Positions 1-46,930 of a DNA stretch of 46,930 nucleotides are shown one piece after another (the stretch's first letter is position 1; every line of letters starts with the position of its first letter). The notes under the pieces are model-generated. The model worked only from the letters and a program-made list of their open reading frames with translations. It ran no database searches and was not told where the DNA came from. Origin of the DNA: Alphaproteobacteria bacterium (lineage in GTDB: Bacteria; Pseudomonadota; Alphaproteobacteria; M2410); assembly GCA_030614785.1 (NCBI GenBank), contig JAUWTJ010000028.1, positions 1 through 46,930 of the forward strand, given 5' to 3'. The position numbers and the translations under genes are program-made.

Positions 1-203
1 GAGACTTCGATCTGCGGCGTATTATCGTCCAAAGAGGTCATCGGGATCATGGCAACTTCCATGACGCCCCAGATGACGTAGAGCACAGCCGGTATGGCGA
101 CGCCGAGGAACAGGAGGAGGAATGGATTGTCGAGCAATCTCTGCATTGCCGGAATACGTTCCCCGCCGCCAGCACCTTCATTTCCATTTGGAGATTCTGT
201 CAC
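1..203 (-). CDS. Small single-span membrane protein, partial (3' end outside the window)
   Basis: A reading frame starts at GTG 203-201, with an AAGGA ribosome site about nine bases upstream, and runs off the window start after 67 codons. The N-terminus is hydrophilic and glycine-rich (about residues 1-26). One hydrophobic segment follows at about residues 27-50, and then a polar stretch begins. I do not recognise the family. It lies downstream of nirS in the same direction, but a hairpin terminator (404-435) and its own Dnr-type box (307-320) separate it from nirS. It is therefore probably an independently transcribed member of the denitrification regulon. That role is inferred from promoter context only. 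Confidence 0.6.
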   Translation of the reverse strand, partial: MTESPNGNEGAGGGERIPAMQRLLDNPFLLLFLGVAIPAVLYVIWGVMEVAMIPMTSLDDNTPQIEV

Positions 204-306
204 GATCTAAATTCCTTCTCTTGTGTGTGCCGACCCGCCTCGCAAGAGAGGGCGGCTGAAAACCCGTGGTTACTAGGCATATAAGGTTATGAGTGAATAG
301 CTATCC

Positions 307-320
307 TTGACCGCGATCAA
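307..320 (-). promoter_or_regulatory. Dnr/FNR-type operator upstream of the partial membrane gene
   Basis: TTGACCGCGATCAA matches the Crp/Fnr-family palindrome TTGA-N6-TCAA. It lies about 105 bases upstream of the GTG start at 203 and beyond the nirS terminator. It is nearly identical in its half-sites to the boxes at 2280, 5986 and 11826, which supports one common regulator. Confidence 0.75.
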
Positions 321-403
321 TCGGGCATTGTGTCGCAAGTGTCAGCATTCCTGCCGCGCTTTGGCCTGAGACCGGCCTGGGTCTGCAGGAACGGCCAAAG
401 AGA

Positions 404-435
404 AAGGCGGGCCCGATTTGCACCGGGCCCGCCTT
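404..435 (-). terminator. Hairpin terminator after nirS
   Basis: A perfect 12-bp stem (404-415 paired with 424-435) with an 8-base loop lies 18 bases beyond the nirS stop. On the minus strand it is followed by a T-rich but interrupted tract (TTTCTCTTT). The very GC-rich stem makes it a likely, if not perfect, intrinsic terminator. Confidence 0.7.
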
Positions 436-453
436 CCATTTCGGGTTATGGAA

Positions 454-2253
<1,800 letters not shown>

Positions 2254-2279
2254 CTAGAGAAAAACCGTGGGGTATCACC

Positions 2280-2293
2280 TTGACTCCGGTCAA
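2280..2293 (-). promoter_or_regulatory. Dnr-type operator in the nirS-nirI intergenic region
   Basis: TTGACTCCGGTCAA is a perfect palindromic Dnr/NnrR-type box, 81 bases upstream of the nirS ATG and about 216 bases from the nirI start. If it sits at about -41.5, nirS transcription would begin near 2245. The 309-base gap 2200-2508 holds only this box, the palindrome at 2332-2347 and a short CTTGC/GCAAG dyad at 2404-2415. I see no gene in it. Confidence 0.85.
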
Positions 2294-2331
2294 TTGCAGG
2301 GGTGAAATCCAACTATGATACTGAGTCTCAT

Positions 2332-2347
2332 TGTCGCAAGCGCGACA
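2332..2347. promoter_or_regulatory. Second palindrome in the nirS-nirI promoter region
   Basis: TGTCGC-AAGC-GCGACA is a perfect 6-bp inverted repeat between the Dnr box and nirI, followed directly by ATTGTGTCACG. A related string, ATTGTGTCGCAAGTG, lies near 327-341 just beyond the Dnr box at 307-320. It may be a second operator serving nirI. The cognate regulator is unknown. Confidence 0.4.
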
Positions 2348-2508
2348 TTGTGTCACGATCGCATGGATAGTTCTGCTCACGTAAAATAATAAAGTGATAG
2401 GAACTTGCAGGCAAGATCTTGAGGACATTCGCTCTGACCGGCTTGAGGGTCGAGGGTCCTGTTTGATGGCAAGGAACCTTGCCCATAGTTGAAGGACGAA
2501 GACCCGGC

Positions 2509-4659
2509 ATGCGAAAAGGACGTATCTTCACGAGCCTGATCACCTTTCTGGCGGTGTCCTTCCTTTTTTTCGTTGCCTCACCGGTTTCGGCAAAAGCGAC
2601 AGGGGCGGCTCCTGTTGATGCCGAAGCGATGGCAATGGCGTTCTTTCCGATCGCAACGCATATCGGGGCCATGGAAGGCGAGCCACCATCGGCCGCAGTC
2701 TACCAGCGCGGGCGGATTGTTGGCTATTTCCTTTTTACCCGGGATGTTGTCGCTTCAAAGGGATTTTCCGGAAAACCGTTTAATATCGCCCTTGGTCTCG
2801 CCCTTGACGGGACCATTGCCGGCGCGCGCATCATCGAGCAACACGAGCCAATCCTTGTCATCGGGGTAAGTGCGAAGGATCTCGACGCCTTTGTTGCACA
2901 ATATATCGGTCTTGATATTCGCACGCCGGTCAAGGTCGTTCGCACGGTAAGGAACGAAAACGAGGTCGATGCTGTAAGCGGCGCAACTATTTCATCTGTT
3001 GTCCTGAGTGATGCCATTATCCGTTCGGCTCGTGCGGTTGGGCGCGTGCGCGGCGTTTTGGAGGGCGCTGCGATAGACTTCGACAGTTTTACCTCAAGAG
3101 ACTGGAGCTCGCTTGTCGACGACAGGTCCATTGTCTCAAAGAAAATCAGCTATGGACGGATTCAGGCGGAATTGGGCAGCAAGGGCGCGTCGCTCTTTCC
3201 GGTCGGCGCAAGCGAGCCCGAGCCGGACGCACTGGTCTCCGAAGTCTTTGTTGCCCTTGCAACTCCGGCACAGATCGGACGCAACCTTATGGGTGATCTG
3301 GAATTTAACAGCGTGATGGGAGAGCTTGAGGACGGTGATCAGATTATATTCGTGGCCGGAACCGGTCTCTATTCTTTTAAAGGAACGGACTATCGGCGCA
3401 GCGGTTTTTTCGATCGCTTTCAGATCGTGCAGGCCGACAAAACCTACACAGTAAAAACATCTGACTACAGACGCATTGATGAACTGGCTGTGGAGGGACC
3501 TCCAAAACTGCGCGACAAGGCCCTGTTTATTTTGCCAGCAGCAACAGGGTTTGATCCGGCCAAAGAATGGCGCTTCGAGCTGATCATCAAGGGCAGCACG
3601 CCAGAGGGTCGCATCGCCTCGGCAATTATTCCTGTCATCTACGAACTGCCCGAACACTATCGTTTGAAATCAAACAAAACTGAAAAGACACTCTTCGGAT
3701 ACTCGCTGGAGGACATGATCTGGGTTGAGATCTGGCAGGGCCGAATGGTCGATATCATCATAGTCCTTGCCGCCTTGACCTGCCTCACCATCGTTCTTTT
3801 CATGCAAGACAAGATCACGATGAACCGGCATCTTCACAGCCGCATTCGGTTTGGTTTTCTCATCTTCACAACGGTTTGGCTGGGCTGGTATGCCGGAGCA
3901 CAATTGTCTGTTCTCAATGTTCTGACCTTCGCCGAAGCCCTTCGGACAGGATTTGAATGGCAGTTTTTCCTGCTTGAACCTCTGGTCTTTATTCTCTGGT
4001 GCTTCGTTGGCCTGACGCTGCTCTTCTGGGGGCGCGGTGTTTATTGCGGCTGGTTGTGCCCGTTCGGCGCGATGCAGGAGTTGACCAGCAAGATTGCCAA
4101 AGCTCTTAATTTGCCGCAACTCAAAATTCCCTTCGTTATCAATGAAAGACTGTGGACGCTCAAATATGTAGTCTTCCTGCTACTCTTTGCTATCGCTCTG
4201 GGTGACATGACACTGGCGCAAACGCTTTCTGAAATTGAGCCCTTCAAGACGGCGGTGGTTTTGCACTTTATCAGGGACTGGCGGTTTGTTATCTACGCCC
4301 TGCTGTTGCTCAGTACGAGCCTCTTTGTTGAGCGGGCGTTCTGTCGCTATCTTTGTCCTCTCGGTGCCGCACTCGCCATTCCGGCGCGACTTCGTATGTT
4401 CGAATGGCTCCGGCGGCGCTGGATTTGTGGAACCCAATGCGCAATTTGCGCTGGCCATTGTCCGGTCCAGGCCATTCATCCAGACGGACACATCAATCCT
4501 AACGAATGTGTCAACTGCCTCAATTGTCAGGTCCAGTATTTCGATGACCAGGTCTGCCCGACAATGGTCCAACAGAGAAAGCGGCGCGAGAAACTGGCCG
4601 CTTCCCCGGCACCTGACCTGAGTAAAATCCCCAATCCCAAAGGCGAGGTGACCCCGTGA
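2509..4659 (+). CDS. nirI: NirI/NosR-family membrane flavo-iron-sulfur protein
   Basis: A 716-residue polytopic protein of the NosR/NirI family, which supports expression or electron supply of denitrification reductases. A signal peptide occupies about residues 1-28. The periplasmic FMN-binding domain has an SGAT motif with T160 as the likely covalent FMN site. Several membrane spans follow from about residue 405. Two cytoplasmic CxxxCP motifs are at C513/C517 and C612/C616. Two [4Fe-4S] cysteine sets are at C640-C651 and C667-C683. Position divergent from nirS favours NirI over NosR, and no nosZ is in the window. ATG 2509 is preferred over TTG 2479 because a signal peptide begins there. The stop overlaps the next start (GTGA), which indicates translational coupling. 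Confidence 0.9.
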   Translation: MRKGRIFTSLITFLAVSFLFFVASPVSAKATGAAPVDAEAMAMAFFPIATHIGAMEGEPPSAAVYQRGRIVGYFLFTRDVVASKGFSGKPFNIALGLALDGTIAGARIIEQHEPILVIGVSAKDLDAFVAQYIGLDIRTPVKVVRTVRNENEVDAVSGATISSVVLSDAIIRSARAVGRVRGVLEGAAIDFDSFTSRDWSSLVDDRSIVSKKISYGRIQAELGSKGASLFPVGASEPEPDALVSEVFVALATPAQIGRNLMGDLEFNSVMGELEDGDQIIFVAGTGLYSFKGTDYRRSGFFDRFQIVQADKTYTVKTSDYRRIDELAVEGPPKLRDKALFILPAATGFDPAKEWRFELIIKGSTPEGRIASAIIPVIYELPEHYRLKSNKTEKTLFGYSLEDMIWVEIWQGRMVDIIIVLAALTCLTIVLFMQDKITMNRHLHSRIRFGFLIFTTVWLGWYAGAQLSVLNVLTFAEALRTGFEWQFFLLEPLVFILWCFVGLTLLFWGRGVYCGWLCPFGAMQELTSKIAKALNLPQLKIPFVINERLWTLKYVVFLLLFAIALGDMTLAQTLSEIEPFKTAVVLHFIRDWRFVIYALLLLSTSLFVERAFCRYLCPLGAALAIPARLRMFEWLRRRWICGTQCAICAGHCPVQAIHPDGHINPNECVNCLNCQVQYFDDQVCPTMVQQRKRREKLAASPAPDLSKIPNPKGEVTP

Positions 4660-5684
4660 CCCTCACATCAAAGACTGTGACCAGAAGGCGCATGATCGCC
4701 ATATCGGCCGGTTTTGCAGGTTTGGGCGGCGCTGCAGCGCTGAACCAGCTCAGGCCGGGGAGCCAGGGCATGCGGGGCCAAATCGTTATTCATGAGTGGC
4801 GCGGCATTGCGCTCGGCGCGGAAACCTCAATCAAGCTGGCGCATGAAGATCGCAATGAAGTGGTCGCCGTGCTGTCCCGCTGCCGCACAGAAATTGATCG
4901 ACTGGAGGGTATCTTCAGTCTCTATCGTCCAGATTCGGAGATTGTTCGTCTTAACGCCGATGGAGAACTGAAGGGTGCATCGATCGATTTCGAGCGCTGT
5001 CTCGAGGAAGCGCGCCGCGTGAGCATAATGACCGATGGCGCCTTTGACATTACCGTGGCGCCGCTCTGGGACCTTTACGCGCAAGGCGGGACAATAGCGG
5101 AGCGCAGGGTTGATGAAATTCGTTCCACTATAGACTATCGTTCGGTTCATCTGGATCCGGGCCGTATTGCCTTCGAAAGGGATCGAATGGCCATAACACT
5201 TAACGGTATTGCGCAAGGCTATATTACCGACCGTATCGCCGAGCTACTCAGAGAATACGGCTATTCGAGAAGTCTGGTTTCGCTTGGAGAGTTCTGTGCT
5301 CTTGAAGCGCCCGAACCAGGAAGTCCGTGGAAGGTCGGGATTGATGAGCCGGAAATGCAAAGCCAGGAGATTGCTCTCGAGAACGCGGCGCTGGCGACTT
5401 CGAGTGCCGAAGGTCTGGTATTCAAGTCGTCAAGCCAGGTCGATGCCTTGAGGGCAAGCCATCTGATTGATCCGCGGACCGGGAAGGCTTCCCCTCTGTG
5501 GGAGCAAGTCAGTGTGGTCGCGCCTTCCGCAGCGCGCGCAGATGCTTTGTCGACCGGTTTGTCATTCATCGACAAGACCAGGTGGGCGGATATACTGAGC
5601 CGTGCCGGAGCACATTTTGCGCTTGGCCGGGCAGCGGACGGTAAGAGGTTTCGGATTGTATCGGAAACCCGCCTGCAACACTGA
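4656..5684 (+). CDS. nirX: ApbE-family FAD:protein FMN transferase (NirX/NosX-like)
   Basis: A 342-residue ApbE-family protein. Members move FMN from FAD onto threonine of target flavoproteins, and the immediate upstream product NirI has such a site (T160). The N-terminus is a twin-arginine-type signal (RRRMIAISAGFAGLGGAA), so it should act in the periplasm. Visible family blocks are DGAFDITVAPLWDLY, GIAQGYITD, a SLGEFCAL stretch at the usual LGG position, HLIDPRTG, and ARADALSTGLSFI near the C-terminus. The GTG start overlaps the nirI stop. This arrangement matches the nirI/nirX and nosR/nosX pairings known in Paracoccus-type denitrifiers. The change from the usual LGG(N/D) to LGEF is a small departure from consensus. 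Confidence 0.88.
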   Translation: MTLTSKTVTRRRMIAISAGFAGLGGAAALNQLRPGSQGMRGQIVIHEWRGIALGAETSIKLAHEDRNEVVAVLSRCRTEIDRLEGIFSLYRPDSEIVRLNADGELKGASIDFERCLEEARRVSIMTDGAFDITVAPLWDLYAQGGTIAERRVDEIRSTIDYRSVHLDPGRIAFERDRMAITLNGIAQGYITDRIAELLREYGYSRSLVSLGEFCALEAPEPGSPWKVGIDEPEMQSQEIALENAALATSSAEGLVFKSSSQVDALRASHLIDPRTGKASPLWEQVSVVAPSAARADALSTGLSFIDKTRWADILSRAGAHFALGRAADGKRFRIVSETRLQH

Positions 5685-5700
5685 AATCAGAGGACGGATT

Positions 5701-5886
5701 ATGGAAATTATCTATTTTACAGCGGTTGCGGTCTTGCTCTATCTGGGTGCTGATCGTGCCGTTGATCTCATCGAACGTCGGCGTGGCGAGCGATTTGAAA
5801 ATCGGTCCATCATATTTTTTGTCATTCTCGTCGTTTCCGCTTTCATAGTGTTTCGATTGATTCGATTGTTGACGGGAACACCTTGA
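5701..5886 (+). CDS. Small membrane protein downstream of nirX
   Basis: A 61-residue protein starting at ATG 5701, only 16 bases after the nirX stop and thus probably the last gene of the nirI-nirX operon. It has two hydrophobic segments (about residues 4-18 and 33-54) separated by a very basic loop (ERRRGER). I do not recognise a named family. A role in assembly or anchoring of the NirI complex is only a guess from position. Confidence 0.6.
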   Translation: MEIIYFTAVAVLLYLGADRAVDLIERRRGERFENRSIIFFVILVVSAFIVFRLIRLLTGTP

Positions 5887-5985
5887 AAACGAAGGGAAAA
5901 TTTCATCAAGGCAAGCGGCAGGTCGTCGCAGGTTAGAAAAAAAGGCAGAACTCCGGGGTCGTCAAAAAGGTTGTTCCCGAGGAAA

Positions 5986-5999
5986 TTGACGATGGTCAA
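5986..5999 (+). promoter_or_regulatory. Dnr-type operator upstream of norS
   Basis: TTGACGATGGTCAA is a perfect palindromic box, 88 bases before the norS ATG. If centred at about -41.5, transcription would begin near 6034. The half-sites equal those at the nirS and dnr promoters. Confidence 0.85.
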
Positions 6000-6087
6000 G
6001 GAGGCGTAAAGGTTGCTTCCTATAAATGTACACGGATGTCTGTGCGATTCCCCGCATAGTTTTGGCAGCATTATTGAGGAGAGGGTT

Positions 6088-6627
6088 ATGGCCATACACT
6101 CCCCGTCTGATCGGATTTGGTGGAACAAACCGATCGAAAAGATGGAACTTATCTGGATCGGCATTGCGTTTTGTTGGGGACTATTCATGTTCTGCGCGAT
6201 GATCTGGTGGCATATCTATGGAGAGCAGAATCTCTCGAACGAGACATATAAAACCACGCCGGAATTGTTTGAGTCTCGAACTGAAGCAATGGTCGAAGCC
6301 TACACAGTGCGTGAGGAAGGTGATACGGGCATTCCTGTAGTTCATCCCCCCGCCGGTTCCGATGTCTATCTTCTGGCTCGCCGTTGGGAGTTCTATCCAA
6401 TCCTGGAGCTGGATATGGGGCAGAGCTACCGCATCCACATGTCATCGACAGACTGGCAACACGGGTTCTCTCTTCAGCCTACGAATATCAATCTTCAGAT
6501 TCATCCCGGCTACGAGATGGTGCTGACGATCACGCCTGACTCGTCGGGTGTGTTTAATATTGTCTGTAATGAATTCTGCGGGATCGGTCATCATCAGATG
6601 CTCGGCCGCATCCATGTCGTCGAATAG
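6088..6627 (+). CDS. norS: CuA-containing subunit II of a heme-copper NO reductase (NorS-like)
   Basis: A 179-residue protein with one N-terminal membrane span (about residues 21-44) and a periplasmic cupredoxin domain. The dinuclear CuA site is complete: H125, then C160-x3-C164-x3-H168-x2-M171. It should take electrons from a soluble donor and pass them to the heme-copper subunit encoded 14 bases downstream. Alone it could be a cytochrome oxidase subunit II. The denitrification context, the Dnr box upstream and the odd active site of subunit I favour the NO-reductase role described for norSY-senC (sNOR) clusters of ammonia oxidisers. ATG 6088 is chosen because a GAGGAGAGGG ribosome site precedes it. 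Confidence 0.75.
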   Translation: MAIHSPSDRIWWNKPIEKMELIWIGIAFCWGLFMFCAMIWWHIYGEQNLSNETYKTTPELFESRTEAMVEAYTVREEGDTGIPVVHPPAGSDVYLLARRWEFYPILELDMGQSYRIHMSSTDWQHGFSLQPTNINLQIHPGYEMVLTITPDSSGVFNIVCNEFCGIGHHQMLGRIHVVE

Positions 6628-6641
6628 AGGGTGCACTGAAA

Positions 6642-8327
6642 ATGGCAAACCAAGCTCAATTCCGCACTTGCCCCGAAACGGGTCTGAAAGTCGATCTGGC
6701 TGCGGAAAAACTCATCAAGGTAAACGCAGTTGTCGCTGTGGTCTTTCTGGCAGTAGGCGGGCTTTTCGGTCTGCTGGTTGCTCTGACACGCTGGCCAGCG
6801 GTTCACATTCTTCCTGACTCGTGGTTCTACCTTGCGCTCACGGCGCACGGTGCTGATGTCCTCTTGTTCTGGATCATCTTTTTCGAAATGGCGATGCTCT
6901 ATTTCTGTTCGGCGATCTTGCTGAATAGCCGCCTTGCCGCGCCCAAACTCGCGTGGGGCGCGTTCTGGCTCATGATTGCCGGAGCTGTCATGGCGAATGT
7001 CGCCGTGCTCCAGGGTAATTCGAGTGTGATGTTCACATCCTATGTGCCAATGCAGGCCGCACCGCACTTCTATCTGGGACTGATCCTGTTTGCAGTCGGG
7101 ATACTGGTCGGTCTCTGCTGCTTCTTCGGCACGCTGGTCATCGCCAAGGATGAAAAGACCTATGAGGGCTCCGTCCCTCTGGTTACCTTCGGGGCAATTA
7201 CGGCTGCCATTATCGCGGTCTTTACTGTCGCATGCGGGGCGATCATCCTGATCCCGACCTTCCTGTGGTCCGTTGGTCTGATCCCGACTATTGATCCCTT
7301 GATCTACAAGATTGTCTGGTGGGGCTTCGGACACGCGTCGCAACAAATCAACGTCGCGGTCCATGTGTCGATCTGGTATGCCATCGCGGCCATGACCTTC
7401 GGGGCCAAACCCTTGTCGGAGAAAGTCTCCCGCACGGCTTTCCTGATGTACATTCTCTTCCTGCAACTGGCTTCGGCGCACCATCTTCTCGTCGAACCGG
7501 GCGTCAGTTCCGAATGGAAAATCTTCAATACCAGCTATGCCATGTATCTCGCCGTTGTCGGTTCCATGGTTCACGGTATGACTATTCCTGGTGCTATTGA
7601 GGCGGCTCAGCGCAAGCGTGGCCTCACCAATGGTATCTGGGAATGGCTGCGCAAGGCACCGTGGAGCAATCCGGCTTTCGCAGGTATGTTTATGTCACTT
7701 GTCATGTTTGGCTTCCTTGGCGGCATCTCCGGCGTCATCCTGGGGACCGAGCAGCTTAACATCATCATGCACAACACGGTCTATGTGCCGGGTCACTTCC
7801 ATGCCACGGTGGTGGCCGGGACGACCCTGACATTTATGGCTTTCACCTACCCGGTCATCAACTTGATCTTCCGTAAGGAAATCATTTGGCCAAAAGTGGC
7901 TCAGTATCAGCCCTATGTTTTCGGGCTCGGTGTTATGGGGATTTCTGTCTTCATGATGGGTGCAGGGACCCTCGGTGTTGCAAGACGTCACTGGGATATC
8001 ACCTTCGCTGATGCGACGCTGAGCTTTGAATATCCCCCAATGGCGATCATGTTAATGGGGCTCAATGGTCTGGCGGCCATACTGGCTGCAGCGGGCGGTC
8101 TGATGTATGTCTCCGTTGTTATCGCATCGATCTGGAAAGGCAAGCCGCGTGAAGTTGTGGCCGTCTCTGAACCAACTCCGGAAGCTGAAGCGCTTACAAG
8201 CTACGGCAGCGCGGGAACCTTGCACCTTCCTGGTACGGCAATTCTGGTCGGGATTTTCTTCCTCAGCTTTGTCCTGTACTACTTCATCAATTGGAAGTAT
8301 CTGGCGACGGTCTGGCCGCTAAGCTAG
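6642..8327 (+). CDS. norY: Heme-copper subunit I lacking the cross-linked tyrosine (NorY/sNOR-like NO reductase)
   Basis: A 561-residue, 12-span-type heme-copper oxidoreductase subunit. Metal ligands are visible: H69 for the low-spin heme, H231 with the H280-H281 pair for the active-site metal, and H385/H387 for the high-spin and low-spin hemes (GHFHAT). In oxygen reductases the first copper ligand sits in a HPEVY-type motif, with tyrosine four residues on. Here the string is HASQQ, so glutamine (Q235) replaces that tyrosine. Loss of the tyrosine is expected of NO reductases. cNOR glutamates around the metal (HLWVE) are also absent, so this is neither norB nor an ordinary oxidase. The gene lies between a CuA subunit and senC and is the core of the operon. 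The NO-reductase assignment is inference from motif and context. Confidence 0.75.
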   Translation: MANQAQFRTCPETGLKVDLAAEKLIKVNAVVAVVFLAVGGLFGLLVALTRWPAVHILPDSWFYLALTAHGADVLLFWIIFFEMAMLYFCSAILLNSRLAAPKLAWGAFWLMIAGAVMANVAVLQGNSSVMFTSYVPMQAAPHFYLGLILFAVGILVGLCCFFGTLVIAKDEKTYEGSVPLVTFGAITAAIIAVFTVACGAIILIPTFLWSVGLIPTIDPLIYKIVWWGFGHASQQINVAVHVSIWYAIAAMTFGAKPLSEKVSRTAFLMYILFLQLASAHHLLVEPGVSSEWKIFNTSYAMYLAVVGSMVHGMTIPGAIEAAQRKRGLTNGIWEWLRKAPWSNPAFAGMFMSLVMFGFLGGISGVILGTEQLNIIMHNTVYVPGHFHATVVAGTTLTFMAFTYPVINLIFRKEIIWPKVAQYQPYVFGLGVMGISVFMMGAGTLGVARRHWDITFADATLSFEYPPMAIMLMGLNGLAAILAAAGGLMYVSVVIASIWKGKPREVVAVSEPTPEAEALTSYGSAGTLHLPGTAILVGIFFLSFVLYYFINWKYLATVWPLS

Positions 8328-8344
8328 TAAAGGTATAAAAAGAC

Positions 8345-9229
8345 GTGCGTAAGTTTTTTCGTCTCAAGTGTATTCTCTCCATGGTGGCCGGCACTGTCTT
8401 CGTGACAATGCCGGCCATCGGCATGGAGGGGCATGGCGACGCCGCGAAATCCGGCAACACAATGCACGTGGTGAACGAGCATGCCATGGGGGGCGGAAAA
8501 TTTGATCGTGACCAGGCACTGAAAATCTCCAGTGCCGCCATAGGCAACAAGCTACCTGACTACAGTTTTACCGATTCCACGGGGCAGCCGGTCTCCTTGT
8601 CGGATTTTTCCGGCCGGCCGATCCTGATTAATCTCATTTACACCAGCTGTATGCACACCTGTCCGATGATTGTGGAAACCCTGGCTCGATCAGTGAAAGT
8701 CGCGCGCGATGCCCTTGGCGACGATAGCTTTACCGTCCTCACCATCGGTTTTGATACAAGGAACGACAGCGTCAAGCGGATGCGCACCTATGCCAAAGAT
8801 CGCGGGGTCGGCGATGACAACTGGCTTCTGCTGAGCGGTGACGAGGCCACTATAACGGCGCTGACAAGTGATCTGGGTTTTCAGTACCGCGCCGCGCCGT
8901 ATGGCTTCGATCATCTCGCACAGGTGAGCGTAATCGATGAAAGCAGCGTTGTTTATCGCCAGATTTACGGGGTCAAACTGACGGCCCCGGTCGTGGTCGA
9001 GCCCCTGAAGCAACTGGTCTTCGGGCGCAAGACGGGCTATACCAGCTTCTCCGGTCTGGCCAATCAGGTAAGATTGTTCTGCACAATTTATGATCCGAAT
9101 ACCGGTCGATATAGATTCGATTTTTCGTTTATTATTTCCGTTTTTATGGGCCTCACGTTTCTGCTCGGTGCGGGCGTTCTTTTCGTACGGACATGGATAT
9201 CCATCAGAGATCGGGAAGGATCTGCTTGA
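8345..9229 (+). CDS. senC: SCO1/SenC-family copper chaperone
   Basis: A 294-residue thioredoxin-fold protein that delivers copper to, or reduces, the CuA site of subunit II proteins. It has an N-terminal hydrophobic signal or anchor (about residues 8-25), the copper-binding C102-MHT-C106 motif and the conserved distal H190 (FDHLAQV). An additional membrane span lies near the C-terminus (about 262-282). The stretch at about 27-50 contains several His and Met residues (MEGHG, MHVVNEHAMGG) and may also bind copper. The GTG start lies 17 bases after norY. The order CuA subunit, subunit I, senC repeats the norSY-senC arrangement. Confidence 0.88.
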   Translation: MRKFFRLKCILSMVAGTVFVTMPAIGMEGHGDAAKSGNTMHVVNEHAMGGGKFDRDQALKISSAAIGNKLPDYSFTDSTGQPVSLSDFSGRPILINLIYTSCMHTCPMIVETLARSVKVARDALGDDSFTVLTIGFDTRNDSVKRMRTYAKDRGVGDDNWLLLSGDEATITALTSDLGFQYRAAPYGFDHLAQVSVIDESSVVYRQIYGVKLTAPVVVEPLKQLVFGRKTGYTSFSGLANQVRLFCTIYDPNTGRYRFDFSFIISVFMGLTFLLGAGVLFVRTWISIRDREGSA

Positions 9230-9289
9230 TTGCCAGCCTGATTATTTGGCTGATTGCACGGTAGATGGTTTCAACAAGGGAATTGGTTC

Positions 9290-10870
9290 GTGAAACGTTA
9301 CCTCAAAAGAGGTTTCCTCAAGGCCGGGTCGTGGGCAGACGAGGTATTTGGGCCGACTCTAAATCCCCTGTCACAATTAGGGGCATTGGGGTTTTTCTTC
9401 TACTGGATCGTCGCGGCCAGCGGCATCTACCTCTATATCGTATTTGATACGTCGGTCGTCGGGGTCTACGAGTCCATTGAATATCTGACCCATGATCAAT
9501 GGTATCTCGGCGGCATCATGCGCTCCTTTCATCGCTACGCATCAGACGCGATGGTGCTCTTTATGAGCCTGCATATCCTCCACGAATATTCGTTCGACCG
9601 CTACAAGGGCGCACGCGCCTTTTCCTGGTTTACCGGCGTACCGGTTCTCTGGTTGCTTTATGCCGCCGGCATCAGCGGCTACTGGCTGGTCTGGGATGAG
9701 CTGGCACAATATATCGCCATCGGCACAGCCGAGTGGCTCGACTGGTTGCCGTTCTTTGGCGAGCCGGTGGCGCGGAATTTCCTGACGCCGGATGCGATGG
9801 ACGATCGCTTTTTCTCACTGCTCATTTTCATGCATATTTTCCTGCCGCTCTTTCTGCTTTTTGTTTTGTGGCTTCACATAACGAGGATTTCAAAGCCGAA
9901 GATCAATCCGCCCCGCATCCTCGCCTTCGGCATGATGGCCATGATGTTTGTCCTGTCCCTTGTTTATCCCGCAATCAGCCATGATGCCGCCGATCTCGCG
10001 ATGGTTCCCGGAGAACTCAGGATCGACTGGTTTTATCTCATCATTTATCCAATGCTCGACAAAGTGCCAGCCGGTTTCATGTGGGCCCTGGCGATCGGAG
10101 GGTCGATCGGCCTGGTGGGCATGGCGCTGGACCCCCGTTTCAGGAGGCCCGGCGTCGCCGAGGTCAATCTGGAAAGCTGCAATGGCTGCGAGCGCTGCAT
10201 GAACGATTGTCCCTACGCGGCCATCAGCATGGAGCGGCGAACAGATGGTCAGCCTTTTGCCAGGGAACCCGTCGTCAATGCGTCGAACTGCGTCGGTTGC
10301 GGGATTTGTGTCGGGGCGTGTCCGACCTCCATGCCGTTCAGGACAGCAGCCCCGCTGATACCCGGGATTGATCTTGCGGACAGAAAGCTCGCCGATCTTC
10401 GCGGCGAAATAGATGCCCTGGCCGCGGGCGAGCCACCGCAGGTCATCGCGTTCAATTGCCAGTACAACAAGAGCTTTGCATCAGGCGTTCCCGATGGTGT
10501 GAGCCTTGTCTCGTTGCCGTGCATTGGCATGTTACCTCCGCCTTTCATTGATTACGTTCTGTCTCGCGGCAAGGCAAAGGGCGTCTTTCTTGCCGGCTGT
10601 GGTACCTCGGATTGTGAAAATCGCCTCGGCGCCCAGTGGTCGGCAGATCGTCTGGCACGAAAACGCGATCCCTACCTTCGGGCCCGTGTCCCCGAAGAGC
10701 GGCTCGAAGCCTTCTGGCCGGGATCGGCCGATCCTGGCGGTGTGCGAAGCGCTCTTGAAGGCTTCACCTCTCGGATAAGCGCAATGCCTGACCTGCAGCA
10801 ACACAAGCGAGACCTCAAGATGGGGGTCCGGTTGCCACAGGACGAAGCTGCAGAGGAGGTCACACCATGA
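9290..10870 (+). CDS. Cytochrome b / 2x[4Fe-4S] ferredoxin / MvhD-like triple fusion
   Basis: A 526-residue fusion. Residues 1-280 form a diheme cytochrome b: H81-x13-H95 and H182-x13-H196 are the two heme-ligand pairs, and DWFY at 246-249 stands where bc complexes carry PEWY. Residues 295-346 hold two [4Fe-4S] motifs (C297, C300, C303, C307 and C334, C337, C340, C344). Residues 384-450 resemble the MvhD/FlpD hydrogenase delta domain, with C390, C411, C437 and C442. It probably moves electrons between the quinone pool and a cytoplasmic iron-sulfur partner. Start GTG 9290 is preferred because AAGGG lies upstream. It shares the operon with norSY-senC and overlaps the next gene by ATGA. No hydrogenase or Hdr subunits are nearby. 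Confidence 0.8.
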   Translation: MKRYLKRGFLKAGSWADEVFGPTLNPLSQLGALGFFFYWIVAASGIYLYIVFDTSVVGVYESIEYLTHDQWYLGGIMRSFHRYASDAMVLFMSLHILHEYSFDRYKGARAFSWFTGVPVLWLLYAAGISGYWLVWDELAQYIAIGTAEWLDWLPFFGEPVARNFLTPDAMDDRFFSLLIFMHIFLPLFLLFVLWLHITRISKPKINPPRILAFGMMAMMFVLSLVYPAISHDAADLAMVPGELRIDWFYLIIYPMLDKVPAGFMWALAIGGSIGLVGMALDPRFRRPGVAEVNLESCNGCERCMNDCPYAAISMERRTDGQPFAREPVVNASNCVGCGICVGACPTSMPFRTAAPLIPGIDLADRKLADLRGEIDALAAGEPPQVIAFNCQYNKSFASGVPDGVSLVSLPCIGMLPPPFIDYVLSRGKAKGVFLAGCGTSDCENRLGAQWSADRLARKRDPYLRARVPEERLEAFWPGSADPGGVRSALEGFTSRISAMPDLQQHKRDLKMGVRLPQDEAAEEVTP

Positions 10871-11379
10871 CCCGGAAAATTATTGGGCAGGGGCTTTTCT
10901 ATATACTCATTGCGGTGGCGCTCGGTTATTTGTCCGCCTCACCAACCTGGACCCACCTGCCCGAAGATCAGGCCGTGATCAAAATAAGCTTCTCCCATGG
11001 GGCAGAGCGCAAGATCCCCTGTCACAAGAGGACGAGGGAGGAATTGATGGCGCTTGCGCCCAACATGCGCAATCCCGTCAGCTGCACAAGGGAACGCTTG
11101 CCAGTCTATGTCGAGATTAATATCGATGGCGATACGATTATCGCCGAGGGTCTTCCGCCCATGGGTCTGGCGAAGGACGGGCAATCAAAGATTTATCGCC
11201 GTATTGCCGTCGCTCCCGGCGCGCACCGCCTGGAAATCGGTATCAGGGATACTGACCGCGCTTCCGGCTTTGACTATGAACTTCGAAAGACTGTCGATCT
11301 TGTCTCGAGGCAAAATCTGATTGTGGATTTCGAAGGCGACAAGGGAATCTTTCTACAGAATGAAAGGATGGCGCCATGA
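10867..11379 (+). CDS. Unknown anchored or exported protein of the NO reductase operon
   Basis: A 170-residue protein whose ATG overlaps the stop of the cytochrome b fusion and whose stop overlaps the hemerythrin start (both ATGA). It is thus translationally coupled on both sides. An N-terminal hydrophobic segment (about residues 5-24) indicates a signal anchor. The remainder looks like a beta-rich domain with two cysteines in KIPCHKR and NPVSCTRE and a hydrophobic, strand-like C-terminal half. I recognise no family. It could stand in the place of the orf1 found after senC in norSY-senC-orf1 clusters, but I cannot establish homology by eye. Confidence 0.7.
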   Translation: MTRKIIGQGLFYILIAVALGYLSASPTWTHLPEDQAVIKISFSHGAERKIPCHKRTREELMALAPNMRNPVSCTRERLPVYVEINIDGDTIIAEGLPPMGLAKDGQSKIYRRIAVAPGAHRLEIGIRDTDRASGFDYELRKTVDLVSRQNLIVDFEGDKGIFLQNERMAP

Positions 11380-11789
11380 CACTCCTGCAATGGAAAGATC
11401 AATATTCGCTGGGAAATGAAGCGCTGGACCATGAGCACAAGGAGCTGATCCGCCTCATCAACGCTGTTCATGGAGAGATTGAACGCGAGAGCGAGGAAGA
11501 CAATCAAGCTCGGATCCTGGGTGGTCTTAGCGAAATTCTGAATGCTGTCAGCGCACACTTCGCACTTGAGGAGAAGGAAATGCAAGCATTGGCCTATCGC
11601 GAATTTCCGACCCATAAGGCGGATCACGAAAAACTGCTCGATGAGATTTGCGATCTGATCGAGACCGTTGAGGAAACCGCAGTCCGCGATATTCGCGAAG
11701 GCCTGTCAGCGCTCCTCGAAGCCTGGTTCAGTATTCATTTTCAGACCTTCGACCGCGACTTCCATCTCGCCATCAGACCGTCAAATTAG
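11376..11789 (+). CDS. Bacteriohemerythrin
   Basis: A 137-residue single-domain hemerythrin, a four-helix bundle holding a non-heme diiron site that binds oxygen and, in some members, NO. Candidate ligands are all present: H19/H21 in DHEHKEL, H61 and E65 in HFALEEKEM, H80 and H84 in HKADHEKLL, and H121 with D126 (HFQTFD). No signal peptide is seen, so it is cytoplasmic. It is the last gene of the norSY operon, coupled by an ATGA overlap. It may buffer or deliver NO or oxygen beside the NO reductase. That role is inference from location. Confidence 0.9.
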   Translation: MTLLQWKDQYSLGNEALDHEHKELIRLINAVHGEIERESEEDNQARILGGLSEILNAVSAHFALEEKEMQALAYREFPTHKADHEKLLDEICDLIETVEETAVRDIREGLSALLEAWFSIHFQTFDRDFHLAIRPSN

Positions 11790-11822
11790 AAGTATTCAAA
11801 AGTAAGGCGGCAATTCACTACG

Positions 11823-11842
11823 AAATTGACCTGCGTCAATTT
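11823..11842 (+). promoter_or_regulatory. Extended Dnr-type operator upstream of dnr
   Basis: The core TTGACCTGCGTCAA (11826-11839) lies within a perfect 8-bp inverted repeat, AAATTGAC and GTCAATTT, with a 4-base centre. It is about 80 bases upstream of the dnr ATG, which suggests auto-regulation or control by another Fnr-family protein. Confidence 0.85.
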
Positions 11843-11921
11843 GAGCGCTGGCCCATCGGACATCCTCTGTCTAACCTGCAATTCAAACGCATTCAGCGTT
11901 GTGATTCGGCGAGGGGCAGAC

Positions 11922-12641
11922 ATGTATCATCATCAGAATGAACAATGGGTAACGAGGCGTGATCACAATGATCGCGACCTTCAGCTGCTGCGCAAGATGT
12001 CGTTGTTCAAGGGGCTCGATGATGAGGCCTTTGGCCGGCTGCTTTGTCATGCCAAAGTGCAGAAAGTCGCGCGTAATGAGGTGATTTTTGTCGAGGGTGA
12101 GCCCGCCGCGCAGCTCTTTCTGGTCCTCAGTGGCTGGATCAAGCTGTGGCGTCAGTCCGAAGATGGACATGAGAGTGTCATCGGTGTTTTTGCCGAGGGC
12201 GAGTCGTTTGCCGAGGCCGCCATCTTTGACCAAAAAGGCTACCCGGTCTCCGCAGTAGCGGCAGATGATTCGAGGCTTCTTGCCATCTCCGCTGCCTCCG
12301 TTCTGCGTGAGTTTCGAAAAAATCCAGATTATGCAATTAATGTGGTGGCCGACTTGTCTCGCCATATGCGTCTGCTGGTTCGCCAGATTGAGCAATTATC
12401 GATTTCATCCTCGACGGAGCGTCTCGCGCGGTTTCTGGTCAAGCTGTGTCCGAAGGACGCTGAAGAGGCCGTGGTGAGGTTCCCGGTCGAAAAATCACTT
12501 ATTGCGGGGCGCCTTGGCATGCAGCCGGAAACATTGTCGCGAGGACTGGCCAAATTGCGCAAGATCGGCGTCAACACAAAAGGCAGTATGGTGACGATTG
12601 ATGATGTAGAGGCTCTCAGAAATTATCAGAACGGGTCCTGA
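11922..12641 (+). CDS. dnr: Crp/Fnr-family denitrification regulator (Dnr/NnrR type)
   Basis: A 239-residue transcription factor with an N-terminal cyclic-nucleotide-like sensor domain (about residues 25-145), a dimer helix and a C-terminal winged helix. The recognition helix PETLSRGLAKL carries E203, S206 and R207, the residues that read TTGA half-sites in Fnr-family proteins, in agreement with the four TTGAC boxes nearby. There is no N-terminal cysteine cluster (only C42 and C176), so it is not an oxygen-sensing FNR. NO-sensing Dnr proteins are the closest fit. ATG 11922 follows a GAGGGG site. The frame is open upstream, but through the operator itself. Its 3' end overlaps convergent cueR by 16 bases. 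Confidence 0.85.
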   Translation: MYHHQNEQWVTRRDHNDRDLQLLRKMSLFKGLDDEAFGRLLCHAKVQKVARNEVIFVEGEPAAQLFLVLSGWIKLWRQSEDGHESVIGVFAEGESFAEAAIFDQKGYPVSAVAADDSRLLAISAASVLREFRKNPDYAINVVADLSRHMRLLVRQIEQLSISSSTERLARFLVKLCPKDAEEAVVRFPVEKSLIAGRLGMQPETLSRGLAKLRKIGVNTKGSMVTIDDVEALRNYQNGS

Positions 12642-13033
12642 TCATCCGGCGTCCCTGATAGACCATCCAGAATGGGGCAATCCGGGCGGTCGTCTCCATG
12701 ACAGGTTTTAACCAATGTGGAGAGTGTTTCTCTGAGGCCCTTGAGGTCTTCAATCTTTTGATCAATTTCCTCAAGCCTGTGAGTTGCCAGTGCTTTGACA
12801 CTTGCGCTGGACCGGTGTTTGTCCTCATAGAGGGACAGAAGCTGGCGGCATTCCTCAACGCCAAAGCCCAGAGACCGGGAGCGCTTCAGAAACCGCAACT
12901 TGTGAATATGCGCTGCATCGTAGGTGCGATACCCGTTATCCTCTCGATCTGCCAATACGAGACCGATGTCCTCATAGTAACGGATGGTCTTGGACGGTAG
13001 ACCGGATTTTTCGGAAGCTTCGCCAATGTTCAC
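12626..13033 (-). CDS. cueR: MerR-family copper-responsive regulator CueR
   Basis: A 135-residue MerR-family activator. Residues 1-70 form the winged-helix DNA-binding domain (NIGEASEKSGLPSKTIRYYE). A long dimer helix follows, then the metal loop C111-HGDDRPD-C119, the spacing that binds Cu(I) in CueR. The GTG start at 13033 overlaps the copA stop (GTGA), and translation from there gives the normal N-terminus. An ATG at 13063 would add ten unlikely residues inside copA. Expression as the second gene of copA-cueR would make the response auto-regulated. Its target is the dyad at 15271-15289. Confidence 0.92.
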   Translation of the reverse strand: MNIGEASEKSGLPSKTIRYYEDIGLVLADREDNGYRTYDAAHIHKLRFLKRSRSLGFGVEECRQLLSLYEDKHRSSASVKALATHRLEEIDQKIEDLKGLRETLSTLVKTCHGDDRPDCPILDGLSGTPDDQDPF

Positions 13034-15243
13034 TTTGCATCCTCCCCAAGTTTCGGCTTCCATCGCCGCAGTAGTAGTGAGTTTGATACCACACTTATGG
13101 AGCTCATGGCCATGGCTGCAGCGGCAAAGGCCGGCGATAGGAAGCCGAGCGCCGCCAGCGGGATGCCGATGACATTATAGACAAAAGCCCAGCCCAGGTT
13201 TTGTCTGATCTTGCGTGCCGTCGCGCGTGAAATGTCGATAGCCGCCGGAACCAGAAGTGGATCAGGGCGCATCAGGGCAATGCTTGCCGTTTCAATCGCG
13301 ACATCGGTGCCGCCGCCCATGGCAATTCCGACGTCCGCAGATGCAAGAGCAGGCGCATCATTGACCCCGTCACCTACCATGGCGGTGACAGCGCCTTCCG
13401 AACGAAGCAACGACAGAATATCCAGCTTGTCCTCCGGCTTGAGCCCGCCGCGAATATCATCAAGCCCCAGCGGTTTGCCGATGGCCTCGGCGGTGGCTTG
13501 CGTATCGCCGGACAGGAGAAGGACGCGGTGGCCTCGGGCCGTCAGGTGATGAATGGCAGTAGACGATCCGGGCCGAACCTGGTCGGCAATAAAGATCTCA
13601 CCGATGAGCGCGCCATTGTTGGCGACGAAGACCCGGGTTGCTCCTGGCTGGCTTGTATCGTCCACTGGCGCGGCGATCCCGAGGCGCTCAAGAAGTTTCA
13701 GATTGCCGATGCCGATAGCGCGTCCGCTGCTCCTTGCGGTGACACCTTCTCCGATAAAATTTTCAAAATCAGAAATGGCGGCAAGACCAAGGCCGCGCGC
13801 GTCTGCTTCTTCACGGATCGCCTTGCCCAGAAGATGTTCGCTTGAAGCCTGAACAGAAGCTGCCGCAGCGAGAACGTCACTTTCGCTTGCACCATGGCTC
13901 ACCACTCGGACAACTTTTGGTTTGCCAGCAGTAAGCGTTCCGGTCTTGTCGAAGGCGATGTGTGTCAGATGGGCGGCGCGCTCAAGCGAGTCGATATCCT
14001 TGATGAGGATGCCGCTTTTGGCTGCCGCTCCGAGCCCGGCGACAAGCGCCGTCGGGGTCGCAAGGCCAAGTGCGCAGGGGCAGGCGATCACAAGAACCGC
14101 AACGGACGCAATGAGCGCCTGCTCGAACGTACCCCCGGTGAAATACCAGCCAGCGAAGGTAAGGATCGAAATCACAATAACCGCCGGGACAAAAATTGAC
14201 GAAACGCGGTCGACAAGCCGCTCAATGGGTGCCTTCGAGCCCTGCGCTCGCTCGACCAGATCGATGATTTTAGCCAGCGTGGATGTATCTGCGCCGGCGG
14301 TTGCGGTGCAGGTCACGGCGCCGCTTCCATTCAGCGATCCGCCATAGATCTGGCTGCCTGCCTCGACAGAAACCGGCAGACTTTCGCCGGTGATGTGCGA
14401 GGCGTCAATCTCCGACCGGCCTTCGAAGACGGTGCAGTCGACCGGCACCCGCTCGCCCGGACGCACCAGGAGAATGTCACCGGCAATGACATCAGCAGCA
14501 GAAATTTCTACAAAGGCCCCACCGCGTTTCACCCGCGCGGTTTCCGGGCGCAGCGCCAGCAACATGCGAATGGCATCGCTCGCGCCGCGCTTTGCTCGTG
14601 ACTCCAGCCACTTGCCTGTCAGCACGAGCGTAATGATGACGGCGGAGGCTTCAAAGTAGAGATGCGGGGCGGTGCCTTCAGGCGTAAGGGCGATCTGAAG
14701 CAGTGAGTAGACAAAAGCCGCGCTGGTTCCCAGCGAGACCAGCACATCCATATTGCTGGTCCCCGACCTCAGGGACAGGAACGCACCCCTGTAAAACCGA
14801 AACCCGATCCAGAACTGGACCGGTGCGGCCAGCGCAAGCTGCACCAGTGGCGGCAACATGAACCCGGAGCCTGGAATCATCTGCGCGACAAGTGGGAGGG
14901 TCAACAGGACTGCAAAAATGAGATGCAGACTCTCCCGGGACTTACCCTTTTGCTCTGCCTCATCGGGTGCAGTGGCCCACTCCGCGCCTTCATAGCCCGC
15001 GTCATGCAGGGCGGCCTGAAGCGCCTCAATCGAGAGCGCGGGGCCGGCGCTGCGCACATCGCCGCGTTCCAGTGCAAAATTCACCGAGGCCCGGTCAACA
15101 CCCTCGACCGCACTGAGTGCCTTTTCGGCAGTCCGCGCGCAATTTGCACAATTCATGCCGCTGATTCTAAGGCGAAAATTCTGCGTGTTGCCCTCGTTGA
15201 CCGGGGTATCCATGCCAGTGTCTTCCAGTGCCAGGCTCATCAT
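13030..15243 (-). CDS. copA: Cu(I)-exporting P1B-type ATPase CopA
   Basis: A 737-residue pump that exports Cu(I) from the cytoplasm. It has one N-terminal heavy-metal domain (MNCANC, C32/C35), the TGES actuator motif (about 285-288), the transmembrane CPC ion site (C388-P-C390), the phosphorylated D432 in DKTGTLT, GDGVNDAP, and a C-terminal MSSISVVSNS helix typical of Cu(I) pumps. The usual SEHP motif reads SEHLL here (H470 kept, proline lost). An AGGAG site lies directly before ATG 15243. The promoter is CueR-type. With cueR it protects the cell from copper, which may matter because the adjacent NO reductase needs copper. Confidence 0.95.
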   Translation of the reverse strand: MMSLALEDTGMDTPVNEGNTQNFRLRISGMNCANCARTAEKALSAVEGVDRASVNFALERGDVRSAGPALSIEALQAALHDAGYEGAEWATAPDEAEQKGKSRESLHLIFAVLLTLPLVAQMIPGSGFMLPPLVQLALAAPVQFWIGFRFYRGAFLSLRSGTSNMDVLVSLGTSAAFVYSLLQIALTPEGTAPHLYFEASAVIITLVLTGKWLESRAKRGASDAIRMLLALRPETARVKRGGAFVEISAADVIAGDILLVRPGERVPVDCTVFEGRSEIDASHITGESLPVSVEAGSQIYGGSLNGSGAVTCTATAGADTSTLAKIIDLVERAQGSKAPIERLVDRVSSIFVPAVIVISILTFAGWYFTGGTFEQALIASVAVLVIACPCALGLATPTALVAGLGAAAKSGILIKDIDSLERAAHLTHIAFDKTGTLTAGKPKVVRVVSHGASESDVLAAAASVQASSEHLLGKAIREEADARGLGLAAISDFENFIGEGVTARSSGRAIGIGNLKLLERLGIAAPVDDTSQPGATRVFVANNGALIGEIFIADQVRPGSSTAIHHLTARGHRVLLLSGDTQATAEAIGKPLGLDDIRGGLKPEDKLDILSLLRSEGAVTAMVGDGVNDAPALASADVGIAMGGGTDVAIETASIALMRPDPLLVPAAIDISRATARKIRQNLGWAFVYNVIGIPLAALGFLSPAFAAAAMAMSSISVVSNSLLLRRWKPKLGEDAK

Positions 15244-15262
15244 TTTTCTCCTGTTTGACTAT

Positions 15263-15293
15263 AACATAGTCCTTCCAGTCACTGGAAGGTCAA
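15263..15293 (-). promoter_or_regulatory. CueR-type promoter of copA-cueR
   Basis: On the minus strand, TTGACC (15293-15288) and TATGTT (15268-15263) form -35 and -10 boxes separated by 19 bases, the elongated spacer typical of MerR-family promoters. The spacer contains a perfect 9-bp dyad (15271-15289) of the CCTTCCAGT/ACTGGAAGG type known for CueR. Confidence 0.93.
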
Positions 15294-15420
15294 GGAAGAC
15301 ATTCAGGTTTTTTCTGTTTTGGTCACAGGGGCTTTGAAATTCGGGGCAAAACAGGGCAGTTTGGTAGCAATCAAAAACGCAGCCCTGAAAAACAGGGCGA
15401 CCCGCACCTGGACGGAAAAA

Positions 15421-16845
15421 ATGGAACGAACCGCCCGCGCCTTTAAAGAGAACGTCAAAGAGGCCCTGCAACAGGAAAACCTCGCCGGTGTCCTCGACAT
15501 CATGAGCAAATTCTCTCCGATCGGGCGCAATATCGCGATCGGCAAATTGCCCGAATTCGAAGCGCTGCGAGATGACGCCCGCGACATCAAGAACCATGTC
15601 CTCGCCAACCTCGACTTCTATCTCGAGGAATATGAGGCCAAAGTCATAGAGTCGGGTGGTCATGTCCACTGGTGCGAGACCCATGAGGAAGCGCGCCAGA
15701 AAATTCTCGAAATTTGCCGGTCCGTTGATGCAAAGCTGGTCACCAAGGGCAAGTCGATGATCACCGAGGAAATGCATCTGAATGCCTTTCTGGAAGACAA
15801 CGGGATCATACCTGTCGAGACCGATATGGGTGAGTATATCGTTCAGCTTGCGGATGAACCACCCAGCCACATTATTGGACCCGCCATCCACAAAACCAAG
15901 GATGAAGTTACCGAGCTGTTTTTTAAACACCACAAGACCCAGCGCTGGACCGAGGGCGAAGATCTCATGCTTGAAGGCCGCAAAATACTGCGTGAAAAAT
16001 ACTTCGAGGCCGATGTCGGGATCACCGGTGCCAACTTCCTCATTGCCGAGTCAGGCACCTCGGTCATCGTCACCAACGAGGGCAATGGCGACCTCACTCA
16101 AAGTCTGCCCAAAGTGCACATTGTCTGCGCCAGCCTCGAAAAGGTTATTCCCAGCTTTGAGGACTTTTCTCAGTTCATCAGGCTGCTGCCGCGTTCCGCC
16201 ACCGGCCAGGAGATCAGCGTCTATACGACGTTTTCGACCGGTCCCAAACGCGCGACAGACCCCGACGGCCCGGAGGACTATCACGTGGTGTTGCTCGATG
16301 CCGGACGCAGCAAACTTCTCGGGACGCAGTATCAAGAGGTCCTTCGCTGTATTCGCTGCGCCGCCTGTCTCAATCATTGTCCGGTCTATACGGCCGTCGG
16401 CGGCCATGCCTATGGCGCGACCTATCAGGGACCGATTGGTGCGGCGCTTGATCCGGTCATTGTCGGGCTCGATGAGGCAAGGCACTTGCCCAATGCCTCG
16501 TCCTTCTGCGGTCGCTGTGAGGCGGTGTGTCCGGTGCGCATTCCAATCCCGAAAATTCTGCGCTACTGGCGTGCCGAAGCCTTTGAATCAAAGAGCCAGC
16601 CTTTGAAAGAGCGGGCGGGCTTAAGTCTCTGGACCTGGTTTGCGACAAGGCCAAAACTCTATCGATTGCTTGCCGGTGCAGGTGTTGCAGTCCTGGCGAA
16701 AGCCGGTGGCGCAAAAGGTCATCTGAAGCGCTTTCCCTTTCTCTCCGGCTGGACAAATCACAGGGAACTGCCGGCACCTGAAGGTAAAACCTTCCAGGCC
16801 CTCTACAAAAAGGCTCAAAAGGAAAAGGGGAGGGTTTCACCATGA
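15421..16845 (+). CDS. lutB: LutB-family LUD/ferredoxin protein
   Basis: A 474-residue protein of the LutB/YkgF family, the iron-sulfur subunit of L-lactate-oxidising LutABC. Residues 60-300 form the LUD domain. Two ferredoxin-type sets follow: C310, C313, C316, C320 and C363, C366, C370. A C-terminal extension ends near 474, the usual family length. ATG 15421 (MERTARAF) matches where such proteins begin. The frame is open to TTG 15319, but that start would be unusually long and lacks a ribosome site. It overlaps lutC by ATGA. No LutA (CCG-domain) gene lies on either side, so the partner or substrate may differ from classical lactate oxidation. Confidence 0.88.
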   Translation: MERTARAFKENVKEALQQENLAGVLDIMSKFSPIGRNIAIGKLPEFEALRDDARDIKNHVLANLDFYLEEYEAKVIESGGHVHWCETHEEARQKILEICRSVDAKLVTKGKSMITEEMHLNAFLEDNGIIPVETDMGEYIVQLADEPPSHIIGPAIHKTKDEVTELFFKHHKTQRWTEGEDLMLEGRKILREKYFEADVGITGANFLIAESGTSVIVTNEGNGDLTQSLPKVHIVCASLEKVIPSFEDFSQFIRLLPRSATGQEISVYTTFSTGPKRATDPDGPEDYHVVLLDAGRSKLLGTQYQEVLRCIRCAACLNHCPVYTAVGGHAYGATYQGPIGAALDPVIVGLDEARHLPNASSFCGRCEAVCPVRIPIPKILRYWRAEAFESKSQPLKERAGLSLWTWFATRPKLYRLLAGAGVAVLAKAGGAKGHLKRFPFLSGWTNHRELPAPEGKTFQALYKKAQKEKGRVSP

Positions 16846-17519
16846 CGGATTCACGGGCCAGGATTCTCGGACGGATCAAAGCCGGTGTGAACGCACCAAA
16901 TCGAAGCGCTGCGGACATTGCGGTTCTCAAGGCGCGCATCGAGAACGCCGAGCGCGGCATCATTCCTGCGTTTACAAAAGTCGCAGGCACCGACGTGGCT
17001 GATCTCTTTTTGAAAAAAGCCGAAGCCCAAAACAACACTGTTGCGCGTGTTACAAGCGCCGAGGCGGCGCTTCTCGAAGTGCGAAATTTTCTGCGTCAGA
17101 ACAATCTCCCGGCGAAAGTCAAAATCTCCCCGTCTGATCGTCTCGATGATTTGAAGTTCGATGATGCGGGCGACCTCGAGGTGCACCGTGGCGCCGCCGT
17201 CAAGGAAGATGTCACCAGCGTGACGCCGGTCTATTGTGCTGTCGCGGAAACCGGAACCATGGTCACCATGTCGGGCGCGCAGACGCCCTCAACACTCAAT
17301 TTCGTGCCTGAAAACCACGTTGTGATCGTCCGCGAATCTGATCTTGTGACCGCCTATGAAGACAGCTGGGACAAGGTCAGGGAATACGGCGGTGGCAAGA
17401 TCCCGCGCACCGTAAACTGGCTGTCAGGCCCGTCGCGCTCCGGTGATATCGCCATGACCATGTATATGGGCGCCCACGGGCCCCGCCGCCAGCACATCAT
17501 CTTCATAGAAGGTCAATAG
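16842..17519 (+). CDS. lutC: LutC-family LUD domain protein
   Basis: A 225-residue LUD-domain protein of the LutC/YkgG family, the third component of the lactate utilisation complex. The C-terminal half contains the conserved pattern of the family: VAETGTMV, HVVIVRESDLV and SGPSRSGDIAMT near residues 200-212. Its ATG overlaps the lutB stop, so the two are co-translated. The next gene begins 13 bases later, probably in the same operon. Confidence 0.88.
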   Translation: MTDSRARILGRIKAGVNAPNRSAADIAVLKARIENAERGIIPAFTKVAGTDVADLFLKKAEAQNNTVARVTSAEAALLEVRNFLRQNNLPAKVKISPSDRLDDLKFDDAGDLEVHRGAAVKEDVTSVTPVYCAVAETGTMVTMSGAQTPSTLNFVPENHVVIVRESDLVTAYEDSWDKVREYGGGKIPRTVNWLSGPSRSGDIAMTMYMGAHGPRRQHIIFIEGQ

Positions 17520-17532
17520 GGAGACAAAGCCG

Positions 17533-18354
17533 ATGCCGTTGGCCGTGACAGGCGATCTGCAGATCCACTATGAATTGAGCGCGCCGGATAATCCTTCTGC
17601 GCCGCGTCTTCTCTTCATCAATGGGACGGGCGGCGATCTGCGCGTCAAGCCCAATGTACTCGACGGCCCGTTGGCAAGAAATTTCAACCTCCTCGCCTAT
17701 GATCAAAGAGGGCTCGGTCAAACCGAAGTGCCGGAAGGGCCCTATACCATGGCTGAGTACGCAGACGATGCGGCGGCGCTTCTGGGGCACGTCGGCTGGG
17801 ACGCCGCTCACGTCTACGGCGTTTCCTTTGGCGGCATGGTGGCGCAGCACCTTGCGATCCGCCACCCCGAGCGGGTCGAAAAACTTGTGCTGGCGTGCAC
17901 CTCCTGCGGCGGTGAAGGCAAGGCCTCATATCCCCTGCACGACATTCATCATCTGGAAGGCAGGCAGCGTTTTGAATTCATGATGGGGATCTCCGACACA
18001 AGGAGCGGATCGGACTGGCAAAAGGATAATCCGGCCCGTGTTGACAAGATGTGGGAGTTTGTCGTTGATCAGCGCAAGGATATCCCCGTCACACAAGCCT
18101 CCACGCGCGGCGCCTTCCTGCAGATCGAAGCCCGCAAGGATCACGATACATCCGAAAGCCTTGGTGAAATTCGCTCGCCGACATTCATTTGCGGCGGCAA
18201 GTATGATGGTCTCGCGCCCCCTTCCAATCTGGAAGGGCTCCATGCGGGTATTTCTGACAGCACCTTGAAATTTTATGAAGGCGGGCATCTCTTCATGATC
18301 CAGGACAAGGATGCCATAGTGGATGTTCAGGCTTTCCTGGCTAAAAGCGAATAG
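17533..18354 (+). CDS. Alpha/beta hydrolase (3-oxoadipate enol-lactonase-like)
   Basis: A 273-residue alpha/beta hydrolase with an apparently complete triad: S98 in GVSFGG, D225 in KYDGLAPP and H252 in GGHLFM. The oxyanion region is NGTGGD (about 30-35). There is no signal peptide, so it is cytoplasmic. General resemblance is to small ester or lactone hydrolases such as PcaD, but no protocatechuate genes are present, so the substrate is unknown. It follows lutC by 13 bases and precedes another hydrolase by 9, which suggests a lutBC-hydrolase-hydrolase operon. An ester or lactone yielding a 2-hydroxy acid for LutBC would fit. That is speculation. Confidence 0.8.
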   Translation: MPLAVTGDLQIHYELSAPDNPSAPRLLFINGTGGDLRVKPNVLDGPLARNFNLLAYDQRGLGQTEVPEGPYTMAEYADDAAALLGHVGWDAAHVYGVSFGGMVAQHLAIRHPERVEKLVLACTSCGGEGKASYPLHDIHHLEGRQRFEFMMGISDTRSGSDWQKDNPARVDKMWEFVVDQRKDIPVTQASTRGAFLQIEARKDHDTSESLGEIRSPTFICGGKYDGLAPPSNLEGLHAGISDSTLKFYEGGHLFMIQDKDAIVDVQAFLAKSE

Positions 18355-18363
18355 GAGAACGAT

Positions 18364-19536
18364 ATGGTGGCACTCGGCGAGAAAAGGCCCATTGAACGCC
18401 TGCCCCTGACGGTCATCTTTCAGGAGCAGTCCGACGCCAAGGAAACCTATGGCGGCGGCTTCAGCACGGTTCTGCTGGAAGGGCAGTTTCTGAAGCCAAA
18501 AGATAGCGACTGCGAGACAGTGTTGATCTTCATGCACCCCACCGGGCTGATGAACTGGCTGCCGATGCCCATTGCGCTCGCACATATGGGATACCCCGTC
18601 ATGTGCTGTGGTAGTCGTTACCCGCACAATGATGCGACGCTCATCATGGAAAAAGTGGCCCTGGACCTTGGTCGCTATGTCAAACATGCAAAAGAAGAGC
18701 TTGGCTTCAAGAAAGTTATCCTCGCCGGCTGGAGCGGCGGTGGCTCGTTATCGATGTTCTATCAGGCCGAGGCCGAGGACCCGAGCGTAACGGCGACACC
18801 GGCCGGCGATATGCCCGACCTGACGAAGGCCGGGCTTGAGCCCGCTGATGCGGTTCTGCAACTGGCTGCCCATGTCAGCCGGGCTATTACTCTGAGCGAG
18901 TGGATCGACGCTTCTATTCTGGATGAAAACGATCCGTCGAAACGCGATCCGGAGCTTGATCTATATAATCCGGACAACCCAAACCAGCCGCCTTACACTG
19001 AAGAGTTCCTCGCTCGCTACCGCACCGCCCAAAAGGCGCGCATTCGTAAGATCACCAAATGGGTAAAACAGGAGCTTGCCGACCTCAAGGCCGAGAGCGA
19101 CGAGTACCAGGAGCGCGCCTTTGTCGTCCATGGCACTATGGCCGATCCGCGCTGGCTCGACCCGGCGGTTGATCCCAATGATCGCAAGCCGCACTGGTGC
19201 TATATGGGAGACCCGCAATCGGTGAACAATCTGCCGGCCGGGTTGGCCCGTTACTCTTCGCTGAGGACCTGGCTGTCGCAGTGGAGCGAGGAAAGCAATG
19301 CCGATGGTCCTGCCTGCGCCGCCCGCATCAAGGCTCCGGTGCTTGTCATAGAAAACAGCGCTGATGATGCCTGCACGCCGTCTCATGCAGCGCGGATCTT
19401 TGAGGCGGTATCCCACGATGACAAGGAATTTCACCGCATCGAAGGCGCCACCCATTATTATTTCGGCCAGAAGGACAAGGTCGCCGAAGCGGCGGGTGTC
19501 GTGATGGGTTGGCTGAAGAAGAAGGAATTTGTTTAG
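18364..19536 (+). CDS. Alpha/beta hydrolase, larger type
   Basis: A 390-residue alpha/beta hydrolase. The nucleophile is S124 in AGWSGGG, the acid is probably D334 or D335 (ENSADDACTP) and the base H364 (GATHYYFG). The middle (about 140-300) is an unusually long lid or insertion. No signal peptide is seen. It starts nine bases after the previous hydrolase and shares its operon. Two unlike hydrolases in succession beside lutBC suggest stepwise breakdown of an ester-type compound, whose identity the sequence does not show. An intergenic palindromic repeat follows it. Confidence 0.75.
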   Translation: MVALGEKRPIERLPLTVIFQEQSDAKETYGGGFSTVLLEGQFLKPKDSDCETVLIFMHPTGLMNWLPMPIALAHMGYPVMCCGSRYPHNDATLIMEKVALDLGRYVKHAKEELGFKKVILAGWSGGGSLSMFYQAEAEDPSVTATPAGDMPDLTKAGLEPADAVLQLAAHVSRAITLSEWIDASILDENDPSKRDPELDLYNPDNPNQPPYTEEFLARYRTAQKARIRKITKWVKQELADLKAESDEYQERAFVVHGTMADPRWLDPAVDPNDRKPHWCYMGDPQSVNNLPAGLARYSSLRTWLSQWSEESNADGPACAARIKAPVLVIENSADDACTPSHAARIFEAVSHDDKEFHRIEGATHYYFGQKDKVAEAAGVVMGWLKKKEFV

Positions 19537-19551
19537 CGGGATACACTCAAA

Positions 19552-19656
19552 CCTCATCCTGAGGTGCGAGCTTTAGCGAGCCTCGAAGGAGGCGACGGGT
19601 ATGCGGTTTCGGGCCCTTCGAGACGATTGCTTCGCAATCCCTCAGGGTGAGGATGA
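19552..19656. repeat. Alphaproteobacterial-type intergenic imperfect palindrome
   Basis: About 105 bases with nested inverted repeats. The outer arms are CCTCATCCTGAGG and CCTCAGGGTGAGGATGA. An inner pair is CCTCGAAGG and CCTTCGAG. A small perfect hairpin, GATTGC-TTC-GCAATC, is at about 19625-19639. I recall this kind of element as a dispersed intergenic repeat in Alphaproteobacteria. Transcribed, it would fold into a strong cruciform or stem-loop between two co-directional genes. Confidence 0.75.
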
Positions 19657-19671
19657 AGAGAGGTAAGAGGA

Positions 19672-20190
19672 ATGGTCAAATATATGAAGGAAGTCGGACC
19701 GCAACGCTATCGCGAGGTCTTTGGCCGCGACTATGAGGATTTTGAAATCGGCGACGTCTATGAACATCGCCCTGGTCGCACGATCTCTGAAGCCGACAAC
19801 ACATGGTTCACACTGCTGACCATGAACACCCATCCGCTCCATTTTGATGCCGAATATGGCAAGCTGACCGAGTTTGGCAAACCGCTCGTCGTGAGCACGC
19901 TGACGCTGTCGGTCCTTGTCGGCATGTCGGTTTCCGATGTCAGCCAGAAAGCCATCGCCAACCTTGGCTGGGATGACATCAAGATGTCTCATCCGGTTTT
20001 TGCCGGTGATACGCTCTATGCAGAAACCGAAGTGCTGGAAAAGAGAACATCAAAGTCGCGGCCAGGACAGGGGATCGTGACGGTTCGCACGACAGGCAAA
20101 AACCAGGACGGCGTTGTTGTCTGCACCTATCTTCGAAAAGTTCTTGTGCCGCTAAAAGGCGAGGGCATTGAGGATAAAAATGATTACTGA
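19672..20190 (+). CDS. MaoC-family hot-dog hydratase/dehydratase
   Basis: A 172-residue single hot-dog protein of the MaoC family (enoyl-CoA or mesaconyl-CoA hydratase type). The active-site segment LLTMNTHPLHFD keeps H57, while the aspartate of classical R-specific enoyl-CoA hydratases is replaced by N52, as I recall for many MaoC relatives acting on other CoA esters. It precedes an acyl-CoA dehydrogenase by nine bases, so the pair probably oxidises and hydrates one acyl-CoA. The substrate is unknown. An AGGTAAGAGG ribosome site precedes ATG 19672. Confidence 0.82.
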   Translation: MVKYMKEVGPQRYREVFGRDYEDFEIGDVYEHRPGRTISEADNTWFTLLTMNTHPLHFDAEYGKLTEFGKPLVVSTLTLSVLVGMSVSDVSQKAIANLGWDDIKMSHPVFAGDTLYAETEVLEKRTSKSRPGQGIVTVRTTGKNQDGVVVCTYLRKVLVPLKGEGIEDKNDY

Positions 20191-20199
20191 GGCTTGACC

Positions 20200-21354
20200 A
20201 TGAGTGAAACCGAAGAACTGGAAGCACAGATCCTTGCCTCCATTGATAAATGGCTGGAGCGTGACGTACGCCCCCATGCGGCCGCGCTTGAACTGGCGGA
20301 CGAATATCCTGTCGATATGGTCGAGCAGATGAAGGCCCTCGGGCTCTTCGGTGCGACTATTGGTGAGGACTATGGCGGGCTCGGGCTGTCCGCCACGGCC
20401 TATGCCCGCATCGTTAGCCGCATCTCGGAAGTCTGGATGTCGCTGACCGGCGTTTTCAACACACACCTCATCGCGGCACGGGCGATTGAACGCTTCGGTA
20501 CCGAGGATCAAAAACTGCACTGGCTGCCGCGCATGGCCACCGGCGAGATCAGGGCAGCCCTTGGCTTGACGGAGCCCGACGCGGGCACCGACCTGCAAGG
20601 GATCAAGACCCGTGCGGAAGATCAGGGCGACGGGACCTACAAGATCAACGGGACGAAAATGTGGATTACCAATGGCCTGCATGGCCACGTGGTCGCGCTG
20701 CTCGTCAAGACAGACCCGACAACGACACCTCCGCACAAGGGCATGTCGATGTTCATCGCCGAAAAGGGTGAAGGCTTTGACGTGCCGCGCAAGCTGAAGA
20801 AACTGGGCTATCGCGGCGTCGATACGGCCGAACTGGTTTTCACAGATTACATTATTTCAAAGAACAATCTCATTGGCGGGGAAGAAGGCCACGGGTTCCA
20901 GCATGCCATGGCAGGTCTGGAACTGGGACGCATCAATGTCGCCGCTCGCGGTGTCGGTGTTGCCAAGGCCGCGCTCGATGAGAGCGTCAAATATGCACAA
21001 ATCCGCAAGACCTTCGGCAAGCCCATCGCCGAACATCAGGCGATCCAGCTGATGCTCGCGGAAATGGCCTGTCGCTACGAGTCAGGCCGGGCCCTCACCG
21101 AAAATGCGGCAAAGGCGTTTGACCGGGGTGAGCGGGTCGATATGGAAGCCGGCATGGCGAAATATGTCGCAACCGAAGCCGCCCTCAATAACGCCATGGA
21201 CGCCATGCGCGTGCACGGCGGCTATGGCTATTCGCCGGACTATCCCGTTGAGCGCCTCTACCGCGATGCGCCGCTGCTTTGTATCGGGGAAGGCACCAAC
21301 GAAATCCAGCGGATCATTATCGCTCGCCAGCTTATCGCCAGAAATCCGGCTTGA
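20200..21354 (+). CDS. Acyl-CoA dehydrogenase
   Basis: A 384-residue FAD-dependent acyl-CoA dehydrogenase, cytoplasmic. Recognisable blocks are [12 protein letters not shown] (FAD/substrate binding), [22 protein letters not shown], and [20 protein letters not shown]. In the GEGTNEIQR segment E364 is the expected catalytic base. It follows the MaoC gene closely and converges on the gntR gene, whose stop lies five bases beyond. It introduces a 2,3 double bond into an acyl-CoA whose chain type cannot be read from sequence. ATG 20200 is preferred over the TTG two codons earlier. Confidence 0.92.
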
Positions 21355-21359
21355 GTGGT

Positions 21360-22139
21360 TTATTGATCGTCGCGCGAATAGGTCATGGAAATTGAAAACC
21401 GGTCGGCCGGGTGAATGCTGTCTGCAACCTGAATAATCGTTCCGTCAGCTGATAGGTAGCGCCGCGTCGAGCGCAGTGCGACAGACCCGGCCTCGGCTCG
21501 CAAGACGCGCGCATCATCGCTGTCAATCGTCGTGGCGCGAATGGTTTGCTCCATTGTCTTGACGCCAACTTCAAAAGCGATCTCGTGAAAATCTCCGATA
21601 ATATGGAACGGTTCACCGAGGTGACGGGAAACTTTTTCAAGAGCGTCGTTGACATAGACCCTGGCCACGCATACCGGGCGCACATCAACATCGCTAAAGC
21701 GCAAGCCTTGTATCGTCGTCCAGTTATTTCCCCGGGGCAGATTAATATCCTCAAAGGCTTCATCAGAAATCTCGGATTTTTCTACGCTTTTGATTTCAAA
21801 CCGGGTATTTTTTGCATAGTTGGAAATGTCCATGACTGAACTGACGGTCAGGTCGTAAAGCGGGGGGCGTTTTGTTGCGATCACCGTTGTCCCGGCGCCG
21901 CGGCGCCGTGCGACGAGTCCGGCTTCGAACAGGCGTCTCAGCGCTTCCCTTACGGTGTAACGGCTCACGCCAAAACGGGCACACAATTCATGCTCGGTGG
22001 GAAGCAGTGATCCGATTGTATGGTCCCCATTTTCGATCTCGGCGAACAGGGTGTTTGCGACCTGTTGATAGCGGGTCAATTTGGTGAGGCCGCCATCTGC
22101 AGGCGCTGTTTCGGGGCTGACTGGTCGTATCTCGGTCAT
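21360..22139 (-). CDS. GntR/HutC-family transcriptional regulator with UTRA domain
   Basis: A 259-residue regulator with an N-terminal winged helix (about residues 20-90, with LPTEHELCARFGVSRYTVREAL) and a C-terminal UTRA effector domain (about 110-255) that binds a small metabolite. ATG 22139 is preferred; an in-frame TTG at 22172 adds eleven residues. It is downstream of the gcdH pair on the same strand, with 150 bases between, and converges on the acyl-CoA dehydrogenase. Either flanking catabolic set could be its target. The effector is unknown. Confidence 0.88.
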   Translation of the reverse strand: MTEIRPVSPETAPADGGLTKLTRYQQVANTLFAEIENGDHTIGSLLPTEHELCARFGVSRYTVREALRRLFEAGLVARRRGAGTTVIATKRPPLYDLTVSSVMDISNYAKNTRFEIKSVEKSEISDEAFEDINLPRGNNWTTIQGLRFSDVDVRPVCVARVYVNDALEKVSRHLGEPFHIIGDFHEIAFEVGVKTMEQTIRATTIDSDDARVLRAEAGSVALRSTRRYLSADGTIIQVADSIHPADRFSISMTYSRDDQ

Positions 22140-22289
22140 GTCCGTCTCGGCACGCTCGTGCCGCCCATTCAAAATTTCACAATCCGCAGTTTCATGCGGA
22201 TTTCGATGTCGCGTACCCCTCGACTTTTGAACTGCTACAAGTCTCGCCTATTGTGTGTTTCGCTTCAAGCACGAAATCTTCATATTATT

Positions 22290-22889
22290 TCAATCGCTAT
22301 CGGAGCCATGGGCACCAATGTTCCAGACATCTTCTGACAAACTATCAGACGCGAAAGTCTTTGGATGATCTTCGAGCGTTGTCGCAAGTGTTGCATTCCA
22401 TCGATTGAGAAAGCCGAACAGCGAAGTGACGCCGACGATTTCCACGATTTGTCCGTCATCGAAGTGTTCTTTCAGGGCGGCAATATCACCGTCTTCAACC
22501 ATGCTGGGCGTTTGAGAGGCCTTCATTGCAACCATTAGCGCAGCCCGCTCGGCGTCAGAGAAAAGGGAACTACGTTCAAAGTTCCAGACCTCCGCCAGCT
22601 TTTCCTCCGCAATTCCGGCGCGATGTGCCTGGTGCGAGGTGTGGGCAATGCAATACTGACAACCCGCCGCCTTGCTCGAGATCTCCGCGATCATGCGTTT
22701 CAGCTCGATGTCGACGTCGCCGGGCGCATTGATCGTGCCGGCAAGGGTTGCGAATGCCTGCAACATCGCCGGGCGATGCGCCATGGTGAGCATGGAGTTC
22801 GGAACGAACCCCATAACGCCTTCGACAATTTCCATCAGTCCGGAAACCTCGGAAAGATCTTCAATTTTGAGTGGGTCCAGACGTGCCAT
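22290..22889 (-). CDS. Carboxymuconolactone decarboxylase/AhpD-like protein
   Basis: A 199-residue AhpD-like, CMD-fold protein. The redox motif is C77-QY-C80 followed by H83 and H86 (CQYCIAHTSH), the pattern of the peroxidase-related or AhpD-type subgroup. Upstream E69 in the same helix completes the usual proton relay. Such proteins reduce peroxides or partner proteins rather than decarboxylate muconolactone. It starts 23 bases downstream of the gcdH stop and is probably co-transcribed with it. Flavin dehydrogenases can leak peroxide, which may explain the pairing. Confidence 0.82.
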   Translation of the reverse strand: MARLDPLKIEDLSEVSGLMEIVEGVMGFVPNSMLTMAHRPAMLQAFATLAGTINAPGDVDIELKRMIAEISSKAAGCQYCIAHTSHQAHRAGIAEEKLAEVWNFERSSLFSDAERAALMVAMKASQTPSMVEDGDIAALKEHFDDGQIVEIVGVTSLFGFLNRWNATLATTLEDHPKTFASDSLSEDVWNIGAHGSDSD

Positions 22890-22912
22890 GGATCTGTCCT
22901 TTGTGTTCAGTT

Positions 22913-24097
22913 TCAGGAGAAAGCCGGGATACCCGTCTGCGCGCGGCCCAGGATGAGCGCGTGGACATCATGAGTGCCTTCATAGGTATTGACGGCTTCC
23001 AGGTTCATCATGTGGCGGATGACATGGAACTCGTCCGAGACGCCGTTGCCGCCGTGCATGTCTCGCGCGGTTCTTGCAATGTCGAGAGCCTTGCCGCAAT
23101 TGTTCCGCTTCATCAGAGAAATCAGTTCCGGCCCGCACGTGCCTTCGTCCAGCATCCTGCCAAGACGTAGCGCACCCTGCAGTCCAAGAGAAATCTCGGT
23201 CTGCATATTGGCCAGTTTCAACTGAATGAGCTGATTGGCGGCCAGCGGCCGTCCGAATTGCTTTCTGTCGAGCGTATACTGCCGCGCCTGATGCCAGCAA
23301 AACTCTGCCGCCCCCATGGCACCCCAGGCAATGCCGAAGCGTGCCTTGTTGAGACAGCCGAAAGGGCCGCCAAGGCCAGAGACATTTGGCAGGAGGTTGT
23401 CTTCCGGAACAAAAACATTGTCGAGAACGATCTCGCCGGTAATCGACGCCCGCAGCGAAAATTTGCCTTCGATCTTTGGCGCCGAAAATCCGTCCCACGC
23501 GGCTTCGACGATGAACCCGCGAATTTTGCCGTCGAGTTTGGCCCACACAATAGCAACATCCGCGATGGGCGAATTCGTAATCCACATCTTGGCGCCATTG
23601 AGCACGTAGCCGCCATCTGCCGCCACGGCCGTCGTCACCATGCTGCCGGGGTCTGACCCGTGGTCGGGTTCGGTGAGGCCGAAGCAACCGATCCACTCGC
23701 CGGTGGCAAGTTTCGGCAGGTATTTTACTTTTTGATCCTCGGTGCCAAAGGCATTGATCGGGTGCATGACAAGCGAGGACTGGACACTCATCGCCGAGCG
23801 GTAGCCTGAGTCAATGCGCTCGACTTCCCGGGCGATGAGGCCGTAGCAAACGTGATTGACCCCGGCGCAACCATATTCTTCCGGCAGGGTGGAGCCGAGG
23901 AACCCGAGTGCCCCCATTTCCGTCATAATCTCCCGGTCGAAGGTCTCGTGGCGATTGGCCTGGAGGACCCGCGGCATCAGCTTGTCCTCGCAATAGGCGC
24001 GGGCAGATTCCTTGATCATCCGCTCGTCTTCGGTCAGTTGCTGGTCGAGGAGAAAGGGATCCTCCCACTGAAATGCGCTGTAGCCTTTGGCGGCCAT
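22913..24097 (-). CDS. gcdH: Glutaryl-CoA dehydrogenase
   Basis: A 394-residue FAD enzyme that oxidises and decarboxylates glutaryl-CoA to crotonyl-CoA in lysine, tryptophan and aromatic catabolism. Diagnostic features are [12 protein letters not shown], whose arginine is the carboxylate-binding residue of glutaryl-CoA dehydrogenases, [13 protein letters not shown], and the C-terminal [18 protein letters not shown] with catalytic E373. The length is normal. An AAGGAACGACC ribosome site precedes ATG 24097. It heads a minus-strand pair with the AhpD-like gene and is divergent from the Nudix gene. Confidence 0.95.
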
Positions 24098-24201
24098 GTT
24101 GGTCGTTCCTTCTTGTGATCGTCAGGTTTATGTGTTGGATATCCCAAACGTCGACCAAGCGCCAGTTTTGATTGATTTCGGAGACGAAGAGGGGAATAGA
24201 G

Positions 24202-24675
24202 ATGAGCAATGAAACCCGCACCCGGTCCCGAGCCGTCTCCTGCTTTGTCTTGAAGCCTGATGCGGATGAAATGAAGGTTCTCATCATGAAGCGCATCGGC
24301 AATCCGCTTGATGGAGAGTGGTTTCAGGTGGCAGGACGGCTTGAAGATGGCGAGACGGCCTGGGCTGCGGCCTTACGCGAATTGGATGAGGAAACTTCTC
24401 TGACGCCCCAACGCTTCTACGCCGCCGAGGTCTGTGAGCAGTTTTATTCCCATGAGGCTGATGCGATCATGCTGATGCCTGTCTTCGTTGCTTATGTCGA
24501 CAGGACTGCGCAGGTTGTCCTCAATGAAGAGCATTCAGAGTTTAAATGGATGAGTTTGAAAGAGGCGAAGGCTGCACTTCCTTTCCCGGGGCAGAGGCGG
24601 GTTCTGGAGCAGGTCTGGGAGGATTTCGTCGAGAATGAACCAACCGAGCTGTTGCGAATCCCGTTGCCCGAATAA
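24202..24675 (+). CDS. Nudix hydrolase
   Basis: A 157-residue Nudix-fold pyrophosphohydrolase. The Nudix box occupies about residues 45-67: G45-x5-E51-x7-R59-E60-L-x-E63-E64, with serine where the late glycine usually stands. Overall it resembles the dihydroneopterin-triphosphate/dATP branch, but substrates cannot be predicted reliably from the box. ATG 24202 is supported by GAAGAGGGG upstream. An in-frame TTG lies ten codons earlier. Confidence 0.85.
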   Translation: MSNETRTRSRAVSCFVLKPDADEMKVLIMKRIGNPLDGEWFQVAGRLEDGETAWAAALRELDEETSLTPQRFYAAEVCEQFYSHEADAIMLMPVFVAYVDRTAQVVLNEEHSEFKWMSLKEAKAALPFPGQRRVLEQVWEDFVENEPTELLRIPLPE

Positions 24676-24858
24676 CCAACATGAGTCCCCAGGCAATGAA
24701 CGTCAAAATGACGGGCTAATGACGCAATTTCCGGAGCCCCGAGACGGCTGCCCGGACAGAAAACTGCAGGGCGGATTCTGGCAAAAAAAGCTTGATCAGC
24801 AGGGGTTTTGAGACGAGGTTACCAACCAGTTTCGTTTCAAATCCGGAAGGTTTTTGGT

Positions 24859-27800
24859 ATGATCGCATCTGACGGGAGCGCCATATACGCCTCCTTTGAA
24901 GCTCTGAAACACGCCGACGAAAAGACAGTTATCAAGCGGCTCATCGGTGAGACGGGCCTCGGCCTTGAGGATCGCGCCGCGATTTCAGAAAGAGCCATGC
25001 GGATCGTCCGTGAAGCGCGAGCCAATAAAAGTGAGCGCGGCACCCTTGATACATTTTTGCAGGAGTTCGCCTTATCAAACGCGGAGGGGATTGCGCTCAT
25101 GTGCCTCGCCGAGGCGCTCCTGCGTGTTCCCGATGCCGCCACGCGGGATCAGCTCATTGCGGAGAAGATCAAGTCCGGAAACTGGCGAGAGCACTCTGGT
25201 AAATCGGACTCAGCTTTGGTCAACTGGTCGACCTGGGGCCTGATGCTGACGGGCAGGGTCATCGAAATGGATCCAGGTGTTGCGCGCAATCCGGGCGATT
25301 TCATCAAACATCTGGTCACCCGCTCCGGCGAGCCGGTCATTCGCGGTGCCATGATGCAGGCCATGCGCATCATGGGGGATGAGTTTGTTCTGGGAAGAAC
25401 CATCGAGGAAGCGATGAAGCGGGCGGCAAAAAACCCTGAAGGACTGCTTCATTCGTTCGACATGCTGGGCGAGGGCGCGCGCACCAACGCTGATGCTGAG
25501 CACTATCTGGCATCCTATAGGGCCGCAATTGAGGAAATTGGCACCCGGGCGCAGGGAAAGGGTGTCTATGACGGCCCCGGTATCTCGGTAAAACTTTCAG
25601 CGCTCCATCCACGATACCGGTTTGATCAGCGCGAGACGATGATGCCGCTGCTTTATGAACGTATCCTCATCCTCGCGAAACTCGCAGCGCACCATAATAT
25701 CGGCCTGACGATTGATACAGAAGAAGCGGATCGCCTCGCCATAACGCTTGATCTTCTCAAAGCGCTTGCCGAGGCGCCGGAGCTCAAGGGGTGGAACGGC
25801 CTCGGGCTTGCGCTTCAGGCCTATCAAAAGCGCGCTTCAGGTGTGGTGGGTTGGCTCATCGATCTGGCGAAGCGCACCGACAGACGGCTCATGGTGCGTC
25901 TCGTCAAGGGCGCTTACTGGGATACTGAAATCAAGCACGCCCAGGCGGAGGGCTTCGAAGACTATCCGGTTTTTACCACCAAATCCGCAACAGATGTCTC
26001 TTACCTTGCCTGCGCCCGCAAGCTGCTTGATGCGCCAAACGAGATATACTGCCAGTTCGCCACGCATAACGCCCACAGTCTCGCCTCTATCCTTCAGATA
26101 ACGGATGAAACCACCGAGTTTGAATTTCAGAGACTTCACGGCATGGGCGACCTTCTTTACAAAACCGCTCGTCGTATTGCTGATCACCCGATCAGGTGTC
26201 GGATATACGCGCCCGTCGGGTCGCACGAGGACCTGCTGCCTTATCTCGTTCGGCGGCTTCTCGAAAATGGCGCCAACTCATCTTTTGTCCATTCCTTCCT
26301 CGACGACAATGTGCCGGTCGAAGTAACTGTGAAAGATCCTCTTGCCGCCTTTGAAGGGACGGTTTACTGGCGGCATCCGGGCATTCCCCTGCCGCGCGAT
26401 CTCTTTGGTAGCATCAGGGTAAATTCCGCAGGCCTTGATCTGACAGACGGAGCGACCGCCGCTGAACTTCAAAAGTCTGTTGATGCGGTCAAGACCGAAG
26501 ATCTCGCCGCCGCCCCGATCATAGGCGGCAAAGAGCTGTCCGGGGACAGGATTTCTGTCGATAATCCTGCGCTCAAGGACAGTGTTGCAGGCAAGGTCGT
26601 CCAGGCGACCGAAGGCGACTGCTGTAAGGCCATCGAGCTGGCGGCGGTAGCCCAGCCCGAATGGGACAGACGAGGCGCTGACGCCCGCGCCGCAATTCTG
26701 GAGCGCTGTGCCGATTTGCTTGAAGAACATCAATGGCGTTTCATCGGTATTTTGGCGCGAGAGGCAGGCAAGACCCTGGATGACGGTGTCGCCGAAGTGC
26801 GCGAGGCGGTCGACTTCTGTCGCTACTACGCCGCCGAGGCGCGCGCCAAATTTTCTGCGCCCCAGGTCATGCCCGGACCAACCGGAGAGACCAATGAGCT
26901 TTTCCTTGGGGGTCGCGGCACGTTTGTTTGCATCTCGCCATGGAATTTTCCGTTGGCGATCTTTACTGGACAGGTGGTCGCCGCTCTTGGCGCAGGCAAC
27001 GCTGTCGTTGCCAAGCCTGCGCAGCAGACACCCCTTGTTGCCTTTGAGGCTGTAAAACTTTTCCATGCGGCCGGTGTCCCCTGCGACGTGCTGCATCTCA
27101 CCCCGGGCGGCGGCGATGTCGGGGCGGTTCTGACCGCCGACCCGCGCATCGAAGGCGTGGCTTTCACAGGGTCGACCGCAACGGCGCAGATCATCAATCG
27201 AGCCCTTGCGGCAAGGGATGGCGCGATCTCCGTGTTCATTGCCGAAACCGGTGGTCTCAATGCGATGTTTGTCGATTCCACCGCGCTCATCGAGCAGGTC
27301 AGCGACGACGTTATACGCTCTGCCTTTGGTAGCGCCGGGCAAAGATGCTCCGCCTTGCGCATCCTGTTCGTGCAGGAGGATATAGCCGACAAGATGATCG
27401 AAACCCTCAAGGGCGCGATGGATGAGCTTGTCGTTGGTGATCCATCGAACCTTGCGACCGATGTCGGTCCCATCATTGACGAGCCAGCGCGCGCCGGCCT
27501 TGTAGCGCATGTGGAGCGTATGGCGGAAGCAGCAAAAGTCCTGAAGCAACTGGAGGCTCCCGTCGAAGGTTGCTTCTTCGGTCCCGCCCTTGTCGAAATC
27601 GACAGTCTTGATCTCATGCAGCGTGAGGTTTTTGGCCCTGTGCTGCATGTGATGCGTTTCACTGCCGATGATGTAAAAAGTGTTCTGCGCGCGCTTAGGC
27701 AAAAGCACTTTGGTCTCACCCTCGGGGTGCACTCGCGCCTCAGAAGCTTCGCCGATCTGGTGATGACTGAAATGCCTGCTGGTAACACCTACATCAATCG

Positions 27801-27990
27801 CGATATCATTGGCGCGGTGGTTGGCGTTCAACCTTTTGGTGGACGAGGGCTTTCGGGAACTGGCCCAAAGGCGGGCGGTCCCCACTATCTGGCGCGCTTT
27901 GCGTCAGAGCGGGTGCGCACAGATAACATTACGGCACAAGGCGGAAACGCTGCGCTTTTCTGTCTCGATCCGGAACCACTTGCGGACTGA
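24859..27990 (+). CDS. putA: Bifunctional proline dehydrogenase / pyrroline-5-carboxylate dehydrogenase PutA
   Basis: A 1043-residue protein that oxidises proline to glutamate in two steps with substrate channelling. Residues to about 530 form the helical arm and the FAD-binding proline dehydrogenase barrel (LVKGAYWDTEIKHAQ). Residues from about 560 form the aldehyde dehydrogenase: SPWNFPLAIFTGQ, FTGSTATAQ, E796 in ETGG and the catalytic C830 in GSAGQRCS. There is no N-terminal ribbon-helix-helix domain, so it is the short, non-DNA-binding class. GGAAGG lies nine bases before ATG 24859, ruling out the upstream TTG. The 183-base gap before it holds a weak CGTCA/TGACG dyad and nothing else I can name. 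Confidence 0.97.
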   Translation: MIASDGSAIYASFEALKHADEKTVIKRLIGETGLGLEDRAAISERAMRIVREARANKSERGTLDTFLQEFALSNAEGIALMCLAEALLRVPDAATRDQLIAEKIKSGNWREHSGKSDSALVNWSTWGLMLTGRVIEMDPGVARNPGDFIKHLVTRSGEPVIRGAMMQAMRIMGDEFVLGRTIEEAMKRAAKNPEGLLHSFDMLGEGARTNADAEHYLASYRAAIEEIGTRAQGKGVYDGPGISVKLSALHPRYRFDQRETMMPLLYERILILAKLAAHHNIGLTIDTEEADRLAITLDLLKALAEAPELKGWNGLGLALQAYQKRASGVVGWLIDLAKRTDRRLMVRLVKGAYWDTEIKHAQAEGFEDYPVFTTKSATDVSYLACARKLLDAPNEIYCQFATHNAHSLASILQITDETTEFEFQRLHGMGDLLYKTARRIADHPIRCRIYAPVGSHEDLLPYLVRRLLENGANSSFVHSFLDDNVPVEVTVKDPLAAFEGTVYWRHPGIPLPRDLFGSIRVNSAGLDLTDGATAAELQKSVDAVKTEDLAAAPIIGGKELSGDRISVDNPALKDSVAGKVVQATEGDCCKAIELAAVAQPEWDRRGADARAAILERCADLLEEHQWRFIGILAREAGKTLDDGVAEVREAVDFCRYYAAEARAKFSAPQVMPGPTGETNELFLGGRGTFVCISPWNFPLAIFTGQVVAALGAGNAVVAKPAQQTPLVAFEAVKLFHAAGVPCDVLHLTPGGGDVGAVLTADPRIEGVAFTGSTATAQIINRALAARDGAISVFIAETGGLNAMFVDSTALIEQVSDDVIRSAFGSAGQRCSALRILFVQEDIADKMIETLKGAMDELVVGDPSNLATDVGPIIDEPARAGLVAHVERMAEAAKVLKQLEAPVEGCFFGPALVEIDSLDLMQREVFGPVLHVMRFTADDVKSVLRALRQKHFGLTLGVHSRLRSFADLVMTEMPAGNTYINRDIIGAVVGVQPFGGRGLSGTGPKAGGPHYLARFASERVRTDNITAQGGNAALFCLDPEPLAD

Positions 27991-28015
27991 TGAAGGTTTG
28001 ATGACAAGGAGCGAG

Positions 28016-29794
28016 ATGAAACAGGGACTGACACGGCGCGGCCTCTTTGGCCTTGGCGGAGCCGGGGCCTCGCTCGGGCTCATTTCATGGCCGTTCAGCG
28101 CCAGGCCCCTGGCGACCACGGATGAAATCCTGCTCAATCAATCAGGCTTCCTGACCCGCGGACCAAAACAGATTGTCGTGCGATCATCGGGCAGGGTCAC
28201 CGATGGCTTGATCAGCTTTGATCTCGTTGAGTACGAGACGGGCCGCGTTGCAGGATATGCAACGGGAAAAGTCGTGACCACGTCTGACAGGAGTATCGGG
28301 ACTGTCGATCTTTCCCTGATCGAGGCACAAGGAACATTTTGTTTGCGCTCGGGCGAAGTAACCTCATTGCCGTTCCGCATTTCGGATACGCCCTTTGATA
28401 GGACCGAAAGAGCGCTTGCTCGCGCCTTTTATTTGCAGCGTTGCGGCGTGGTGCTGGATGATCCCGAAACAGGCCTGGCTCATGCGCTTTGTCATCGCCA
28501 CGACGCGCTGTCGAGAAAGACCCGTGAACCGCGCAACTGCACTGGCGGCTGGCATGATGCGGGCGACTTCGGAAAATATGTCGCAACAACATCTGTCGTG
28601 ATCGGCGAGCTGCTGTCGCTCTATGAAGAAGATCCCGCTTGCTTCAAGGATGGTGCGTTCGGTATTCCCGAGAGCGGCGACGGCGAACCGGATCTGTTGA
28701 GTGAAATGCGGGTCGGGCTCGATTGGCTCATGAAAATGCAGCGTCCGTATGGGGCCTTTGAGCGCAAGGTCTCCGGCAACGATTGGCCATCCATGACCGC
28801 ATTGCCGGACCGCGACACGCAACCCCGCTTTGCCTACGGTTCTTCAACCGCGGACACCGCCAAAGCCGCCGCCGCCCTCGCCATTGCGGCACGGATCTTC
28901 GAACCCGTCGATGCCGAGGCGGCCGGTGGATTCCTTGAGGCTGCAGAAAAGGCGTGGGAATTCCTTGAGCGCCATGGTCAGGCCGAAGTCGAGGAAGCAC
29001 CCGGCGACGATAACGGGTCCGGAAGTTACCTGACAAAGGGCCGCACTGGTACCAACTGGGACAGGCAGGACAGGTTCTGGGCGGCGCTTGAACTCTACCT
29101 GACGACAGGCAAGAAGGTCTACGCGAAGGCGATCAAGGCGCTTGCATCCCATTTGTATGTCTGGCCTGCGACCTGGTCGAACCCGTCTCTTATCGGCTTG
29201 ACGAACTTTCTTCGGATCAAGACACGTGAAGACATTGGTAGCCTGCGACATGAAATTACAAAGCGTCTTATCGAGCGGGCCAGTGAATACGAAAAGCTCG
29301 CGCGCCTGTCTCCCTGGGGCGTCGCGACACAGGACTTTGGCTGGGGATCCAATCGCGAGGTTGCCGCCAGAGGGCGTATCCTGGTCGCAGCGTATGAACA
29401 AACCGGCGATGACAAATTTCGAGCGGCTGCTGCTGGCCAGGCAGATTATCTTCTCGGCAAAAACCCTTTCGGTCTTGGTTTCGTGACAGGCGCGGGTTCA
29501 AAATCTGTTCAGAATCCGCATCACCGGCTCGATCTTGCTCTCCGCGCCAAGGGCGCAGACCGGGCGATCCCCGGGCTCCTGGTCGGCGGGCCGAACAATG
29601 AAGCCACAGATGACAAGCTGGGAAAAATGGCAGGTCCAGATCGCTACCGCGATGATGCAGCCTCGTTTGAAACCAATGAATTTGCCATCGATCACAATGC
29701 AGCTCTGATTGTTTTGCTTGGCAAATTGACCGCAGCCCGACCTCAGGAGGCACAGGGGGTCTTAGGTCGGATTTTGCGCTGGATTGGCCTCTAA
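28016..29794 (+). CDS. Glycoside hydrolase family 9 (endoglucanase/glucosaminidase type), Tat-exported
   Basis: A 592-residue secreted enzyme. A twin-arginine-type signal (TRRGLFGLGGAGASLGLISW) precedes an N-terminal Ig-like module (about 36-125) typical of many GH9 cellulases. The catalytic (alpha/alpha)6 barrel carries the GGWHDAGDFGKYV block with D181 and D184 as base aspartates, YLLGKNPFGLGFVTG, PHHR (H502/H503) and E555 in TNEFAIDHNA as proton donor. Members cleave beta-1,4-glucan or, in some cases, chitosan oligomers. The short N-terminus is chosen because AAGGAG precedes ATG 28016; ATG 28001 is an alternative. It sits between putA and a sodium symporter, 25 bases after putA, with no other polysaccharide genes visible. 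Confidence 0.9.
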   Translation: MKQGLTRRGLFGLGGAGASLGLISWPFSARPLATTDEILLNQSGFLTRGPKQIVVRSSGRVTDGLISFDLVEYETGRVAGYATGKVVTTSDRSIGTVDLSLIEAQGTFCLRSGEVTSLPFRISDTPFDRTERALARAFYLQRCGVVLDDPETGLAHALCHRHDALSRKTREPRNCTGGWHDAGDFGKYVATTSVVIGELLSLYEEDPACFKDGAFGIPESGDGEPDLLSEMRVGLDWLMKMQRPYGAFERKVSGNDWPSMTALPDRDTQPRFAYGSSTADTAKAAAALAIAARIFEPVDAEAAGGFLEAAEKAWEFLERHGQAEVEEAPGDDNGSGSYLTKGRTGTNWDRQDRFWAALELYLTTGKKVYAKAIKALASHLYVWPATWSNPSLIGLTNFLRIKTREDIGSLRHEITKRLIERASEYEKLARLSPWGVATQDFGWGSNREVAARGRILVAAYEQTGDDKFRAAAAGQADYLLGKNPFGLGFVTGAGSKSVQNPHHRLDLALRAKGADRAIPGLLVGGPNNEATDDKLGKMAGPDRYRDDAASFETNEFAIDHNAALIVLLGKLTAARPQEAQGVLGRILRWIGL

Positions 29795-29913
29795 CGCACT
29801 GAATGTGTTAATTGTTCTCGCTCTCGCCTGCCGCCGGGTCCAGGGCTTGGCAAGTCTGGAATCCCGTGTGATACTCCCGCCCAATCGACTCAAGGTTCTT
29901 TCAGGGGAAAACT

Positions 29914-31323
29914 ATGACGGCGAAGTTTGACACCAACAATACCTGGTCCTCACGGGCGACGTTTCTTCTGGCGGCTGTCGGATCATCCGTAGGGCTTGGG
30001 AATTTTTGGCGCTTTCCGTATGAAGCCGGAGAAAACGGCGGCGGCGCTTTTGTCATCGTTTATCTGGGCTGTGTCCTTTTTGTTGCCATGCCACTGGTCG
30101 TCTGTGAGCTGTTGATCGGGCGGCGCGGCGGGTTGAGCGCCGTGGGCAGCGCCAGGAAGGTCGCCGTAGACGAAGGGCGTTCCGGATCGTGGTCGATCAT
30201 CGGCTGGATCGGGATGATCGCCGCCTTTATGCTGTTGAGCTACTATTCTGTCATTGCCGGGTGGATCATCGCCTATCTTCCCAAGCTTGCCTTTGTTTCT
30301 ATCGATGTAATTACCCCGGGAACAGAAACAATCGTGACGGTGGGAGGGGCGGTTGTCGACCGAACAGCGCGGACTGGTGCGATGTTCAACGACCTGCTTC
30401 TGGACTGGAAGACACAGTTGATCTGCCACACGATCTTTATGGCCATGACGGTGGGGATCATTTGGCGCGGCCTTCACAAGGGCATTGAAGCGGCGATCAC
30501 TATCCTGATGCCCTCCTTCTTCATTATGCTGTTTCTACTCGCAGGGTATGCCTTGATCATTGGCGATGCGGCTGCGGGCCTCAAATTCCTCTTCACCCCC
30601 GACTTTTCCAAGATCAATGCCGACATTATGATCAAGGCGCTGGGGCATTCGTTCTTTTCGATTGGCGTTGGCGGGGCCATCATGATCACCTATGGCGCCT
30701 ATGTTGGGCGGGACATAAAAATCGGTCAGTCGGCTGTAATTATTTCACTCTCGGACACTTTGATTGCCATCACGGCAGGCATTTTGATCTTTCCGCTGGT
30801 CTTTGGCTTTGGCCTTGAGCCTCACGCCGGTCCCGGCCTGCTCTTTGTTACCCTGCCGGTAGCTTTTGCCGAAATGCGGTTCGGAGCCATCATTGGGCCG
30901 GTGTTCTTTGTTCTTGCCCTTGTCGCGGCCTTGACGTCCGCAATTTCCATTTTGGAGATCTTTGTGCGCTGGGCTGAGGAAAAGGGACTGGCGCGGCACA
31001 AGGCTGCACTCTACAGCGGCCTGGCTGTCTGGACGCTTGGTCTCGCAACGGTGTTTTCATCGACCGGGCTCAAAGACGTAAAAATCCTCGACAAGAACCC
31101 GTTTGATTTTCTGGACTATTTGACGGGCCATATTTTCTTGCCTGTCAGCGGGCTATTGATCGCAATCTTCATTGGCTGGTTTGTGTCGCGTGAGGCACTA
31201 AGGGACGAGTTGGATATGACCGCCGGTCAGTTCTCATTGTGGCGCTTCGTTATCAGATATATAGCGCCCGTCGCAGTTTTCGGAATCCTGTTGTTGCAGC
31301 TGGGTGTTATCGGCGAGAACTAG
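29914..31323 (+). CDS. Sodium-dependent (SNF/NSS-family) amino-acid-type symporter
   Basis: A 469-residue polytopic membrane protein of the neurotransmitter:sodium symporter family. The first helix has the signature VGSSVGLGNFWRFPY, with unwound GLGN at the sodium and substrate site. Further conserved blocks include ENGGGAFVIVYL and FFSIGVGGAIMITYGAY (TM6/7). About twelve spans can be drawn. It imports an amino acid or similar solute with sodium. The nearby putA suggests proline-like compounds, but that is only context. The 119-base leader contains no obvious operator. Confidence 0.92.
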   Translation: MTAKFDTNNTWSSRATFLLAAVGSSVGLGNFWRFPYEAGENGGGAFVIVYLGCVLFVAMPLVVCELLIGRRGGLSAVGSARKVAVDEGRSGSWSIIGWIGMIAAFMLLSYYSVIAGWIIAYLPKLAFVSIDVITPGTETIVTVGGAVVDRTARTGAMFNDLLLDWKTQLICHTIFMAMTVGIIWRGLHKGIEAAITILMPSFFIMLFLLAGYALIIGDAAAGLKFLFTPDFSKINADIMIKALGHSFFSIGVGGAIMITYGAYVGRDIKIGQSAVIISLSDTLIAITAGILIFPLVFGFGLEPHAGPGLLFVTLPVAFAEMRFGAIIGPVFFVLALVAALTSAISILEIFVRWAEEKGLARHKAALYSGLAVWTLGLATVFSSTGLKDVKILDKNPFDFLDYLTGHIFLPVSGLLIAIFIGWFVSREALRDELDMTAGQFSLWRFVIRYIAPVAVFGILLLQLGVIGEN

Positions 31324-31503
31324 GCGAGGCTCACAGTGCCGTCCCTGCTGAACGGCCATTGGTCTTTTCGTGCAATTTTCCTGCGTTGAAATGTCACCGG
31401 GATCAAAGTGTGCTATCTTGCTAGAGTGTCCGATCAGCAAATCGCCACGCTCGGGCGAAAGTGTGTTGGAGATCTGTCTGGCACTCAAGGAGAGGCCATA
31501 ATC

Positions 31504-32529
31504 GTGTCAATGATGAAGAAGTCAGGTATCGTCCTGTCAGCAGTAATGCTCACACTCCTTGTGCCGCAAATCTCGATGGCTCGCGAGCACCGGATGACGC
31601 CCGAAGGTCAGGAGATTCCCTTCAAGATTCTGAAGGATTGGCCGCGCACGGATTTTTCAAAGTATTCCGCGCCGCTTTTTGACTTCATGCCCGCTGGCCC
31701 GCGCAAGGATGAAATCCCCTCCATCAACTCGCCGAAGCTCCGCGATATCGCGGCTGCTGATCAGGCGAGCCTTGAGCCCATAATTTCAATCTCGATCAAT
31801 GGCGAGGCAAGGGCCTACCCGGTCGCCATACTTCTGTGGCATGAGATCGTCAACGATGACGTCGGCGGGGTGCCCGTCGCCGTGACCTTTTCCCCGCTGA
31901 CAAATTCGAGCCGTGTCTTTCGCCGTGAGGTCTCCGGCGAGGTCACCACGTTTGGCACCAGCGGACTGCTTCGCCACACGGGCCAGGTCTTTTACGATCG
32001 CCTCACTCAAAGCTGGTGGCAACAAATCCTTGGCGAAGCGGTCTTCGGAACATCAACAGGTCAGAAGCTTGAGGCCCTGCCAGCCCGGATCGAAGGTCTT
32101 GGTCAATTCGCGGCGCGCCATCCAGGCGGCACGGTGCTTGTCCCCAATATCGGCGGTTACCGGCCCTATGGGCGCACTCCCTTCCCACGTTACGATAGCG
32201 CCGCCGTTGCATATCGCTACAAAGGCACGTACAAGGGCGCCGTGCCTCCCATGACGCGGGTCATTGTGGTGGGAGACGAGGCATGGAGCCTTGATCTCAT
32301 CAGAACCCGCGGAACCCTTGAAGTTAGCAGTGGGGCCGGGGATCTGAGAATGCGCTACGAAGCAGGGCAAAACTCGCCATTTGACAAGGCGGTCATCGCG
32401 AAAAGCCGGGATATCGGCTCCGTCGTCGTTCAGCGTCGCGTGGATGGCACCTGGAGCGATGTCGCCTATGACGTGCCGTTCGCCTTTGCCTGGAAGGCCT
32501 TCCATCCAGACCACTCAATCCATCATTAA
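31504..32529 (+). CDS. Exported DUF3179 protein
   Basis: A 341-residue protein with a signal peptide ending near residue 26 and a DUF3179 domain covering most of the remainder. Function is unknown for the family. Typical members carry a CPLC motif; here it reads SPLT (S130, T133), so any metal or disulfide role of those cysteines is lost. GTG 31504 is preferred, since AAGGAGAGG ends eight bases before it. ATG 31510 and 31513 are close alternatives. The neighbours are a symporter and hisS, with no obvious link to either. Confidence 0.8.
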   Translation: MSMMKKSGIVLSAVMLTLLVPQISMAREHRMTPEGQEIPFKILKDWPRTDFSKYSAPLFDFMPAGPRKDEIPSINSPKLRDIAAADQASLEPIISISINGEARAYPVAILLWHEIVNDDVGGVPVAVTFSPLTNSSRVFRREVSGEVTTFGTSGLLRHTGQVFYDRLTQSWWQQILGEAVFGTSTGQKLEALPARIEGLGQFAARHPGGTVLVPNIGGYRPYGRTPFPRYDSAAVAYRYKGTYKGAVPPMTRVIVVGDEAWSLDLIRTRGTLEVSSGAGDLRMRYEAGQNSPFDKAVIAKSRDIGSVVVQRRVDGTWSDVAYDVPFAFAWKAFHPDHSIHH

Positions 32530-32662
32530 TTCACTCGTCTTCCGACGCCAGGCCTCACCCGTCCTTGCCGGACGGGGAGAAACAGGTTAGGAAATCGGCC
32601 AATGCTGGCCACTTACAGATTTGTCGGGTCCGGTCCGGCAACAAGGCAGGAAAGCAAGAGAC

Positions 32663-34171
32663 ATGGCGAAGAAGATAAAGACCTTCCGTCCCAAACCCAG
32701 GGTCCCCAAGGGGCTGCGGGACGAAATGGCTGCAGATGTGATCGGTCAGCGCAAAATGCTGGCCGCCATCGCCCATGTCTATGAACTTTACGGCTTCGAT
32801 CCGCTGGAAACCTCCGGCCTTGAATATTCCGATGCAATGGGGAAATTTCTCCCCGACGCCGACCGGCCCAATCAGGGTGTCTTTTCATTCCAGGATGATG
32901 ATGATCAGTGGCTGTCGCTGCGTTATGATTTGACCGCGCCGCTGGCCCGCTTTGTCGCCGAAAACTATGACGCGCTGCCCAAGCCCTTCCGGCGCTATCA
33001 GATGGGCCCTGTCTGGCGCAATGAAAAGCCGGGACCTGGTCGCTACCGCCAGTTCACTCAGGTTGATGCGGACACCGTCGGCACGCCGTCCATGGCGGCG
33101 GATGCGGAAATGTGCATGCTGATGTGCGATGCCATGGAAGCCATCGGGATTGAACGCGGTGACTATGAAGTCAAAGTCAATAATCGGAAGATCCTTGACG
33201 GTGTCCTTGAACGCATCGGCCTCAATCTCGAGGACCCGGACAACCAGGTGCAGCGCCTGACGGTTCTGCGCGCCATCGACAAGCTCGATCGCCTCGGCGA
33301 GGAGGGCGTCGAACGTCTTCTTGGCGAAGGTCGCAAGGACGAATCAGGTGATTATACCGAGGGGGCAAAACTTTCTCCTGAACAGATCAATGCCGTCATG
33401 TCATTCGTCCGTGCGGGGAACGAGGCCCGCAGCGCGGTCTGTGATCAGCTCGCTGCCATCGTTGGTGAAAGCGAAATCGGCGGTGAAGGGGTTTCCGAGC
33501 TCAGAGAGATTGATACGCTTTTGAGCGCTGCCGGCTATGGCGCAGACCAGGTTGTTTTCGATCCGGGCATTGTGCGCGGCCTTGAATATTATACCGGTCC
33601 CGTCTGGGAAATTGACCTGACTTTTGAGACAATTGGCGAAGACGACACGCTCGCCCGGTTCGGCTCTGTTGGTTCGGGCGGACGCTACGACGGCCTTGTC
33701 GAACGCTTCAAGGGAGTGCGTGTCCCGGCAACCGGTTGCTCCATCGGGGTTTCGCGGCTTTATGCGGCCCTCAAGGCTCTTGGCAAGACCGATGAAAGCG
33801 GCGCCCGCGGGCCTGTCGTGGTTCTGGTGATGGATGCAAGCGAAACCGCTGGCTATCAGACGATGGTGCAGGAGCTTCGAAAATCCGGTATTCGCTCCGA
33901 GCTCTATCTCGGCGGCAGTGGCATGAAAGCCCAGCTCAAATATGCCGACAGGCGCGGCGCCTCCATTGTTGTCATCGAAGGTGAGGATGAGCGCGAAAAA
34001 GGCGAACTCACCCTGAAAGATCTCATCCTTGGCTCTGAAATGTCGAAAGATATCGAGGACAACAAGGCCTGGCGCGAGGACCAGCCAGCGCAAGTCTCGG
34101 TGAAGCGCGCGGACCTGGTCTCCGGCGTCCGGTCGCTCCTTGACCGTTATAAGGGGAACGAAAACCTGTGA
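32663..34171 (+). CDS. hisS: Histidyl-tRNA synthetase
   Basis: A 502-residue class II synthetase that charges tRNA-His. Visible are the motif 1 region ([12 protein letters not shown]), motif 2 ([23 protein letters not shown]), the HisA-type RGLEYYTG motif, and motif 3 ([24 protein letters not shown]). The DADTVG stretch after motif 2 and the length above 500 residues resemble, from memory, the divergent HisRS of many Alphaproteobacteria. Its stop overlaps the hisZ start (GTGA). Grouping charging with the first step of histidine synthesis in hisS-hisZ-hisG is common in this class. Confidence 0.96.
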
Positions 34172-35319
34172 CCCCGGAAAAGCAACAGAGCACCACGCAA
34201 AAGGCTGTCATCAACGCCGTTTTCGCATCGGCGGGCTTTACGTCGGTTGATCTCCCGATCATTCAAACCGCCGAGCCCTTTCTTGATCTGTCAGGCGAAG
34301 ACATCCGACGGCGGATATATGTCTTTTCCGATCCCTACGGCGAGGAACTTTGCTTGCGCCCGGATCTGACCATTCCTGCGTGCCTGCATTATCTTGAAGC
34401 GACAGGTGCAAAGGGCGGCGAGCGTCGCTATGCCTATGAAGGTCTGGCGTTTCGGTGTCAGGTTCCCGGGTCGGCTCGCCCCAACGAGTTCTCTCAAAGC
34501 GGCATCGAACTCATGGGCCAAAAAGATGACAAGGACAGCGGCGCGAAGGCCGATGCCGAGGTCTTCGGGCTGACCCTTGAGGCGTGCCGCAAGGCAGGGC
34601 TTGTTGGATTTGAGGCAAAAATGGGTGACCTTGGCCTGTTTGCTGCTTTCATTGAGGCGCTTGATATTCCAGAACACTGGCGTGCCAGACTCAGGAACAG
34701 TTTCTGGCAACCATCGCGTTTTGGCGGTCTTCTGAAGGGGCTTACGGAACGTCAAAAGAAACCCGAGGGCGTCGCCGCTGTGCTGGGTAAGCTCGATGAG
34801 GCAAGCGCCCTGGAAACGGTCAGCGGATTGCTGGACATCGCAGGGCTGGATAGTGTTCCCGGGCGGTCGATCGAAAGCGTGACCCGCCGCCTGATGGAAA
34901 AGGCGCGCGACGCGGCATCGGAGCCCTTGTCACCGGGCATCATCACCTCCATCGAAGACTATCTCAAAATATCCGGCGCGCCGCGCGAGGCGCTCAAGCG
35001 CGTCCGCAAGTTGGCCGGGGTTCACGGGATTGCAATTGATGAGGCACTTGAAGTGGCTGAAACTCGTGCCCGGTTAATTGAAGAGGTTGCCGGCGATGCA
35101 CCGGTTATTTTCGCAACTGAGTTTGGCCGAAGCTTTGAATATTATACCGGGTTCGTCTTTGAGCTGACGGACAAGGGTGAACAGATCGCCGGTGGCGGCC
35201 GCTATGACGACTTGCTTTTGCGCCTCGGCGCGCCGGAGCGGGTTCCAGCTGTTGGCGCCATGATCCGCAATGATCGCCTCGTAGCGGTGCTTGCCGGTCA
35301 GAAGGGAGCTAAGCAATGA
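34168..35319 (+). CDS. hisZ: ATP phosphoribosyltransferase regulatory subunit HisZ
   Basis: A 383-residue HisRS paralogue without aminoacylation function that binds HisG and confers histidine feedback and activity on it. Residual class II features remain: [41 protein letters not shown] and [14 protein letters not shown]. The middle third is degenerate compared with hisS. The GTG start overlaps the hisS stop, and the TGA stop overlaps the hisG ATG. Both overlaps imply tightly coupled expression in fixed ratio. Confidence 0.95.
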
Positions 35320-36317
35320 GCGACACCCTCATTCTTGCACTGCCCTCCAAGGGCCGCCTGATGGAAGCAGCAGAAGAGTATTTCCTTGAAGCGGGTCTCA
35401 AGATCCAGCGTCACGGCGGCATGCGGCGGTATCAAGGTGCGATCAAGGGTATCGACGGCGTTGAGGTACGGTTTCTCTCTGCCGGTGAAATTGCCTCAGG
35501 CCTTATCAATGGCGACATTCACCTTGGCATCACGGGGCGCGACCTGCTGCACGAAAAAACACATGAACCCGATGCCTGTGTCGCGCCGCTCTCGGCGCTG
35601 AATTTCGGCCATGCGGATGTCATCGTTGCCGTGCCGGAAGCCTGGCTTGATGTGGAAACCATGGCCGATCTGGTCGAGGTTGCCGCCGAAATCAGACAGG
35701 AAAGTGGCCGGCTGCTGCGCGTCGCGACCAAATTCATCAACATAACTCGCAGCTTCTTTGCGCAGCATGGCCTGGTCGACTACCGGATTGTCGAGAGCCT
35801 CGGCGCGACCGAAGGCGCGCCAGCGGCGGGCACTGCCGACGCCATCGTCGATATCACATCGTCCGGCGCGACCCTTACCGCCAATCACCTCAAAATTTTG
35901 CAGGATGGTGTCGTTCTGAATTCCGAAGCCTTCCTGTGCGGATCGCTTGGTGCGCGCTGGGGTGAAGGCAGTCTTGACCGTGCCAAAGATATCCTTGGCC
36001 GTCTTGCTGCGCGGGAAAGGGCCAGGTCCATGATCGAGGTTCGCCTTGAAACTCAGGCCGCAGGCGTTGATCAAGTGAAGGATATTATCGCTGCATCTGG
36101 CGGCGAGCTGGCTTCGGCAACAGGATCAAAAGGCGGCGATCAGGAACTTGTGCTTCATGTGCAAAAGGCAGCCTTTCATGACCTTGCGGCCAGCTTGCGC
36201 GAAGCGGGGTGTCGAACCGTCACCGCCCGGGAGCTTGAATTCATCTATGGCGCGAACAATCCCCTCTTTGCGGCACTTGAGCTTGAAAGAGAACAGGCGG
36301 CTGCAAGAGGGAACTAG
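35316..36317 (+). CDS. hisG: ATP phosphoribosyltransferase HisG with C-terminal extension
   Basis: A 333-residue enzyme for the committed step of histidine synthesis (ATP + PRPP). The catalytic lobe shows LALPSKGRLMEAA, GITGRDLL, RVATKFINITRSFF and the PRPP loop in DAIVDITSSGATLTANHL. HisZ-dependent HisG proteins are normally about 210-230 residues. Here about 100 more follow (from about 233), including SMIEVRLETQ, KGGDQELVLHVQ and ARELEFIYGANNPLF. They do not obviously match the regulatory domain of long-form HisG. It ends tail to tail with the next gene: both stop codons are in the palindrome CTAG. Confidence 0.93.
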   Translation: MSDTLILALPSKGRLMEAAEEYFLEAGLKIQRHGGMRRYQGAIKGIDGVEVRFLSAGEIASGLINGDIHLGITGRDLLHEKTHEPDACVAPLSALNFGHADVIVAVPEAWLDVETMADLVEVAAEIRQESGRLLRVATKFINITRSFFAQHGLVDYRIVESLGATEGAPAAGTADAIVDITSSGATLTANHLKILQDGVVLNSEAFLCGSLGARWGEGSLDRAKDILGRLAARERARSMIEVRLETQAAGVDQVKDIIAASGGELASATGSKGGDQELVLHVQKAAFHDLAASLREAGCRTVTARELEFIYGANNPLFAALELEREQAAARGN

Positions 36318-36685
36318 TCTCCCTTTGAACTCATCGCCCGCCCGAGCAGAACGACCCCGCCGACGATCAGAAGTATGGGGAAGATGTCGACGTCAAAGTC
36401 GATAAACTCCGAGACGCCAATCGCAACAAAAGCAATCCCTGCGAAAACCAGGGCCATGGGGGCTTCGATACCTTTGGCTGCGACGGCGCTTCTGTAGCCC
36501 AGCATGATCACCCCGGCGGCGATCCACAGAAAACCTTCGGGCACCAGAATATGGGGCAGCAGCATAACCGCGCCTGCCAGAATGAGAAAGATCGCCCACC
36601 CGATGTTGGAGTAGCGCTTTTCAATCGGGTCCCGGTGCCTGCGTGCAGTTTTACGCTTGCGTTCAGAGTGTTCAACGTCCGACAT
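36314..36685 (-). CDS. Small polytopic membrane protein
   Basis: A 123-residue protein with a basic N-terminus (about residues 8-24, KRKTARRHRDPIEKR) and about four short hydrophobic segments in the remainder (about 28-48, 52-66, 75-92 and 99-117). The pattern resembles LiaI/LiaF-type or DUF5668-like membrane repeats, which have no enzymatic motif. Convergent with hisG, it overlaps it by 4 bases through shared stop codons. Function unknown. Confidence 0.7.
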   Translation of the reverse strand: MSDVEHSERKRKTARRHRDPIEKRYSNIGWAIFLILAGAVMLLPHILVPEGFLWIAAGVIMLGYRSAVAAKGIEAPMALVFAGIAFVAIGVSEFIDFDVDIFPILLIVGGVVLLGRAMSSKGD

Positions 36686-36942
36686 GTGAGGTCTCCTCGA
36701 TCTTTGCGCCCTTCAACGCACTTTAGCGGATTTTGGAGGATTTATCTGCAAACCGGTTTGCATGGCGCATGCGTGCCGGAAGTCTGCGCAAAAACAGCAG
36801 GTTATGGGAGGAGGCAAGGGCAGGGCCCGGTCTTGAACTTTGTCCCGCGACCATCCACAATGTCGCCGCGATGGTAGGGCAGAATTCGGCCTTTTGGACC
36901 CGGATTGATGCGGGCGGATCTGGACACAAACGGGGATACTCC

Positions 36943-37578
36943 ATGGGTAAATTAAAAGTCGTGCTGGCTATTGTGCTGGGCCTTGCCGCACCGAACAGTG
37001 CTCTGGCGCAAAGAACAGTCACGGCTCCCGAGATTGATCCGGCACAGGTTGCTCCGGATTCAGTTTATTACGAAAAGGACTGGTTCAAATATTACGACCA
37101 GCGCCTTGATGATCTGGACGAGCCTTCGCTGTGGCAAATGTCCAAAGATCCGAACGCCGAGGCGTTCCGCTTTTTCTGGCTCCCGAAGGAAGGCACCCCC
37201 ATCATCATACGGATTGATGTTGCCGCCAGCGGTGCCGCGACCCTGACTTCAAAAAGATCGACGGGCCTGGCGGGTGAGAGCTGGGGCGACGCGAAAGATG
37301 TTGAAATGCGCGTGCTGTCCGAGAAGGAACTAAAGGATCTTCGCTTCCGCTTTGGTTACATGAAGTACTGGTATGTCGAGCGGACGGACGAGGAGAACGT
37401 CATAAACCGCCCAGGGCCCGTCTGGCTCCTGGAGGGGGTTCATAAAGGCAAGTATCACGCCGTCGAGCGGACCAACCCCGCCCCGGGCGAGACCCGCAAG
37501 TTGGGCCTTCTTCTTCTGCGGTTCATCGAAGTGGATGAAAGCGAAGTGATGTGGCCGCAGAGGCCAACAATGAACTGA
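36943..37578 (+). CDS. Secreted protein of unknown function
   Basis: A 211-residue protein with a clear signal peptide (MGKLKVVLAIVLGLAAPNSALA, cut before Q23). The mature part has several aromatic clusters (YYEKDWFKYYDQR, FRFFWLP, YMKYWYVER) and no cysteine. I do not recognise its family. The frame is open back to 36733, but only ATG 36943 gives a signal peptide, and GGGGA precedes it. The 257-base region 36686-36942 therefore appears noncoding and shows no clear element. It is followed after 15 bases by a lipoprotein gene, probably in one operon. Confidence 0.7.
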   Translation: MGKLKVVLAIVLGLAAPNSALAQRTVTAPEIDPAQVAPDSVYYEKDWFKYYDQRLDDLDEPSLWQMSKDPNAEAFRFFWLPKEGTPIIIRIDVAASGAATLTSKRSTGLAGESWGDAKDVEMRVLSEKELKDLRFRFGYMKYWYVERTDEENVINRPGPVWLLEGVHKGKYHAVERTNPAPGETRKLGLLLLRFIEVDESEVMWPQRPTMN

Positions 37579-37593
37579 TGTGAAGGATTGAGA

Positions 37594-38550
37594 ATGCAGC
37601 GCCTGAAAGAGTTTTGTGCCCTGGTTCTTCTGATCTCGCTGGTAGCCTGTTCGGAGGATAAGATGACACCCACTGACGCTGGCCCCACGCCTCCAGATTT
37701 TGACGCCGCATGGAATTATAATGCGCCGGTCAAAACCCGTGAGGTTTTCGCGGCAATACTGGCCGAAGCAGGCGAGGGTGCCCCGCTGGCCTGGACGCTG
37801 GAATTAAAGACACAAATCGCCCGGACGCATGGTCTTGTCGGTGAGTTCGACGAGGCTCACGCGCTGCTCGACACGATCGAACCGGCACTCGGCAATGACA
37901 TGACACGGCCCCGCATCCGCTATCTTCTGGAGCGTGGCCGAGCGCTCAATTCATCCGGCGAAAAAGAACAGGCAAAGCCGCTCTTTGTTGAAGCGTGGGA
38001 GCTGGGCGAAAAGGCAGGCGAGGACTCTCTTGCCGTTGAGGCCGCCCACATGGTCGCCATCGCCGCAGCAGATGGCGACGAAGCAAACCGGTGGAATATC
38101 ATCGGCCTCGACTACGCGCGTCATAGCGACAATGAACGCGCCCGCAGCTGGGTCGGTTCGCTCACCAACAACATGGGCTGGACCGCCTTTGATGCAGGAA
38201 AACTCGAAGAGGCCCTCGCGCTCTTTGAAGAAAGCCGCGACCATTTTCTCCAAAGAGACTTGGCCGACCGCGCCCGCATTGCCCGCTGGTCCATCGCAAG
38301 AGTGCAGCGCGAGCAGGGCATGATTGACGAAGCCCTTGCCTTGCAGTTGGAAATCCAGACTGAGAATGAGGCGGCGGGAACACCGGATGGTTATTGCTTC
38401 GAGGAACTTGGCGAGCTCTATCTCCTCAAGCAGGAACCACGCAAGTCCGCACCAAATTTCGCAACGGCCTATGAGCTCTTGTCCCAGGATGCCTGGTTTG
38501 CCAAATCGGAATCTGCACGGCTCGCCCGTCTTAAGGAACTGGGTCAATAG
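37594..38550 (+). CDS. TPR-repeat lipoprotein
   Basis: A 318-residue putative lipoprotein. The signal ends in a LVAC lipobox with C19 as the lipidated residue. The remainder is helical, with TPR-like repeats, for example around ARTHGLVGEFDEAHALLDTI, SSGEKEQAKPLFVEAWELGEKAG, NMGWTAFDAGKLEEALALFEESRD and EQGMIDEALALQLEIQTE. TPR repeats mediate protein binding. Aspartate at +2 is absent (C-S-E), so outer-membrane sorting is expected. It is probably co-transcribed with the preceding secreted protein; partner unknown. Confidence 0.75.
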   Translation: MQRLKEFCALVLLISLVACSEDKMTPTDAGPTPPDFDAAWNYNAPVKTREVFAAILAEAGEGAPLAWTLELKTQIARTHGLVGEFDEAHALLDTIEPALGNDMTRPRIRYLLERGRALNSSGEKEQAKPLFVEAWELGEKAGEDSLAVEAAHMVAIAAADGDEANRWNIIGLDYARHSDNERARSWVGSLTNNMGWTAFDAGKLEEALALFEESRDHFLQRDLADRARIARWSIARVQREQGMIDEALALQLEIQTENEAAGTPDGYCFEELGELYLLKQEPRKSAPNFATAYELLSQDAWFAKSESARLARLKELGQ

Positions 38551-38653
38551 CGGGACGAAGCACCGCGGTTCTCCGATTGCAAATATTCTTCATGAGGGTA
38601 TCATATCAACGTTTAGTTGATTGGAATTGTACTTATACCAGAGCACTGGTGTG

Positions 38654-38792
38654 ATGAATAGCGGAGTCTCAGGATCGAAGTACAGCGCGCAAGAACATCT
38701 GGCTTCCTACTGGAAAGGCAAGTGTGAAGGCTCCCTGCTGCCGTCCCGCGAAGACATTGATCCGACCGATCTTGCCGATATCTTACCGTGCC
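38654..38792 (+). pseudogene. 5' fragment of a PAS_5-type sensor gene
   Basis: From ATG 38654 the frame reads QEHLASYWKGKCEGSLLPS-REDIDPTDLADILPCL, which matches the start of the PAS_5 family common in Alphaproteobacteria (short helix, YW, then R.DIDP.DL...LP). Homology stops at about ILPCL (38792). Beyond that the frame reads antisense to the ABC gene and ends at 38857. The remaining part of the PAS domain is absent. No strong ribosome site is visible, and the exact start is uncertain. It is a truncated remnant, joined to another truncated gene by an apparent deletion. Confidence 0.7.
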
Positions 38793-39181
38793 TCCGGCAC
38801 CCGGTAGATGTCTCGCAGCAAATTGAAACTTTCAATCACCGGCAGGTCCCACCATAGCTGGGTGCGCTGACCGAAGACAACGCCGATGCGCGCGACATGA
38901 GCGATCCGGTCTTGCCACGGGACAAGGCTGCCTACGGAGCAATGCCCGCTCGTCGGTGTCAAGATGCCGGAGAGGATCTTGATCGTAGTTGACTTGCCTG
39001 CGCCATTGGGGCCGATATAACCAACCAGCTCGCCCTCCTCGAGAGAAAAGCTTGCGTCTTTGAGGGCTTCAACGGTCCGGGTCTTTCGGGAGAAAAGCCC
39101 TTTGACAGCGCCGAGAGCGCCGGGCTCGCGGGTTGCAATTGAAAAGTCTTTCGAGAGATGATCAACAACGATATATGGCAT
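38786..39181 (-). pseudogene. 5' fragment of an ABC-transporter ATPase gene
   Basis: From ATG 39181 the product is a typical ABC ATPase N-terminus of the ABC-2/drug-export type: VVDHLSKDF, EALKDASFSLEEGE, the Walker A GPNGAGKSTTIKIL and the Q-loop GVVFGQRTQLWWDLPV. It ends after about 130 residues at RDIYRVPEAR. The signature LSGGQ, Walker B and switch histidine are all missing, so it cannot be a working ATPase. The break coincides with the end of the PAS_5 fragment on the other strand, the pattern left by a deletion that removed both 3' ends. Confidence 0.85.
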
Positions 39182-39386
39182 GGAAACTCCATATCAGGCT
39201 TGATGAAGGGCTGGAGGGTGTAACACCATGGCTATACAGACACAAACATGAATTGCTCCAATGTGTAAACAGGATTGCAACAGGCTCCGGTAATTCGCGT
39301 TATACTGGATTGCTGGCCCATTTGCCGAGAAGGCGATAAGATGGTCACCAATGTTGCCAGGGGTAAACGGGGATCGGGGGATAACC

Positions 39387-41717
39387 ATGTCACTTCTTAT
39401 GAACGTGTTGCGCCGTACGGGGGCTGGTGTGAACCGGCTGGGGCGGGCCCTTGCGCCGTCTGATGCCGCCTGGAACGGGGCGACGAAGGCGCTGCTCCTC
39501 TGGATTTTAGTGCTCATTGGGGTCTTCGGGTTCTATGACATGCTGGCCGATTTCTGGATTGGCAAGCTGCTCGGCTTTCTGGTCATTCTCGGCATCGTCC
39601 TTGTAGCCACACTTGTTGTCCAGCTTCTCTATTGGCAATTCTCAATTCAGCCCCTGTCCTGGCGGTTGACCAGTCTGGTGGCTGTCCTCCTGGGTACGCT
39701 CTACGGCATGGCTCTCTGGGGCCCGCCGATGGGGTTTGTGCCGCCGTTGGTCATGGTCCTTGCGTTGAGCCTGACATTTGGCTCCCTTGCAGCCCTGCGC
39801 GCGACGGGGTGGAGACCGCTGCGCAGTATCCCGACGCTGGTCGGACTGGGCGCCGGGCTGCTCGGGCTCGCGAGTGGCGCCTGGTTCATTATACAGCCCC
39901 CTGAAGATGTCAATCCCTGGCTTGAGACCTACGTCTTTGAGGACCGGACGCTCGATTTGCCAAACCCCGGCGCGCCGGGAGACTACACAATCGAAACCGC
40001 GAGCTACGGCAGTGGTACTGACCGGCATCGCGGCGAATTTGCAAAGGCAGCGACCTGGAAAACCAGGTCTGTAGACGGGTCAAAACTGGTCGACCGATGG
40101 AGCGGTGCCGTCGGCTGGGCGCGGACAAAATACTGGGGCTTTGACGCCGCCGAACTGCCGGTCCAGGGCCGTGTCTGGATGCCGAAAGCCGGTGAGGGCG
40201 GGAAGGGGCCGTTCCCGCTTGTCCTCATTGTTCACGGTAATCATGGCATGGAAGACTTTTCCGATCCCGGCTACGCATATCTTGGCGAACATTTCGCCAG
40301 CCGCGGCATTATCACCGTGTCCGTCGACGAAAACTTTCTCAACAGCTCCACCGCCGACATCATCAATCCGCTCGAAGGAGGAATCGGCCCGGAGAACGAT
40401 GCACGCGGCTGGATGTTGCTCAAACATCTGCAACAATGGCGCGACTGGAACGCGGACCCGAAGCACCCGCTTCATGACCTGGTGGATATGCAGCATATCG
40501 CGCTCATCGGTCATTCTCGCGGCGGCGAGGCGGTCGCTGTGGCGGCGGCCATTAACGGTCTCAAACACTATCCCGACGATGCTTCGGAAGTCTTCGACTT
40601 CGGATTTAACCTCGCCGGAGTTATAGCAATTGCGCCAGTCGATGGTCAGTATAATCCCCGTGCCAAACCCAAGGCGCTTGAGAAGATCAGCTACTTTGTC
40701 ATCCACGGCTCCATGGACGGCGATGTGCAAAGCTTCATGGGGCTGTCGCAAGGTTCTCGCGTTGATATTCGTGGCGCTGGCGAAAGCTTCAAGGGGAGCT
40801 ATTATGTGGAAGGAGCAAATCACGGCCAGTTTAATACCCGCTGGGGACGGTTTGACTACGGACGGCCCATGGGCTGGCTCTTCAACACCAAAGATATCAT
40901 GGACGCCGAAGAGCAGCGCCAGATTGCGAAGGTTTCGTTCAGCGCCTTCCTCGAAGCCGTCCTCAAGGATAATCGGGCCTACCTGCCTCTGCTCGGCGAC
41001 CCGCGCAAGGGCGCGGCCTGGTTGCCCGACCAATATATACTGGCCAATCTCGTGACTGGCGGCAGGCAACTGATTGCCGACTATGAAGAGGACATGGAAG
41101 TCACCACCACGTCCTTTGCCATGGCGGAAATAGCGGCTGCAAATCTGACCAAATGGCGCGAGGAATGGGCGTCCCTGAAGTGGGCGCCGCTCGACACCCA
41201 TGTCGCTGTACTGGCCTGGGACGCAGAGGTCGAGCAGGACACCGCCTCCTACGGTTTTGAATGGACGGCCGGCAGCCTGAAATTGGGGGAGGACGCCACG
41301 TTCGTCTTTGCAGCAGCAGATGCGGGCGAGGGCACGAAGCCCAAAGGCTGGGAGTCGCCCGAAGGAAAGGACGAGGAAGACGAAGCAGCCGACGCGAAAG
41401 AGGATGTCCAAGAGGACAAGCCCATCGAACCCCTCGACTGGACCCTCGTCTTGACCGATGTCTACGGCAATGAGGCCCGCCTGGCCCTGTCGCACGATGC
41501 GGCACTTTACCCGCAGGTCAAGGCCCACACCAGAAAGCTCGAGATGCTTGCCTCAATCGAAAAATCCGAACTCGTCTGGCGCCGCTTTGCCTTCCCGGTC
41601 AAGGACTTCATGGTAGCCAACCCCGATATTCAGCCCACGGCGCTTGTCAGTCTCCGATTTGAGTTTGATAAATCAAAGGCCGGCGCCATCGCCATCGATG
41701 ATTTCGGGATTGAGTAG
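39387..41717 (+). CDS. Membrane-anchored alpha/beta hydrolase
   Basis: A 776-residue protein with about five N-terminal membrane spans (about residues 33-170) followed by a large alpha/beta hydrolase domain. The nucleophile is S377 in IGHSRGGEA. VLIVHGNHG (about 280-287) is the oxyanion loop, HGSMDGDVQ supplies a likely acid, and GANHGQFN a likely histidine. Near residues 660-685 is a strongly acidic stretch (KDEEDEAADAKEDVQEDK), within a C-terminal beta-rich region. The hydrolase probably faces the periplasm, but topology is inferred. ATG 39387 follows GGGGG; the upstream ATG 39351 lacks a site. The substrate is unknown; the fold resembles lipase or chlorophyllase-like enzymes. Confidence 0.78.
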   Translation: MSLLMNVLRRTGAGVNRLGRALAPSDAAWNGATKALLLWILVLIGVFGFYDMLADFWIGKLLGFLVILGIVLVATLVVQLLYWQFSIQPLSWRLTSLVAVLLGTLYGMALWGPPMGFVPPLVMVLALSLTFGSLAALRATGWRPLRSIPTLVGLGAGLLGLASGAWFIIQPPEDVNPWLETYVFEDRTLDLPNPGAPGDYTIETASYGSGTDRHRGEFAKAATWKTRSVDGSKLVDRWSGAVGWARTKYWGFDAAELPVQGRVWMPKAGEGGKGPFPLVLIVHGNHGMEDFSDPGYAYLGEHFASRGIITVSVDENFLNSSTADIINPLEGGIGPENDARGWMLLKHLQQWRDWNADPKHPLHDLVDMQHIALIGHSRGGEAVAVAAAINGLKHYPDDASEVFDFGFNLAGVIAIAPVDGQYNPRAKPKALEKISYFVIHGSMDGDVQSFMGLSQGSRVDIRGAGESFKGSYYVEGANHGQFNTRWGRFDYGRPMGWLFNTKDIMDAEEQRQIAKVSFSAFLEAVLKDNRAYLPLLGDPRKGAAWLPDQYILANLVTGGRQLIADYEEDMEVTTTSFAMAEIAAANLTKWREEWASLKWAPLDTHVAVLAWDAEVEQDTASYGFEWTAGSLKLGEDATFVFAAADAGEGTKPKGWESPEGKDEEDEAADAKEDVQEDKPIEPLDWTLVLTDVYGNEARLALSHDAALYPQVKAHTRKLEMLASIEKSELVWRRFAFPVKDFMVANPDIQPTALVSLRFEFDKSKAGAIAIDDFGIE

Positions 41718-41726
41718 CGCCGCACT

Positions 41727-42575
41727 CTAGCTCCGCATGCCGCCGCTTGCCGCGATGATTTCGCCAGTGATGAAATCAGATTCTGGCAAGCAGAAAAGAA
41801 AGATCGCCCCGGCGGCTTCTTCCGGTGTTCCGGCGCGCCCGAGCGGCGTCATCGCTTTTGACATTTCAATGGCACCGGCAGGAATACCGACCTTGTGCGT
41901 CTTGCCGCCGACGTCAATCTCCGGAATCTCGCCCTCGAACCCTTGCGTCAGACGAGTTTCGATATGGCCGAAGGCAACGCAGTTGACCGTCACATTATAG
42001 CGCCCCCAGTCTTTCGCCAGTGACCGGGTCATGCCGAAGAGAGCCGACTTGGCCGCGGAGTAGCTGAACTGCGTGTCCGCTCCGTAAAGCCCGGAGATCG
42101 ACGAGACATTGACGACCTTGCGGGTCACATCAGTCTTGCCCTGCTTGTCCGCCAATTTGCTTTGGGCGCGAAAGTGGCGTCCCGCGGCGCGCAGCAGGCG
42201 GAAAGGGCCCGTCGCATGAACATCGATCATCGCATACCATTGCTCGTCGGTATGATTGATGATGCGCGAGTTCCAGATGTAGCCCGCATTATTGACCACG
42301 ATATGCAGATCGCCAAAATGTTCGACGCAGGCCGCCACAGCGTGGTCACCGAAGTCCTCATCCGTGATGTCGCCGGGAAAGACGAGGCAGGTCCCGCCTG
42401 ACGCCTCAATTTCATCTTCTAGTATCTTCAGTCCATCCGTATCAAGATCATTGGCAAAGACATTGGCACCTTCACCCGCCAGCTTGAGAACAAGCGCCCG
42501 GCCGATGCCCTGTGCTGCACCAGTGATGAGGGCGACCTTGCCCTCCAGTCTTCCTGGCGGCATGGCGCTACTCAT
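41727..42575 (-). CDS. Short-chain dehydrogenase/reductase
   Basis: A 282-residue classical SDR. The cofactor motif TGAAQGIG spans about 18-25, NNAG about 95-98, and the catalytic residues are S159, Y172 and K176 (SYSAAKSAL). The C-terminus ends ITGEIIAASGG, as usual for FabG-like SDRs. ANDLD after the second strand (about 41-45) suggests NAD preference. Its ATG overlaps the end of the VOC gene by 8 bases, so the two form an operon. With the VOC protein it may act on an acyl-CoA or hydroxy acid. Substrate unknown. Confidence 0.9.
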   Translation of the reverse strand: MSSAMPPGRLEGKVALITGAAQGIGRALVLKLAGEGANVFANDLDTDGLKILEDEIEASGGTCLVFPGDITDEDFGDHAVAACVEHFGDLHIVVNNAGYIWNSRIINHTDEQWYAMIDVHATGPFRLLRAAGRHFRAQSKLADKQGKTDVTRKVVNVSSISGLYGADTQFSYSAAKSALFGMTRSLAKDWGRYNVTVNCVAFGHIETRLTQGFEGEIPEIDVGGKTHKVGIPAGAIEMSKAMTPLGRAGTPEEAAGAIFLFCLPESDFITGEIIAASGGMRS

Positions 42576-42993
42576 AAGCCGCCTCGATACCTTCGATCAT
42601 GACCCCGGTCGCCGCCTTGGGGTGGATCAGCCAGCGGCCATCCTTTGCGTCGCCCACCGGTGGTCGCATGATGACCGGAAAACCGCTCGCCTCAAGCGCC
42701 TTGCCGCTGCTTTCGATATCATCGGCGACAACAGCGAGATGATAAAAGCCTTCGCCCCGGGTTTTGAGATAGCGTGCAACAGGGTTTTCCATGTCGTCCT
42801 TGTCGAGCGGCTCCATGAGCTCAATGGTCATCTCGCCCGGCGTCCCGTTCACGGAAATAAACACGCTGCGAATGCTTTCTTCAGGAAAGACGGTATCGCC
42901 GGTCTTTTTGAACCCCAGCTTGCCCTGCCAGATCGCCAGCGCGTCATCCATTGAGTTTACAACAATTCCGAAGTGACTGATCCGCTCCAACAT
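42568..42993 (-). CDS. VOC/glyoxalase-family protein (methylmalonyl-CoA epimerase-like)
   Basis: A 141-residue vicinal-oxygen-chelate protein. Metal-ligand candidates are H7 (RISHFGIVV), a glutamate in MTIELMEPL, H in GEGFYHLAVVADDI and E in VMIEGIE, the paired beta-alpha-beta-beta-beta pattern of methylmalonyl-CoA epimerase and glyoxalase I. Length and pattern suit the epimerase, but it lies next to an SDR and not to methylmalonyl-CoA mutase, so the reaction is uncertain. ATG 42993 has GGGAGG six bases upstream. The frame is open to 43092 without support. Confidence 0.8.
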   Translation of the reverse strand: MLERISHFGIVVNSMDDALAIWQGKLGFKKTGDTVFPEESIRSVFISVNGTPGEMTIELMEPLDKDDMENPVARYLKTRGEGFYHLAVVADDIESSGKALEASGFPVIMRPPVGDAKDGRWLIHPKAATGVMIEGIEAAYE

Positions 42994-43092
42994 GACTGCC
43001 TCCCTCTTTTGTTTTAAGTAGGCACTAATCATAGGCCTCTTGCGATCAAAGTCGCAAGAGCGAGACTGGCAGCTATTTTTACAGGCAACCAC

Positions 43093-43125
43093 AAAAAAGA
43101 GGCCGCAGATTTCTCTGCGGCCTCT
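43093..43125 (-). terminator. Rho-independent terminator of groES-groEL
   Basis: A perfect 12-bp stem (43098-43109 with 43114-43125) and a 4-base loop are followed on the minus strand by a run of T. It lies about 30 bases after the groEL stop. Confidence 0.93.
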
Positions 43126-43154
43126 CTCAATTTTCGTAGCTGTGACGGCGTGAT

Positions 43155-44861
<1,707 letters not shown>

Positions 44862-45185
44862 TTAGGCGGCTTTTTTCACTTTCTTCGCTGTCTTTTTGGC
44901 TGTGATGATACCCATGATGTCGCTCTCCTTCATGATGAGGAGATCTTCACCGTCGAGGGTGATTTCAGTGCCACCCCATTTGCCGAAGAGAACCTTGTCG
45001 CCGACCTTGACGTCGAGCGCGACAATGGCACCGGCTTCATTGCGGACACCGGAGCCCACAGCAACGATTTCGCCTTCGGAGGGCTTTTCCTTGGCTGTGT
45101 CAGGAATAATAATCCCGCCAGCGGTTTTGGTTTCTTCTTCGACGCGGCGTACGAGGACCCGGTCGTGCAGAGGACGGAAGCTCAT
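44862..45185 (-). CDS. groS: 10-kDa co-chaperonin GroES
   Basis: A 107-residue co-chaperonin that caps GroEL. Conserved parts are [14 protein letters not shown], the mobile loop [20 protein letters not shown] and [15 protein letters not shown]. The C-terminus carries an extra lysine- and alanine-rich tail ([14 protein letters not shown]), about ten residues beyond the usual 95-97. It is the first gene of the operon, about 55 bases downstream of the CIRCE element. Confidence 0.99.
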
Positions 45186-45237
45186 TGACCCATCTCCCTT
45201 TCTCGTTTGAGTGAAAATTAAATTGTCTCAAGAGACA

Positions 45238-45263
45238 TTAGCACTCAACAGGTCGAGTGCTAA
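45238..45263 (-). promoter_or_regulatory. CIRCE element (HrcA operator) of groES-groEL
   Basis: Perfect half-sites TTAGCACTC (45238-45246) and GAGTGCTAA (45255-45263) flank 8 bases. The arms match the HrcA heat-shock operator exactly; the usual spacer is 9. It lies about 52 bases before the groES start. Confidence 0.93.
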
Positions 45264-45419
45264 CAGTCGAGCGTTCATGTAGGGAGGGGGGTGAAAAGAG
45301 TCAAGGGGCGCGAGACAGAAAGCGTGAAATAAAGTCCCGAAAGATTCCGGATTTCTGCGACTTTGATATAGGTTTCTGCCTTATCCGGCGTCGCTGTTAT
45401 ATAGGGAAGGACCCGCAAA

Positions 45420-46073
45420 TTGAAAGGCAAAATTCGCATTTGGGGACGGCGCAGTGCCTTCAATGCCCAGAAAGTCCTTTGGATGCTGGACGAACTGGGG
45501 CTTGAGGCCGAGCATATCGATGTCGGCGGCGCGGCAGGTGGGCTGCGCACCGCAGAGTTCCTCGCAATGAACCCCAACGGCACCATCCCGGTGCTCGGCG
45601 ACGGCCGCCGCGTTATCTGGGAATCCCACGCCATCCTGCGCTATCTGGCAGCTGAATATGGATCCGGCAGCCTCTGGCCGGTGAGTTCCGCCGGGCGCTC
45701 TGAGGCGGATCGCTGGATGGACTGGGCACAAACCGGGCTGCAGATCGCCTTTATGGACCTGTTCTGGGGCTTTTACCGAACGCCGGAGGCCGATCGGGAC
45801 GAGGCCTTGATCGAGCGCGCGGTGCTGAGCTGCGACCACTACTTCTCGGTTCTTGATCAACATCTCCAGACCCGCGACTTCCTCGCAGGCAAGGCCTTCA
45901 CCATGGGCGATATCCCCGCAGCCACGGCGCTCTTTCGCTATTTCGAAATGGATATCCCACGAAAGCCGCTACCGAATGTCGAGACCTGGTATGCTCGCCT
46001 TCAGCGGCGCCCGGCCTTCCGAACCCACATCATGCTCCCCTTCGACGACCTGTACGGCCGTCTCGACTTTTAA
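45420..46073 (+). CDS. Glutathione S-transferase family protein
   Basis: A 217-residue cytosolic GST-like protein. The N-terminal thioredoxin-fold domain (about 1-82) includes SAFNAQKVLWMLDELGL, NPNGTIPVLGDG with the cis-proline, and ESHAILRYLAAEYG, the glutathione gamma-glutamyl contact. The C-terminal helical domain holds FLAGKAFTMGDIPAATALFRY. Candidate catalytic serine is S12 near the N-terminus. TTG 45420 is accepted because GGGAAGG lies nine bases upstream and the protein then begins at the family's first strand. Its stop lies at the edge of the hairpin at 46072. Confidence 0.88.
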   Translation: MKGKIRIWGRRSAFNAQKVLWMLDELGLEAEHIDVGGAAGGLRTAEFLAMNPNGTIPVLGDGRRVIWESHAILRYLAAEYGSGSLWPVSSAGRSEADRWMDWAQTGLQIAFMDLFWGFYRTPEADRDEALIERAVLSCDHYFSVLDQHLQTRDFLAGKAFTMGDIPAATALFRYFEMDIPRKPLPNVETWYARLQRRPAFRTHIMLPFDDLYGRLDF

Positions 46074-46132
46074 TGCAATAATAGTGTCTGACCCCACATG
46101 TAGCATGAGGGGTCAGACACTATTATTGCATT
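46072..46132. repeat. Large perfect hairpin next to a RAYT gene (REP-like element/terminator)
   Basis: Two perfectly complementary 24-base arms (46072-46095 and 46109-46132) enclose a 13-base loop that itself carries a CATG pair. The arms contain GTGTCTGACCCC and its complement. It starts within the stop codon region of the GST gene and lies 54 bases before a RAYT-like gene. Family knowledge of REP-associated transposases suggests it is the element that such proteins recognise. It may also end GST transcription. Confidence 0.8.
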
Positions 46133-46186
46133 CTCAAATCCGATATTGCATGGTGTGGAAGAATTTGCAGCTTTTGAAGGTTTCCC

Positions 46187-46930
46187 ATGCCCCGAGCTCC
46201 CCGCATTGAATATCCCGGCGCCACCTTTCACATCCAGGCACGTGGCAATCGCGGCGAGGCGATCTTTGTGGATCGGGAAGAGTCGCTCAGGTTCCGGTCG
46301 ATCTTTGAGGAGGTTTGCGCCGATCACAACTGGGACGCCTTCGCCTGGGTTCTGATGCCGGATCACTATCAGCTCACCGTGCGGACCAATGAGGCAACCC
46401 TCGCCAGGGGTATGAAACACCTCAACGGTCACTATGCCCAATGGGTCAATCGCAAGCGCCGCATCGATGGCCATCTATTTGAGGGTCGCTACACGGCCGT
46501 CGTCGTGGACGCGGATGCCTGGCTGCTTGCCCTTGTTCGCCTCAGCGCCCTCGTTCCGGTTCGCGCCGGTCTTGCAGGCCAGGCTGAAAAATGGCTCTGG
46601 GGGTCATATCGATATCTTGTGGAAAACGGAGTGAAGAAGCCGCCGCAATATCTGGCACGCGGCGAGGTTCTGGCGCGGCTTGATGCTGATCCTGGTGCCG
46701 CGCGTCTCGCTCTGCAGGAGTTTGTCAATGCGGGGCGGACCGTCGAAGACCAGGCAGGCGACGTTGATGTACTGGAAGCGCTTCTGCGACACAATCAGGT
46801 TCTGGGATCACGGCAGTTTGCGCTTGAGGTTCAGGCAAAGACCGGGACAGGCGGCAGATTGAACGCGGCGGAGCCACGCGCTCTTGCAGCCTTTCGCGAC
46901 GAGTACAGTCCCGCTGCCAGATCTCTGGCC
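46187..46930 (+). CDS. REP-associated tyrosine transposase-like protein (Y1_Tnp), 3' end outside window
   Basis: An open frame from ATG 46187 to the window end, at least 248 residues. The N-terminus MPRAPRIEYPGATFHIQARGNR is characteristic of Y1 transposase/RAYT proteins, as are LNGHYAQWVNRK, DGHLFEGRY and PVRAG. The candidate nucleophile is Y83. The HUH metal motif, usually HYH or HVH, reads H60-Y61-Q62, so the second histidine is lost. The normal LNPVRAG reads LVPVRAG. These changes suggest a weakened or re-purposed enzyme. The C-terminal part beyond about residue 150 extends as in longer RAYT groups. The hairpin just upstream is a likely cognate repeat. Confidence 0.8.
   Translation, partial: MPRAPRIEYPGATFHIQARGNRGEAIFVDREESLRFRSIFEEVCADHNWDAFAWVLMPDHYQLTVRTNEATLARGMKHLNGHYAQWVNRKRRIDGHLFEGRYTAVVVDADAWLLALVRLSALVPVRAGLAGQAEKWLWGSYRYLVENGVKKPPQYLARGEVLARLDADPGAARLALQEFVNAGRTVEDQAGDVDVLEALLRHNQVLGSRQFALEVQAKTGTGGRLNAAEPRALAAFRDEYSPAARSLA

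Follow-up and report, generated by a model that had tools for sequence, protein, structure and literature searches.

The window, i.e., the whole 46,930-nucleotide stretch of an alphaproteobacterial contig that was analysed, harbours a nitric oxide (NO) reductase gene cluster on its forward strand. It includes a CuA-type subunit II of NO reductase (6013..6627), in which the CuA ligands H150, C185, E187, C189, H193 and M196 are all kept, a B-type heme-copper subunit I (6642..8327) recognised by Pfam and by alignment to ba3 oxidase, with Gln235 at the position of the active-site Tyr, and a SCO1/SenC protein of the CuA maturation type with a C-terminal membrane anchor (8345..9229; Pfam). The latter lies upstream of a 526-residue protein (9290..10870) that unites a cytochrome b core, two [4Fe-4S] motifs and a FlpD/MvhD domain, as indicated by the open reading frame, Pfam, conservation and AlphaFold. 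Downstream of this fusion lie H170 (10867..11379), a protein outside any Pfam family with an N-terminal membrane helix and a beta-sandwich that is presumably periplasmic, and a bacteriohemerythrin (11376..11789; Pfam, NCBIfam), the gene with which the cluster usually ends. Directly upstream of the NO reductase, and not beside nosZ, a cytochrome cd1 nitrite reductase gene (454-2199, reverse strand) diverges from genes for a NosR-like FMN-binding protein (2479-4659, forward) and ApbE (4656-5684, forward); of 55 other loci, 7 have a NosR-like gene in the vicinity of the fusion. The gene for a copper P-type ATPase of the CopA type (13030-15243, reverse strand) also lies near the cluster, but is probably not part of it since it was found in none of the 55 other informative loci.

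The fusion is encoded by a single open frame of 526 codons, with a GTG start at 9290 and a stop at 10870. Its six-helix diheme cytochrome b core (residues 22-285; 9353..10144), assigned on the basis of Pfam, structural alignment (VIA-align) and invariant histidines, carries the heme ligands H81, H95, H182 and H196 as two H-x13-H pairs (81/95 and 182/196), and is followed by two [4Fe-4S] motifs (residues 289-347; 10154..10330; CxxCxxCxxxC at 297 and 334) and by the FlpD/MvhD domain with C390, C411, C437 and C442 (residues 387-507; 10448..10810). All three parts score above the respective Pfam gathering thresholds: Cytochrome_B at residues 22-200 (2.9e-16), Fer4-type motifs at 289-347 (about 1e-10) and FlpD at 399-499 (1.2e-11; 45.2 bits against a gathering score of 22.3). 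Furthermore, phmmer aligns the C-terminal domain to MvhD of the solved methanogen HdrABC-MvhAGD complexes, three of the four cysteines (C411, C437 and C442) falling directly on MvhD cysteines. Across 80 aligned sequences, the four histidines, the eight ferredoxin cysteines and D246-W247 of the ‘DWFY’ motif (10025..10030) are invariant, while the four C-terminal cysteines are 99-100% conserved. All 16 presumed cofactor ligands are therefore invariant or nearly so, which is conservation far beyond chance. The first-pass annotation, made from the sequence of this stretch, had described precisely such a triple fusion in one chain, with these histidine, cysteine and DWFY motifs and an MvhD/FlpD-like C-terminus, and each of these elements was recovered at its place in a frame that is unbroken between the parts. 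A frameshift or chance origin is ruled out by the unbroken frame and the conservation in 80 sequences, and an oddity of one metagenome-assembled genome by the 250 related stretches found in the genome collection.

Structure prediction yielded a confident model (AlphaFold with a 62-sequence alignment; pLDDT 90.2, pTM 0.86) with a bc1-like core. In a VIA-align comparison, for which only residues 10-285 served as query, this region matched cytochrome b of the bc1 complex (best Z 24.0, rmsd 2.9 over 261 residues), in agreement with Foldseek. As the match extends through helix F, the fusion retains the ef loop, which makes the Qo pocket in bc1, and the structural match suggests that the invariant Asp-Trp occupies the place of the Glu-Trp of PEWY in a Qo-like pocket on the p-side. 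By homology to b6/bc1, it follows that His81 and His182 would bind heme bL, and His95 and His196 heme bH. Lysine and arginine counts of 5, 3, 4 and 3 in the predicted cytosolic loops, against 0, 1 and 1 in the periplasmic ones, place the Fe-S domains on the cytosolic side, beside heme bH, by the positive-inside rule. This topology agrees with the earlier proposal that a soluble partner in the cytosol exchanges electrons with the membrane.

The resemblance to the cytochrome b of bc1/b6f complexes (Z about 24) comprises helices A-F, two b hemes and the Qo-like cd and ef loops. The differences are, however, considerable: the fusion has IDWFY (Asp-Trp-Phe-Tyr) in place of PEWY, shows no match to the C-terminal domain PF00032 at E<=1, and instead adds the cytosolic Fe-S/FlpD domains, while a Pfam search of its neighbourhood and operon returned neither a Rieske protein nor cytochrome c1/f. 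A normal bc1 set is encoded on another contig of the same genome, so the fusion does not replace bc1.

The eNOR enzymes are a recently recognised type of NO reductase and make the greenhouse gas N2O; to our knowledge, little is known about their electron supply and assembly. Judged by its sequence, the reductase next to the fusion is probably an eNOR rather than a NorSY/sNOR. Gln235 of subunit I aligns on the cross-linked Tyr237 of ba3 oxidase (GHASQQ versus GHPIVY) and is invariant in 66/66 aligned rows and in 21 of 22 further loci, the motif pattern being unmatched in the remaining one. The ligands of heme and CuB (H69, H231, H280, H281, H385 and H387) are invariant as well. Gln at the active-site Tyr position is the diagnostic residue of eNOR, and Asn that of sNOR (PMC8756737). 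A cupredoxin (CuA) subunit II adjoins subunit I, an arrangement expected of eNOR. The assignment of the fusion to an NO reductase operon was upheld, whereas the norSY label attached to it is probably wrong, given Gln235 in place of Asn. Family membership suggests NO-reductase activity, and because subunit II keeps CuA, the electrons of the enzyme should come from a cytochrome c or cupredoxin in the periplasm. A norSY-senC-orf1 cluster is on record for ammonia oxidisers (PMC4940428); the subunit I query remained unmatched in amoA-bearing genomes, which by itself shows nothing about the identity of the fusion with orf1.

The link between fusion and reductase was assessed in the gene neighbourhoods of 80 relatives from the genome collection, denominators being the informative loci, and by co-occurrence in 337 genomes of the class. 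Subunit I lies upstream of the fusion in 64/66 loci; the gene immediately before the fusion is SCO in 73/77 and the one immediately after it is H170 in 67/73, and hemerythrin is present in 51/71. In many loci, subunit I and SCO are about 1 kb apart, and in one of these (L010) the intervening space is occupied by the heme O synthase CyoE. Among the 337 genomes, all 19 with subunit I also carry the fusion, and 19 of the 20 with the fusion also carry subunit I (Fisher p 3.9e-30). The fusion is thus almost strictly tied to the eNOR-type reductase. A plasmid search retrieved one copy, from Defluviimonas, with unchanged gene order; besides Defluviimonas, Pelagibius marinus and Thioalkalivibrio denitrificans are culturable, non-pathogenic bacteria that have the fusion gene.

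The constant downstream neighbour, H170, matches no Pfam, NCBIfam or PHROG family and no PDB fold at E<0.001; a kinship with FixH or CtaG likewise found no match in these family and fold searches. Its model is of high confidence (pLDDT 95), and the protein represents a new, conserved, membrane-anchored beta-sandwich family, presumably periplasmic, that shows no cofactor site. C52 and C73 are invariant in 59 sequences and both lost in locus L139, which rules them out as an obligate copper or thiol site.

Apart from bc1/b6f, several known systems share parts with the fusion. The Fer4-Fer4-FlpD order is that of HdrA2, the HdrA-MvhD fusion, residues 289-499 falling on positions 571-771 of its profile; nevertheless, the score amounts to 62.9 bits of 1100 and is restricted to this C-terminal third, the flavin-binding HdrA part being absent and a membrane cytochrome b standing in its place. 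With MvhD/VhuD of the HdrABC-MvhAGD complexes the fusion shares the FlpD fold and cysteines, as a fused domain here and a separate subunit there. The first-pass annotation had stated that MvhD normally links hydrogenase or formate dehydrogenase to HdrA, none of which is present here. The absence of HdrA stood, as the HdrA2 profile gave only short, weak matches in the source genome besides the fusion itself, and that genome has only one FlpD; the view of MvhD was too narrow, since in Sporomusa ovata MvhD, whose membrane-integral partner was not identified, is the proposed membrane linker of a methylene-THF reductase (PMC9430772). The same profile detected no HdrA-like QmoA/QmoB of a Qmo complex in the genome. 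A search for HdrB/HdrC returned three CCG proteins, including a lone two-CCG protein beside an EF-G gene, which is probably LutA, and a GlcF/GlpC-like protein adjoining a FAD_binding_4 gene. The best NCBIfam match of the cytochrome b part is ExtP, which together with ExtQ forms the b-type cytochromes of the selenite/tellurite operon, but the equivalog cut-off is missed (92.5 of 290 bits) and there is no Ext operon.

The domain combination is not wholly unseen, since one appendix entry already records it: RME88945.1 from Chloroflexi, with cytochrome b6, DMSOR-beta-like Fe-S and FlpD domains, is listed without discussion in Table A3 of the eNOR source (PMC8756737), and by that table entry, on which rather than on sequence the comparison is based, it carries a C1 cytochrome domain besides. 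A literature search, chiefly of open-licence sources, found no functional study of the fusion, and an earlier mention in recent work on NOR diversity is possible; NCBI labels the Defluviimonas plasmid copy only as ‘cytochrome b N-terminal domain-containing protein’. Taken together, the fusion is a widespread, eNOR-linked, modular electron-transfer protein built from known parts.

Its modularity is most evident in the beta-type loci, which encode a second cytochrome b fusion whose cytosolic half binds [2Fe-2S], FAD and NAD(P), like BenC/NqrF, and which sits at the same operon place as the Fer4-FlpD (FD) fusion. Among 24 loci surveyed (L137-L140 and L151-L170), thirteen carry both types (L137, L156-L160, L162-L167 and L169; the stretch ends within the FD copy of L164), eight the FD type alone within the stretch (L138-L140, L151-L153, L161 and L168) and two the NAD(P)H type alone (L154 and L155), while L170 is cut off before the fusion place. 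In six of these that were examined genome-wide, G715 (a single contig, 99% complete) and G784 (87% complete) have solely the NAD(P)H type, G707 and G966 solely the FD type, and G801 and G729 both, the NAD(P)H type lying 12-16 kb away. A tree built from the cytochrome b cores groups the NAD(P)H type into one clade (support 100/99), so that a single swap explains it. The two core types have the heme ligands and the p-side residues W135-D136, E148, N163 and D246-W247 in common.

On this evidence, our tentative preference, which we hold at slightly less than an even chance, is that the fusion is a module devoted to the eNOR cluster, through which electrons from the cytosol enter the membrane. A putative cytosolic reductant, either a ferredoxin or a flavoprotein that docks to FlpD, would reduce the FlpD cluster, NAD(P)H taking this part in the variant with the reductase module; from there, the two [4Fe-4S] clusters would relay electrons to heme bH, transfer from bH to heme bL would carry them across the membrane, and the conserved Asp-Trp pocket on the p-side would be their exit. 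Since this pocket is Qo-like, quinone is the first candidate for the acceptor, and it would likeliest hand electrons on through bc1 and cytochrome c to the CuA enzyme eNOR. The single chain with all its ligands conserved, the bc1-like fold including the ef loop, the cytosolic Fe-S side, the co-occurrence and the constant gene order are consistent with such a module, as are the p-side residues common to both types and the CuA centre of subunit II, through which a periplasmic carrier should feed eNOR. The direction of electron flow, from the cytosol into the membrane, is moderately supported by the domain swapping: since the core in this operon can bear an NAD(P)H-oxidising module in place of Fer4-FlpD, and in G715 bears no other, both would deliver cytosolic electrons to bH. 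Nevertheless, a general quinone reductase needs no constant SCO, H170 and eNOR neighbours, the genome already has a normal bc1, the donor is given as candidates only, and reductase modules are reversible in principle.

The constancy of these neighbours gives weight to a maturation function, which is possible, though doubtful: cytosolic electrons would reduce either Cu(II), yielding Cu(I), or the disulfide of SCO, for loading CuA and CuB of eNOR, with H170 as the periplasmic partner, by analogy to CcoG of the cbb3 oxidase and to FRE/STEAP metalloreductases, in which cytosolic NADPH reduces through transmembrane hemes b. A copper or SCO target is a close second to quinone as acceptor because the SCO and H170 neighbours are constant and precedents exist in CcoG, an Fe-S cupric reductase whose gene accompanies cbb3 oxidase, and in NADPH-heme cupric reductases (PMC7558416). 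The presence of CyoE in the operon fits such a role, and the normal bc1 makes an extra respiratory branch unnecessary. The analogy extends only to the way of working, cytosolic electrons reaching a metal via Fe-S or FAD and membrane hemes; folds and domains differ, and the polyferredoxin and the Ig-like periplasmic domain of CcoG have no Pfam match in the fusion. Furthermore, the p-side pocket has a Qo-like Asp-Trp and no obvious copper site, the loss of both H170 cysteines in L139 argues against an obligate thiol or copper carrier, and no such protein is listed for the CuA-NOR clusters of Bacillus that include SenC (PMC3475470).

A flow opposite to the favoured electron input, in which quinol electrons would reach a soluble acceptor in the cytosol, such as a flavoprotein, by way of bL, bH and the clusters, would balance redox during NO respiration without bifurcation; the retained Qo-like pocket accommodates it, and in the model for Sporomusa, MvhD conducts electrons from ubiquinone to HdrA (PMC9430772). 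We consider this unlikely, as no acceptor protein is encoded nearby, no HdrA was found in the genome, and in the NAD(P)H variant quinol would have to serve as the reductant for NAD(P)+, an uphill reaction unless additional driving force is available. For bifurcation, textbook potentials indicate that the driving force from NO reduction would be sufficient. At the p-side Asp-Trp site, one electron of quinol would go to CuA-eNOR and NO, and the other would be driven uphill, by way of heme bL, heme bH and the Fe-S clusters, to an Fe-S or flavin partner in the cytosol (ferredoxin, or NAD+ in the NAD(P)H-module variant), so that cytosolic reducing power would be gained at the expense of NO reduction. 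Such bifurcation at the quinol site, an idea raised in the first-pass annotation, is nonetheless highly improbable despite the bc1-like core with its ef loop, because neither a Rieske protein nor any other mobile one-electron acceptor of the p-side is encoded with the fusion, H170 offers no cofactor site, a normal bc1 exists elsewhere in the genome, and the module exchange is explained more simply by linear input.

The occurrence of the fusion in every eNOR genome of the 337-genome sample makes it a handle on the electron supply and assembly of eNOR, and the naturally occurring substitution of the NAD(P)H reductase for Fer4-FlpD offers an existing experimental system for the question of electron direction. 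The direct connection of an MvhD-type domain to a membrane cytochrome b also represents the kind of link postulated for the acetogen with the unidentified membrane-integral MvhD partner (PMC9430772). In annotation, operons of this kind are easily mistaken for those of cytochrome c oxidase or sNOR.

Two further features of the related loci may be recorded. After the cluster, beta/gamma loci encode a second, short COX1-like protein (459-477 residues), often together with a CtaA-like protein; examples are L137:7124-8557 (reverse strand), L139:11490-12869 (forward), L087:7520-8923 (forward) and most beta-type loci. It matches PF00115 weakly and no NCBIfam model, and its CuB His-His pair seems unconserved between copies. 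Finally, two loci carry two Fer4-FlpD cytochrome b fusions in one operon (L055:3710-5311 and 5968-7509; L139:7581-9164 and 9390-10997), the ExtQ model matching the helix E/F region of the L055 paralogue, and such pairs may form hetero-oligomers.
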